Below, piece after piece: positions 1 to 42,427 of a stretch of DNA of 42,427 nucleotides. Every line of letters starts with the position of its first letter. Position 1 is the stretch's first letter. A program made the position numbers and the translations under genes. The notes beneath the pieces were generated by a model, which did no database searches, was not told the origin of the DNA, and worked only from the letters and a program-made list of their open reading frames with translations. The stretch is from a virus. The stretch is from IMG/VR virus record IMGVR_UViG_3300012936_000040, positions 1-42,427 of that record; one strand, given 5' to 3'.

Positions 1-1
1 A

Positions 2-925
2 CGTGATGCTAAATGGAAAGAGGAGACAATTAAGAATACATCTCCCAGACAATTCGCACAGGAGTTTGAGTGCGACTTCCTTGGATCTGCTGATACATTA
101 ATCAGTCCAGCGAAACTCCAAACCATTCCGTTCACCGACCCCATTAGTAGCAATGCAGGACTTGACGTTTATAAGAGGGCAGAAAAAGATCACGAATATA
201 TCATTACTGTGGATGTTGCCCGAGGAATCGGTGGCGACTATTCTGCTTTCCTCGTGTTTGATATCACCACTCTCCCGTATCAGATCGTTGCAAAGTACAG
301 AAATAATGAGATTAAGCCTGTACTGTTTCCCTCGGTAATTTTTCAGGTAGCGAAAGAATACAACAACCCATACATTTTAGTTGAGGTAAACGATATTGGA
401 GACTCTATTGCTGCTACTCTTAATTACGATCTTGAGTATCCCAATGTCCTTATGTGTGCAATGCGTGGACGTGCTGGTCAAGTTGTTGGTCAGGGTTTCT
501 CAGGAAACAAAACGCAACTAGGTGTAAAGATGAGCGTGACCGTTAAGAAGATTGGTTGCGCTAACCTCAAAGCAATTATTGAGGAAGACAAGTTATTGTT
601 TAATGACTTTCAAATATTCCAAGAACTCACTACGTTTGTGCAGAAGAAACAAGCATGGGAAGCAGATGAAGGATATCATGATGACCTTGTAATGTGTATG
701 GTTCTGTTTGCATGGTTAGTCATGCAGGAATACTTTAAAGAAATGACGGATCAAGATATCCGAAGAAGAATTTACGAAGAACAACGTAATCAGATCGAGC
801 AAGATATGGCTCCATTTGGTTTTGTTGATGACGGTCTGGGTGATGATACCTTCGTGGACGGGGACGGCACCGTTTGGGAGTATGGAACAACACAAGAAGA
901 AGTATCCTACATGTGGAACTATTGA
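2..925 (+). CDS. gp17: Terminase large subunit, C-terminal part (partial)
   Basis: This is the 3' end of the packaging motor ATPase/nuclease that pumps DNA into proheads; the 5' end lies outside the window. Reading frame 2 is open from base 2, and the visible part is the RNase H-like nuclease domain. The acidic motif VDVARGIGGDYSAF (first nuclease Asp) is encoded near 212-250, and a later Asp pair sits in GYHDDLVMC near 672-700. The C-terminal tail is acidic. The gene stands immediately upstream of the sheath/tube/portal block, as in T4. The ATPase domain cannot be seen here. Identity is secure from motifs and synteny. Confidence 0.93.
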   Translation, partial: RDAKWKEETIKNTSPRQFAQEFECDFLGSADTLISPAKLQTIPFTDPISSNAGLDVYKRAEKDHEYIITVDVARGIGGDYSAFLVFDITTLPYQIVAKYRNNEIKPVLFPSVIFQVAKEYNNPYILVEVNDIGDSIAATLNYDLEYPNVLMCAMRGRAGQVVGQGFSGNKTQLGVKMSVTVKKIGCANLKAIIEEDKLLFNDFQIFQELTTFVQKKQAWEADEGYHDDLVMCMVLFAWLVMQEYFKEMTDQDIRRRIYEEQRNQIEQDMAPFGFVDDGLGDDTFVDGDGTVWEYGTTQEEVSYMWNY

Positions 926-1155
926 TGGATTTAGAGGATCAATTTTCATTAGAACACCTTCTGTTTAAAGAAAGAACATGTAGAACATGTGGGCAGAAGA
1001 AAATTTTAATTGAAGATTTTTACCTCATAAGGAAACAAAAGAAAGGATTACCGTCTGCATATTCATATGAATGCAAAGACTGTACTGTAAAACGAGTTAC
1101 TAAATCTAGAAAAAATAAAATTACTGGTGCTGACTGGTCATATCCAGACTGGTAG
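925..1155 (+). CDS. Small zinc-ribbon protein, unknown function
   Basis: A 76-residue protein whose ATG shares one base with the gp17 stop, so translation is probably coupled. It carries two CxxC pairs (CRTCGQKK near residue 19 and CKDC near residue 51), a spacing typical of a small zinc ribbon or HNH-like zinc knuckle. No HNH catalytic histidines are evident, so a nuclease role is not supported. The C-terminus is basic (KRVTKSRKNK), consistent with nucleic-acid binding. A start at 874 would place 51 bases inside gp17 and is less likely. Position between terminase and sheath hints at a packaging accessory role, but that is inference. Confidence 0.72.
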   Translation: MDLEDQFSLEHLLFKERTCRTCGQKKILIEDFYLIRKQKKGLPSAYSYECKDCTVKRVTKSRKNKITGADWSYPDW

Positions 1156-1195
1156 TATGTTCATGCGTTGTTTTCCCACCTGAAGCATCCAAAAT

Positions 1196-1203
1196 AATAA
1201 ATA
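1196..1203 (+). promoter_or_regulatory. Candidate late promoter upstream of gp18
   Basis: AATAAATA lies in the intergenic gap 39 bases before the gp18 ATG. It resembles the T4 late promoter TATAAATA, which is read by a gp55-type sigma factor. A good ribosome site (aggag) follows at about 1231. Assignment is by motif and position only. Confidence 0.5.
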
Positions 1204-1241
1204 AGTTTAGACAATTTTGGGTACTTTTTCAGGAGAAAAAC

Positions 1242-3704
1242 ATGGCAAGTCAAATCTCGCCTGGTGTAGTCATTAAGGAACGCGACCTTACCGCAGGAAC
1301 CGTTGTAAACTCTTCAGCAGTTTCTGCTGCAATTGTTACAACTTTCCAGAAAGGTCCAGTTAATGAAGTCACCACGATCTCTTCACAGAGAGAACTATTA
1401 GAAACATTCGGCACCCCTGGTGACTCCAATGCAGACGATTTCTTCGTAGCATCTGAGTTCCTAAACTACGGTGGTCGCCTCGCAGTTGTTCGTGCAAAGA
1501 CTGGCGCAGTCAATGCAGGTGCAGCAGCAATTATCGAAAACCAGACAGATTACGCTTCCAGAATTAAAGGTAGCAATCCTGCATGGAAATTCGCAGCGAA
1601 AACTGCAGGTACACATGGTAACGCACTAGACGTTATCGTTGCTGACCGTGGCGCTGATCAATACATCAGACTAGCATCTGTTCCTGCTGGAATGATCGCT
1701 GGTACTAACCTAACATTCTCAGGTGGTAAGACTGCAGAGGTTCTTTCCTGGGACGGCACTAACACTGCTGCAATCATCCTCGATGATCCATCAACTCCTC
1801 TGACTACATCCGACACACTCGACACTCCTGATACTGGTGTAGCATCTACACTTGCTATTGCAGGTGCTGGTACTGGTTATCGCTCTGCTTCTGCTCTAGC
1901 AACTACAGGCGGTAATGGTTCTGGTCTAACTGTAGACATCACCGTTTCGACTGGTACAGTTAATGCACTTGGTGCTATCTCTGCTGGTGGTTCTGGTTAT
2001 GCTGCTACAGGAACTGCAGTAGCAACAACCTCCACTGGTGCTGGTACTGGATTGACCGTTGACTTCACTGCTACTGCTGGTGTTGTTGATAGCGTTGCAA
2101 TCAATGCTGCTGGTGATGCAAACTATGCAGAAGGCGATGTAATCACGATCACAGGTGCTGGTGCTAACGCAACCTTCACCATCGATTCTGGTATGGTTAC
2201 TGGTCCAATCACCGCTGCTGTATCTAACGTAGGTGGTACACTTTACGAAGTAAACGATACAGTCACTGTTACTCAATCTGGTGGAGCAGCTGGTACTCTA
2301 ACTGTTTCTGCAGTTCAGGATACTTCGATTGCTATCCAAGATGCATACGACTGGTGGACAAACACTAACACTGATGGAACCGAAGGAATTCCTGGTGATG
2401 GACTAACCCGTCTATCTGCTATCGGTCCTCGTCCTGGTACTTCTGCATTCGCTGCAGACAGAGGCGTCAAATATGACGAACTACACATCGCTGTTGTAGA
2501 CAGAGATGGATCTCTATCTGGTAGCAAAGGAAGCATCGTCGAGAGACTAACTTATCTTTCCAAACTAAGCGATGGTAAGACTGGTGAAGGTGGTGCAGCA
2601 TACTACGTAGATCAACTAGAACTCGTTTCTGAGTATGTCTATGCTGGTTCTGCTGTAACACAAGCACACGCTCCTTCCACTACTCAAGCAGGTACTGCAT
2701 GGGGTGCTGCATCCGCTAGCGGAATGTGGATGAAGGTTAGTGGTGTAGTTGCTACTACTCTAACAGGTGGTGCTGATGATTACGACTACACTAACGGAGA
2801 GTTTGAGTCTGGACTAGACCTATTCGCTGATAAAGAAACCACATCGATCGACTTCATCCTAATGGGTGGTGGCGTTCCTGGTGGAAATGAAGCAAACGCT
2901 AAAACTAAGGCAGCATACTGTGCAACAGTCGCTGGTCTGAGAAAAGATTGCGTTGCTTTCCTATCACCTTACAAAGAGAATCAGGTTTCTGGTACTGTAA
3001 CACTAACAAGAGCACAGCAGAAGACTAACACAATTAACTTCTTCTCAAATCTTGGTTCTAGCTCTTACGCAATGCTAGACAGTGGTTACAAGTATTTCTA
3101 TGACCGCTTCAACGATAAGTACCGCTACATTCCTTGCAACGGAGACGTTGCTGGTCTGTGTGTCTCTACTTCCGCAACTCTTGACGATTGGTTCTCCCCT
3201 GCTGGTTTAAACAGAGGTGGAGTACGCAATGCAATCAAACTTGCATTCAATCCAACTGGTGCAGATAGAGACGAACTTTATCAAGCAAGAATCAATCCTA
3301 TTGTTTCTTTCCCTGGTCAAGGTATCACACTATTCGGTGATAAGACTGCACTGTCTTCACCTTCTGCTTTCGACAGAATTAACGTTCGTCGTCTCTTCAT
3401 CAACATTGAGAAGAGAGCAGAAGCACTTGCTAAGGGTGTACTCTTTGAGCAAAATGATGAGACCACAAGACTTGGTTTCACCAATGCGCTTTCTTCCTAC
3501 CTCACTGAGGTTCAGGCAAGAAGAGGTATCACTGATTACCTAGTTGTTTGTGATGAATCAAACAACACCGCATCTGTAATTGATAGAAACGAGTTTGTTG
3601 CTGAAGTATTTGTAAAACCAACCCGCTCGATCAATTACATCACCCTGTCCTTTGTTGCTACTAGATCTGGAGTTTCCTTCAGTGAAGTAGTTGGACGCGC
3701 TTGA
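1242..3704 (+). CDS. gp18: Tail sheath protein
   Basis: Contractile tail sheath subunit that polymerises around the tail tube. The protein is 820 residues, clearly longer than T4 gp18 (659). The N-terminal segment (ISPGVVIKERDL) and the C-terminal part (ITDYLVVCDESNN, FVKPTRSINYITLSFVATRSGVSF) match the conserved sheath core that forms the inner handshake. Extra length comes mainly from a Gly/Ala/Thr-rich repetitive insertion at about residues 206-365. A strong ribosome site (aggagaaaaac) and a late-type promoter precede it. The tube gene follows after 41 bases. Identity is firm from order and conserved ends. Confidence 0.93.
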   Translation: MASQISPGVVIKERDLTAGTVVNSSAVSAAIVTTFQKGPVNEVTTISSQRELLETFGTPGDSNADDFFVASEFLNYGGRLAVVRAKTGAVNAGAAAIIENQTDYASRIKGSNPAWKFAAKTAGTHGNALDVIVADRGADQYIRLASVPAGMIAGTNLTFSGGKTAEVLSWDGTNTAAIILDDPSTPLTTSDTLDTPDTGVASTLAIAGAGTGYRSASALATTGGNGSGLTVDITVSTGTVNALGAISAGGSGYAATGTAVATTSTGAGTGLTVDFTATAGVVDSVAINAAGDANYAEGDVITITGAGANATFTIDSGMVTGPITAAVSNVGGTLYEVNDTVTVTQSGGAAGTLTVSAVQDTSIAIQDAYDWWTNTNTDGTEGIPGDGLTRLSAIGPRPGTSAFAADRGVKYDELHIAVVDRDGSLSGSKGSIVERLTYLSKLSDGKTGEGGAAYYVDQLELVSEYVYAGSAVTQAHAPSTTQAGTAWGAASASGMWMKVSGVVATTLTGGADDYDYTNGEFESGLDLFADKETTSIDFILMGGGVPGGNEANAKTKAAYCATVAGLRKDCVAFLSPYKENQVSGTVTLTRAQQKTNTINFFSNLGSSSYAMLDSGYKYFYDRFNDKYRYIPCNGDVAGLCVSTSATLDDWFSPAGLNRGGVRNAIKLAFNPTGADRDELYQARINPIVSFPGQGITLFGDKTALSSPSAFDRINVRRLFINIEKRAEALAKGVLFEQNDETTRLGFTNALSSYLTEVQARRGITDYLVVCDESNNTASVIDRNEFVAEVFVKPTRSINYITLSFVATRSGVSFSEVVGRA
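1858..2335 (+). repeat. Degenerate Gly/Ala/Thr beta-repeats inside gp18
   Basis: The encoded segment, about residues 206-365 of the sheath protein, contains three to four imperfect units. Each has the pattern G-x-G-Y, a Gly-rich stretch, GLTVD followed by T/S, then G-x-V and a short strand. Two units share GSGLTVDITVSTG and GTGLTVDFTATAG; a later one has GDVITITGAGANATFTID. Such units occur in surface-exposed domains of phage fibre and tail proteins, so this is read as an outward-facing insertion. Boundaries are approximate. Confidence 0.65.
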
Positions 3705-3745
3705 TACAACTACGATTCAATTAACCACGGAAAGAGGAAAAAACA

Positions 3746-4348
3746 ATGGCTATTAACTCAAACGTAAATGAGTTTCTGCAGAGAATCAAGCAAGGCGTTA
3801 AGCCTAATATGTTCCTGGTCAACTTCGAGTTCCCAGGAACACTCGCCAAGGGTGGTACAGACGTTGATCTGACTAACATCCTTTGCAAATCTGCAGCACT
3901 CCCAGCATCCAACTTGGGTGTTATCGAAGTTCCTTTCAGAGGAAGAACTGTAAAGATTGCAGGTGATCGTACATTCGATACCTGGACTGCAACATTCGTC
4001 AACGATGAAGACATGAGAATTCGTGCCTTCATGGAACAGTGGGCAGCGCAAATCAATACACATGCTGGTAACAGAGCACCACTATTCACACCTGAAACTG
4101 ATGGTACTGGTTACATGGCTCACCTGCTGGTTAAGCAGCTAGAGAAAGACGGAACTGATAACGGCAGCGTCATCAGAGAGTACAAACTCTGGCATTGCTT
4201 CCCAACCAACATTTCTCAGATCGATCTTGCTTATGATAGCAATGATCAGGTCTCTGAATTCACGGTTGAATTCCAGTTGTCCTATTGGACTTCTGAAACT
4301 GGTGGAGCAGCAGCATCTAACCCACCATCGATCTCGGTAGAAGACTAA
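3746..4348 (+). CDS. gp19: Tail tube protein
   Basis: Subunit of the inner tail tube through which DNA passes. At 200 residues it is longer than T4 gp19 (163). It starts with NEFLQRIKQGVKPNMFLVNFEFPG and includes PFRGRTVKIAGDRTFDTWTATFVNDEDM, characteristic of the T4 tube beta-barrel family. The ribosome site is aaagagg at about 3731. It lies between sheath and portal as in all T4-like phages. The more distant paralogue encoded at 11048 shares the barrel layout and the phrase DED in the same place. Confidence 0.93.
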   Translation: MAINSNVNEFLQRIKQGVKPNMFLVNFEFPGTLAKGGTDVDLTNILCKSAALPASNLGVIEVPFRGRTVKIAGDRTFDTWTATFVNDEDMRIRAFMEQWAAQINTHAGNRAPLFTPETDGTGYMAHLLVKQLEKDGTDNGSVIREYKLWHCFPTNISQIDLAYDSNDQVSEFTVEFQLSYWTSETGGAAASNPPSISVED

Positions 4349-4359
4349 TTTTTGAAGTC

Positions 4360-4366
4360 CTAAATA
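4360..4366 (+). promoter_or_regulatory. Candidate late promoter upstream of gp20
   Basis: CTAAATA lies in the 46-base gap between gp19 and gp20, 35 bases before the ATG. The same heptamer occurs upstream of gp3 (11020), the nuclease-like gene (33842) and the 241-residue late gene (39506). The recurrence in front of virion-type genes supports a late promoter. Confidence 0.5.
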
Positions 4367-4394
4367 GAATAGTTGAGACAGTGTACAATACACG

Positions 4395-6074
4395 ATGAGT
4401 CAATTATTCGGATTTCAAATTAATCGTAAGGATAAGGGCAGGGGTCAATCCCCTGTCCCTCCTAATGCTGAGGACGGAGTAAACGTCGCAGCTGGCGGTT
4501 ACTTTGGAACGTATGTAGAAACGGATGCTCAAGCAAGAAATGAGTATGACCTTATCAAGAGATATAGAGATATGTCTCTACATCCAGAGTGTGACTCTGC
4601 GATTGATGATATTGTTAACGAGTTTGTTGTTAGTGATTCCAATGATACATGTGTTCATATTGATCTAACCAATTTACAGGTTGGAGCTTCAGTTAAGAAA
4701 CGCATTAGAGAAGAGTTTGAGTACATCAAACGTCTTCTCAATTTTGATATGAAGGCACATGAACTTATCCGCAACTGGTATGTTGATGGTAGAACATATT
4801 ACCACAAGGTAATCGACCTCAATGATCCTAAGAAGGGTATTTTAGAACTTCGTTATATTGATCCTCTAAAAATTAGAAGGGTCAGACAAAAAATCAAAAA
4901 AGTAGAAGACCCTATTGCTATTCGCGGTACTGCGCTAGAGCATGAGTGGGGAGACTACGTTGATTACTACGTATACAATCCAAAAGGTTACGGTAGACAA
5001 TCTTCGATGATTGGGACAGGTGACTTCTCCAGTAACCAGGGGATTAAAATTGCTTTTGATGCAATCACATATGTTCATTCTGGTTTGCAGGATATGAACA
5101 AAAGGATGCATCTAAGTTTCCTACACAAAGGAATCAAAGCACTCAATCAATTAAGAATGATTGAAGATGCTCTGGTTATCTACAGATTGTCTCGTGCTCC
5201 TGAACGTAGAATTTTCTATATTGATGTTGGTAACCTGCCTAAAGTCAAGGCAGAACAATACCTTCGTGACGTTATGAATCGCTATCGTAACAAGTTAGTT
5301 TACGATGCTGCTACTGGCGAGATTCGTGACGACAAAAAGCACATGAGTATGCTAGAAGATTTTTGGTTGCCTCGTAGAGAGGGTGGTCGCGGAACTGAGA
5401 TCACTACCCTACCTGGCGGACAAAACCTTGGCGAACTCAAGGATGTGGAGTATTTTAAAAAGAAACTCTACAATTCTCTCAATCTTCCTCCCTCTCGTCT
5501 CACCGACGATAACAAAGGATTTAATCTTGGTAAAACCACTGAAGTCCTTAGAGACGAACTTAAGTTCGGTAAGTTCATCGGAAGACTACGTAAAAGATTT
5601 AGTGGAATCTTCCACGATACCCTCAAGACTCAACTCATTCTAAAAGGAGTAATTGCTCCTGAAGATTGGGATGAAATGGCGGAGCATATTCAGTATGACT
5701 TCCTTCATGATAATCATTTCAATGAGTTGAAAGAACTTGAGATGGAGACTCAAAGGATTGCACTCGTCACACAAATGGATGCATTTGTTGGTAAGTATTA
5801 TTCTGTTGACTATGTTCGTAGACACGTCCTTGGACATAAGGATGATGAGATCAAGGAACAGGATAAGCAAATGCGTAAAGAGATGGAAGCAGGTCTCATT
5901 ATGGATCCTGTAGATGTTAATACGTTTGATATGATGGATCGCCAAAATACAGCGTATCAACCAGAAATCTCTGCACAACAGGCGGATGATGCACATGAAA
6001 GATCTCTTGAAGCATCAAAAGAACAGGCAAGATTAAAACCCGCGCCTTCTAAAACCTCTAGTAATGATAAATAA
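4395..6074 (+). CDS. gp20: Portal vertex protein
   Basis: Forms the dodecameric portal at the head vertex that nucleates prohead assembly and serves as the DNA channel. It has 559 residues against 524 in T4. Recognisable conserved segments include MSLHPECDSAIDDIVNEFVV, NWYVDGRTYYHKV, LRYIDPLKIRRVR, RLSRAPERRIFYIDVGNLPK and PGGQNLGELKDVEYFKKKLY. These belong to the highly conserved portal region commonly used as a cyanomyovirus marker. The C-terminus is charged and low complexity. No strong Shine-Dalgarno sequence precedes the start. Confidence 0.95.
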   Translation: MSQLFGFQINRKDKGRGQSPVPPNAEDGVNVAAGGYFGTYVETDAQARNEYDLIKRYRDMSLHPECDSAIDDIVNEFVVSDSNDTCVHIDLTNLQVGASVKKRIREEFEYIKRLLNFDMKAHELIRNWYVDGRTYYHKVIDLNDPKKGILELRYIDPLKIRRVRQKIKKVEDPIAIRGTALEHEWGDYVDYYVYNPKGYGRQSSMIGTGDFSSNQGIKIAFDAITYVHSGLQDMNKRMHLSFLHKGIKALNQLRMIEDALVIYRLSRAPERRIFYIDVGNLPKVKAEQYLRDVMNRYRNKLVYDAATGEIRDDKKHMSMLEDFWLPRREGGRGTEITTLPGGQNLGELKDVEYFKKKLYNSLNLPPSRLTDDNKGFNLGKTTEVLRDELKFGKFIGRLRKRFSGIFHDTLKTQLILKGVIAPEDWDEMAEHIQYDFLHDNHFNELKELEMETQRIALVTQMDAFVGKYYSVDYVRRHVLGHKDDEIKEQDKQMRKEMEAGLIMDPVDVNTFDMMDRQNTAYQPEISAQQADDAHERSLEASKEQARLKPAPSKTSSNDK

Positions 6075-6085
6075 TTTTTACAGTT

Positions 6086-6295
6086 ATGGAACAATCTAAC
6101 CCAAACAGCGAAGTTATGAACGTTGTCGATAAGATCGAGAACGGTAACAGAGCAGATGCAATCAGCGCTATTAACGATTTGCTATTTTCAAAAGCAGCAG
6201 ATGCAATGGCGGCATACAAACAGATTGTAGCGAAAACTTATTTTGACGAACCAGCAGAGGCACTACCAGATGAAACTGATAACGGAAACGATTGA
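6086..6295 (+). CDS. gp67: Prohead core protein, gp67-like
   Basis: A 69-residue acidic protein between portal and protease, the position of T4 gene 67, whose product is a small internal scaffold component. It is mostly helical: NRADAISAINDLLFSKAADAMAAYKQIVAKTYF parallels the T4 helix pair, and it ends in an acidic tail (DEPAEALPDETDNGND). Identity rests on position, size and overall pattern rather than a diagnostic motif. The last 26 bases overlap the start of gp21. Confidence 0.72.
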   Translation: MEQSNPNSEVMNVVDKIENGNRADAISAINDLLFSKAADAMAAYKQIVAKTYFDEPAEALPDETDNGND

Positions 6296-6914
6296 AGACG
6301 TAAAACTAATCACCGAAGGAACTGGTGATGATAAAAAGTTGTACATCGAAGGTGTTTTTCTTCAGTCGGAACTAAAGAACCGCAACGGTCGCATGTATCC
6401 TTTCTCTGTTCTAGAGAAAGAAGTGAATCGTTACAACGAAGAGTATGTTAAAACCAAGCGTGCTCTAGGTGAGTTGGGTCACCCTGATGGTCCTACTGTT
6501 AATCTCGATAGAGTTTCACACAGAATTACTTCACTCAAAGCAGAAGGTAATAACTTCATTGGTAAAGCTCAAATTCTAGATACACCAATGGGTAAGATTG
6601 CTAAGTCTCTACTAGGAGAGGGAGTTCAACTAGGAGTTTCTTCCCGTGGTATGGGTAGCATCGATAAGCGCGAAGACGTTAATGTTGTTATGGATGACTT
6701 CATGCTAGCAACTGCTGCTGATATCGTAGCAGATCCTTCCGCGCCAGATGCATTCGTTAACGGCATCATGGAAGGCAAAGAATGGGTATGGGACAATGGA
6801 ATTCTAAAGGAATCAAAAGTTGCTAAATACCAGAGATACATTGATGAAAGCACTCGTCAACAGCTTGAGGAGAGAACCCTCAAGGTGTTTGGTGATTTCC
6901 TTTCAGGATTATAA
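6270..6914 (+). CDS. gp21: Prohead core protease
   Basis: Serine protease that matures the capsid by cleaving scaffold and gp23 at (L/I)xE sites. Starting at 6270 (MKLITETIED) gives 214 residues, almost identical to T4 gp21 (212). An upstream in-frame ATG at 6243 adds nine residues out of family. The motifs KLYIEGVFLQSELKNRNGRMYP and ALGELGHPDGPTVNLDRVSH carry the catalytic His (GHP). GVSSRGMGS carries the catalytic Ser. Overlap with the gp67-like gene and synteny with gp22 and gp23 support the call. Confidence 0.93.
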   Translation: MKLITETIEDVKLITEGTGDDKKLYIEGVFLQSELKNRNGRMYPFSVLEKEVNRYNEEYVKTKRALGELGHPDGPTVNLDRVSHRITSLKAEGNNFIGKAQILDTPMGKIAKSLLGEGVQLGVSSRGMGSIDKREDVNVVMDDFMLATAADIVADPSAPDAFVNGIMEGKEWVWDNGILKESKVAKYQRYIDESTRQQLEERTLKVFGDFLSGL

Positions 6915-6917
6915 TTT

Positions 6918-6925
6918 AATAAATA
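6918..6925 (+). promoter_or_regulatory. Candidate late promoter upstream of gp22
   Basis: AATAAATA lies 4 bases after the gp21 stop and 39 bases before the gp22 ATG. The octamer and its spacing are the same as in front of gp18 (AATAAATA, 38 bases to the ATG). The ribosome site acgagga follows at 6950-6956. Confidence 0.5.
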
Positions 6926-6964
6926 AACTATAGACTAATCATACGAAACACGAGGATAACTCAA

Positions 6965-8125
6965 ATGTCAGATATGTTAAACGAAAAGTTCGCGGAGTTC
7001 GTTAGTGAGCAAAACGTCGTCCTTGCAGAAGGCGATCCAATGCCTACTGTAACTGCTGCTGTGCTCCCTGCAAACCCTGCTGCTCCTGGTGGTGGCATTA
7101 GTGGTGAACCTAACCGCGCTAAAGGCGGTTCCGATCCTCAACCTTCTGTAGGTACAGAGGTTGCTCCTTCAGGTCAGTCCGTTACCGATAATGGTGGTCC
7201 TCGTCCAGATGGTAACGACGAAGGTGAAGACAATCCTGGCGCTAAGGCTGCTGCACCTGTTGGTGCTAAGGCAGCACAAAGCGACGGAACTGCACAAACC
7301 GCTAACATCAATGACGCAGGCGACCAAGGCACTACTCCTTCTGTAGGTGCTGAAGTTGCATACGGAACCAGCAAAGGTCCCGACGTTTCGTATCCTATCA
7401 AACCATCGTATGAGTCTGTTGACGTTTCTGACGACGTTAACGCATTACTAGAAGGAACCGAACTCTCCGAGGAGTTTGCCGAGAAAGCAAAGACTATCTT
7501 TGAAGCTGCTATCAAGGCAAAAATGTCGGAAGAGTACGACAAGCTTGTAGAACATTTTGCTAACGAACTCGATAAGCAAGTTGCTGCTGCTAGAGCAGAA
7601 CTTTCCGAGGAAGTTAACGGCACTATGAACTACGCCATCGGTCAATGGATGGAATCCAATCAGGTTGCTGTTGACCGTGGAATCAGAAATGAGATTACTG
7701 AAGACTTCATTGCAGGTCTCAAGAATCTCTTTGAAGAGCACTACATCTCTATCCCCGACGACAAGGTTGACGCGGTAGAGGGTATGGCTGATACTATTCG
7801 TGAAATGGAAGAGCGCCTAGACGAACAGGTCAAGGCTAATGTGAAACTACAGAATCGTCTCAATGAGTCTGCTAAGAAGGTCATCGTTAACACTGTTAGC
7901 GAAGGTCTAGTAGATACTCAGAAGGACAAACTCGCTACTCTCGCTGAGGGTGTTGACTTTGTATCCGAAGAGGAATACACAAAGAAAGTTAAAGCACTTA
8001 AAGAGAGCTACTTCCCCAACGCACCTGTTGTGAGAGAAGAGACTGAAGAAACACCAGTAGAAGAAGCAGATGTATCCCCAGCAATGGCGGCATATATCAA
8101 TGCAATGTCTCGCTGGTCTAACTGA
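6965..8125 (+). CDS. gp22: Prohead core scaffold protein
   Basis: Major internal scaffold around which gp23 assembles; it is later degraded by gp21. At 386 residues it is much longer than T4 gp22 (269). The extra length is a low-complexity Pro/Gly/Ala-rich segment at about residues 25-150, which includes two related units ending in PSVGTEVAPSG and PSVGAEVAYG. The rest is acidic and helical, with predicted coiled coil around residues 275-330 (MEERLDEQVKANVKLQNRLNES). Several LxE tripeptides (LAE, LSE, LLE) could be gp21 cleavage sites. The C-terminal AAYINAMSRW is typical of the family. Confidence 0.88.
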   Translation: MSDMLNEKFAEFVSEQNVVLAEGDPMPTVTAAVLPANPAAPGGGISGEPNRAKGGSDPQPSVGTEVAPSGQSVTDNGGPRPDGNDEGEDNPGAKAAAPVGAKAAQSDGTAQTANINDAGDQGTTPSVGAEVAYGTSKGPDVSYPIKPSYESVDVSDDVNALLEGTELSEEFAEKAKTIFEAAIKAKMSEEYDKLVEHFANELDKQVAAARAELSEEVNGTMNYAIGQWMESNQVAVDRGIRNEITEDFIAGLKNLFEEHYISIPDDKVDAVEGMADTIREMEERLDEQVKANVKLQNRLNESAKKVIVNTVSEGLVDTQKDKLATLAEGVDFVSEEEYTKKVKALKESYFPNAPVVREETEETPVEEADVSPAMAAYINAMSRWSN

Positions 8126-8167
8126 TTATAACCGTACTAATTTTTCCAAATTCAGAGGCACAAACAA

Positions 8168-9574
8168 ATGTTTAATGCAAAATCTCTGCAGGAAAAGTGG
8201 GCACCTGTTCTAGGTCATGAGGGCGCTAGCGCCATCAAAGACAACTATAGAAAAAGTGTTACCGCAGTCCTGCTAGAAAACCAAGAAAGATTCCTACGCG
8301 AAGAGCGTGGAATGATCAACGAAGTCGCAGTCAACAGCCTAGGAGCTTCTACAGTATCTCCTGCTGGTTCTGCACTTGGTAACAGCAATACCGCAGGTCT
8401 AGCTGGTTTCGACCCTGTTCTGATCTCGCTGATCAGACGCTCTATGCCTAACCTAGTTGCATATGATATCTGCGGCGTTCAACCAATGTCTGGTCCTACT
8501 GGACTAATCTTCGCAATGCGTTCCCGCTACGAGAACCAAGGCGGCGAAGAGGCACTGTTCAACGAACCAGATACTGGATTCTCTGCAGCACACGACGCAT
8601 CTGCTGGAGCATATACTCCTAGAACTGGCGCTGGTGTTGGTGGCGATTCCGAAGGTAACAACCCTGCTCTCCTTAACGACGCTTCCCCTGGAACCTATGA
8701 GGTTGCTAGAGGCATGGCTCGTGAAGATCTTGAGAAGATGGGCGAAGCGAACAGACTGTTCCGCGAAATGTCCTTCAGCATCGAGAAGACCTCTGTTACT
8801 GCGAAGTCCAGAGCACTCAAAGCTGAGTACACCCTAGAACTAGCACAAGACCTCAAGGCGATCCATGGTCTAGATGCTGAGCAAGAGCTCGCTAACATCC
8901 TGTCTAGCGAAGTCCTTGCTGAGATCAACCGTGAAGTCGTCAGAACGGTCTACACTGTTGCTAAGCCTGGTGCAGCAAACAACGTTGCAACTTCTGGTGT
9001 ATTCGACCTCGACGTTGATTCCAACGGACGTTGGAGCGTTGAGAAGTTCAAGGGTCTTCTCTTCCAAATCGAGCGTGATGCTAACGCAATCGCACAAGAG
9101 ACTCGTAGAGGAAAGGGCAACTTCCTGATGTGTTCTGCAGACGTTGCTAGCGCACTAGCAATGGCTGGCGTACTTGACTACAGCAGCGGTCTAACTGGTG
9201 CAGGCGGTCCTTCCATCGGTGAAGTCGATGATACTGGTAACCTCCTAGTCGGTACAATCAACGGACGCATCAAGGTCTACGTTGATCCTTATGCAGCAAA
9301 CCTAAGCGACAAGCACTTCTATGTCGTCGGTTACAAGGGCACCTCGCCTTATGACGCAGGTCTCTTCTACTGCCCATACGTACCCCTCCAAATGGTTCGT
9401 TCCATCGACCCAAGCACCTTCCAGCCTAAGATTGGCTTCAAGACTCGCTACGGCATGGTATCCAACCCATTCGTTACAACTAACGGTCTGTACAGCGGTA
9501 CTCCTGATGGTGAGACCCTCACCGCAGGTTCTAACATGTACTACAGACGCACACAGGTTACCAACCTTATGTGA
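8168..9574 (+). CDS. gp23: Major capsid protein
   Basis: HK97-fold major head protein, 468 residues (T4: 521). Conserved segments include PNLVAYDICGVQPMSGPTGL, EYTLELAQDLKAIHGLDAE, ANAIAQETRRGKGNFLMCS and PYVPLQMVRSIDPSTFQPK. A probable maturation cleavage for gp21 is after Glu52 in M-INE-VAVN, comparable in position to the T4 site near residue 65. A gagg ribosome site precedes the start. No late-type promoter was seen in the 42-base gap after gp22, so it may be read from the gp22 promoter. A strong terminator follows. Confidence 0.96.
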   Translation: MFNAKSLQEKWAPVLGHEGASAIKDNYRKSVTAVLLENQERFLREERGMINEVAVNSLGASTVSPAGSALGNSNTAGLAGFDPVLISLIRRSMPNLVAYDICGVQPMSGPTGLIFAMRSRYENQGGEEALFNEPDTGFSAAHDASAGAYTPRTGAGVGGDSEGNNPALLNDASPGTYEVARGMAREDLEKMGEANRLFREMSFSIEKTSVTAKSRALKAEYTLELAQDLKAIHGLDAEQELANILSSEVLAEINREVVRTVYTVAKPGAANNVATSGVFDLDVDSNGRWSVEKFKGLLFQIERDANAIAQETRRGKGNFLMCSADVASALAMAGVLDYSSGLTGAGGPSIGEVDDTGNLLVGTINGRIKVYVDPYAANLSDKHFYVVGYKGTSPYDAGLFYCPYVPLQMVRSIDPSTFQPKIGFKTRYGMVSNPFVTTNGLYSGTPDGETLTAGSNMYYRRTQVTNLM

Positions 9575-9597
9575 TCTATCGTTACATACTTTGTTTG

Positions 9598-9622
9598 GGG
9601 GTCCACACGGACCCCTTTTTTT
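9598..9622 (+). terminator. Rho-independent terminator after gp23
   Basis: Perfect 7-bp stem ggggtcc/ggacccc (9598-9604 and 9609-9615) with tetraloop acac, followed by seven T. It closes the structural operon. Confidence 0.93.
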
Positions 9623-9663
9623 GTACCTGTGTAACTATATAAAAGTTATAAGGAGAGTATAAT

Positions 9664-9798
9664 ATGAAGAGTACGATGCAGTATTTGATTTGGTTGTCTA
9701 TACTAGAGCAAATGCAGAAAGCAAAAGATACAAAAAGTCAATACTACAATATGGTCTTTGCAAAGGTAAAACAAAATGAACCAAGAAAAAATGCCTAG
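9664..9798 (+). CDS. Small hypothetical protein (44 aa)
   Basis: A 44-residue ORF following the gp23 terminator, preceded by a good ribosome site (aaggagag at 9650-9657). The protein is helical and basic (EQMQKAKDTKSQYYNMVF) with no recognised domain. Its end overlaps the next ORF by 23 bases. It is the first member of the small-gene ladder that runs to 11015. It is called from its strong SD, its spacing and the absence of any competing frame; the function is unknown. Confidence 0.6.
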   Translation: MKSTMQYLIWLSILEQMQKAKDTKSQYYNMVFAKVKQNEPRKNA

Positions 9799-9955
9799 AG
9801 GAAGATTGAGTAAAACTGATATGCTTGCAAAAGTATACAAACTTAAAACTGAATTGTATGATGGTACACAGCACGACAAGTCAGGAGACTGGCATGATGG
9901 TGCTCACCACGCTTACAACACTATCCTGGATATTATCAATGAATACACAAGCTGA
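9776..9955 (+). CDS. Small hypothetical protein (59 aa)
   Basis: A 59-residue polar protein overlapping both neighbours. It contains ELYDGTQHDKSGDWHDGAHHAYNTILD, rich in His and Asp, with a helical C-terminus. An alternative ATG at 9791 would remove five residues. No domain is recognised. Overlapped starts and stops imply translational coupling within the ladder. Confidence 0.6.
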   Translation: MNQEKMPRGRLSKTDMLAKVYKLKTELYDGTQHDKSGDWHDGAHHAYNTILDIINEYTS

Positions 9956-10157
9956 TTGGCGCTACAGTGATGAACGTATGGATGTTAGGACTCACGGTCT
10001 GAACATTTTGCTTCACAAATTTGGTAGAGAATTATGTTCTGATGGATCTCCACGTTATTCTAGTCAAAGTATCTACGAGTGTGTCCATGATTGGGTCTCT
10101 CAAGGAAACGTGAGGACAGACGGAATCGTCGCTTACTACAAAGCATACTACGCATGA
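9939..10157 (+). CDS. Small hypothetical protein (72 aa)
   Basis: A 72-residue ORF that starts 17 bases before the previous stop and ends in an ATGA junction with the next gene. The sequence (WRYSDERMDVRTHGLNILLHK, SQSIYECVHDWVSQGN, GIVAYYKAYYA) looks like a compact helical domain with aromatic residues. An earlier in-frame ATG at 9825 would fully overlap the upstream gene and is not favoured. Function unknown. Confidence 0.65.
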   Translation: MNTQADWRYSDERMDVRTHGLNILLHKFGRELCSDGSPRYSSQSIYECVHDWVSQGNVRTDGIVAYYKAYYA

Positions 10158-10321
10158 ACCAAAACGATAAAAAAGAATTTTATAAAGGACTGCGAGAAAG
10201 AATTAAACAACTAAGGATGGGTCACCTTTTTGAGGAACCCTGTCCATTGTATGAACCAGAGTGGGAAGAAGACCATTTCTGGGATTGTAGATTAACTTAC
10301 GATCAGGATGACGAAGAATGA
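10154..10321 (+). CDS. Small acidic hypothetical protein (55 aa)
   Basis: A 55-residue ORF between two ATGA junctions. The N-terminal half is basic and helical (KKEFYKGLRERIKQLR). The C-terminal half is acidic and aromatic (CPLYEPEWEEDHFWDCRLTYDQDDEE) with two Cys. It resembles small conserved cyanophage proteins as I remember them, but no function is known. Confidence 0.65.
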   Translation: MNQNDKKEFYKGLRERIKQLRMGHLFEEPCPLYEPEWEEDHFWDCRLTYDQDDEE

Positions 10322-10530
10322 AATCTCAATTTACATTGCTATTATGTTTTGCTCCCCTTGCTATTATCTACATAGTAATGAAGATTGCCGTATGGATGTC
10401 TGCTGTAAATGCTGAAGCGGATTATGTCAGAAAAGAACCTTTACGCAAACGAGGACCCTATCTGGAGAATGCGTATGCAGATGTTGATGCGGAAGAAGAG
10501 GAGTATGGAGATCGCACAGATTATCGATAA
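10318..10530 (+). CDS. Small membrane protein (70 aa)
   Basis: A 70-residue protein with one N-terminal hydrophobic segment (about residues 4-30, FTLLLCFAPLAIIYIVMKIAVW) and an acidic cytoplasmic-type tail (residues 55-70). It starts in an ATGA junction. The 3' 107 bases overlap the next ORF in another frame, and both frames look protein-like there. Function unknown; a membrane location is predicted from hydrophobicity. Confidence 0.65.
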   Translation: MKSQFTLLLCFAPLAIIYIVMKIAVWMSAVNAEADYVRKEPLRKRGPYLENAYADVDAEEEEYGDRTDYR

Positions 10531-10648
10531 AGCTCTTTATGATCACTACTCAGAGAAGGGCAAACCTGTTCCTATCTGGAAAAAGAAAGACCCTGACTGG
10601 TGGACTACATACCTAAATGATCTAGGAATAGACCCGAGGAACCCATGA
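10424..10648 (+). CDS. Small basic hypothetical protein (74 aa)
   Basis: A 74-residue ORF from ATG 10424. The C-terminal part (EIAQIIDKALYDHYSEKGKPVPIWKKKDPDWW) looks like a genuine folded segment. The start is uncertain: ATG 10505 gives 47 residues, avoids most of the overlap with the membrane protein, and has a purine-rich ggaagaagagg just upstream. ATG 10424 lacks a clear SD. It ends in an ATGA junction with the next gene. Confidence 0.6.
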   Translation: MSEKNLYANEDPIWRMRMQMLMRKKRSMEIAQIIDKALYDHYSEKGKPVPIWKKKDPDWWTTYLNDLGIDPRNP

Positions 10649-10815
10649 ACTTTAATTTGACTTTGGAAGATTTCACGATCATCCAGAATGCATTACATTA
10701 TTACAAGAAGGTAAACAAACGTGGTAACTTCCAATCGTTTGATGAAGATAGAATCAATAAACTTAGAGATAAATTATCCTATCAAATAATTCCACCTAGC
10801 CCAGGACACCCATGA
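10645..10815 (+). CDS. Small hypothetical protein (56 aa)
   Basis: A 56-residue ORF with ATGA junctions at both ends. It is helical (LTLEDFTIIQNALHYYKKV, FDEDRINKLRDKL) and ends in a Pro-rich tail (IIPPSPGHP). The layout recalls small two-helix proteins common in cyanophages. Function unknown. Confidence 0.62.
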   Translation: MNFNLTLEDFTIIQNALHYYKKVNKRGNFQSFDEDRINKLRDKLSYQIIPPSPGHP

Positions 10816-11015
10816 ACGAAGAAGACGACAGCGTAGTAATGTATCAGATTGAATTGGCTCCATGTGACGCCTATCTGTTATATCACTGTGTATGTAAACG
10901 TCTAGAGAACTGGGAAGGTTCTCCTGCTAGACCAGCAGAAGAACAAGAACACTTATGGGATCTAAAGAACTCACTGTACAAGATAGTTCTAGATCACAAA
11001 TTCCATGATATGTGA
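10812..11015 (+). CDS. Small hypothetical protein (67 aa)
   Basis: A 67-residue ORF that is last in the ladder. It has an acidic N-terminus and a helical body (IELAPCDAYLLYHCVCKRLENWEG, EHLWDLKNSLYKIVLDHKF) whose pattern resembles the preceding 56-residue protein. The two may be diverged duplicates. Function unknown. Confidence 0.65.
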   Translation: MNEEDDSVVMYQIELAPCDAYLLYHCVCKRLENWEGSPARPAEEQEHLWDLKNSLYKIVLDHKFHDM

Positions 11016-11019
11016 CTAA

Positions 11020-11026
11020 CTAAATA
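11020..11026 (+). promoter_or_regulatory. Candidate late promoter upstream of gp3
   Basis: CTAAATA followed by g lies in the 32-base gap before gp3, identical to the octamer upstream of gp20 (4360). It probably gives the tail gene late expression while the small ORFs upstream are read earlier. Confidence 0.48.
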
Positions 11027-11047
11027 GTTACAGCTTGGGAAGTTGAT

Positions 11048-11569
11048 ATGTCTGCCGACTGGTACAAAGCACAACCAAAGAACAGAAACTACCTGTCTCC
11101 ACTTGGGTTCAAACTAGAACTCGACTTGTTTGACGGCGTAGATTTTTTCTGTCAAAGTGCTAACGTACCAGAGATCGCAATGCCTGTAACAGAAGTCCCT
11201 ACAAGGTTTCGCTCTGTACCCATCGTTCCTGGTGGTGGAGTGACCTTTGGGGACTTTTCTGTGCAGTTTATTATTGACGAAGATCTAGCAAACTACAACT
11301 CAATACAGAAGTGGATCAGGAGAAATGGTAACGATGGTGCAGATAGCACAGTCGTCCCATCAGAACCTGAGTACAGTGACGGTCGGTTACTGATCACCAC
11401 TTCTAACTTTCAAATCAAGACAGCGGCAGTGTTTAAGAACTTGTTTCCCATCTCACTAACGTCTATTCCATTTGATGCTACTTTGACCGACCAAGAATAC
11501 TTTACAGCTAACGTTGTTTTCAAGTATCATAACTATATGATCACCGACACCAATCTAAATGAACTTTGA
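11048..11569 (+). CDS. gp3: Tail completion / sheath stabiliser protein, gp3-like
   Basis: A 173-residue protein (T4 gp3: 176) that caps the head-proximal end of the tail. It shares the tail-tube beta-barrel layout: NYLSPLGFKLELDLFDGVDFFCQSANVPEI, then GDFSVQFIIDEDLANYNSIQKWI, then LLITTSNFQIKTAAVFKNLFPISLTSIPFD. Position upstream of uvsY is usual for gp3 in cyanomyoviruses. A different tube-like protein such as a gp54 relative is possible, but gp54 is much longer. A gggaag ribosome site precedes it. Confidence 0.78.
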   Translation: MSADWYKAQPKNRNYLSPLGFKLELDLFDGVDFFCQSANVPEIAMPVTEVPTRFRSVPIVPGGGVTFGDFSVQFIIDEDLANYNSIQKWIRRNGNDGADSTVVPSEPEYSDGRLLITTSNFQIKTAAVFKNLFPISLTSIPFDATLTDQEYFTANVVFKYHNYMITDTNLNEL

Positions 11570-12035
11570 TTCCCTTCGTAATCGCTTTGAAAAAATCCGT
11601 GCTGATTGGGCAGAAGACTCTGAGGTAGATTTTCAATTTAAGAACAAACAATATACCACAGATCTTGGTCAGTTGGCGCTGCAGATCCCTTTCCAGCACA
11701 ATAAATACTTAAACCACTACACTGATTTAACAGAGATCAAAACCTCATTGGAGTTTCAAGCAAGGCAACTTGTGAGGCAGAAAAGAGAATATTATGGTGG
11801 AGAAGCTGACGCCAAAACCTATGCAGAGAAACCATTCGGCAACAGCATCAAAACCTCAGAGAAGATGAAAGTATATCTTGAGTCTGACGATGATATTATC
11901 AACATGGAAGCAAAGGTCAAGTACATTGACCAGATGCTTTATTTTCTAGACCAAGTAATGAAACAAATTTCCAATCGTGGATTCCAGATCAATTCTGCAA
12001 TTCAGTGGGAGAAATTTATCAACGGCAGTGACTAA
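11559..12035 (+). CDS. uvsY: Recombination mediator UvsY
   Basis: Loads UvsX recombinase onto gp32-coated single-stranded DNA. The protein is 158 residues (T4: 137). Family features include RQKREYYGGEADA (T4 has a comparable DYYSG), KMKVYLESDDDIINMEAKVKYID and the C-terminal SNRGFQINSAIQWEKFI. It overlaps gp3 by 11 bases and shares one base with uvsW, so the recombination pair is translationally coupled. Confidence 0.9.
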   Translation: MNFDSLRNRFEKIRADWAEDSEVDFQFKNKQYTTDLGQLALQIPFQHNKYLNHYTDLTEIKTSLEFQARQLVRQKREYYGGEADAKTYAEKPFGNSIKTSEKMKVYLESDDDIINMEAKVKYIDQMLYFLDQVMKQISNRGFQINSAIQWEKFINGSD

Positions 12036-13489
12036 TGACCGACATTGTAATCAAGAAAAAGAATGAGGTATACGTCACTATTGCGGGCGCACCTCATATT
12101 CACCATGAGTTATCTGACTATTTTTCTTTTGAAGTACCAGAAGCAAAATTCCTAAAAAGAAATCCCAGGTACAAATACTGGGATGGAATGATCCGCTTGT
12201 ATTCGCCTGGGACTGGTGAGTTATATGGTGGTCTTTTAGATCACCTGAATGAGTGGGCGTATGAAAGGGCATACACCATAGGATATGAACAGAACGATTG
12301 GTATGGTCAAGTAAGCGAGACTAACGACTTTGTGTCCCTAGAAGGGGTCAAAGTGTTCATGGACAAGATAAGTAATGTCCCACCCCGTGACTACCAATAC
12401 AAGGCGGTCTACGAGGCGCTGAAGAACAATCGTAAATTACTTCTTTCTCCTACGGGCAGCGGAAAGAGTCTGATGATCTATTCCCTCGTCAGATACTATT
12501 GCGCTACCAACAAGAAAACGCTCATCATCGTGCCTACTACTTCCCTGGTGGAACAAATGGTCAACGATTTCAAAGAATACGGATGGGATGTTGATGCTCA
12601 TGTTCATAAGATTTACAGTGGGAAAGATAAGAACACAGATAAAGAAGTAATCATCTCAACATGGCAGTCTATCTACAAGTTCCCCAAGAGGTACTTTGAC
12701 GACATTGACTGTGTGATTGGAGACGAAGCTCATCTCTTTAAGTCTAAGTCATTGACGGGCATTATGACCAAACTTCATAATGCGAAATACAGATTTGGTT
12801 TCACTGGTACGCTTGACGGTAGCAAGACACACAAGTGGGTGCTAGAAGGATTGTTTGGATCCTGTAAACAGGTTACCAAAACCGACGACTTAATCAAGTC
12901 TGGTTACTTATCTAAATTTAGGATCAAGGTACTGCTTTGTAACCATGCCCCGCAATACTTTGAATCATATCAAGAAGAGATTGATTTCCTGGTGCAACAC
13001 CGTGGAAGGAACAACTTGATCAAGAATCTAGTAGCGGACATTGAAGGCAACACCCTTGTACTATTCAATTATATCGAAAAACATGGGGAACCGTTGTATG
13101 AATTGATAAATAATACCGTAGATGATCAGAGAAAAGTTTTCTTTGTTCATGGTGGAACAGATGTTGAGGACAGGGAAGAAGTTAGACACCTAACTGAAAC
13201 CGAAAACAATGCCGTCATTATTGCATCATACGGTACGTTCTCCACTGGTATTAACATCAAACGATTACACAATATTATCTTTGCTTCACCTAGTAAGTCT
13301 CGTGTTAGAAACTTGCAATCCATAGGAAGAGTCTTACGTAAAGGAGAAGGTAAAGACATCGCGACTTTATACGATATCGCTGACGATATTAACGGTAGGA
13401 ATTACACACTCAAACATTTAAACGAGAGAGTAAACATCTATCAGTCTGAAAACTTTAAGTATGAGGTTATTAAAGTAAACCTACGATAA
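12035..13489 (+). CDS. uvsW: RNA-DNA/DNA helicase UvsW
   Basis: SF2 helicase that unwinds R-loops and branched DNA, switching replication to the recombination-dependent mode. It has 484 residues (T4: 503). Motif I is SPTGSGKS with Lys144, motif II is DEAH at 230-233, motif III-like GFTGTL is near 252, and the motif VI region QSIGRVLRKGEGK is near 430. The N-terminal 90 residues hold the small DNA-binding domain (YWDGMIRLY). Its start overlaps the uvsY stop by one base. Confidence 0.94.
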   Translation: MTDIVIKKKNEVYVTIAGAPHIHHELSDYFSFEVPEAKFLKRNPRYKYWDGMIRLYSPGTGELYGGLLDHLNEWAYERAYTIGYEQNDWYGQVSETNDFVSLEGVKVFMDKISNVPPRDYQYKAVYEALKNNRKLLLSPTGSGKSLMIYSLVRYYCATNKKTLIIVPTTSLVEQMVNDFKEYGWDVDAHVHKIYSGKDKNTDKEVIISTWQSIYKFPKRYFDDIDCVIGDEAHLFKSKSLTGIMTKLHNAKYRFGFTGTLDGSKTHKWVLEGLFGSCKQVTKTDDLIKSGYLSKFRIKVLLCNHAPQYFESYQEEIDFLVQHRGRNNLIKNLVADIEGNTLVLFNYIEKHGEPLYELINNTVDDQRKVFFVHGGTDVEDREEVRHLTETENNAVIIASYGTFSTGINIKRLHNIIFASPSKSRVRNLQSIGRVLRKGEGKDIATLYDIADDINGRNYTLKHLNERVNIYQSENFKYEVIKVNLR

Positions 13490-13495
13490 GAACGT

Positions 13496-13912
13496 ATGGA
13501 AGAAGAATTTTATGCAACCGTAAAACTGATATCAGGTGAAGAGATCATTTGTAGATTAGCTTACCTGACTGAAGAAAATACATGTTTGATACATGAACCA
13601 ATGTTGGTTGAACATGTATCTAGAAAAAAGAGTAATCAAAATGTAACTGGGTTTACATTAACAGAATGGATACACTCTACGTTTGATGATCTGTTTCTCT
13701 TACCAAAAGAACATATCCTTACTATGACTGAATGTTGTGAGAAAGTAGAGAAGTTTTATCTGAAGTGTTTATCAGATGATAAGAAAGCAAAGTCTTTACT
13801 TAAACAACAAAAAGAACGTAACCATAATAACCCTGAAAAGATAGTACCTGGATACGTAGGATCAGTAGATCAAACAAGAAAAATACTAGAGAAGATATTT
13901 AAAGGAAGCTAA
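13496..13912 (+). CDS. Sm-like (LSm/SH3-fold) protein, hypothetical
   Basis: A 138-residue protein. The N-terminal 75 residues show an Sm-type strand pattern: YATVKLISGEEIICRL, CLIHEPMLVEHV, FTLTEWIHSTFDDLFLLPKEHILTM. A helical, lysine-rich tail of about 60 residues follows. The same order of segments recurs in three smaller proteins encoded at 26903, 27258 and 27589. The Sm-like fold is inferred from pattern, not from a search. Cyanophages commonly encode such proteins, with unknown role; RNA binding is possible. It starts 7 bases after uvsW. Confidence 0.75.
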   Translation: MEEEFYATVKLISGEEIICRLAYLTEENTCLIHEPMLVEHVSRKKSNQNVTGFTLTEWIHSTFDDLFLLPKEHILTMTECCEKVEKFYLKCLSDDKKAKSLLKQQKERNHNNPEKIVPGYVGSVDQTRKILEKIFKGS

Positions 13913-13980
13913 GCTACCACACTCCTTTGAACCTTCACAAGGTTATTGTACTGATATTCTGAGGTTTCGTCAAGCCCCTG

Positions 13981-14009
13981 TTGCATCAGTTTCCTTTTTG
14001 TGATAAGAT
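13981..14009 (+). promoter_or_regulatory. Sigma-70-like promoter upstream of gp55
   Basis: The -35 box ttgcat (13981-13986), 17-base spacer and -10 box taagat (14004-14009) lie in the 119-base gap before gp55. Four of six bases match the consensus in each box. This suits a late sigma gene transcribed by the unmodified host polymerase. An imperfect hairpin with 6-bp stem aaccttCACaaggtt at 13930-13944 lies upstream without a T-run. Confidence 0.5.
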
Positions 14010-14031
14010 ACAAACATGCAAAAGGAAAACT

Positions 14032-14511
14032 ATGGTTAGGCGTAAAAACACAGAATACTATGTAAACAACAAAGAACTGTTGGAAGCAATGACTTCTTAC
14101 AAGGAGCGGGTGATTTACGCCAAGGAACATGGTAAGTCAAAACCAAGAGTCAGTAACTATGTGGGAGATTGCTTCCTAAAGATTGCTACTCATCTGTCTT
14201 ATAAACCGAACTTCGTCAACTATCCATTCAGAGAGGATATGATCTGCGACGGTATCGAGAACTGTCTGCAGTACATCGACAACTTTGATCCTGAGAAATC
14301 TAGTAACCCTTTTGCATACTTTACTCAGATCATCTACTACGCTTTCCTACGCCGTATCCAGAAAGAGAAAAAACAACTAGAGATCAAGCAGAAGATCCTA
14401 GATCATTCTGATGCAGCAAGTGTTATGCAAATCGACGACAGTGGTGGTACTGCTGGTATGTCTGATATGAATAGCATTAAAGAAAACATTGAAATTAGGA
14501 TGAATCGCTAA
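14032..14511 (+). CDS. gp55: Late transcription sigma factor
   Basis: Directs host RNA polymerase to late promoters together with the sliding clamp. Starting at ATG 14032 gives 159 residues (T4: 185); the start has the site aaagga at a normal distance, unlike the upstream in-frame ATG at 13981. The sigma region 2-like core is FDPEKSSNPFAYFTQIIYYAFLRRIQKEKK, preceded by a conserved LSYKPNFVNYPFREDMICDG. The late promoters seen elsewhere in this window would be its targets. Confidence 0.92.
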   Translation: MVRRKNTEYYVNNKELLEAMTSYKERVIYAKEHGKSKPRVSNYVGDCFLKIATHLSYKPNFVNYPFREDMICDGIENCLQYIDNFDPEKSSNPFAYFTQIIYYAFLRRIQKEKKQLEIKQKILDHSDAASVMQIDDSGGTAGMSDMNSIKENIEIRMNR

Positions 14512-14666
14512 TGTCTGACGAGAATGCTTTGTGGGAAGACATGAGAAGACTCAATACTTTGTATGAAGAACTCATGTGGGGATGGGATGACGTGTTAGAA
14601 TTTACTATTGAAAACGGCAGAATCGTAATTTATAATAAGACTCAAGAAGATGAACGAACATCCTGA
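14511..14666 (+). CDS. Small acidic hypothetical protein (51 aa)
   Basis: A 51-residue acidic protein whose ATG shares one base with the gp55 stop. Sequence WEDMRRLNTLYEELMWGWDDVLEFTIENGRIVIYN suggests a helix followed by a beta hairpin. It overlaps the next ORF by 17 bases. No function is known; coupling to gp55 is inferred from the junction. Confidence 0.65.
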   Translation: MSDENALWEDMRRLNTLYEELMWGWDDVLEFTIENGRIVIYNKTQEDERTS

Positions 14667-14895
14667 AATTGCTGAACATGAATGGTTTGAAACACCCTAT
14701 GGAGAATTCCGTGTCGAACAAAAACGCTTTGGAACGTGGTCTAGCTATGGTAAGGATGGTACGCCGCTCATCACAGCGCTCACGAGGGAGGTGTGCATTT
14801 CGGGAACGAGATTTCACCTGGAAGGTATCAATACAAACTGGGCAAACTGCAGGACTTCCAAGCCTTTTAATGGAATCGTTGGAGGAAAATTATGA
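14650..14895 (+). CDS. Small hypothetical protein (81 aa)
   Basis: An 81-residue protein with a beta-rich pattern: HEWFETPYGEFRVEQKRFGTWSSY, LITALTREVCISGTRFHLEG, NCRTSKPFNGIVGGKL. It ends in an ATGA junction with gp47. A competing frame from 14669 covers the same stretch but overlaps gp47 by 23 bases and has a less protein-like composition, so it is treated as a shadow. Function unknown. Confidence 0.7.
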   Translation: MNEHPEIAEHEWFETPYGEFRVEQKRFGTWSSYGKDGTPLITALTREVCISGTRFHLEGINTNWANCRTSKPFNGIVGGKL

Positions 14896-15932
14896 AGATT
14901 GCTCTAATAACTGATCAACATCTTGATGCCCGTAAGGGCAGTCTTGCTTTCTGGGATTACTTTCAAAAGTTTTATGATAATGTATTCTTTCCTACTCTAG
15001 AGAAAGAAAAAGTCAAGGTTGTCTTTGATCTTGGTGATACATTTGATAACCGAAAAACAATTGATTTCAACAACTTCAATCGCATCAATGAAAATTATTT
15101 CAAGCGAATGAAAGATTACGAAGTTCATATGATTCTTGGTAATCATTGTACGTATTATAAGAATACAAATAAGATCAACTCACCTGAACTTCTTTTAGAA
15201 CAGTACGACAATATCAACGTCTATTCTGAAGCCAAGGAAATTACTATGGGTGGGAAATCATTCCTGATGTTACCTTGGATCAATAAAGAAAACCAAGATG
15301 AAGTCTTTGGATTACTTGAAAGATGTGATGCGGACATTTGTTGTGGTCACTTAGAACTTTCAGGATTTGAGATGACTCCTGGATTTCTTATGGATCATGG
15401 TATGGATAGAAATCTGTTCCATAGATTCAAACGTGTTTGGTCTGGACATTTCCATCACAAATCAAAGCACGGTAATATTCAGTATCTTGGTAACCCATAT
15501 CAAATCTACTGGAACGATTACAAAGATCCTCGCGGTTTCCATATTTATGATACAGAGACCGACAAACTAAAGTGGTATAAGAATCCGTATGAGATCTTCC
15601 ACAAGATTTACTATAACGATAATGAAACTGACTATGATACTGTAGATGTGAGTCCTTACAAAGATTCGTTTATCAAAGTTATAGTACAGGAAAAGAGAAA
15701 GTATTCTCAGTTTGATTCTTTTATTGAGAGATTGTATCGTGAAGGAGTTCATGATGTTAAAATCCTTGAAACTCTAGTTGAATCAGAGATCGATGAAGAT
15801 GCTGATATCGATGTTAAAGATACTCTCACTCTGCTTAATGAGTATATTGATGAAGTTGAAGTCTCTGTAGACAAGACCGAACTCAAGAAACTTATGCAGA
15901 CTCTATACATAGAATCGTGTGAAGTAACATGA
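14892..15932 (+). CDS. gp47: Recombination endonuclease subunit (Mre11-like)
   Basis: Nuclease subunit of the gp46/gp47 complex that resects DNA ends for recombination-dependent replication. It has 346 residues (T4: 339). Calcineurin-type phosphoesterase motifs: DQH (Asp8, His10), DLGD (Asp46, Asp49), GNH (Asn84, His85), a GHLE segment near residue 154, and GHFHH near residue 190. A strong SD (ggaggaaa) precedes the start. One small gene separates it from gp46. Confidence 0.95.
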   Translation: MKIALITDQHLDARKGSLAFWDYFQKFYDNVFFPTLEKEKVKVVFDLGDTFDNRKTIDFNNFNRINENYFKRMKDYEVHMILGNHCTYYKNTNKINSPELLLEQYDNINVYSEAKEITMGGKSFLMLPWINKENQDEVFGLLERCDADICCGHLELSGFEMTPGFLMDHGMDRNLFHRFKRVWSGHFHHKSKHGNIQYLGNPYQIYWNDYKDPRGFHIYDTETDKLKWYKNPYEIFHKIYYNDNETDYDTVDVSPYKDSFIKVIVQEKRKYSQFDSFIERLYREGVHDVKILETLVESEIDEDADIDVKDTLTLLNEYIDEVEVSVDKTELKKLMQTLYIESCEVT

Positions 15933-15935
15933 CCA

Positions 15936-16202
15936 ATGTATATTCTTACTTTAACTGGTCAACCTGAGCAGGTCTTTTCTCTCAACAATATTGACGACAT
16001 TCAGGTTGTTCCTATGTTTGAGGAAGAAGAGGATGCTGAGCGTTATGTATATTTGGTAGATGAATTAGCAGATCCTATGGCTCCTGAATTGGATGTGGTA
16101 GAGATCGACGGAGATGCTATAATTACTGTATGTGAGTCACAGGGACACGAGTATATTGTGTTCTCTAAAGACGATTTGATAATTCCACCTCGTGTTTTAT
16201 GA
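15936..16202 (+). CDS. Hypothetical protein between gp47 and gp46 (88 aa)
   Basis: An 88-residue acidic protein with alternating strands (MYILTLTGQPEQVFSL, YVYLVDEL, EIDGDAIITVCESQGHEYIVFSKDD). It ends in an ATGA junction with gp46, so it is made with the nuclease complex. The motif-free sequence does not reveal a function. Its fixed position between the two subunits suggests an accessory role. Confidence 0.72.
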   Translation: MYILTLTGQPEQVFSLNNIDDIQVVPMFEEEEDAERYVYLVDELADPMAPELDVVEIDGDAIITVCESQGHEYIVFSKDDLIIPPRVL

Positions 16203-17914
16203 TTACGTTTAAAAAAGTTCGTTGGAAAAACTTCTTGAGCACGGGTAACACCTTCTCAGAAGTGAACTTAACTAGTGCAAAAACAAATCTAATCGTTGGA
16301 ACTAACGGAGCAGGTAAGAGCACCATTTTGGATGCTCTTACTTTTTCTTTGTTTGGAAAACCTTTCCGTAAGATTAGCAAAGGATCTTTGGTCAATAGTA
16401 TCAATGAAAAGGATACTATTGTTGAGGTTGAATTTAGTATTGGTAAGAATGAGTATCATGTGTTGCGTGGTATCAAACCAAACAAGTTTGAGATTACTGT
16501 AAACGGACAGTTGTGGAATCAAGAAGCTTCCGTTGCAGATCAACAAAAGAATTTTGAACAGAATGTTTTGAAGATGAACTTCAAATCATTTACTCAAGTT
16601 GTTATCTTGGGTGCCTCTACGTTTGTTCCCTTCATGCGAATGCCCTTAGGGCAACGAAGGGAAATCATTGAAGACATTCTAGACATTCAGATCTTCTCTA
16701 CGATGAATGATAATCTGAAAGGTAAGGTCAAAATCAACAGTGAAGAACTTAGAGAAGTTGATTACTCTTTGGAAGTAGTGAAGAATAAAATTGCTCTCCA
16801 AAAAGAACACATGATGAATTTGGAGAAGCGAGACAAGGAAGAGATTGACAGAAAGCGAGCAAAAATTGCTGAATATCAGCAAAAGGAAACTGATAATAGC
16901 ACTATTGTTGCAAACATAACACAACAAATCGAAAAACTTAATAAAGATATGCAGGACTATCAAGAGTCCAGTGCAAAACTTAGTAAGTTAAACACATACT
17001 TGATTAAGTTAACACATAAGTTGAACACATGTAAGAAAGAACATGAGTTCTTTGAAGACAATCATGTGTGTCCTGTGTGTACACAAGATCTAGCAGATGA
17101 CTTCAGAAAAGAAAAGATTGCTAGTGGTAAAAATAAAGTTAATGAGATGACTATTGGGTGGAATGATCTCAATACTGCTATCGAACAAGAAGAAAATAGG
17201 TTTGCGAAATTTACTGAACTATCTACAGAAGTAAACGAACTCAACACTAGTCTCAATCAAACTAACTACGAGATTACTTCTATTAGAAAAACTATCAATG
17301 ATATCAATCAAGAGATTGATGATCTGACTAAAGACAATGCTGATGCGAAAGCAGAGTATGAAACACTGAAGTCTCTTGTAGGAGAGAAGAAAGAGTTAGC
17401 ATCTCAGTTAGAGGAATGTAGAAAAGATAAAGATACATTAAGTGTTGCATCTAAACTTCTCAAAGACAGTGGTATTAAAACTAGAATTATCAAGACCTAT
17501 CTTCCTACGATGAATAAGATGATTGGTCATTATCTTCAGAGTATGGAGTTTTATGTAAACTTTACTCTCGATGAGAACTTTGAAGAAACAATTAAATCTA
17601 GATACCGTGATGTTTTTTCGTATGAGTCTTTCAGTGAAGGAGAAAAAGCTCGTATTGATATCGCTCTGTTGCTTACTTGGCGTTCTATTGCTAAGCTCAA
17701 GAATTCTGTGGATACTAACCTCTTGATTCTGGACGAGATCTTTGATGGATCTCTTGACCAATCTGGTAGTTCTGAGTTAAGCTGGATCTTAAGAAACTTT
17801 GATGATCGAACTAATGTATTCGTAATCTCTCATAAAGAGTCTATGAATGATAAGTTTGAGAGAACAATCATTGTAGAGAAACCAAAGAACTACAGTACGC
17901 TCCATGAATATTGA
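16199..17914 (+). CDS. gp46: Recombination ATPase subunit (Rad50-like)
   Basis: SMC-family ATPase partner of gp47. It has 571 residues (T4: 560). Walker A is GTNGAGKS at 34-41. Long coiled coils flank a zinc hook CPVC (Cys291-Cys294). The ABC signature FSEGEK starts at 478, and Walker B LLILDEIFDG lies near 508-517. ATP-dependent clamping of DNA and DNA-end resection are the known roles of the family. The stop overlaps the next gene by 11 bases. Confidence 0.95.
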   Translation: MITFKKVRWKNFLSTGNTFSEVNLTSAKTNLIVGTNGAGKSTILDALTFSLFGKPFRKISKGSLVNSINEKDTIVEVEFSIGKNEYHVLRGIKPNKFEITVNGQLWNQEASVADQQKNFEQNVLKMNFKSFTQVVILGASTFVPFMRMPLGQRREIIEDILDIQIFSTMNDNLKGKVKINSEELREVDYSLEVVKNKIALQKEHMMNLEKRDKEEIDRKRAKIAEYQQKETDNSTIVANITQQIEKLNKDMQDYQESSAKLSKLNTYLIKLTHKLNTCKKEHEFFEDNHVCPVCTQDLADDFRKEKIASGKNKVNEMTIGWNDLNTAIEQEENRFAKFTELSTEVNELNTSLNQTNYEITSIRKTINDINQEIDDLTKDNADAKAEYETLKSLVGEKKELASQLEECRKDKDTLSVASKLLKDSGIKTRIIKTYLPTMNKMIGHYLQSMEFYVNFTLDENFEETIKSRYRDVFSYESFSEGEKARIDIALLLTWRSIAKLKNSVDTNLLILDEIFDGSLDQSGSSELSWILRNFDDRTNVFVISHKESMNDKFERTIIVEKPKNYSTLHEY

Positions 17915-18536
17915 TTTTACTCCATTCTTCTCATCGGGGTATGTGCATACAGAATTATCACCAGAAGTTAGAGAAGAAATTAATGAGTTAATTTGGACCG
18001 CAGATAGAAAACAGAAGATGAGACTTTCTGGTGTGCAGACAGATAACTGGATGCTACCAAACGCACGAGATCTTCTTTCACCTATAGTTTCAGAACTAGT
18101 AGAATCTTACAAAGTTACACATAAAGAATTGACTGATGAGTATGAACAAGAAGTTCAAAAAACAATCAGACCTAGGTATAATTTTGATTCATATACTGTA
18201 GATGTTCCGTGGGTTAATATTACTGAAAGGTATATGTACAACCCACCACATAATCACCAGGGTGTTTATAGTTGGGTTATCTTCCATGATATTCCATACT
18301 CACTAGAAGAAGAAAGAAAGGATTATAGGATTTCGATGTCCAATCAACCATACCCAGGATGTTTTTACTTTGTGCATCCTACACATTCTGGACATACATA
18401 TATTCAAAATATTGAGATTGATTATCGGTCTAATGGACATATGATATTATTCCCAGCAAGGATCTATCACGGAGTACATCCATATTATTCGACTGATAAA
18501 ACTAGAATTAGTTTAGCAGGCAATGTGACGCTTTAG
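17904..18536 (+). CDS. 2OG-Fe(II) oxygenase-like protein
   Basis: A 210-residue protein. The C-terminal half has a cupin-like pattern: NPPHNHQGVYSWVIFHDIPY, then PTHSGH, then LFPARIYHGVHPYY with TRISLAGN. Candidate metal ligands are the histidines in PHNHQG and the distal YHGVHP; the Arg in TRISLAGN could bind the 2-oxoglutarate carboxylate. This layout matches the oxygenase-like proteins abundant in cyanophages. The substrate is unknown. It begins inside the end of gp46 and is followed by a terminator. Confidence 0.68.
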   Translation: MNIDFTPFFSSGYVHTELSPEVREEINELIWTADRKQKMRLSGVQTDNWMLPNARDLLSPIVSELVESYKVTHKELTDEYEQEVQKTIRPRYNFDSYTVDVPWVNITERYMYNPPHNHQGVYSWVIFHDIPYSLEEERKDYRISMSNQPYPGCFYFVHPTHSGHTYIQNIEIDYRSNGHMILFPARIYHGVHPYYSTDKTRISLAGNVTL

Positions 18537-18543
18537 AAACTGG

Positions 18544-18573
18544 TCCGACTGGGGTTCACCTAGTCGGATCTTT
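18544..18573 (+). terminator. Rho-independent terminator after the oxygenase-like gene
   Basis: The stem tccgactggg / cctagtcgga (18544-18553 and 18559-18568, one G-U pair) has a 5-base loop, followed by tcttt. The short T-tract makes it moderate in strength. The next promoter's -10 box begins 4 bases further on. Confidence 0.7.
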
Positions 18574-18576
18574 GTG

Positions 18577-18605
18577 TATCATATATGCATAACAAACAAC
18601 ACGTC
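18577..18605 (+). promoter_or_regulatory. -10 box and SD-less leader of the VWA gene
   Basis: A -10-like tatcat at 18577-18582 lies exactly 29 bases before ATG 18606, followed by an A/C-rich leader without Shine-Dalgarno. The cobS gene has the same arrangement (tatact, 29 bases before its ATG), and 11 of the first 14 bases match. No good -35 box is visible; its expected place falls inside the terminator hairpin. Confidence 0.5.
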
Positions 18606-20744
18606 ATGCATACCCAAGAAATCAAAGGCAACCTCGCTCGTCTCCTTGCTACCGAGAATCTTATCGTAGAGCATCGCAAGACTCCTACAGCATCCTTTGA
18701 CGTGGATCGTCGTGTGCTTACCCTTCCCATGTGGGACAATGCTTCTGGTGTTGTGTACGACATGCTTGTCGGTCATGAGGTAGGTCATGCTCTCTTCACT
18801 CCTAATGAAGACTGGCGTGATGTTGCAGACTGCCCTAAAGACTTTGTGAACGTCATTGAAGATGCTCGCATCGAGAAACTGATGAAGCGTAAGTTCCCTG
18901 GTCTTCGTAAGTCTTTCAATGGTGGTTACAAGGAACTGAATGATAAGGACTTTTTTGCTATTGCTGATCAAGATATCAGCAAGTTCAGTCTGATTGACCG
19001 TATCAACCTGCATTTCAAGATTGGTGCTAGTGCAATGATCCCCTTCTCTATTGAGGAGCAGGTGTTTGTTGCTCGCACTGATGTTGCTGAGACCTTTGAA
19101 GAAGTGCTGCAGATTGCTGTTGATGTACATAACTTTAGCAACAAAGTTGAAACTCCCATGACTCATGAGGAGATGCTTGAGGAAGCAGCTAAGCGTGAAA
19201 ATGAAAGCACCGATGACGAACAACCTGAGCAGCAACAGCAGCAAGAGGGTGAAAGCGATCAGAGTGCAGAAGATATGCCTGCACCCCAGTCTTCTAATGC
19301 TCCAACTCAGCAGCAAAACTGGGATGATGATGAGGAAGAAGAAACTGATGATGTAGATAACATGAGTGAGGGTGGTGATACCTCAAAAACTCAACGTGCT
19401 TTTGATCAAGCATCTGAGGATTTGTCTTCACGTCATAGTAGAAATCCAATTTATGTTGAGATTCCTGAAGCAATTGACCTAGATAATCATGTTGTTGATT
19501 GGACTGTACTTCATAACTGGATTGATTCTCAAGCAGTCGATGTGGAAAATTATGAGTTTGTGGACAACCAATACTATGAGTTCCGTAAGCAATCTCAAAA
19601 GGAGGTAAACTATCTTGTTAAAGAGTTTGAGTGTCGTAAGTCTGCTGACGCTTACGCTCGTGCTAGTCAATCTAAGACTGGTGTGCTTGATACTACAAAG
19701 TTACACACTTATCGTTATAACGAAGATCTCTTCAAAAAAGTAACTGTTCTTCCTGATGGTAAGAATCATGGTTTGCTTTTCCTTCTTGACTGGTCTGGTT
19801 CCATGGCGAATGAGATCCTTGCAACTGTTAAACAAGTTCTGAATTTGACTGCATTTTGTAAGAAAGTTCAGATCCCATTTGAAGTTTATGCATTCACTAA
19901 TGAGTGGTATGCTGCTAAGCGAGCAATGTCTGAAGACCCTGGTGCTGACTTGTCTTACGAGCGCACTGGTGTTAAGAAGAACACTGTACACATTGATCCT
20001 AATCACTTTCACATGATGAACTTTGTTTCATCTCGTTCTAACGCTCGTGAGTATGAGCGTCAGTGTAAGAATCTTTTCCGTGAAGCATGTTGCTACAGGT
20101 ATCATGTTCGTTACAGTGCTACCTTTGGTGTTGGGTTGTCTGGTACTCCTTTGAATGAAGCTATCGTGATGCTTAACTACATCATCCCTGAGTTCAAAAA
20201 ACAGAACGATTTGCAGAAAGTGAATGTCTGTATCTTGACTGATGGTGAAGCACAAGCTGTTGCATATGGTCAGGAGATCTGGCTTGATCACAAAGATGAG
20301 TACAAAGTTACTGCTCGCCGTATTGACTGGTATCAGATTCTCCGTGATCGTAAGACTGGTCGCGTTTATAATGCATTTGATTATGATAATGTTACCAACA
20401 TCTTTATTCAGCAAGTGCGTGATCGTCACCCAGGTGTAAATGTTATTGGTTTCCGTGTTCTTGCTGGTAATCAACTGCAGAATTTCGTTGGTCGTTTTGC
20501 ATCTTTTGAAGGATATTCAAAGATTCAGAAACAATGGAAGAAAGAGAAGTCTGTTGTGATTCCTACACCCAAGGCGTTCACTGCTTTGTACGCTATCTCT
20601 AACAACTCTTTGAGTGAAGATACAGAATTCAAAGTTGAGTGTGGCGCTAAGAAGGGAGAAATCTCTCGCGCATTTAAGAAGATGCTTGGTAGCAAATCCA
20701 CAAACAAGAAACTACTCAGTTCTTTCATTGAGTATGTCGCTTGA
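18606..20744 (+). CDS. CobT-like protein: HEXXH metallopeptidase-like plus VWA domain
   Basis: A 712-residue protein from ATG 18606; ATG 18585 would add seven residues but does not fit the leader shared with cobS. N-terminal HEVGH (57-61) with a downstream VIEDARIE (Glu85/Glu90) resembles a gluzincin zinc site. A central acidic, Gln-rich linker spans about residues 185-265. The C-terminal VWA domain has the MIDAS motif DWSGS (395-399), with GTPLNEA and LTDGEA as further metal-site segments. The layout parallels CobT-type partners of MoxR/CobS AAA ATPases, and such an ATPase is encoded next. It probably works with it as a metal- or protein-remodelling pair; the substrate is unknown. Confidence 0.82.
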   Translation: MHTQEIKGNLARLLATENLIVEHRKTPTASFDVDRRVLTLPMWDNASGVVYDMLVGHEVGHALFTPNEDWRDVADCPKDFVNVIEDARIEKLMKRKFPGLRKSFNGGYKELNDKDFFAIADQDISKFSLIDRINLHFKIGASAMIPFSIEEQVFVARTDVAETFEEVLQIAVDVHNFSNKVETPMTHEEMLEEAAKRENESTDDEQPEQQQQQEGESDQSAEDMPAPQSSNAPTQQQNWDDDEEEETDDVDNMSEGGDTSKTQRAFDQASEDLSSRHSRNPIYVEIPEAIDLDNHVVDWTVLHNWIDSQAVDVENYEFVDNQYYEFRKQSQKEVNYLVKEFECRKSADAYARASQSKTGVLDTTKLHTYRYNEDLFKKVTVLPDGKNHGLLFLLDWSGSMANEILATVKQVLNLTAFCKKVQIPFEVYAFTNEWYAAKRAMSEDPGADLSYERTGVKKNTVHIDPNHFHMMNFVSSRSNAREYERQCKNLFREACCYRYHVRYSATFGVGLSGTPLNEAIVMLNYIIPEFKKQNDLQKVNVCILTDGEAQAVAYGQEIWLDHKDEYKVTARRIDWYQILRDRKTGRVYNAFDYDNVTNIFIQQVRDRHPGVNVIGFRVLAGNQLQNFVGRFASFEGYSKIQKQWKKEKSVVIPTPKAFTALYAISNNSLSEDTEFKVECGAKKGEISRAFKKMLGSKSTNKKLLSSFIEYVA

Positions 20745-20757
20745 CGAACTGTCCACA

Positions 20758-20777
20758 TGGGGTCGCTAGTGACCCCA
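20758..20777 (+). other. Hairpin between the VWA gene and cobS
   Basis: Perfect 7-bp inverted repeat tggggtc/gacccca (20758-20764 and 20771-20777) around gctagt. There is no T-run, so it may be a weak terminator, an mRNA 3' stabiliser, or an element overlapping the cobS promoter. Confidence 0.6.
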
Positions 20778-20785
20778 CTAAACCC

Positions 20786-20814
20786 TATACTATATTCATC
20801 AACACAAAACACAC
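20786..20814 (+). promoter_or_regulatory. -10 box and SD-less leader of cobS
   Basis: tatact at 20786-20791 lies 29 bases before the cobS ATG. The leader (tcaacacaaaacacac) is nearly free of G and T and has no Shine-Dalgarno. Its match to the VWA gene leader at 18577 suggests co-regulation of the pair. Confidence 0.55.
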
Positions 20815-21912
20815 ATGCCTTTCGCTCCCGTTCCCGTTTCAACTCAAGATCTCGTTTCTTACCTTACCGACAACTGCGGTACTGAGGTAAATACGAAGCA
20901 ACTGTTTGAAGCGTCCGAGCACTTCAACTGCTCTCTCGCTACTGTAAAGAAGCGTCTTAAGGATTACAAACGCGGCATCGGCAAGTGGGACTTGACCGTT
21001 CAGGAACGCCTTGAGAAATCTCTTGCTGCTCCTGCCGCGATGCCTGCTATTGAGCAGAACCTTATTCCATCTAAAGATCCTAATTATGTTCCCTTCGGAA
21101 ACTACAGCGACATCAAGAAGATTCTTCAGTCTCGTATCTTCTATCCTACTTTTATCACTGGTCTCTCAGGAAACGGTAAAACTTTCTCTGTTGAGCAAGC
21201 ATGTGCTGCTCTAAATAGGGAGTTGATTCGTGTGAATATCACCATTGAAACTGACGAGGATGATCTTATTGGTGGGTTCCGTCTTGTTAATGGCGAAACT
21301 GTGTGGCACAATGGACCTGTCGTCGAAGCTTTGGAGAGGGGAGCTGTACTTCTTCTAGACGAAGTGGATCTCGCCTCTAACAAGATCCTGTGTCTCCAAT
21401 CTATTCTTGAAGGTAAGGGTGTATTCCTGAAGAAAACTGGTCGTTATGTACAACCCAAGGAGGGTTTCAATGTTATTGCAACTGCAAATACTAAGGGTAA
21501 AGGCAGCGATGACGGTCGCTTTATTGGAACCAATGTTCTCAATGAGGCATTCCTTGAGCGTTTTGCGCTGACCTTTGAGCAAGAGTATCCTACCCCTGCT
21601 ACCGAGAGCAAGATCTTGAAGATGGTTGCTACTTCTCTTGCAATTGCTGATGAAGAGTTCTGCACCAACCTTTCTACGTGGGCAGACATCATCCGTCGCA
21701 CTTTCCGTGATGGTGGTGTTGATGAAGTGATCTCCACTCGTCGTCTTGTTCACATCATGCGAGCATTTGCTATCTGGGGTGACCGTATGAAAGCAATCAA
21801 AGTTTGCGTCAATCGTTTCGATGATGAGACTAAGCAATCTTTTATCGAACTCTATGATAAGATTGATGCTGGTGTAGACCTGAACCAAGAGGAGGAGTCT
21901 GAAGATGCATGA
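20815..21912 (+). CDS. cobS: CobS-like MoxR-type AAA+ ATPase
   Basis: A 365-residue AAA+ ATPase. The Walker A motif GLSGNGKT ends at Lys122. Walker B is AVLLLDEVDLAS near 177. Sensor-1-like NVIATANTKGKG is near 220. FIGTNVLNEAFLERF is the region holding the arginine finger. The N-terminal 65 residues look like a winged-helix or CobS N-domain. Cyanophage homologues are generally named cobS after the cobaltochelatase ATPase. In this window it sits beside a VWA protein, as MoxR/CobS ATPases typically do, and no CobN subunit is present. A role in cobalamin synthesis is therefore unproven. Confidence 0.88.
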   Translation: MPFAPVPVSTQDLVSYLTDNCGTEVNTKQLFEASEHFNCSLATVKKRLKDYKRGIGKWDLTVQERLEKSLAAPAAMPAIEQNLIPSKDPNYVPFGNYSDIKKILQSRIFYPTFITGLSGNGKTFSVEQACAALNRELIRVNITIETDEDDLIGGFRLVNGETVWHNGPVVEALERGAVLLLDEVDLASNKILCLQSILEGKGVFLKKTGRYVQPKEGFNVIATANTKGKGSDDGRFIGTNVLNEAFLERFALTFEQEYPTPATESKILKMVATSLAIADEEFCTNLSTWADIIRRTFRDGGVDEVISTRRLVHIMRAFAIWGDRMKAIKVCVNRFDDETKQSFIELYDKIDAGVDLNQEEESEDA

Positions 21913-22075
21913 GCATATTCGCAACATGCTAGGTAGGGTTGTAGCATTGCGGGGCACTCAAGCCCGCACTGCTAAGATCCTTGGTGGCGACGGCATGGAA
22001 CTTTACATGCAATCGATTGACGGAACCGTCTTTAAGTGCTACCATGATAATATTGAGTACATCTATGAACGTTGA
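21905..22075 (+). CDS. Small hypothetical protein, SH3-like (56 aa)
   Basis: A 56-residue ORF that begins within the last codons of cobS. It has a strand pattern typical of a small beta barrel: LGRVVALRGTQARTAKILGGDG, MELYMQSIDGTVFKCY, NIEYIYER. It overlaps the next ORF by 11 bases. Function unknown; called from overlap architecture and coherent sequence. Confidence 0.65.
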   Translation: MHEHIRNMLGRVVALRGTQARTAKILGGDGMELYMQSIDGTVFKCYHDNIEYIYER

Positions 22076-22367
22076 GATGAGTTTCAAATATAATGAAGAT
22101 GCTCTACTCCAAGAGCTACGTGATTACATTGCTGGAACGTACAACCAGCATTACTCCTCAGGTAACGACAGCATTCAAACGCTAGATCTTATTGAGGCAT
22201 GTGGAGACGCTGAAGCATTCTGCAGATCTAATATTCTGAAGTATGCTTCTCGTTATGATCGGAAAGGAACTGCCCGTCGTGATATCGTGAAGATCCTTCA
22301 CTACGGTTTGCTGTTACTGTATTTTTCTGATCAATCCACTAAGCGTGAGGAGTACCCCAATCGATGA
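22065..22367 (+). CDS. DUF3310-like protein
   Basis: About 100 residues from ATG 22065 (ATG 22077 is an alternative). The core IQTLDLIEACGDAEAFCRSNILKYASRYDRKGTARRDIVKILHYGLLLL matches the DUF3310 (SaV-like) family found in many phages, often near nucleotide metabolism genes. The biochemical role is not established. It ends in an ATGA junction with the sliding clamp gene. Confidence 0.72.
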   Translation: MNVEMSFKYNEDALLQELRDYIAGTYNQHYSSGNDSIQTLDLIEACGDAEAFCRSNILKYASRYDRKGTARRDIVKILHYGLLLLYFSDQSTKREEYPNR

Positions 22368-23083
22368 CTATGACCCCTACATCTACGAAGACATTAACTA
22401 TTTCTGAGGAAACGTATCAGATCCTCGTAAACTTCTCGACTATTAATTCTTCGATTGTTTTCAAGAAGGGGAATCTGATTCGTACAATTGCTAACGCAGA
22501 AAATATTCTTGGTGAGTATGTCTCTGAGGAATACATTCCTCAAGACTTTGCTATCTATGATCTCTCTGAGTTTATTTCTGCTATCGGTATTTGTGCGCGA
22601 GATAATTCTCTTCCAACATTGCACTTTGATAACGATGACTATGTGACTATCAAAGGTGGTAATCTTTCTATCAGGTATTACTTCAGTGATCCTCAGATTA
22701 CTTTGAAGGTTGCACCCGAGAAGGAAGTTAAGTTCCCTGGATCAAACATTTCATTCACTATTAATCAAAGTGATCTAAAAAACTTGCGTGATGCTCTCGC
22801 CAAGTTCAACCTTCCCGAAGTTCTATTCAGATCTCGTGATGGTAAAGTTACTGTACATGGTGTTGATACTGAGAATGCAACTAGTAATACATTCTGGATG
22901 GATTTCCCTGGCGGACAATCTACAGGAGATTTTGATCTGACTCTAAACACTGAGAACTTGCGTGTTGCGAGAAACTATGACTATCATGTTAAAGTTTCTG
23001 AGCACTTGCTGAGTGAGTGGGCAGTTGTTGGACCTACTAAAGATTTGCAATTGAAGTATTACATCGCACTGGAGCCTAAATGA
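22364..23083 (+). CDS. gp45: Sliding clamp
   Basis: Trimeric processivity clamp for the polymerase, also an activator of gp55-dependent late transcription. It has 239 residues (T4: 228). LTISEETYQILVNFSTINSSIVFKKGNLIRTI and the C-terminal WAVVGPTKDLQLKYYIALEPK are family hallmarks. The start may be 22364 or the ATG at 22370; the ATGA junction favours the first. It ends in another ATGA junction with gp44. Confidence 0.92.
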   Translation: MTMTPTSTKTLTISEETYQILVNFSTINSSIVFKKGNLIRTIANAENILGEYVSEEYIPQDFAIYDLSEFISAIGICARDNSLPTLHFDNDDYVTIKGGNLSIRYYFSDPQITLKVAPEKEVKFPGSNISFTINQSDLKNLRDALAKFNLPEVLFRSRDGKVTVHGVDTENATSNTFWMDFPGGQSTGDFDLTLNTENLRVARNYDYHVKVSEHLLSEWAVVGPTKDLQLKYYIALEPK

Positions 23084-24045
23084 AGAGAGATTTTCTCTGG
23101 GTGGAGAAATACCGCCCAACTAAAATTGATGAATGCATTCTCCCTGAAGGATCTAAGAAATCCTTTCAGGGTTTTCTTGACCAGGGAGAGATTCCTAACC
23201 TGCTTCTAAGCGGTCCTGCTGGTGTTGGAAAGACAACGGTTGCTCGTGCCCTCTGTGATCAGTTAGGCGCTTCCTACCTGCTTATAAACGGGTCTGACGA
23301 GGGTCGTTCTATCGATACCATCCGAAACAAGGTCAAACAGTTTGCTACTAGCATCTCACTGACCTCTAGCGCTGCCCACAAGGTGGTTATTCTGGACGAG
23401 GCAGACAACATGACCTATGACGTTCAGATGATCCTTAGAGCGTCCATTGAGGAGTATCACAGCAACTGTAGGTTTATCTTTACTTGTAACTTCATCAACA
23501 AACTGATTGATCCTATCAAGTCACGTTGCACTGTTGTTGATTTTACGATCAAACCTTCTCACAAAGAGAAACTGCAGGAGCAGTTCTTCTATCGCATCCG
23601 TGATATCCTCACAAAGGAAGAGATCAAGTATGAAGATAAGATCATCGCCAAACTTATCAGGAGATACTATCCAGACTGGCGTCGTCTTCTGAATGAAGCA
23701 CAAAGGTTTGCATCTTCAGGTGAGATTGATGCAGGCATTCTTGTAGATATTGCAGACATCAATATCGATGATTTGATTAGAGCGATGAAAGATCGTAACT
23801 ATTCTACAGTCAAGAACTGGGTTACCCAGAACATGGATCATGATCCCTATATGGTGATGCGAAAGATCTATGATGTTCTGTACAAACATGCTAGCAATGC
23901 TAGTATCCCTAACTGTGTACTGATTATTGCAAAGTATCAGTATCAAATTCAATTTGTCGCAGACCAAGAGATTAATACTCTTGCCTGCCTTACGGAGATT
24001 ATGCTAGATGGAGTTGAGTGGAAGTCTAATGCAAGTACCAAGTAA
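23080..24045 (+). CDS. gp44: Clamp loader ATPase subunit
   Basis: AAA+ subunit that opens and loads gp45. It has 321 residues (T4: 319). Walker A is GPAGVGKT (45-52), the DEAD box is at 106-109, and SRC is at 148-150 as the arginine finger. The N-terminal WVEKYRPTKIDECILP is the family signature. The stop overlaps the next small gene by 17 bases. The small subunit gp62 is encoded 1.45 kb downstream, separated by Dam and small genes. Confidence 0.95.
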   Translation: MKRDFLWVEKYRPTKIDECILPEGSKKSFQGFLDQGEIPNLLLSGPAGVGKTTVARALCDQLGASYLLINGSDEGRSIDTIRNKVKQFATSISLTSSAAHKVVILDEADNMTYDVQMILRASIEEYHSNCRFIFTCNFINKLIDPIKSRCTVVDFTIKPSHKEKLQEQFFYRIRDILTKEEIKYEDKIIAKLIRRYYPDWRRLLNEAQRFASSGEIDAGILVDIADINIDDLIRAMKDRNYSTVKNWVTQNMDHDPYMVMRKIYDVLYKHASNASIPNCVLIIAKYQYQIQFVADQEINTLACLTEIMLDGVEWKSNASTK

Positions 24046-24244
24046 TACTGAACTGATTCATTACAAGATTCAGGCAGCGATGCGTGAGCATCATTTTAAT
24101 GAAGACCAAATGAAGTATCTAGGAGAACGAGATGGAGAACACTGGTATCGAATCGGAGGAGAACATGAAGTCCCCGTTTCAGCTCTTGAAGAGTTCGAGT
24201 TTCTCGGGGAAGTTGACCCCACCGAGGAAGAAAACAACACCTAA
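24029..24244 (+). CDS. Small hypothetical protein (71 aa)
   Basis: A 71-residue acidic protein starting within the end of gp44. Sequence MKYLGERDGEHWYRIGGEHEVPVSALEEFEFLGEVDP suggests a small beta domain. It overlaps the following ORF by 80 bases in another frame. No function is known. Confidence 0.62.
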   Translation: MQVPSNTELIHYKIQAAMREHHFNEDQMKYLGERDGEHWYRIGGEHEVPVSALEEFEFLGEVDPTEEENNT

Positions 24245-24485
24245 AAATGTAAAGGAAGCTCATGAAGCTCTTTTTCATGCTACAATGAACTTGCCTGAAG
24301 CTGCAGCACATTGCGGCATGACTCAAAAGGAGTTAAAAATGACCTTCTTTGAATACCTTAAGTACAATGAGCCAAACTTTGAAGTCACTAAAGACACCTC
24401 TTCGCTACCCAGGGGGCAAAAGCAGGGCGCTAGCAAACCTGTTCCGATTCCTCCCCGACCTTTCCCAGGTAACGGAGTATCGTGA
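24165..24485 (+). CDS. Helix-turn-helix-like hypothetical protein (106 aa)
   Basis: A 106-residue ORF from ATG 24165, which has a strong SD (ggaggagaac). The conserved-looking core VKEAHEALFHATMNLPEAAAHCGMTQKELKMTFFEYLKY resembles a helix-turn-helix (LPEAAAHCGMTQKELK). The last 39 codons lie inside the dam gene in another frame and are Pro/Arg-rich, so they probably form a tail created by overlap. Function unknown; weak DNA-binding potential. Confidence 0.66.
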   Translation: MKSPFQLLKSSSFSGKLTPPRKKTTPKNVKEAHEALFHATMNLPEAAAHCGMTQKELKMTFFEYLKYNEPNFEVTKDTSSLPRGQKQGASKPVPIPPRPFPGNGVS

Positions 24486-25206
24486 ACCTTTTTTGGGTGG
24501 CGGTAGTGTAGCCCTTGAGGTTACTAAACGTTATCCCAAACTAAACATTTGGGTAAATGATCTGTACGAACCTCTGACGAACTTCTGGAAAACTTTGCAG
24601 GACGATGGGTACAAAATGTACAAGCGTCTACAAGAACTGAAGTCTAGGTATCCAGATCAAGAATCTGCAAAAGGATTATTTTTAGAAGCAAAGGAATTAG
24701 TAAATGACGATACCGTATCCCATCTATATCGCGCTTGTGCTTTCTACATTATTAACAAGTGCTCTTTTTCTGGTCTCACTGAGTCCAGCTCCTTCTCCAA
24801 GCAAGCGTCTGATTCCAATTTCTCAATGCGTGGAATTGAGAAACTACCTGGATATACGCAACTAATTCAAAATTGGAAGATTACGAATGGTCGCTATCAA
24901 CAGCTTCTCACGGACGACAGGTCCATCTTCACATATCTCGATCCCCCCTACGAAATTGGATCCAACCTTTATGGTAAGCGTGGAAACATGCACAAGGGAT
25001 TCGACCATGATGGGTTTGCTACTATTTGTGACCGCTTTATCGGTCCTCAACTTATATCTTATAATTCGTCTCAACTTATTCGTGAGAGGTTCGAGGGGTG
25101 GACAGTAGCAGAATTTGCACACACTTACACCATGCGCTCCGTGGGGAGTTATAATACAGATCAAGCGTCACGTAAGGAACTAGTCCTTTTTAACTATGAA
25201 GTGTGA
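24367..25206 (+). CDS. dam: DNA adenine methyltransferase (Dam, D12 class)
   Basis: N6-adenine methyltransferase of 279 residues, close to T4 Dam (259) and E. coli Dam (278). The SAM-binding motif LRYPGGKSR is near residue 14, with FLGGGSVALEV following. The catalytic motif is DPPY (192-195). The likely start is ATG 24367; an earlier non-ATG start is possible. It usually targets GATC, but specificity cannot be read here. It is inserted in the clamp loader region between gp44 and gp62, which is an accessory location, and it overprints the 3' end of the upstream ORF. Confidence 0.9.
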   Translation: MSQTLKSLKTPLRYPGGKSRALANLFRFLPDLSQVTEYREPFLGGGSVALEVTKRYPKLNIWVNDLYEPLTNFWKTLQDDGYKMYKRLQELKSRYPDQESAKGLFLEAKELVNDDTVSHLYRACAFYIINKCSFSGLTESSSFSKQASDSNFSMRGIEKLPGYTQLIQNWKITNGRYQQLLTDDRSIFTYLDPPYEIGSNLYGKRGNMHKGFDHDGFATICDRFIGPQLISYNSSQLIRERFEGWTVAEFAHTYTMRSVGSYNTDQASRKELVLFNYEV

Positions 25207-25336
25207 AGTCACTCTATTCGTTGCAGGCAAAGTCTTCAAGGAAGAAGTCTATGCCCGCAACTACCAAGAAGCAAGAGAAGTCGCTCTCGCTCGTAACCCT
25301 AACGCTAAGGTAGTGGGGGTAAACGCTAAGTTCTAA
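25196..25336 (+). CDS. Small hypothetical protein (46 aa)
   Basis: A 46-residue ORF overlapping the end of dam by 11 bases. Its beta-alpha-beta pattern (KCEVTLFVAGKVFKEEVYA, NYQEAREVALARNPNAKVVGVN) is characteristic of a small cyanophage family I recognise by sequence shape. It ends with one base shared with the next ATG. Function unknown. Confidence 0.75.
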   Translation: MKCEVTLFVAGKVFKEEVYARNYQEAREVALARNPNAKVVGVNAKF

Positions 25337-25545
25337 TGTGGAGACTATGGTGCAAGGCACTCGGAGCAAAGGAGGGTCGTAATGACCGAGAGGCAAATTG
25401 TGTGGGCGGTATACGGACTGTTATACTTCTCGCTTATCTCGTTACTAATTGTTTTATTGTGGCGGGGGTAATTAGACACTGGAATAATAACCAAACATGG
25501 GAAAACAAAGAGACAATGCAATCTGGGATTTGCTCACAAGTATAA
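25336..25545 (+). CDS. Small single-span membrane protein (69 aa)
   Basis: A 69-residue protein. The N-terminal MWRLWCKALGAKEGRNDREAN precedes one hydrophobic segment (about residues 25-46, GIRTVILLAYLVTNCFIVAGVI) and a polar tail overlapping gp62 by 49 bases. This N-terminus resembles conserved small cyanophage membrane proteins. A second, nested hydrophobic ORF lies in another frame at 25382. Function unknown. Confidence 0.72.
   Translation: MWRLWCKALGAKEGRNDREANCVGGIRTVILLAYLVTNCFIVAGVIRHWNNNQTWENKETMQSGICSQV
25382..25471 (+). CDS. Nested membrane microprotein candidate (29 aa)
   Basis: A 29-residue ORF fully inside the 69-residue membrane protein gene, in another frame. A near-perfect Shine-Dalgarno aaaggaggg at 25369-25377 lies 4 bases before its ATG. 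The product MTERQIVWAVYGLLY continues into a hydrophobic run and ends LLWRG, so it is almost entirely a transmembrane segment. Too short to judge by composition; the ribosome site is the main support. Confidence 0.42.
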   Translation: MTERQIVWAVYGLLYFSLISLLIVLLWRG

Positions 25546-25895
25546 ACCAGACAAAGAAGAATCTTATTGATGTAGATCCTTCACTGGAGAAAAAATATAA
25601 TACTTGGCTCATTAATAAAGCATTGTCTGGTCATACAGATGCTATCTTGTTCGTCAATGAAATGAACAAGAACTGGCATCTGGACAAGAAGTTACAGTAT
25701 GACTTTTATATAAATACTTTACGACCAAGGTTTCGTAAGAATTACTTTGGGAAAAAAGAGTCGATTGATTACCTTGATGATGTAAAAGAATACTTTGGTT
25801 ACAGTTATACCAAAGCTCTTGAAACTATCAGGATTCTATCACTAGACGATTTAGAAACCATACGTAAATTATTAGATAAAGGTGGAATGAGATGA
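25497..25895 (+). CDS. gp62: Clamp loader small subunit
   Basis: Partner of gp44 in clamp loading. It has 132 residues (T4: 187; cyanophage versions are usually shorter). It contains NTWLINKALSGHTDAILFVNEMNKNWHLDKKLQYDFYINTLRP, the conserved core of the family, followed by RKNYFGKKESIDYLDDVKEYFGYS. It ends in an ATGA junction with regA, matching the T4 order 62-regA. Confidence 0.88.
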   Translation: MGKQRDNAIWDLLTSINQTKKNLIDVDPSLEKKYNTWLINKALSGHTDAILFVNEMNKNWHLDKKLQYDFYINTLRPRFRKNYFGKKESIDYLDDVKEYFGYSYTKALETIRILSLDDLETIRKLLDKGGMR

Positions 25896-26308
25896 GTGTT
25901 GAGACTGTCGTCCAGTGGAAGCAATCTGATATGATTGAAGTGGTTCTAAAAGAACCAGATGACTTCCTAAAAGTACGTGAAACTCTAACAAGAATTGGAG
26001 TTGCATCACGTAAAGAAAGAAAAATCTATCAGTCCTGTCATATTCTGCATAAGCAGGGCAAGTATTATATTGTACACTTCAAAGAACTGTTCGCCTTGGA
26101 CGGCAAGAGTGCAAACATTACAGAGAATGATGTTCAACGTAGGAACAGAATTGCACAGTTGTTGTGTGACTGGGGTCTACTAAACATTGTTGAACCAGAT
26201 AGTGTTGGTGAGTTAGCACCACTCAATCAGATCAAAGTTATTTCATTTAAAGAAAAAGGTGAGTGGACATTAGAATCCAAATACAATATTGGAAAGAAAA
26301 AAGTCTAG
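25892..26308 (+). CDS. regA: Translational repressor RegA
   Basis: Binds early mRNAs near start codons and represses their translation. It has 138 residues from the ATGA junction; the family's usual start would correspond to ATG 25931 (MIEVVLKEP), which gives 125 residues and fits T4 RegA (122). Conserved YQSCHILHKQGKYYIVHFKE and LLCDWGLLNIVEP are nearly identical to T4. A terminator follows, so this ends the 45-44-62-regA operon. Confidence 0.94.
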   Translation: MSVETVVQWKQSDMIEVVLKEPDDFLKVRETLTRIGVASRKERKIYQSCHILHKQGKYYIVHFKELFALDGKSANITENDVQRRNRIAQLLCDWGLLNIVEPDSVGELAPLNQIKVISFKEKGEWTLESKYNIGKKKV

Positions 26309-26325
26309 GAAACCGTAATGATAGA

Positions 26326-26351
26326 GGGGGTTCTCAACACCCCCTTTTTTT
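26326..26351 (+). terminator. Rho-independent terminator after regA
   Basis: The stem gggggt/accccc (26326-26331 and 26339-26344) has a 7-base loop and is followed by seven T. Confidence 0.92.
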
Positions 26352-26373
26352 ATGCTATCCTGTTAAATATTAG

Positions 26374-26394
26374 TGTGATGCCTAACGGGTCACA
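26374..26394. other. Inverted repeat in the hsp20 leader
   Basis: tgtga (26374-26378) and tcaca (26390-26394) are separated by 11 bases in the 117-base gap before hsp20. It could be an operator half-site pair or a short mRNA hairpin. A TTAAATA motif at 26362-26368 just upstream could be a promoter -10 element. Nothing else is evident in this gap except a strong SD (aggagg) before hsp20. Confidence 0.35.
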
Positions 26395-26425
26395 TTAAAC
26401 ATATGTCGCTTTTAGGAGGACAATC

Positions 26426-26833
26426 ATGGTAGACTTTAATATCTATTCGCCATTTTCTTTAGGATTCGATGAGACATTCAGTAGACTTGAAGCTCTTGCG
26501 GGAGCTGGAACAAACTATCCACCGTACAATGTTATTAACGGACGTGATGGTAGAACCACTTTGGAAATCGCTCTTGCTGGATTTTCAAGCGAAGATATCC
26601 GAGTGGAGACAGAACGAAATGTTCTGACTGTTTCTGCAAAGAAAGCACCTAGAGACAAAGACAGGGCATACGCTCACCAAGGTATCTCATACAGAACCTT
26701 TTCCAAGAACTGGCAGTTAGGATCTGATGTAGTAGTTGAGAACGTCAAATTCACTGACGGATTACTCATCGTTGATCTGAAGAAGGAACTGCCCGAGAAG
26801 GAAAAAAGGAAACTCTGGTTTGGTGAGGAATGA
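26426..26833 (+). CDS. hsp20: Small heat shock protein Hsp20 / alpha-crystallin
   Basis: A 135-residue IbpA-type chaperone, a well-known accessory gene in cyanomyoviruses, thought to hold unfolded proteins during infection. The alpha-crystallin domain spans about residues 38-130: GRTTLEIALAGFSSEDIRVETERNVLTVSAKK, then GISYRTFSKNWQLGSDVVVENVKFTDGLLIVDLKKELPE. A strong SD (aggagg) precedes it. Terminators on both sides mark it as its own transcription unit. Confidence 0.95.
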   Translation: MVDFNIYSPFSLGFDETFSRLEALAGAGTNYPPYNVINGRDGRTTLEIALAGFSSEDIRVETERNVLTVSAKKAPRDKDRAYAHQGISYRTFSKNWQLGSDVVVENVKFTDGLLIVDLKKELPEKEKRKLWFGEE

Positions 26834-26843
26834 TTCCCTTCCC

Positions 26844-26869
26844 GCGAGGCTTGCAAGCCTCGCTTTTTT
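26844..26869 (+). terminator. Rho-independent terminator after hsp20
   Basis: A perfect 20-base palindrome at 26844-26863 (8-bp stem gcgaggct/agcctcgc, loop tgca) is followed by six T. Confidence 0.93.
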
Positions 26870-26879
26870 AGTATATAAT
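26851..26879 (+). promoter_or_regulatory. Sigma-70-like promoter of the Sm-like/polymerase operon
   Basis: The -35 box ttgcaa (26851-26856) lies at the apex of the terminator hairpin. A 17-base spacer leads to a perfect consensus -10 tataat (26874-26879). The first gene starts 24 bases on with SD gaggaaag. It would drive the three Sm-like genes and gp43 onward. Confidence 0.7.
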
Positions 26880-26902
26880 AAAATGTGGATTGAGGAAAGA
26901 CC

Positions 26903-27277
26903 ATGAGCATCAAACTCTGTGTGCTCTCGGATGGGGTGAGAGTGATCGGTGACTTCTATGAAGTTACTAATACTTTTAAAAAAGTAGTTGGTTATGCAAT
27001 CATCCATCCTCAAATCATTTCCATGACTAGAACTGTTCCTTCGACCATTGGTAAACAAACCAATGAATCTCAGTTCAATGTTCAATTTTCACCTTGGAAT
27101 CCATTTGCAAAGAATCAGTTCTTTAAGTTGAACATGGATCGAGTTGTAAGTGTAAACGATCCGCGTGAGGACATTAAACAAATCTATCAGGAACAGTTCT
27201 ATGTGGAAAATTATCTTGATGAACTAATACCCGACGAACCTTTGGAGAGAATTATCTATGACGATTCAAGTCGTTAA
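26903..27277 (+). CDS. Sm-like protein 1 of the gp43 operon
   Basis: A 124-residue protein with Sm-type strands: KLCVLSDGVRVIGDFYEV, GYAIIHPQIISM, FSPWNPFAKNQFFKLNMDRVVSVNDP, then a helical stretch DIKQIYQEQF. It shares WNPF, a following strand and a terminal helix with its neighbour encoded at 27258. It is first in the operon that leads to DNA polymerase. The fold is inferred from pattern; the role is unknown, with RNA binding as one possibility. Confidence 0.75.
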   Translation: MSIKLCVLSDGVRVIGDFYEVTNTFKKVVGYAIIHPQIISMTRTVPSTIGKQTNESQFNVQFSPWNPFAKNQFFKLNMDRVVSVNDPREDIKQIYQEQFYVENYLDELIPDEPLERIIYDDSSR

Positions 27278-27620
27278 TATGAAATATACGGGGCAACTGA
27301 TTATTACTGATCTTGCTAACGTATGGGAAAGTGAGGAGGCAAAGGATGAAGGCAAACCCCCTGTATGTCTTTCGTTCGCTAAACCTTATGTACTTGAAAT
27401 CGACAGTCTGACTGACGATGGTTATAATCTACGCATGAGCAAGTGGAATCCTTTTACGGATGAAGCAGCGTTTCAAGTTGCGTTTGATCTAGTCACTACT
27501 ATTAGTGAACCCAAAGCAGCAATTGTTGAGGCATATACTAATCGTCTCACACAAGACGCAAACGATAACACACCAGACTCTCTAAAAGATGGACAAGAAA
27601 CTACTAAAGATTCAAAGTGA
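27258..27620 (+). CDS. Sm-like protein 2 of the gp43 operon
   Basis: A 120-residue paralogue of the preceding protein. Aligned parts are CLSFAKPYVLEID, MSKWNPFTDEAAFQVAFDLVTTISEP and AAIVEAYTNRL. ATG 27258 has the SD ggagag at a proper distance; ATG 27279 just after the upstream stop has none. The tail from residue 100 is polar and disordered. It overlaps both neighbours. Confidence 0.75.
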   Translation: MTIQVVNMKYTGQLIITDLANVWESEEAKDEGKPPVCLSFAKPYVLEIDSLTDDGYNLRMSKWNPFTDEAAFQVAFDLVTTISEPKAAIVEAYTNRLTQDANDNTPDSLKDGQETTKDSK

Positions 27621-27822
27621 ACCTTGGATTGTTGCCGAGGTAGAGGCGGTTGAAGATGCTGTCCTGGGAGAACCAGACTGCATTCTCATCAACCCCAAGA
27701 CGGTTGACGGAGAGAAGTGGCCTAAGTTTTCTGACGATACTGAGGTTGCGCTCCGTTCATCTGATATAATTGTAATGGTTAACGCTTCCGAAGAAGTTTC
27801 TAAAGAGTATTTGTCTGAATGA
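27589..27822 (+). CDS. Sm-like protein 3 of the gp43 operon
   Basis: A 77-residue acidic protein with the same segment order in compact form: PWIVAEVEAVEDAV, DCILINPKTVDG, KWPKFSDDTEVALRSSDIIVMVNASEEVSKEYL. It is the shortest of the set and lacks the long tail. It ends in an ATGA junction with gp43, so its translation is coupled to the polymerase. Confidence 0.7.
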   Translation: MDKKLLKIQSEPWIVAEVEAVEDAVLGEPDCILINPKTVDGEKWPKFSDDTEVALRSSDIIVMVNASEEVSKEYLSE

Positions 27823-30311
27823 AGTTTTACACAAACGTTGAGCAAGCAGGAAACAACCTGCTAGTTCGTGGATATGAAGGTGGGCAGGCTTTCAGTGAAA
27901 AGGTTAAGTTTAACCCTACACTGTACCTGCCCACTTCTAATTTCTCTAAGTGGAGGACACTGGAGGGGCAGTGTGTGGAACCTATGAAACAAGGAACCAT
28001 CTCTGATGCAAAGGAGACCATCCAACGATACCGTGATGTAACCAACATGGAAGTGTATGGTAACACACGGTATTTGTATCAGTATATTGCTGAGGAATAT
28101 CCAGCGGATCAAGTTCAGTTTGATCCTAAACAGATCCGTGTGTTCAACGTTGATATTGAGACTGCTGCAGAGAATGGTTTCCCAGACATCGAGACTGCGG
28201 ACCAGGAGATTCTTGCTATCTCATTGAAAGATTCTCATACTGGTCGCATCATTGTGTTTGGTGCTCGTCCTTTTGATAATAAAGATCCTCAAGTTGATTA
28301 CTTGCACTTCAGAACTGAGAACGGAATGCTCCAAGCGTTCCTAGAGTATTGGATTGAAAACTACCCTGACGTTATTACTGGTTGGAATGTACAGCTTTTT
28401 GATATTCCCTATATTGCTGGGCGTATTGATCGGGTACTTGGTGATAGGTATACTCGTTTTCTTAGCCCGTGGCGTCTTATTTCTAGACGTGAGATTTACA
28501 TCAAAGGACGGAAGCAGATTGCCTATGATCTTCCAGGGATTGCTACTCTGGATTATCTTGAGTTATACAGAAAGTTTACGTACTCTAATCAAGAATCTTA
28601 CAAACTTGACTACATCTGTTCTGTCGAACTCGGAGAGAAAAAACTAGATCACTCTGAGTACGATACATTCAAAGAGTTCTATCAGAATGACTGGCAGAAG
28701 TTTATTGAGTACAACATCCACGACGTTCGTCTGGTTGATAAACTTGATAATAAGATGAAGTTACTTGATCTTGCATTCACTATGGCTTATGATGCTAAGG
28801 TGAATTATGAAGATGTGTTTTCACAAGTTCGCATGTGGGATAACTATATCTACGTGGAACTTCTTAAGAGAAAGATTGCGATCCCTCCTAAGAAAGAAAG
28901 CGCAACCAAGACCGAGAAGTATGCAGGTGCATATGTCAAGGAACCGATTCCAGGAATGTATGATTGGGTGGTCTCTTTTGACCTTAATAGCCTATATCCT
29001 CATCTTATTATGCAGTACAACATCTCTCCCGAGACGCTCCAGGACGCTAGACATCCAGCGGCAACAGTTGATAAGATACTTGATAAACAGGTAGATATCG
29101 ATGGTCAGTTTGCTGTATGTGCTAACGGTGCTCAGTACCGTAAAGACATGCATGGATTTCTGCCTCAGATGATGCAGAAAATGTACGACGAGCGTGTTGT
29201 CTTTAAGAAAAAGATGATCGCAGCTAAAAAAGAATATGAAAAAAATCCGTCCGTTGAACTTACCAACGAAATATCCAGATGTAACAACATCCAGATGGCT
29301 AAGAAGATTAGTCTTAATAGTGCTTATGGCGCTATCGGTAACGAGCATTTTCGTTATTACAAACTCGCTAACGCAGAAGCAATCACCCTGTCTGGACAAG
29401 TCTCAATCCGCTGGATTGAGAACAAGATGAATTCTTATCTAAATAAACTACTCTCTACAGACAAGGAGGATTACGTCATTGCATCAGACACTGACTCAAT
29501 CTATCTTAATCTCGGACCTCTTGTTAATAAATTTCTTGGTCATAAGTCTGGCGACAAAGCAGCAGTTGTTGGGTTACTTGATAAGATCTGCCAGGAGAAA
29601 CTGGAACCTTTTATCGAACGTTCATACGAAGAACTGGCGCATTACGTTTCGGCGTATGACCAGAAAATGCAGATGAAACGTGAGAACATCGCTGATCGTG
29701 GTATCTGGACTGCGAAGAAGCGATACATTCTTAATGTATGGGATAGTGAAGGTGTCCGTTACAAGGAACCTAAACTGAAGATCATGGGACTGGAGACCGC
29801 CAGGTCTTCTACACCTGCATACTTCAGAACAAAGCTCTATGATGCTTTCAAGATGATCGTTACTAAGACTAACGATGATCTTATTAAATACGTGGAAGAG
29901 ACAAAAAGAGAAGCATGTTCACAAGACTATTCTCAGATCTCTTTTCCTCGTGGTGTAAATGGGTTGGATAAGTATCGCAGTAAATCTAACATCTATGAGA
30001 AGGGAACACCTATTCATGTTAGGGGTGCGCTATTGTACAACCATTATGTTCGACAAAACAAAGTCGATAACAAATACCAAATAATTCAGGAAGGCGAGAA
30101 GATCAAGTTTGTCTATCTAAAAATGCCTAACCCTATCATGGAAAACTGTATCTCATATTTCACTGAGATCCCAAAGGAGTTTGGGTTGGACAAATACATT
30201 GATTACAGTCTGCAGTTCGACAAGTCGTTCTTGAAACCTCTTGAGAATGTGCTAGAATGTATTGGTTGGACAAGCAAGAAGACCGTCACCCTTGGGAGAT
30301 TCTTTGGATGA
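27819..30311 (+). CDS. gp43: DNA polymerase (family B)
   Basis: Replicative polymerase with 3'-5' exonuclease, 830 residues (T4: 898). Exo I is FNVDIETA (Asp112, Glu114), Exo II is ITGWNVQLFDIPYI near 187, and Exo III is YNIHDVRLVDK near 303. Motif A is DLNSLYPHLI near 388, motif B is KISLNSAYGAIGN near 498, and motif C is SDTDS with Asp557 and Asp559. The C-terminal TLGRFFG resembles the clamp-binding peptide. All catalytic residues are present and it is a single uninterrupted gene. Confidence 0.97.
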   Translation: MKFYTNVEQAGNNLLVRGYEGGQAFSEKVKFNPTLYLPTSNFSKWRTLEGQCVEPMKQGTISDAKETIQRYRDVTNMEVYGNTRYLYQYIAEEYPADQVQFDPKQIRVFNVDIETAAENGFPDIETADQEILAISLKDSHTGRIIVFGARPFDNKDPQVDYLHFRTENGMLQAFLEYWIENYPDVITGWNVQLFDIPYIAGRIDRVLGDRYTRFLSPWRLISRREIYIKGRKQIAYDLPGIATLDYLELYRKFTYSNQESYKLDYICSVELGEKKLDHSEYDTFKEFYQNDWQKFIEYNIHDVRLVDKLDNKMKLLDLAFTMAYDAKVNYEDVFSQVRMWDNYIYVELLKRKIAIPPKKESATKTEKYAGAYVKEPIPGMYDWVVSFDLNSLYPHLIMQYNISPETLQDARHPAATVDKILDKQVDIDGQFAVCANGAQYRKDMHGFLPQMMQKMYDERVVFKKKMIAAKKEYEKNPSVELTNEISRCNNIQMAKKISLNSAYGAIGNEHFRYYKLANAEAITLSGQVSIRWIENKMNSYLNKLLSTDKEDYVIASDTDSIYLNLGPLVNKFLGHKSGDKAAVVGLLDKICQEKLEPFIERSYEELAHYVSAYDQKMQMKRENIADRGIWTAKKRYILNVWDSEGVRYKEPKLKIMGLETARSSTPAYFRTKLYDAFKMIVTKTNDDLIKYVEETKREACSQDYSQISFPRGVNGLDKYRSKSNIYEKGTPIHVRGALLYNHYVRQNKVDNKYQIIQEGEKIKFVYLKMPNPIMENCISYFTEIPKEFGLDKYIDYSLQFDKSFLKPLENVLECIGWTSKKTVTLGRFFG

Positions 30312-30484
30312 GTAAAAAGGTTTTTGTTGTTACATGGACCAACTCTGTCGTAGGACAAGTAGGTTCAGAAGACATCAAATGTTTTGAGAACTACAACACT
30401 GCTCTTGGTTTTGCTAAACTAATGAAGCAGTCTTATACTTATGTAAACTTATTTGAGGACGAAGCAACACAATGGGATTCTTAG
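30308..30484 (+). CDS. Small hypothetical protein between gp43 and uvsX (58 aa)
   Basis: A 58-residue protein between ATGA and 13-base overlaps. [45 protein letters not shown] shows a beta-beta-alpha-beta pattern. The upstream in-frame start at 30257 would lie inside gp43 and is not used. Function unknown. Confidence 0.72.
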
Positions 30485-31488
30485 ATACCGTAATTAAAGA
30501 CAGTGGAAACGAATTTGCTGCAAGAGTTAGTGAAGGGGTCGCTGCTGGGGACATCACAAGTTATATTGATACTGGTTCTTATATTTTCAATGCCCTGGTT
30601 AGTGGTTCGATTTATGGAGGTCTTCCTTCCAACAAAGTTACAGCTCTCGCTGGTGAATCAAGCACGGGAAAGACTTTTTTTGCTCTTTCTGTCGTTCGTA
30701 ATTTCCTCGATCTTAATCCTACAGGTGGAGTCATTTACTTTGAGTCTGAGTCAGCGATTTCTAAATCAATGATTGAAGAACGAGGCATTGATTCTAATCG
30801 TATGATCATGATGCCTGTAGCTACTATTGAAGAGTTCCGTACACAGGCGTGTCGTATCCTAGATAAGTATCTGAAAGAACCTAAGGAGGAACGTGTGCCT
30901 ATGCTGTTCGTCTTGGACAGTCTTGGTATGCTCTCCACCACCAAAGAGATGGAGGACGTTGCTAACGATAAGCAGGTACGAGACATGACTAAGAGTCAGT
31001 TGATCAAAGGTGCCTTCCGTGTGCTAACATTGAAACTCGGTCAAGCAAACGTACCTATGCTGGTTACTAACCATACATATGATGTGATCGGTTCCTATGT
31101 TCCTACCAAGGAAATGGGCGGCGGTACAGGTCTGAAGTATGCTGCTTCTACTATCATCTATCTTACCAAGAGTAAAGAACGTGATAGTAAAAAGGATGTT
31201 ATTGGTAACATTATCAAATGCGAGGCGAAAAAGTCTCGTCTAACAATCGAAGGGAGTAAAGTTGCAACACGTCTATTTTTTGACGAGCGAGGTCTTGACC
31301 AATACTACGGCTTATTGGAACTGGGTATCGAGCACGGAATCTTCGGGAAGAACGGCAATAGGGTTCTTATTGGGGAATCTTCCGTTTATCCTTCTGCTGT
31401 ACTTGCTGATCCCGAAAAATACTTTACCCCCGAAGTCATGATGAAACTAGATAAGGCAGCAGAAAAGGAGTTCGCTTATGGCAACTGA
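30472..31488 (+). CDS. uvsX: RecA-like recombinase UvsX
   Basis: Strand-exchange recombinase, 338 residues (T4: 391, so about 50 shorter). Walker A is GESSTGKT with Lys67, and Walker B is [12 protein letters not shown] near 145. L2-like segment [18 protein letters not shown] lies near 215. Its helper UvsY is encoded at 11559. It overlaps the small gene before it and the helicase gene after it, so the replication-recombination genes form one coupled operon. Confidence 0.93.
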
Positions 31489-32872
31489 GAGGATCGAAGA
31501 AACTATTGTTCGTAACCTCTTATGCAACGAAGACTACTACAGAAAAGTAATCCCTCATCTTGATATAGATTACTTTGAACAAGTAGTAGATAGAACTATC
31601 TTTGAAGAGATTAAGGACTTCTCTGGTAAGTATGAACAGTTGCCTACGAAAGAGGTTCTTAGAATTAGTTTAGGACAAAGAAGTGATGTTACTGATGATA
31701 CGTACAAGAGCTCTCTTGACCAGATTTCTTCGTATACTGAGGAATGGGTTGACTTTGACTGGCTCATTGATGCGACGGAGAAATGGTGTCAAGAACGCGC
31801 CATCTACAACGCACTCATGGAGTCGATCAAAATCGCAGATGGAAGCGATTCAAAGATATCAAAGGATGCGATCCCCTCAATACTACAGAACGCTCTTAGC
31901 GTATCGTTTGATGAACACATAGGACATGACTACATAGAATCTGCCGATGCCCGCTACGAGTTTTACCACAGAGATGAAGAAAAAATCCCGTTTGATCTTG
32001 AAAAGTTCAACTACATTACAAAAGGTGGTCTGCCTAACAAGACTCTCAATGTCGCACTTGCTGGCACAGGCGTCGGCAAGTCTCTATTCATGTGCCACAT
32101 GGCTAGTGCCGCACTCCTGCAGGGGCGCAACGTACTCTACGTTACACTTGAGATGGCAGAGGAGAAGATTGCTGAACGAATTGACGCAAACTGTCTCAAC
32201 ATCAATATCAAAGATCTAACTGATGTTCCACAGGTAATGTTCAGATCTAAGATTGCTGATCTCCAACGTAAGACTACAGGCAAACTTATCATCAAAGAAT
32301 ATCCTACAGCATCTGCACATGCTGGACACTTCCGTTCTTTGTTGAATGATCTGACCTTGAAAAAATCATTCAAACCTGATATAATTTTTATTGATTACCT
32401 TAACATCTGCGCCAGTGTTCGATACAAGGGTGCTATTGTGAATTCCTACACATACGTTAAGGCAATTGCTGAAGAACTCAGAGGTCTTGCCTGTGAGTTT
32501 GATGTACCCATTGTCTCCGCAACGCAAACTACAAGGTCTGGTTATGGTAACAGTGAGGTTGAACTAACAGATACGTCTGAGAGTTTCGGTCTTCCTGCTA
32601 CTGCAGACCTTATGTTTGCGCTAATCTCTACTGAAGAGTTGGAAGGTGAGGGTAAGTTGTTGGTCAAGCAACTCAAAAATCGATATAATGATCTAACTTC
32701 TAACAGAAAATTTGTGGTTGGTATTGATCGTTCTAAGATGAAACTCTTTGACGTTGACGATTCTCAGAACACACTGATTACAGAAGTTGCTGAAGAAGAA
32801 GTCGCAGACTCTTTCGATTCTCTCAAAAAGAATCAAGCACGACTTTCCAAATTTGCTGAATGGAACTACTAG
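31478..32872 (+). CDS. gp41: Replicative DNA helicase (DnaB-like)
   Basis: Hexameric 5'-3' helicase of the primosome, 464 residues (T4: 475). The N-terminal domain occupies about residues 1-130. Walker A GTGVGKS (196-202) and Walker [11 protein letters not shown] near 300 form the RecA-like core. [23 protein letters not shown] is the conserved DnaB-type motif 4 region. The partner primase gp61 is encoded at 40677, separated by an accessory and late-gene island. Confidence 0.95.
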
Positions 32873-33405
32873 ATTATGTAAAGAAGTATCGTCTCCCTGA
32901 AGACATACTAGATTATCACTTCACTTTAGAGTTTGAAAAGTGGGCACGGCATCAATGGTATGCTCCTGGTCAAGGACATCACCATGAGGATAATGACCCA
33001 GAAATTAATTACATCTGTGATAGTGATGCTCACAATATTTTTACACCAGTAATATATGATCTAGTAAAAGGATATAGTCGTGAGGTTTCTCCTGACGACA
33101 TGATAAAATTTGTGAGTCCTCCCCGCTTGAATAAGTATTGTGAGGGAGATTTCATGAAAGAACATGCAGATTTAATCTATTCATTGTTTAGATCTGCTTC
33201 ACCAGAACAACAGGGTGTACCTGTGTTGAGTATTATCACTGATGTTAGTGAAAAATACACTGGTGGACAGTTCATCATCTGTGGACAGGACATGGAAATG
33301 ACCCCAGGTGATGTTATAATATTTCCGTCTGCATTCATGTACAGACATGAAGTCCTTCCTGTGACTTCTGGAACACGAATCTCTATTGTTAATTGGGCAT
33401 GGTAA
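32860..33405 (+). CDS. 2OG-Fe(II) oxygenase, prolyl hydroxylase-like
   Basis: A 181-residue protein starting within the last codons of gp41. HxD is seen in MKEHADLI near residue 107. The distal His is in YRHEVLPVTSGTRISIVNWAW, with the 2-oxoglutarate-binding Arg in TRIS. Between them VSEKYTGGQFIICG matches the GGxL/F strand of P4H-like enzymes. The iron triad is complete. The substrate is not known. It is distinct from the more divergent copy at 17904. Confidence 0.8.
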   Translation: MELLDYVKKYRLPEDILDYHFTLEFEKWARHQWYAPGQGHHHEDNDPEINYICDSDAHNIFTPVIYDLVKGYSREVSPDDMIKFVSPPRLNKYCEGDFMKEHADLIYSLFRSASPEQQGVPVLSIITDVSEKYTGGQFIICGQDMEMTPGDVIIFPSAFMYRHEVLPVTSGTRISIVNWAW

Positions 33406-33407
33406 CT

Positions 33408-33827
33408 ATGACTACTTCTACACCTAAAGTTGATTACGACAAATATCTTAAGTTTGTTGATCAGGTAACTAGTTTTCCTTCAAAGGATACTGACGAGTTT
33501 GTTGCTCGCATCCGTGATCTGGAGGAGAAAGGTGTAAACATTGAGCGTCTTCTGACTGCAGCTGTTGGTATCACCGCTGAAGGTGGTGAGTTTACTGAGA
33601 TTGTAAAGAAGATTGCATTCCAAGGAAAAGAACTGTCTGATGACGTGAAGACTCACCTTGTAAAAGAAATGGGTGATGTGTTCTGGTATCTCGCTCAAGC
33701 ATGTATCGCACTGGATGTAGATTTCCAGACTGTTGTAGTGACTAACATGATGAAACTTGCAGCACGATACCCCGAAGGCACGTTCAACATCATGCAATCG
33801 GAAGTTCGGAAAGAAGGAGACATCTGA
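33408..33827 (+). CDS. mazG: MazG-like nucleotide pyrophosphohydrolase
   Basis: A 139-residue all-helical NTP-PPase. Metal ligands are visible as EFTE (Glu61, Glu64) and EMGD (Glu87, Asp90) in AAVGITAEGGEFTEI and KEMGDVFWYLA. Cyanophage MazG is a known accessory gene suggested to act on nucleotides or (p)ppGpp. Starts 33393 (TTG) and 33399 overlap the oxygenase gene; ATG 33408 is preferred. A terminator follows. Confidence 0.9.
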   Translation: MTTSTPKVDYDKYLKFVDQVTSFPSKDTDEFVARIRDLEEKGVNIERLLTAAVGITAEGGEFTEIVKKIAFQGKELSDDVKTHLVKEMGDVFWYLAQACIALDVDFQTVVVTNMMKLAARYPEGTFNIMQSEVRKEGDI

Positions 33828-33834
33828 TTTCTGC

Positions 33835-33866
33835 CCCCTCACTAAATAAGTGGGGGGTCTTTTTTT
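33835..33866 (+). terminator. Rho-independent terminator after mazG
   Basis: The 8-bp stem ccccctcac-type arm (33835-33842) pairs with gtgggggg (33850-33857, one G-U). The loop is taaataa, followed by tcttttttt to base 33866. The next ATG begins at the very next base. Confidence 0.9.
33842..33848 (+). promoter_or_regulatory. Candidate late promoter in the terminator loop
   Basis: CTAAATA lies across the stem end and loop of the mazG terminator. It is identical to the motif before gp20, gp3 and the gene at 39529. A start about 6 bases downstream would leave a very short leader before ATG 33867. Confidence 0.42.
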
Positions 33867-34712
33867 ATGGCGGCACAGAAGGGTTTTATTTACGAGGAGA
33901 ATACCGCTGATTTTCTAAAACCAGCAGGAATTGTGCCGCAGAATTTTATGCCTGCTGGAGCAGGACACGATCAACCTGATTTGATGATCCAGTTCAATGG
34001 TAAAGAAGCTGGATTGGAACTAAAGATCAACCAGGCATCGTTTGGATCTCTTGTGTTGCATTTCTATAGAGAACAACAACTAAAAGGTAACAACCCATGG
34101 TCTTGGGGATCTATCGGAGCAGATGAGAAAGAAAAATTATTCTTACAAGACCTTGGAACTAGACTAAAAGTTCTAGATGAGATTAAAAAGAACTGGACTA
34201 AGACACCACATCTAATTCAAGATAGACAGAAGTTGTGGAACACTCCAGCAATGAAAAAAATTTATACCAAGATGGGACCTAGAGGTCGGTATGGATTTGA
34301 TAAGAAAAATTTTGAAGACTTCAGAATTGATATTAGTGCTAGAGAAATTGAGAGTTATTATAACCTGAAGGATACATATTATATTCAAGTAGGAACTCAT
34401 GGTTTCTTCTTACTTGGTAGTAGAGATCCATTGAAATTGAATCAGTCAAACAGAGAACGTGGACTGAAACCAATTCCTCAGTTTTCTGCTTCATGTAATT
34501 CCACTGCTCGTATTAGATGTCAGTCTAAAGGCGTCACAAAAGCAGAGCAGAGGTTTGTACAAACTGGTGATATTTTTGGACCTAATGGTTATCAGTTTAC
34601 CTTTGAGTTACAAGTCAAGGGTTTAAAAAAATCTCCATATAATATTGCACCTCTTGCTGCAAGAAGTGTCGTGCCTAACAAAGACAAAGCAACTCTAGAA
34701 TTTCTGCAGTAA
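33867..34712 (+). CDS. PD-(D/E)XK nuclease-like protein
   Basis: A 281-residue protein. An N-terminal PD-x12-ELK arrangement (Pro37, Asp38; Glu51, Lys53) in GHDQPDLMIQFNGKEAGLELKI is the signature of the restriction-endonuclease-like nuclease fold. The first residues (GFIYEENTADFLKPAG) supply the usual preceding helix. The remainder (residues 120-281) is unassigned and may bind DNA. It opens a four-gene coupled cassette with a ligase-like and a cytidylyltransferase-like protein. Nuclease activity is inferred from the motif only. Confidence 0.68.
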   Translation: MAAQKGFIYEENTADFLKPAGIVPQNFMPAGAGHDQPDLMIQFNGKEAGLELKINQASFGSLVLHFYREQQLKGNNPWSWGSIGADEKEKLFLQDLGTRLKVLDEIKKNWTKTPHLIQDRQKLWNTPAMKKIYTKMGPRGRYGFDKKNFEDFRIDISAREIESYYNLKDTYYIQVGTHGFFLLGSRDPLKLNQSNRERGLKPIPQFSASCNSTARIRCQSKGVTKAEQRFVQTGDIFGPNGYQFTFELQVKGLKKSPYNIAPLAARSVVPNKDKATLEFLQ

Positions 34713-35905
34713 TGTCTAACATCAAGCAACTAAAACACTTAGAACACTTAGAAGATGAGATGCTGAACTACGGTGTCGCTGGATGTAAGGCAGCAGTATC
34801 ATTCTTAGAGGAACTAAAGAAGATGCTGGGTCAGCAGGACAGTGGTGGATTCATGCAGACTAAGTGGGACGGTGCTCCCTCTGTTGTTTGTGGTGTAAAT
34901 CCAGAGAACGGTATGTTCTTTGTCGGTACAAAATCTGTCTTCAATAAAACAGAACCAAAAATTTTGTATTCTGAAGCAGAAGTTGATATGTTGTACAGTG
35001 GAGACTTAGCAGAGAAACTAAAGTATTCTCTCAGGTATTTCAGTGAACTTGGTATTGAAGGTGTGGTCCAAGGTGACCTGCTATTTACAACTGATCTAAG
35101 GAGAGAAACAATTGATGGAGAAAACTTATACACATTTAGACCTAATACAATTACCTATGGTATTCCAGTTGATCATCCAATTGGAGTTAAAGCGGGCAGA
35201 GCAAAGATCGGCGTAGTATTTCATACACACTACACTGGTACTGAACTAGCATCGATGCAAGCAAGAGCTGGTGCTGATGTAAAAGAATCTGCTGATGCAT
35301 TAGTAGTAAAAAATGATACACCTATGCATAAAGTTGGTATGACTCGTGTTGAGATGACCAAGTTTAATAATTCAATTAAAAAAATTGAACGTATGTGTAT
35401 AACCTGTGGTGATTTCTTGAATGAATTGGTCGATGCTCAGGGTAAAACTGGTGACGCAAAGTTTCACATCTCTTCTTTCTTAAAACCATTCTTTAATGAT
35501 GAGATCAAGAACGCTAGAGCGATAGGAAACATATCACAAACTCTAGAAAATCTTGCTAATTTTTACCATGCAAAAACATCAAAGGAGTTAGCAAAGATTA
35601 AGACAGAGAAAAACCTTGTCGCTAAAAGAAATCTTGTGTACAAGAGTGAAAACTATCTCATGGAAAATGAGGCTAAGTTCAAAGCAATGCTTGCACTCTA
35701 TAAAGAACTGCAAGCAGTGAAGCAATTGGTTATAGATAAACTCGATCACCTAGAAGAGTTTAGAACATTTGTTCAAACTGAGAATGGGTATAAGGTTACT
35801 ACTCCTGAAGGATATGTTCTTCATAAAGATGGAAGTATGATTAAGTTCGTCAACCGTCTGGAGTTTGCATTCAATAACTTCACTTTACAGAAGCAATGGC
35901 GTTAG
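34712..35905 (+). CDS. Ligase-like covalent nucleotidyltransferase
   Basis: A 397-residue protein with the motif KWDG at 51-54, the KxDG nucleotidylated lysine motif of DNA/RNA ligases and capping enzymes. FVGTKS (70-75) fits motif Ia. EGVVQGDLLF (116-125) fits motif III. DALVVKN (195-201) fits motif IV. The C-terminal half (residues 215-397) is helical and has no OB-fold signature that I can see, so strand sealing is not assured. The start shares one base with the nuclease-like gene and the end overlaps the next gene by 10 bases. Confidence 0.68.
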   Translation: MSNIKQLKHLEHLEDEMLNYGVAGCKAAVSFLEELKKMLGQQDSGGFMQTKWDGAPSVVCGVNPENGMFFVGTKSVFNKTEPKILYSEAEVDMLYSGDLAEKLKYSLRYFSELGIEGVVQGDLLFTTDLRRETIDGENLYTFRPNTITYGIPVDHPIGVKAGRAKIGVVFHTHYTGTELASMQARAGADVKESADALVVKNDTPMHKVGMTRVEMTKFNNSIKKIERMCITCGDFLNELVDAQGKTGDAKFHISSFLKPFFNDEIKNARAIGNISQTLENLANFYHAKTSKELAKIKTEKNLVAKRNLVYKSENYLMENEAKFKAMLALYKELQAVKQLVIDKLDHLEEFRTFVQTENGYKVTTPEGYVLHKDGSMIKFVNRLEFAFNNFTLQKQWR

Positions 35906-36459
35906 ACGGAAAGGTTTGCTATTTTACATTTGGTAGGTTTCAACCACCTACCACTGGTCATGCTGAGAATTTTGATGGTGTTAAACGTGCTGCAGGATCA
36001 AATGACTATTTGATTTATATTTCTCAGAGTGAAGACAAGAAAGGTAGCAACCCTCTTCCTCCCGCGTTGAAACTTTCCTACATGAACAAGATGTTTCCTC
36101 AACATCGTGGTAAAATAATCTCTGGTCCTAGAGATCCAGTAGCGATCTTGAAAGATTTGATGATGAGAGGATATGATGAAGTCCATTTTCTTGTGGGATC
36201 TGATAGAGTCAATGCTATGAAGTTCCTACATAGATACAATGGTACTGAATATTCTTTTCGTCAAATTTATATTGAATCTTCTGGTAGTAGAGACGCAGAC
36301 GGGGATACATTTGCTATTTCAGGCACCAAAATGAGACGCGCTGCACATGCTGGTGATTTTAAGGCATTTCGCCAAGGAATTCCTAAAGCACTATCAGACA
36401 AAGATACTAAAGAACTGATGAAAGAGATTGCTGATAGACTACCCGCTAATTTTAAATGA
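35896..36459 (+). CDS. Cytidylyltransferase / NMNAT-like nucleotidyltransferase
   Basis: A 187-residue HIGH-superfamily nucleotidyltransferase. FGRFQPPTTGH (12-22) is the (H/T)xGH active site. HFLVGSDR (96-103) and ISGTKMR (140-146) are the conserved following motifs. Relatives add a nucleotide to a phosphorylated small molecule (NMNAT, FAD synthetase, CTP transferases). Substrate choice cannot be read. It is sandwiched between the ligase-like and KOW-like genes with overlaps, indicating coupled expression. Confidence 0.8.
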   Translation: MALDGKVCYFTFGRFQPPTTGHAENFDGVKRAAGSNDYLIYISQSEDKKGSNPLPPALKLSYMNKMFPQHRGKIISGPRDPVAILKDLMMRGYDEVHFLVGSDRVNAMKFLHRYNGTEYSFRQIYIESSGSRDADGDTFAISGTKMRRAAHAGDFKAFRQGIPKALSDKDTKELMKEIADRLPANFK

Positions 36460-36737
36460 GAACTTTTAAAGATATAAAAGAACAAGCTGTAAGACAAAAC
36501 TTTCGTAAGGGTAACATCTATACGGAAGGGCAGGTTGTGATGAATGTGAACACTGGAGAGAAGGGTAAGATCATCCGTACTGGTCCCAACTACGTGATTT
36601 GTGTAACAGAAAGCAATGAGATGTTCCGCGCATGGGTTCGCGACATCAGGGAAGTAAACGAAGTTATAAATAAACCCAGGAGAACACTATTTTTTACTCA
36701 TGGACAAGCAAACACCATCAACATCAGTGCGTCATAA
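36456..36737 (+). CDS. KOW/SH3-like small protein (93 aa)
   Basis: A 93-residue protein beginning in an ATGA junction. The core EGQVVMNVNTGEKGKIIRTGPNYVICV followed by EMFRAWVRDIREV has the pattern of a small SH3/KOW barrel. It is a family often seen in cyanophages near virion-type genes. Residues after about 68 lie over the late promoter at 36665 and overlap the next gene, so the tail may be incidental. Function unknown. Confidence 0.72.
   Translation: MRTFKDIKEQAVRQNFRKGNIYTEGQVVMNVNTGEKGKIIRTGPNYVICVTESNEMFRAWVRDIREVNEVINKPRRTLFFTHGQANTINISAS
36665..36672 (+). promoter_or_regulatory. Late promoter, exact TATAAATA
   Basis: This is an exact T4 late promoter octamer 28 bases before ATG 36700. 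It lies inside the 3' end of the KOW-like gene. It starts the late-type island that runs to about 40671. Confidence 0.7.
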
Positions 36738-37842
36738 CGATGCTCTCTCAGAGGCTCTAATTAGTTCTTATACGAGATGGATGGATGGTGATACATTCCA
36801 ACATTCCACCGTAGAAGAAGAAGGAATCCCTGCTCTAAAGAAGAGAGAAGACCTAGACAACGGAACCAAGAAAGATCCAAAAGCAAACGCGGGTGCTCCT
36901 GATCCTGCTACGGAGTTGGTTGGTTCTATGACTATGGGTCAGGGTTCTGCTTCTCGTGGAGTGAAGCAATCCCATGGTGCTGAGATCCGAGATACTACAA
37001 AACTAGTAGCAAGGGAGGAAGCAGAAAATGTCGAAGAAGGAAAGAAAGGACTCTATGCCAACATCCACGCAAAGCGGAAGCGTGGAGAAGCACCTGCGAA
37101 GCCAGGATCCAAAGACTATCCAGCAAAGGATGCGTTTAAAAAGGCTGCAAGAACTGCTAAGGAAGAAGTATCGTTTGAACTCGATGGAGAAACTTATGTC
37201 TTTGAGAGAGAAGTCCTAGGTGAAGGAATGAAGCAGGCACGTAAGAATGTCGGTGCTTCTACTTGCTGGAAAGGATACAAAGCAAAGGGTACTAAGACTA
37301 AGGATGGTAAAGAAGTTCCTAACTGTGTAAAAGAACATAAATCGAAGAAAGTTGAGTGTCCTGAGTGTCATGGTAGGAAAGGCGGTTGCAATCACTGCGA
37401 CGGCAAAGGTTACCATATGGAAAGTATTGAAAACTTCTCAGAATATTTTGAGAAAGATCCTAAGTCTGGTAAGATGGTGAAGAAGCATAACTGTGCTAAG
37501 AAAGTTAAGTATAAGAAAGAAGAGTTTGATGTTGTCTCTGGTGAGCACACCATGCTAGAGGATGGAACTGTAACTCATTACGATATCATCAGAGAGAATC
37601 AGATTCATCACAACGTTCCTGTTGAGGAACTTGAGATTATGATCAGCGAAGTTCATGAACACGTTGTAAATGATGATAAGAACAAAGAAGTTCTTGGTGA
37701 GAAGAAACTTGATCCAGTAGGTAAAGAAGACAAGGACATCGATAACGACGGTGACCATGATAAGTCTGATAAGTATCTACTCTCTCGCCGTAAGAAAGTC
37801 GGTAAGATCATCGCTGCTAAGAACAGATCCGCAAAAAAGTAA
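36700..37842 (+). CDS. Modular late protein, zero-frame product (380 aa)
   Basis: A 380-residue basic, modular protein, probably virion-associated given its late promoter. Modules: GLYANIHAKRKRGEAPAKPG near 114; GMKQARKNVGASTCWKGYKA near 176; a DnaJ-type zinc-finger segment CPECHGRKGGCNHCDGKG near 220; and DKDIDNDGDHDKSD near 350, which looks like an EF-hand/dockerin-type calcium loop. Similar modules recur in cyanophage late proteins as I know them. The zero frame stops at 37842 directly after a slippery A-AAA-AAG, and the -1 frame continues for 89 codons. Confidence 0.75.
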   Translation: MDKQTPSTSVRHNDALSEALISSYTRWMDGDTFQHSTVEEEGIPALKKREDLDNGTKKDPKANAGAPDPATELVGSMTMGQGSASRGVKQSHGAEIRDTTKLVAREEAENVEEGKKGLYANIHAKRKRGEAPAKPGSKDYPAKDAFKKAARTAKEEVSFELDGETYVFEREVLGEGMKQARKNVGASTCWKGYKAKGTKTKDGKEVPNCVKEHKSKKVECPECHGRKGGCNHCDGKGYHMESIENFSEYFEKDPKSGKMVKKHNCAKKVKYKKEEFDVVSGEHTMLEDGTVTHYDIIRENQIHHNVPVEELEIMISEVHEHVVNDDKNKEVLGEKKLDPVGKEDKDIDNDGDHDKSDKYLLSRRKKVGKIIAAKNRSAKK

Positions 37843-37871
37843 CTGAGGCTTGCGATTGCGACGACAAGCCT
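37833..37871 (+). promoter_or_regulatory. Candidate programmed -1 ribosomal frameshift signal
   Basis: The heptamer A-AAA-AAG (37833-37839) is in the correct phase (gcA AAA AAG) at the last two sense codons before the zero-frame stop. After a 6-base spacer comes a perfect 7-bp stem, aggcttg (37846-37852) with caagcct (37865-37871), around a 12-base loop. This is the standard bacterial -1 frameshift architecture, as in dnaX and phage tail assembly genes. Confidence 0.6.
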
Positions 37872-38108
37872 AAGACTAAAAAATCGAAGTCTGTTGAGGT
37901 GATGCCTGTTATTGACGACGGCAAAGACCAGAAGAATCCTAAAAAGAAAAAGGATATCTACGTCAAGGAAGAGGCACCGAAGGGAAAAAAGTATGAGCGT
38001 ATGATCAAACATATTAAAAGATCATACGCTAAAGACGGTAAATTAACGAAGGATGAGAAGTCCATCGCATATGCTACCGCGTGGAAACATAAGAACAAGA
38101 ATAAATAA
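37839..38108 (+). CDS. -1 frame extension of the late protein (89 aa)
   Basis: Open frame that a -1 slip would append to the 380-residue protein, giving about 469 residues. It begins VTEACDCDDKPKTKKSKS and ends with APKGKKYERMIKHIKRSYAKDG and LTKDEKSIAYATAWKHKN. That ending is a module I associate with the C-termini of other cyanophage late proteins. Independent initiation looks weak: the first ATG is 37902, with gagg only 2 bases away. A missing A in the A6 tract (sequence error or mutation) would give the same picture. Confidence 0.6.
   Translation, partial: VTEACDCDDKPKTKKSKSVEVMPVIDDGKDQKNPKKKKDIYVKEEAPKGKKYERMIKHIKRSYAKDGKLTKDEKSIAYATAWKHKNKNK
38100..38107 (+). promoter_or_regulatory. 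Candidate late promoter before the small membrane protein
   Basis: AATAAATA overlaps the end of the frameshift extension and lies 25 bases before ATG 38133. It is the same octamer as before gp18 and gp22. Confidence 0.4.
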
Positions 38109-38132
38109 AATTGCAACTTGCAATTTAAGATC

Positions 38133-38333
38133 ATGCTCGCATTTCTACTTCCCTTAGCATCTAAAATTATCACAGATGCTGTATCGAAAATCCCTGAGAA
38201 CGAAGAACTCGGTGAGAAACTAATCGAAATCTGTCTACTCATCTTGGGTAAAGCGGTGAAGCTTACCAAGACTGATATGGACGATCAATTGCTAGAAGCG
38301 GTTTCAAAAGCAATCGCTGCTAGAGAAGAGTGA
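38133..38333 (+). CDS. Small membrane-associated protein, holin-like candidate (66 aa)
   Basis: A 66-residue protein from ATG 38133; a longer version would need TTG 38118. It has a short N-terminal hydrophobic run (MLAFLLPLASKIITDAV), a second one (LIEICLLILGKAVKL) and an amphipathic C-terminus with DMDDQLLEAVSKAI. The size and pattern recall small holin-type proteins, but no diagnostic feature proves it. It is followed directly by a terminator. Confidence 0.62.
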   Translation: MLAFLLPLASKIITDAVSKIPENEELGEKLIEICLLILGKAVKLTKTDMDDQLLEAVSKAIAAREE

Positions 38334-38340
38334 TATAATG

Positions 38341-38365
38341 GTGGAGGGGAGACCCTCCACTTTTT
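38341..38365 (+). terminator. Rho-independent terminator
   Basis: A perfect 8-bp stem gtggaggg/ccctccac (38341-38348 and 38353-38360) with tetraloop gaga is followed by five T. Confidence 0.92.
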
Positions 38366-38372
38366 ATAAATA
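38365..38372 (+). promoter_or_regulatory. Late promoter, exact TATAAATA
   Basis: This exact T4 late octamer shares its first T with the preceding terminator's T-tract and lies 32 bases before ATG 38405. It is a strong candidate promoter for the Ig-like protein gene. Confidence 0.72.
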
Positions 38373-38404
38373 AAATCTAGGAAATCATATACGAGAGTAA
38401 AACA

Positions 38405-39196
38405 ATGCCCATCCTCGGACTTATTGACGCTGCAACGTTTAGTAATGCAGTCGGCGTCACTACGGGTTCAGCAACCGTAACCAAAAATGCTGCAGATGCA
38501 ATTGACGCAGGCGACATTATTGAACTCAGTGGAGTTCGATACTATGTTAAGAGTGTTGATAGTACGACTCAGATTACTTTGGGTTCAAACTATGCAGCAG
38601 CTACGAATACAGCTCTAGCAGGTGCTGTTCGTCGCACTGCTCCTAAGGCACTCGCTGATTATGTTGTCGGTGGTGGTGATTCTGCTTCCGCTGATGTACA
38701 AATCCTTGGCGTAAGTCTTGCAGAAGCACAACTCTCGGAAAACAAGGCTCGTGGTATTTCATCCCCAGGATGGTGGGCATATAGAACCTACACTGACGCA
38801 GCAGGTACTACTCGCCACAAGGCAGAATGTATTGCTTCTTTCAAAGATGGTTCCGCAGTATCTGGTGATGCTACCGATGACGCAGTAGTCGGTGACGTTA
38901 CTTCGCTCATCACGATTTCCACTCAACCTACCGATCAAGACACTTCTGGTGGAGCAGCAACCTTTACGGTCGCAGCATCTTCCACAGGATCTGGTGCATC
39001 TCTCACCTATCAATGGCAAAAACTTGACGTTGCTGGAGATCAATGGGCAAATGTTTCTGGAGCAACTTCTGCTTCTCTTGCACTCACAGGTCAGCAAGCT
39101 GCTGATGATGGAGACAAGTATAGAGTCAAGATCAACAACAGCATTGGTGGTGTTGAAGTAATCTCTGCTGTAGCAACACTAACGTTTGTTAACTGA
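38405..39196 (+). CDS. Virion decoration-like protein with Ig-like domain
   Basis: A 263-residue protein. The first 110 residues are beta-rich and unassigned. The middle (SSPGWWAYRTYTDAAGTTRHKAECIASF) is a compact beta segment. The C-terminal 95 residues form an Ig-like domain: ITISTQPTDQDTSGGAATFTVAASS, LTYQWQKLD, SLALTGQQAADDGDKYRVKI, ending EVISAVATLTFVN. Such domains decorate phage capsids and tails (T4 Hoc is one example). The strong late promoter supports a virion role. An alternative is a fibre-associated protein. Confidence 0.75.
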   Translation: MPILGLIDAATFSNAVGVTTGSATVTKNAADAIDAGDIIELSGVRYYVKSVDSTTQITLGSNYAAATNTALAGAVRRTAPKALADYVVGGGDSASADVQILGVSLAEAQLSENKARGISSPGWWAYRTYTDAAGTTRHKAECIASFKDGSAVSGDATDDAVVGDVTSLITISTQPTDQDTSGGAATFTVAASSTGSGASLTYQWQKLDVAGDQWANVSGATSASLALTGQQAADDGDKYRVKINNSIGGVEVISAVATLTFVN

Positions 39197-39199
39197 TGA

Positions 39200-39556
39200 A
39201 TGAAATTTGACGAACTAAATCATGAAAACTGGATGATCTTTGCGATCAAGCATTACGATAATCCACTCTCTGTTACTTATGAGGACTTTGAAGAAGATCT
39301 CAAGCGTTTCAAATATATCAAACGATTACTCAGGAGATATGAAACATCAGGTGACTTCAAAGTCCATCTTATATTAAACCATATCATTATCCTTTATAAT
39401 GCATTTGGTGACGCGGCGACACCGCTTTTATTTTTTAAGATTGATGCAAACCACTGGTCTATCCTTAGAGCATTCATGCAGTTTTTGGATAGATTACCCC
39501 CCTCACTAAATACTGATATAGACGAAGAATGTCTGAGGCAACTGAACCTAATCTGA
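39200..39556 (+). CDS. Conserved hypothetical protein (118 aa)
   Basis: A 118-residue, largely helical protein: NWMIFAIKHYDNPLSVTYEDFEEDLKRFKYIKRLLRRYE, then LILNHIIILYNAFGDAATPLLFFKI, then a short acidic tail. The hydrophobic middle looks like a buried helix rather than a clear membrane span. It begins 3 bases after the Ig-like protein stop and overlaps the next gene by 28 bases. I recognise the family as a common cyanophage hypothetical; its function is unknown. Confidence 0.78.
   Translation: MKFDELNHENWMIFAIKHYDNPLSVTYEDFEEDLKRFKYIKRLLRRYETSGDFKVHLILNHIIILYNAFGDAATPLLFFKIDANHWSILRAFMQFLDRLPPSLNTDIDEECLRQLNLI
39506..39512 (+). promoter_or_regulatory. Candidate late promoter
   Basis: CTAAATA lies inside the 3' end of the preceding gene, 23 bases before ATG 39529. 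The surrounding ccctcactaaata resembles the site at 33836-33848. Confidence 0.45.
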
Positions 39557-40254
39557 ATGAAATGATCGCTGGAGACGGCGCTCACCTTGCGATGCCCCCA
39601 GCATTCGTATTTGTTAACCCTAAATCTGCTCGCAAATATAAGAAAGCGAATCAGGATAAAGTTGACGGACGTACAAAAGGCGCACGTCAAATGCTCTCAC
39701 GTATCACCAACCGTAAGAAAATGAAGGAAGAATTAGAAGCACAAACTATTTCTGAAGCAGTGCCCTCGGAAACTGAGAGAGCACAGAAGCAGATTGGTCA
39801 GATGAAGAAACTGAAGCGTCAGAAGGCACTTCAGGATAAGAAAGCTCAGGCAAAGAAAGGAATGCAAGATAAGACATCTGAAATGGATGTTCTTATGAAG
39901 GCACGTCTATCTGACTTTAAGAAGAAAGCTTCTAGTCAGACAAAGAAACTACAAAAAAACTCTGTTGAATTTGAAGGCAATAGTATTATGGAAAACACAA
40001 ACACTATGGACGCAATGGATGTTGCACTACAGGTTGCGACTTCTGAAATGACTGGTACAGTTGGAGAGACTGACTTTGCTAAGATCACTTTTGGTGATGG
40101 ATCTCAGCAAAATCTAGACAACTACTCCGCTAAGAAGATTGCTGCATGTTATGCACAACTCGATGATAGTATGCAACAGCAGTATCGTTACATGCTGAAC
40201 AAAGACGCTACCACTTATCAGGCAGCACTGGACTTTGCTATGAGGAACGTCTAA
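39529..40254 (+). CDS. Late hypothetical protein (241 aa)
   Basis: A 241-residue protein in two parts. Residues 25-150 are very basic and helical (ARKYKKANQDKV, RITNRKKMKEELEAQ, QIGQMKKLKRQKALQDKKAQAKKG), suiting DNA or scaffold contact. The C-terminal 90 residues form a more ordered domain: DAMDVALQVATSEMTGTVGE, KITFGDGSQQNLDNYSAKKIAACYAQLDD, YRYMLNKDATTYQAALDFAM. A late-type promoter precedes it, so it may be a virion or assembly protein. No known domain. Confidence 0.72.
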   Translation: MSEATEPNLNEMIAGDGAHLAMPPAFVFVNPKSARKYKKANQDKVDGRTKGARQMLSRITNRKKMKEELEAQTISEAVPSETERAQKQIGQMKKLKRQKALQDKKAQAKKGMQDKTSEMDVLMKARLSDFKKKASSQTKKLQKNSVEFEGNSIMENTNTMDAMDVALQVATSEMTGTVGETDFAKITFGDGSQQNLDNYSAKKIAACYAQLDDSMQQQYRYMLNKDATTYQAALDFAMRNV

Positions 40255-40671
40255 ATGGCTTTCGGTCTTGGTAAATTAGCGGTCCTTGAAAGCAAACTCG
40301 ATATTTATGAAGACCTATCACAACAGATGCTCGATAAACTTGAGCGAGCTGTTGGTACAATTTCGGATAATAGTAACAAGATTGCTATTATCCTAGAACG
40401 TCATGAGAATCGCTTGGATGAAGGCGACAAATCTAATCAACTCATTATTAAAATGATTGAGGAGATGAAAGCAACTCATGAAAAGGACAATGAGACTCTG
40501 CATGATAGAGTGTCTGCATTACAAAAGAAAGTAGATACTAATGCTAAGTTTGTTATAGGTGCTACTGCCGTAATAGCAACCATTGTGACGATTGCTCAAG
40601 TGGCTGCACCACTTCTCAAACCATTGACTCAACAACAATCTTCTGCTACCATACAAAGACTGGTTGCTTAA
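40255..40671 (+). CDS. Coiled-coil protein with C-terminal membrane span (138 aa)
   Basis: A 138-residue protein starting directly after the previous stop. Residues 8-98 are a long heptad-like helix (VLESKLDIYEDLSQQMLDKLERAV, HDRVSALQKKVDTNAK). A hydrophobic segment follows at about residues 100-120 (FVIGATAVIATIVTIAQVAAPLL), then a short polar tail. The layout resembles XhlA-type proteins that act with holins, as well as virion membrane-contact proteins. Lysis is only one possibility; no enzyme domain is present. Confidence 0.68.
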   Translation: MAFGLGKLAVLESKLDIYEDLSQQMLDKLERAVGTISDNSNKIAIILERHENRLDEGDKSNQLIIKMIEEMKATHEKDNETLHDRVSALQKKVDTNAKFVIGATAVIATIVTIAQVAAPLLKPLTQQQSSATIQRLVA

Positions 40672-40676
40672 GATGA

Positions 40677-41678
40677 ATGCTAATCGACGAAGAATACATC
40701 GGACTGATTTCTTTTCGGTTATCTCATTTTTCTAAAAAACGTAAGAACGTCTGGAACTTTAGGTGTCCCTACTGTGGTGATTCACAGAAGCATAAGAACA
40801 AAGCACGGGGATACTTCTTTAAGATCAAGAATGACTACGTATACAAGTGCCACAACTGTGGTGTAGGGAGAACCTTATCCAATTTTTTAAAGGATCAAGA
40901 CCCAATTCTTCATGATCGTTATATCATGGAGAAGTTTAGAGACTCTGGATCTAAGACTGGTAAGGGTTCTTTCACACCCAACCCCAAATTTAATTTTAAA
41001 GATCCTGTTTTTGCAAAAACTGATACAAAAAAAGTCGATCTTCAAAAAATTTCTGAGCTAAATAGTTCTCACCCAGCGCGAGAATACTTAGAGAAGAGAC
41101 GTATCAAAGATCTAGAAAACTTCTATTACTGTCCAAAGTTTAAACAATGGACAAACTCTCAAAAGAAAGTCTTTGATACCCTTCGACAAGATAGTGACCG
41201 CATCATCATCCCATTTAAAGACAAGGAAGGAATACTCTTCGGATACCAAGGCAGATCGCTCGCCCCCAAGGCAAAACTCAGATACATTACGGTCATGCTG
41301 GACGAAGAGAAACCTAAATTGTTTGGACTTAACACTGTAAATTATGACGAACCAGTATACATCTGCGAAGGACCTTTCGACAGCACGTTCATTCGCAACT
41401 CGATTGCTATGTGTGGAAGTGATTTTCATGCTAGTGGTTGGGGGATTAGCAATCCTATCTGGATCTATGATAACGAACCAAGAAATAGAGAGATCGTCAA
41501 CAAAATCAACGATGCCGTCAATAGAGGCGACACCGTAGTCATTTGGCCAAACAACATCCACGAGAAAGATATCAATGATATGGTTCTCGCTGGACATGAC
41601 GTGCAATCTCTGGTAGAATCTAATGTCTACCAAGGATTAGAAGCAAAATTAAAACTAAACCACTGGAAAAAAGTATGA
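40677..41678 (+). CDS. gp61: DNA primase
   Basis: Primosome primase that makes RNA primers with helicase gp41. It has 333 residues (T4: 342). The N-terminal zinc finger has CPYCGDS near residue 26 and KCHNCGVGRTL near 58. The TOPRIM-like core includes DRIIIPFKDKEGILFGYQGR, YICEGPFDSTFI near 230 with the catalytic Glu, and WIYDNEPRNREIV near 262 with the metal-binding Asp. ATG 40677 is used; ATG 40673 is out of frame. It ends in an ATGA junction with nrdA. Confidence 0.94.
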   Translation: MLIDEEYIGLISFRLSHFSKKRKNVWNFRCPYCGDSQKHKNKARGYFFKIKNDYVYKCHNCGVGRTLSNFLKDQDPILHDRYIMEKFRDSGSKTGKGSFTPNPKFNFKDPVFAKTDTKKVDLQKISELNSSHPAREYLEKRRIKDLENFYYCPKFKQWTNSQKKVFDTLRQDSDRIIIPFKDKEGILFGYQGRSLAPKAKLRYITVMLDEEKPKLFGLNTVNYDEPVYICEGPFDSTFIRNSIAMCGSDFHASGWGISNPIWIYDNEPRNREIVNKINDAVNRGDTVVIWPNNIHEKDINDMVLAGHDVQSLVESNVYQGLEAKLKLNHWKKV

Positions 41679-42427
41679 GCAACGGTCACGGCACACAAGT
41701 AAAAAAGCGTAATGGTTCCGTCGAACCATTGAATCTAGAAAAGATTCACAAAGTCGTAGAAGAAGCATGTGAAGGTCTCGGCGGAGGCGTAAGTTCTTCT
41801 CAAGTAGAAATGAACTCTGGTATTCAGTTCTTTGATGGTATTACAACTGAAGCAATCCAAGAAATTCTTGTTAGATCTGCTAGTGATCTGATTAGTTTGG
41901 AGACTCCTAACTATCAATTCGTTGCCGCCAGACTGCTCCTGTATGGACTCAAGAAGCAAGTCTTTGGTGTTGGGTGGGTGAAAGGTCATCCGCCTGTTCT
42001 AGACCATGCTAGGCACCTTGTAGAGCGTGGTGTATATGATGAAGGTATTCTTGATCGCTATACAGAATCTGAGTGGGAACAGATCAATAGTTTTGTTGAT
42101 CATGAACGCGACTATTTGTTTACATATGCTGGTATTCGACAGGTAGCAGATAAATATCTGGTACAAGATCGTAGCAGTGGGGAAGTCTATGAGACTCCTC
42201 AGTATATGTACATTATGATTGCTGCGACTTTGTTCCAAGAGTATCCACAGGAGACCAGACTCGATTATGTCCGACGATACTACGAAGCGACAAGCAGACA
42301 CAAAATCAACATTCCCACACCTATCATGGCGGGAGTGCGAACTCCACTTCGACAATTTGCTAGCTGTGTTCTTGTTGATTCTGATGACACCCTCGATAGC
42401 ATCTTTAGTTCTGATATGGCTATCGGC
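41675..42427 (+). CDS. nrdA: Ribonucleotide reductase alpha subunit, N-terminal part (partial)
   Basis: First 251 residues of the class I ribonucleotide reductase large subunit, which makes deoxynucleotides for phage replication; the gene runs off the window. The N-terminal ATP-cone region begins QVKKRNGSVEPLNLEKIHKVVEEA. QFVAARLLLYGLKKQVFG and YIMIAATLFQEYP are conserved. TPLRQFASCVLVDSDD carries the first redox-active Cys of the active site. The start overlaps the gp61 stop by 4 bases. Confidence 0.95.
   Translation, partial: MSNGHGTQVKKRNGSVEPLNLEKIHKVVEEACEGLGGGVSSSQVEMNSGIQFFDGITTEAIQEILVRSASDLISLETPNYQFVAARLLLYGLKKQVFGVGWVKGHPPVLDHARHLVERGVYDEGILDRYTESEWEQINSFVDHERDYLFTYAGIRQVADKYLVQDRSSGEVYETPQYMYIMIAATLFQEYPQETRLDYVRRYYEATSRHKINIPTPIMAGVRTPLRQFASCVLVDSDDTLDSIFSSDMAIG

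Follow-up and report, generated by a model that had tools for sequence, protein, structure and literature searches.

Pairs of a MoxR-type ATPase and a VWA partner protein are known from NorQ-NorD and CbbQ-CbbO as well as from CobS-CobT. In eukaryotes, a VWA domain with a MIDAS is found in Midasin/Rea1, which is a single giant polypeptide and for which we know of no zincin domain. Zincin folds occur in the mini-gluzincins, ArdC, IrrE/PprI and Wss1, the substrates of which differ. NorQD has been reported to drive metal insertion, and a pore 'finger' of the VWA partner has been described (both in PMC13036017). The gene pair analysed here is present across nearly all marine cyanobacterial T4-like viruses, where the two genes are usually labelled as vitamin B12 genes; PMC8651126 renames PHROG 459 'peptidase' CobT and calls 'peptidase' a mistake. 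The pair was analysed in a viral DNA stretch of 42,427 nucleotides (IMG/VR record IMGVR_UViG_3300012936_000040), hereafter referred to as the window.

Identity and domain organization of the gene pair

The positions of the two genes, their domains and their neighbours are listed in Table 1. Residues are numbered from a start at position 18585; the initial annotation began at the internal ATG at 18606, so that its residue n is residue n+7 here. The gene pair is a member of an already known family, PHROG 459 'peptidase'/T4-GC 146 together with PHROG 249 cobS, and the PHROG 459 profile matches the zincin-VWA protein over its full length (911 bits, residues 8-719). No mechanism is given in the database entries of PHROG 459 and PHROG 249.

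Searching the PDB by sequence, either with the VWA protein itself or with the initial profile built from it, gave no match. The MIDAS of the VWA domain is complete, comprising DxSxS (DWSGS 402-406), T521 and D553, and the best structure match of the C-terminal half is that to Midasin/Rea1 (MDN1-MIDAS, Z 16.1), with NorD at Z 15.6. The adjacent gene encodes an ATPase of the AAA_5/MoxR type (74.4 bits against AAA_5, cut-off 22) with Walker A (GLSGNGKT) and Walker B (LLLDEVD) motifs. Both the fusion of a zincin-like domain (HEVGH 64-68, NVIEDARIE 89-97) to a VWA domain with intact MIDAS and its pairing with a MoxR-family ATPase, as described in the initial annotation, were thus confirmed. The expectation that cobS relatives keep a VWA gene beside them held for close relatives, which lacked one only at contig ends, and failed for a remote Staphylococcus-phage ATPase without a VWA neighbour.

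Table 1. Features of the gene pair and of its conserved surroundings in the window.
Feature	Position	Strand	Remarks
gp46 (SbcC-like), upstream anchor of conserved cluster	16199..17914	+	
Zincin-VWA protein, 719 aa	18585..20744	+	PHROG 459 'peptidase'; T4-GC 146 in P-SSM2 and P-SSM4
N-terminal zincin-like domain, residues 1-190	18585..19154	+	AlphaFold2 model and structure matches
HEVGH, residues 64-68, within helix 55-71	18774..18788	+	H, E, H invariant 45/45
NVIEDARIE, residues 89-97, within helix 85-103	18849..18875	+	Candidate third-ligand segment; N89, E92, D93, R95, E97 invariant 45/45
Acidic linker, residues 191-266, weakly conserved	19155..19382	+	Mean majority fraction 0.37; low pLDDT
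MIDAS DWSGS of VWA domain, residues 402-406	19788..19802	+	VWA domain matches MDN1-MIDAS and NorD
MIDAS D553 and beta meander after it, residues 553-600	20241..20384	+	Candidate pore 'finger'; predicted secondary structure
MoxR/CobS-type AAA+ ATPase, 365 aa, next gene	20815..21912	+	PHROG 249
gp45 sliding clamp, downstream anchor	22364..23083	+	
gp44 clamp loader	23080..24045	+	

Conservation and predicted fold of the zincin-like domain

An AlphaFold2 model of the N-domain alone (pLDDT 87.4, pTM 0.83) places HEVGH and ED 92-93 on two confident predicted helices. All PDB matches listed for this domain are zincins or zinc metallopeptidases (ArdC, Z 6.4; selecase, 6.4; BlaR1, 6.2; jannalysin, 6.2; IrrE; Wss1), each of them being weak (best Z 6.4, best Foldseek E 0.044). 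The mini-gluzincins, ArdC, IrrE/PprI and Wss1 are thus weak fold matches of the domain, and no title of a matched chain mentions a VWA fusion or a pairing with MoxR.

The mean majority fraction amounts to 0.68 in the N-domain compared with 0.57 in the VWA half and 0.37 in the linker. Seven residues (H64, E65, H68, N89, E92, D93 and E97) never vary in an alignment that includes homologues down to 32% identity (45/45 sequences), and the same residues account for 7 of the 10 invariant columns among 35 sequences including cellular relatives. HEXXH, on the conservation of which the interpretation in the initial annotation depends, is intact in all 130 readable viral contig groups and was found in 16 of 18 diverse proteins; the archaeal viruses of PMC8651126 lie outside the survey behind these counts. 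In Chloroflexota the catalytic Glu is kept in 14/14 loci with the motif, a count that excludes the 4 of 18 loci without it. From the protein's own composition 0.046 HEXXH motifs are expected by chance in the zincin-VWA protein, and five such motifs occur in the six frames of the window; the motif derives its weight from its conservation. Candidates for the third metal ligand are E92 and D93, of which D93 is more widely retained. The site is probably a working metallopeptidase site. In relatives from Pseudomonas phage nickie and Stenotrophomonas phage BUCTxx99 both His are lost while the ATPase and dnaE neighbours are retained; because these phages still hold the pair, peptidase activity would be dispensable there and is not a universal requirement.

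Genomic neighbourhood and distribution

The pair sits within a replication/recombination block, with the structural genes elsewhere in the window. The order gp46-pair-gp45-gp44 is conserved in viral contigs, with gp46 upstream in 60/61, gp45 downstream in 53/55 and gp44 in 50/52. Among 15 further mobile elements, 13 had replication or recombination genes in the neighbourhood of the related genes, although these elements were hand-picked from the matches and genes for replication are a frequent feature of phages anyway. Related pairs elsewhere mostly lie next to dnaE, primase or bet/exo genes, and some of the genomes concerned have no CobN; no clear context was seen in the Chloroflexota neighbourhoods inspected. 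Related genes are also carried by conjugative plasmids, and relatives of one such VWA protein were detected in 1774 of 72,556 plasmid records. For the Ochrobactrum-phage protein no relatives were found among viral contigs. Relatives of A3 were detected in 1 of 194 cyanobacterial genomes, and that genome holds a phage-like match (L227); in our judgement, most matches from scanning whole genomes appear to be phage contigs that ended up in genome bins.

Alternative interpretations

In the published view (PMC8651126), the pair represents cobaltochelatase subunits that hijack the CobN of the host and raise cobalamin production. Gene pairing and ATPase type are indeed those of CobS-CobT, and among small solved proteins the ATPase is closest to CobS (E 1e-22); its match to the CobS equivalog TIGR01650 reaches 68 bits, far below the cut-off of 558.55. 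The CobT profiles likewise remain below cut-off for the zincin-VWA protein (TIGR01651, 21.2 vs 759; PF06213, 20.3 vs 26.1; PF11775, unreported), and the sub-threshold Pfam CobT match falls mostly within the acidic linker. Some mobile relatives exceed the Pfam CobT cut-off (PhiR41, 94.7 bits; the Xenorhabdus N-domain, 43.3 bits), and the link to CobT rests on these bridging relatives because the direct comparison of the N-domain with the CobT profile is weak (Prob 5.2, E 0.0075). HEXXH is absent from 19/19 bona fide CobT sequences, a count that leaves out row L255, which has no motif; in bona fide CobT, SMAL[KR] stands opposite HEV[AG]H and EQ (EQARVE) opposite ED, the D being lost, and the zincin-VWA protein has HEVGH and EDARIE at this site. 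Given this alignment, the idea that the site persists in CobT as HD...H was dropped. That no CobT chain was seen in the structure-match lists carries no information on relatedness. PF02514 (CobN/ChlH-family) proteins were present in 2/2 cyanobacterial genomes tested, so that hijacking of CobN by cyanophages is possible, whereas four genomes with such VWA genes have no PF02514 protein and 5/5 CobT genomes tested have one. With the synteny with replication genes also speaking against it, a viral cobaltochelatase is considered unlikely, and the present results argue against the correction of 'peptidase' to CobT as put forward in PMC8651126. The doubt that the initial annotation cast on the cobalamin label is borne out by the comparison with bona fide CobT and by the CobN-less genomes; its own argument, the missing CobN in the window, is uninformative since the window is a 42-kb viral fragment. 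Its interpretation overall is partly supported.

The pair could also be a MoxR-VWA chaperone that cleaves no peptide bonds and whose zincin fold binds a metal or provides a docking site, as is probably the case in NorD/CbbO. The N-domain is homologous to that of NorD/CbbO-type proteins (hhalign Prob 96.4, E 1.2e-9), with the HxxxH and EDxRxE residues aligned, and in 8/8 cases these proteins lack the catalytic Glu although the two His and the acidic pair are retained (the eight remain from 20 CbbQ_C regions after removal of 11 in which no VWA partner was readable and of one that was CobT-like). The phage ATPase, by comparison, stays under the CbbQ_C cut-off (17.3 vs 20.6 bits). The metal insertion reported for NorQD (PMC13036017) and the two phage relatives without the site fit such a chaperone. 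On the other hand, the invariance of the Glu in the alignment, the viral contig groups and the Chloroflexota loci with the motif would have no obvious reason if only structure or metal binding counted; this reading is therefore regarded as rather doubtful. A virion assembly or tail-associated remodeller has a viral MoxR-VWA precedent in the archaeal virus system cited in PMC7159879, and structural genes are present in the window, but the location of the pair away from them and the related genes on conjugative plasmids make such a role highly improbable.

Proposed function and significance

The pair is best read as a MoxR-VWA remodelling machine with a predicted zincin arm that serves DNA metabolism rather than cobalamin synthesis (probability about 0.55). 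By analogy with NorQD, the ATPase would form a hexameric ring, the pore of which would be plugged by the VWA domain, with the MIDAS holding the target. Movement powered by ATP would then bring the target to the zincin arm, where it would undergo limited cleavage or be remodelled with the help of the metal. Most likely, this target would be a phage DNA replication/recombination protein or a DNA-bound host protein, and not the CobN cobalt chelatase. More tentatively, a widespread unrecognised class of ATP-driven zincin machines, each composed of a zincin-VWA protein and a MoxR ring, may act in the DNA replication and recombination of mobile elements (phages, phage-plasmids and conjugative plasmids), where one task could be to cleave proteins that are trapped on DNA; CobT and NorD/CbbO might then be catalytically dead members of the superfamily.

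Currently, cobS is counted as an auxiliary metabolic gene of cyanophages and used as evidence of viral vitamin B12 manipulation, and the same cobalamin label is carried by many mobile elements (cf. the 1774/72,556 plasmid records). Should the pair prove to be a zincin remodeller linked to replication, the claims connecting cobS with vitamin B12 would need to be revised.

Motifs and gene arrangement in the window

The window is a linear virus record of 42,427 bases, in which the zincin-VWA gene and cobS, encoding a MoxR/CobS-type AAA+ ATPase, are separated by 70 bases. The VWA product matched PHROG 459 ('peptidase') with 911 bits over nearly its full length and the ATPase matched PHROG 249 ('porphyrin biosynthesis') with 457 bits. 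Every motif reported for the VWA protein in the initial annotation was recovered, its residue numbers having been counted from an internal ATG located 7 residues later. A strong hairpin just 5′ of the VWA gene (-22.1 kcal/mol, z -4.7) was matched by 0 of 200 shuffles, and a second, weaker hairpin (z -2.15) lies between the two genes. Ahead of its AAA core the ATPase carries about 100 extra N-terminal residues, with no more than a very faint HTH signal (HTH_23, E 0.19). Its gene adjoins a DUF3310 gene; another DUF3310 gene, at comparison locus L335, is close to a Staphylococcus phage ATPase without VWA partner. The S-RSM4 record FM207411 labels cobS 'cobalamin phosphate synthase like', apparently a confusion of two unrelated genes that are both named cobS.

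Positions of the features in the window and in comparison loci (L-numbers)
Feature	Location	Strand	Length	Remarks
Zincin-VWA ORF	window 18585-20744	+	719 aa	
ATPase (cobS) ORF	window 20815-21912	+	365 aa	
HEVGH (HEXXH motif)	residues 64-68 of 719-aa protein			
NVIEDARIE (second motif)	residues 89-97 of 719-aa protein			
MIDAS	residues D402, S404, S406, T521, D553			
Hairpin	window 18542-18570			
ATPase extension	window 20815-21130			
DUF3310 gene	window 21981-22367			
DUF3310 gene	L335 3924-4340			
HEXXH-less phage CobT-like proteins	L347 4974-7058; L352 4992-6977			natural loss, pair retained
XG4 split genes	L151 6036-8278	minus		VWA first, then ATPase, gp45/gp44-like ORFs; read by eye

Conservation and predicted fold of the zincin-like domain

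In an alignment of the window protein with 44 homologues (32-96% identity to it), H64, E65, H68, N89, E92, D93, R95 and E97 were invariant, as were the MIDAS D and S residues, and T521 was kept in 44 of the 45 sequences. Once cellular relatives were added (35 N-domains), ten columns remained invariant, seven of them being the HEXXH residues and the N, E, D and E of the second motif. Conservation across homologues, on which the proposed peptidase-like site depended, was borne out in viral contigs (219 loci, merged to 143 groups by shared DNA): the VWA gene was present in 141 groups, and HEXXH was intact in all 130 groups with a readable N-terminus. The N-domain had the highest mean majority fraction (0.68), ahead of the helical plus VWA region (0.57) and the linker (0.37).

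AlphaFold2 gave a pLDDT of 76.0 and pTM of 0.72 for the whole protein (45 sequences); when only residues 1-190 were modelled (35 sequences), the values were 87.4 and 0.83. HEVGH is predicted inside helix 55-71 and ED inside helix 85-103, as in zincins. The whole model matched PDB entries via its C-terminal half, namely MDN1-MIDAS (Z 16.1, rmsd 3.0, 213 aligned) and the NorD VWA domain (Z 15.6, rmsd 4.2, 237 aligned). The N-domain model matched ArdC (Z 6.4), selecase (6.4), BlaR1 (6.2) and jannalysin (6.2), and further BepA, IrrE/PprI, Wss1 and larger zinc peptidases, all of which, by title or by known identity, are zinc metallopeptidases or related to them. Taken singly, every match is weak (best Foldseek E 0.044), and yet the agreement of these model-based matches on zincin-type proteins would be hard to explain otherwise.

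Comparison with CobT and NorD/CbbO

The window VWA protein scored under all CobT cut-offs. Bona fide CobT sequences were drawn from 20 genome loci, and none of the 19 readable ones had HEXXH upstream of the second motif. In an alignment with relatives that carry HEXXH, among them two that match Pfam CobT (PhiR41, 94.7 bits; Xenorhabdus N-domain, 43.3 bits), most CobT rows show SMAL[KR] at the position of HEV[AG]H in the relatives, and CobT has EQ instead of ED. Eight VWA proteins adjoining CbbQ_C ATPases, whose NorD/CbbO-type label is based solely on position, retain the two His and the ED pair, with a different residue at the catalytic Glu position; their N-domain matched the phage N-domain in hhalign (Prob 96.4, E 1.2e-9). 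Three states of one domain are thus seen: HEXXH, H-x-A-A-H, and lost. A CobN/ChlH-family protein was present in all five CobT genomes and both cyanobacterial genomes tested, and absent from four genomes bearing related VWA genes (Xenorhabdus, Morganella, Clostridiales, Anaerolineae), two of these being draft metagenome bins.

In the open-licence literature no paper was found joining cobT with HEXXH, and the sole match for MoxR with HEXXH concerns, by its title, another peptidase family. An account of MoxR-VWA conflict systems mentions a metallopeptidase effector domain, rare in occurrence, in fusion with VWA (PMC7159879).

Pairing and genomic neighbourhood

The proposed co-occurrence of the two genes was borne out in the viral-contig survey, cobS being found in 135 of the 141 groups with the VWA gene. 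Of the remaining six, five run out of sequence no more than 577 bases downstream; the sole possible exception, L217, has a different gene in its 1,898 bases downstream. Both groups with cobS and no VWA gene are cut within 648 bases upstream. A phage collection contained 365 Synechococcus, 61 Cyanophage and 24 Prochlorococcus entries for each protein, these equal tallies being totals and not record-by-record matches. cobS is listed among cyanophage core genes (PMC3037559).

The window order is uvsY, uvsW-type helicase, gp47, gp46, 2OG oxygenase, the pair, DUF3310 gene, gp45, gp44, DNA polymerase, uvsX and gp41-type helicase. Of the viral-contig groups with enough sequence, 60 of 61 carry gp46 upstream, and 53/55 and 50/52 carry gp45 and gp44, respectively, downstream; Pelagibacter phage HTVC008M and Ochrobactrum phage OC also carry the pair between gp46 and gp45. 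Among 15 non-T4-like elements, hand-picked rather than sampled, 13 have, within about 6 kb of the relatives, a replication or recombination gene recognised by annotation or by Pfam (Rhizobium X66, Vibrio ICP2, PhiR41, Gordonia Hanem, two IncC plasmids, an Acinetobacter plasmid, nickie, Cantare, Cobavirinae phage T5S1, BUCTxx99, Xenorhabdus, Clostridiales), and the other two, the Roseobacter phage CRP-810 and the Gordonia phage Anamika, showed none within that distance. On the IncC conjugative plasmids (L344, L346), the VWA gene with HEAAH adjoins bet and exonuclease genes.

HEXXH was present in 16 of 18 VWA proteins from diverse phages, plasmids and genomes (window counted). For the two that lack it, from Pseudomonas phage nickie and Stenotrophomonas phage BUCTxx99, the neighbouring ATPase and dnaE genes are retained. 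A pattern match recovered the second motif in 14 of these 16; in Brevibacterium phage Cantare it carries G instead of N, and none was seen in the Anamika VWA protein. Relatives occurred in 16 of 201 Chloroflexota genomes, with the second motif in 14 of 18 loci and HEXXH in all 14 of those. Pseudoalteromonas phage XG4, which is unannotated, encodes its HEVSH and VWA domains in separate ORFs.

Proposed function

In the NorQD structures, a VWA finger sits inside the ATPase pore with the N-domain docked on the ring, and ATP hydrolysis makes the VWA domain twist (PMC13036017). If the phage pair works likewise, its MIDAS would hold a target that is then moved relative to the zincin arm. Catalysis is indicated by the conserved Glu, and a remodelling role able to dispense with it by the two natural HEXXH losses; synteny indicates a role in DNA replication or recombination. 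Actual proteolysis by the pair is predicted with less confidence than the combined reading, to which we assign a probability of about 0.55: a MoxR-VWA remodeller with a zincin arm that may serve DNA replication or recombination.

Follow-up and report, generated by a model that had tools for sequence, protein, structure and literature searches.

A conserved dnaX-type signal for a probable −1 ribosomal frameshift in a modular late gene of T4-like cyanophages

Introduction

The stretch of DNA analysed here (the window) is virus record IMGVR_UViG_3300012936_000040, a 42-kb fragment (42,427 nucleotides) of a T4-like cyanophage, in which tail, head and replication genes follow one another in the usual order. 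One late gene, ORF A, ends at a stop codon that directly follows the sequence A_AAA_AAG, and a second open frame, ORF B, continues from this point in the −1 frame. This raises the question of how B is expressed: by ribosomes that slip at the end of A, by initiation at a start of its own, or as part of a single gene that a sequencing error has split in two. An original prediction, made from the window alone, favoured a programmed −1 frameshift and knew of none described for this family. Our literature search agrees with the latter point. No paper joining cyanophages and programmed frameshifting was found, and those retrieved for cyanophage and ribosomal frameshift concern other matters, judging by their titles. 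Cyanophages are unmentioned in the GeneTack survey (PMC3711429) and in the accessible part of a review of recoding (PMC5009743).

Results

The A/B junction in the window

The features of the locus are as follows.

36456-36737, + strand: g534 (93 aa), the upstream gene, which shares 38 nt with ORF A; its product starts MRTFKDIKEQA, resembling a T4 capsid-targeting sequence
36700-37842, + strand: ORF A, zero-frame product of 380 aa; final codons GCA AAA AAG TAA
37833-37839, + strand: putative shift site, slippery heptamer A_AAA_AAG, in phase with ORF A
37840-37842, + strand: zero-frame stop TAA, abutting the heptamer (TAA, TAG or TGA in relatives)
37840-37845, + strand: spacer of 6 nt between heptamer and stem
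37846-37852, + strand: 5′ arm of the putative stimulatory stem, aggcttg
37865-37871, + strand: 3′ arm of the stem, caagcct; 7-bp stem with a 12-nt loop at 37853-37864
37839-38108, + strand: ORF B, −1 frame extension of 89 codons (VTEACDCDD...KHKNKNK); stop TAA at 38106-38108
37893-37907, + strand: VEVMP motif of B; its VEV comes before the earliest ATG that could serve as a start and is conserved codon by codon, both in phages with the slip site and in those lacking it
37968-38105, + strand: C-terminal KYERMIKHIKRSYAKDGKLTKDEKSIAYATAWKHKNK module of B, predicted with low confidence to form two helices
38133-38333, + strand: next gene, 66 aa, T4-GC 424 family, used as synteny anchor

The in-phase heptamer, the adjoining stop, the perfect stem six bases further on and the two frame lengths are all as originally predicted. 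A −1 slip would fuse the frames into an A-B product of 380 + 89 = 469 aa, reading ...RSAKKVTEACDCDDKPK across the junction, with B beginning VTEAC. The 41 nt 3′ of the heptamer fold with a predicted energy of -12.3 kcal/mol (z = -4.4), which was equalled by none of 200 dinucleotide shuffles. The sequence AAAAAAG occurs 15 times on the + strand of the window, and only the copy at 37833-37839 stands at the end of a long ORF with a long −1 frame opening from it. No upstream SD-like stimulator is present in the window, and its clade would rely on one stem alone.

The original prediction also held that B has no well-placed SD or ATG of its own. This stands as regards placement, since the GAGG at 37896-37899 leaves a poor gap of only 2 nt to the ATG at 37902; it does not stand as regards presence, because that ATG and a GTG at 37899 do exist behind the GAGG. 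Both starts are internal, by about 60 nt, to a stretch with conserved coding character.

ORF A is a mosaic of cyanophage modules, namely KGLYANIHAKRKRGE, QARKNVGASTCWKGY, a CxxC zinc-knuckle-like element and LDPVGKEDKDIDNDGDHDKSD. The locus is flanked by a cytidylyltransferase (T4-GC 190), the 66-aa gene and the gp61 primase, and in some relatives (L053, L071, L268) g534 is fused to A. Pfam, NCBIfam and the PDB gave no useful match for A or B; matches in PHROGs were mostly to families of unknown function, and none was a tail chaperone.

Junctions in related phages

About 400 IMG/VR loci of related contigs were collected, plus isolate genomes. The anchor gene is found at other loci too, and loci found by the anchor alone were therefore filtered. 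The search for junctions was then made blind, with the VEVMP motif of B as its sole criterion and the heptamer ignored. Among 129 distinct junctions, 65 have A_AAA_AAG in phase with both frames open, and 61 lack the heptamer and have a B-frame ATG that overlaps the stop of A. The remaining three comprise two GTGA overlaps (L137, L151) and one heptamer with B open only after a gap. Translation thus appears to enter B through a slip in some phages and through an overlapping start in others. Two of the 65 (L149, L152) carry both devices at the same junction, a slip site and an ATGA overlap in AAA AAG CAA TGA.

Elsewhere in A the heptamer is used for only 3 of 259 Lys-Lys dicodons; at the junction it is found in 25/25 slip-class clusters, although this class is defined by the heptamer, so that the unbiased test is the blind tally and not the cluster count. 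The stop itself is variable. In 68 distinct slip junctions it follows the heptamer directly as TAA (31), TGA (16) or TAG (7), and in the other 14 it comes one codon later (AAG followed by CAR, AAY, TAT or TCT and the stop), with the heptamer kept. As both type and position of the stop vary, the conserved element is the heptamer and not the stop context, and its conservation goes beyond what the amino acid sequence requires.

Six of the isolate genomes fetched have the slip site, namely S-CAM1, S-CAM3, Syn1, Sf-CH11, Sf-FR1 and S-H9-2. In S-CAM3, S-CAM1, Syn1, Sf-CH11 and S-H9-2, the last codons of A are GAA AAA AAG with TGA or TAA as the stop, and B follows in the −1 frame. The ATGA overlap is found in S-H9-1, S-RSM4, S-WAM2, Sf-CH1b, ACG-2014h, ACG-2014e and S-CAM4. 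The records of the slip isolates annotate A and B as separate hypothetical proteins. The start of B is annotated inconsistently between isolates, being called from internal starts or left short; in S-CAM4 (L409, 1848-2093) the public start is an internal ATG, and the ATGA overlap lies 114 nt upstream.

The alignment of homologues suggested as a check shows that heptamer, spacer and a stem are kept while the frames remain apart, and no continuous A-B ORF was found in close relatives. Three loci (L110, L117, L123) were considered as single-ORF A-B fusions and rejected, since the copy of the module in their A is internal, and A_AAA_AAG and a −1 B are still found at the end of A.

Stimulatory elements

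The 60 nt 3′ of the heptamer were compared with synonymous recodings of B. In 25 slip clusters the mean z was -2.05, and in 11 ATG-class clusters -0.48 (Mann-Whitney p = 1.6e-4), where the slip clusters are phylogenetically non-independent (about six label changes, at least three of them forced, on the GC198 tree discussed below). Individually, 19 of the 25 slip clusters fall below -1.5 and six lie above it. The stem starts 3-9 nt after the heptamer, mostly 5-7, and its arms are wholly different between clades: AGGCTTG/CAAGCCT, GGGCTTGC/GCAAGTCT, AGGCATC/GATGCCT, GGAGTGTCC/GGACACTCC, GCCAGGAGGA/TCCTCCTGGT and TCCAGTT/AACTGGA.

An SD of at least 5 nt, located 6-14 nt upstream, is present in 11 of the 25 slip clusters, against 5.1 expected from synonymous recoding (p = 5e-4). 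None of the 11 ATG-class clusters has an upstream SD of even 4 nt or more.

Coding constraint on ORF B

For the part of B between the stop of A and the first start codon, pN/pS in four clades is 0.34, 0.32, 0.16 and 0.19, and the stretch varies in length by whole codons. In L115, B contains no ATG, GTG or TTG anywhere. The comparison thus shows that translation of B sets in at the junction, before any start codon is reached, and that it is under selection, as are the shift site and its stimulators.

The C-terminal module of B (KYERMIKHI...SIAYATAWKHKNK) is invariant and recurs in other modular proteins of these phages, which bears out the original recognition of a module shared with other cyanophage late proteins. 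The AlphaFold model of B shows two helices at low confidence (mean pLDDT 59.5). More widely, the modules KYERM...AYATAWK, CWKGY, a dockerin-like DxDNDGDxDxSD and NIHAKRKRGE are shuffled among many late proteins. Some other modular proteins of related contigs (L317, L366, L285) also have A_AAA_AAG with a stop at most one codon away and a −1 frame of 299, 225 and 85 codons, respectively; these are either further recoded genes or sequencing errors.

B has been lost altogether in a few close relatives (L205, L177, L178, L305). In L205 the Lys-Lys codons now read ACA AAG AAG TAT and the slipperiness is gone; L177, L178 and L305 have GTA AAA AAA TAC at the corresponding codons.

Discussion

A probable ribosomal frameshift and its alternatives

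We consider a programmed dnaX-type −1 ribosomal frameshift very probable at the A/B junction, with A and A-B as its products. A ribosome at A_AAA_AAG, with lysyl-tRNAs on AAA and AAG, would be held by the downstream stem-loop; in relatives an SD-like sequence 7-13 nt 5′ of the heptamer would hold it also, or instead. Both tRNAs would slip back by one base, on to AAA AAA. Ribosomes that do not slip would stop at TAA and release A (380 aa), and those that slip would read B and produce A-B (469 aa), which are the two products originally proposed and which the comparative data support. The phase of the heptamer and its terminal G fit tandem slippage of tRNA-Lys(UUU). In E. coli, which has only tRNA-Lys(UUU), A_AAA_AAG shifted much more readily than the other heptamers rich in A or U with which it was compared (PMC5009743). 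Synechococcus RCC307, a picocyanobacterium that need not be the host of this phage, likewise has only tRNA-Lys(UUU) among the 41 tRNA genes found. The ribosomal (not transcriptional) nature of the slippage, and its efficiency, are inferences.

The same proteins would result if the polymerase added an A within the A6 or A7 run, such that some mRNAs join A and B. Both mechanisms are known in dnaX and in IS elements (PMC3711429), and the run of A before the G is 6 long at 23 junctions and 7 at 45. Transcriptional slippage is however associated with runs longer than 7 (PMC3711429), and that length is never exceeded in the 68 distinct junctions, even though synonymous AAA would lengthen the run. 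The phase is always A_AAA_AAG, with the G kept, and the upstream SD and downstream stem are elements that act on the ribosome; a polymerase at the run has yet to transcribe the stem. Transcriptional slippage as the explanation is therefore unlikely. We rank ribosomal slippage well ahead, although a transcriptional share may exist. An indel, which was the main alternative raised originally and would make the true sequence A7 and the locus one continuous gene, is a natural worry in a metagenomic virus record, as homopolymers are error-prone. It can be ruled out for practical purposes, because the slip site, with the same A6/A7-G run and phase, is present in six cultured isolates sequenced independently by different groups and in dozens of contigs, and ATG-class phages keep the two frames apart by another route.

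It could also be that B is a separate gene, started in the window from GTG 37899 or ATG 37902, or in relatives by termination-reinitiation at a GTG overlapping TGA. The GAGG 5′ of these codons is in keeping with this, as is the start codon (GTG, TTG or ATG) that overlaps the stop in 28 of the 68 distinct slip junctions, and the ATG class uses exactly such an arrangement. The codons 5′ of 37899 are nevertheless conserved as B-frame coding, with length changes in whole codons, and this, together with the startless B of L115, rules out an own start as the sole route to B. The overlapping start is moreover gained and lost among close relatives (TGA in S-CAM1 and TAA in L169; TGA in S-CAM3 and TAA in L172) while the heptamer stays constant, and selection on heptamer and stem would be left unexplained. 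We regard a separate gene as very unlikely, and note that coupled reinitiation could add some free B at the 28 junctions with a start overlap. The loss of B in the four relatives described above might suggest that it serves no purpose now and is decaying after a gene fission. The purifying selection on B and its invariant C-terminal module speak against decay, as does L205, in which B is gone and the Lys-Lys codons are no longer slippery, and we give this explanation hardly any weight. Stop codon readthrough was also considered and is inapplicable, because B is in the −1 frame.

Comparison with known systems

The closest parallel to the proposed frameshift is dnaX of E. coli, which has A_AAA_AAG, an upstream SD-like stimulator, a downstream hairpin and tRNA-Lys(UUU) as sole lysine tRNA (PMC3711429; PMC5009743). 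In the reversed dnaX arrangement (for example in Chlorobium phaeobacteroides) the zero-frame stop lies directly behind the shift site, as it does here (same sources). The cyanophage case differs in that the protein is unrelated and encoded in a phage late operon, the shift would give the longer product, the combination of stimulators varies by lineage, and relatives use an ATGA overlap as the alternative. The tail assembly chaperones (lambda G-GT and HK97-like) are likewise phage late genes, in which a −1 shift close to where the first ORF ends gives two products from one start (PMC5009743); A, however, is unrelated to them and is not beside the tape measure gene, and the B extension is a recurring cyanophage module. 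Transposase frameshifts of the IS3/IS911 type share the A_AAA_AAG class of heptamer and a downstream structure (PMC4066793), whereas the cyanophage locus is not a mobile element and has no transposase.

Evolution of the junction and a possible role in the head

On the GC198 tree (106 rows, few columns), slip and ATG labels fall in large blocks, with about six changes, at least three of them forced; a few of the slip rows (L317, L366, L285) are other modular genes. With an ATGA overlap, B is necessarily in the −1 frame, an arrangement that would be easy to convert to a −1 frameshift. The dual-device junctions of L149 and L152 are possibly a transitional state.

The separately started B proteins suggest what the extension may be for. 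All 59 of the 59 ATG-class B proteins begin with a capsid-targeting (CTS)-like pattern, M-K-x-F/Y-x-x-F/L and then E. Among 161 starts of ORFs in the window and a further 49 kb from S-SM1, only 2 fit it, one of these being g534 of the window. Examples are MKTFKQLREE, MKSFKQFREE, MKTFQEFNEA, MKTFKQLREECGC and MKTFQEFNEACKD. In the T4 stretch the pattern picks out ipII, ipIII and one other ORF; ipI starts MKTFKEFTST, and ipII and ipIII both start MKTYQEFIAE. The first 10 residues of T4 IPIII suffice for head targeting, chiefly through positions 4 and 7 (PMC9026906). The ATG-class B peptides resemble those of IPI-IPIII in this pattern, and lack the isoleucine found at position 8 of IPII and IPIII. 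Slip-class B differs from the T4 proteins in having no such peptide, and the mature proteins are unrelated. In g534, 62 of 84 distinct N-termini fit a looser version of the pattern (background 5 of 161 starts). One g534 homologue starts MKDFKKLREEA, and other modular proteins start alike (MKSFFSFLREA, MKKFSAFLNEA).

The slip product of the window has no CTS-like start: B starts VTEAC and A starts MDKQTPSTSVRHND, and only g534 has one; an obvious targeting peptide on A is seen only where g534 is fused to it. The cytidylyltransferase next to the locus (T4-GC 190) has been detected experimentally in virions (PMC3037559). The CTS-like starts of B and g534, the g534-A fusions and the virion cytidylyltransferase together lead us to hypothesise that the phage head contains packaged A and B, and that the frameshift replaces the targeting peptide of B. 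Slip-class B, which has no peptide, would then enter the head as the covalent passenger of a fixed fraction of A. More speculatively, frameshifting and an N-terminal targeting peptide might be interchangeable routes to the head for B, between which lineages switch, with slipping delivering B as a passenger at a set dose; the same recoding may also recur in other modular proteins of these phages. We put this forward only tentatively.

Implications

We take the conserved dnaX-type −1 frameshift signal, in a gene family for which we found no published report of one, to be real, on the strength of the sequence comparisons. The find extends conserved recoding to phages that are among the most abundant in the sea, with the site kept in relatives that have diverged deeply. 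With B annotated from internal starts or cut short, a junction peptide would escape standard proteomic searches. The relatives provide a natural series (stem only; SD and stem; SD with a weak stem; ATGA overlap; B lost), an unusually clear one, through which the evolution of a frameshift cassette can be tested directly. Should A and B indeed be packaged in the head, the virion would contain a co-packaged pair of proteins in a fixed ratio.
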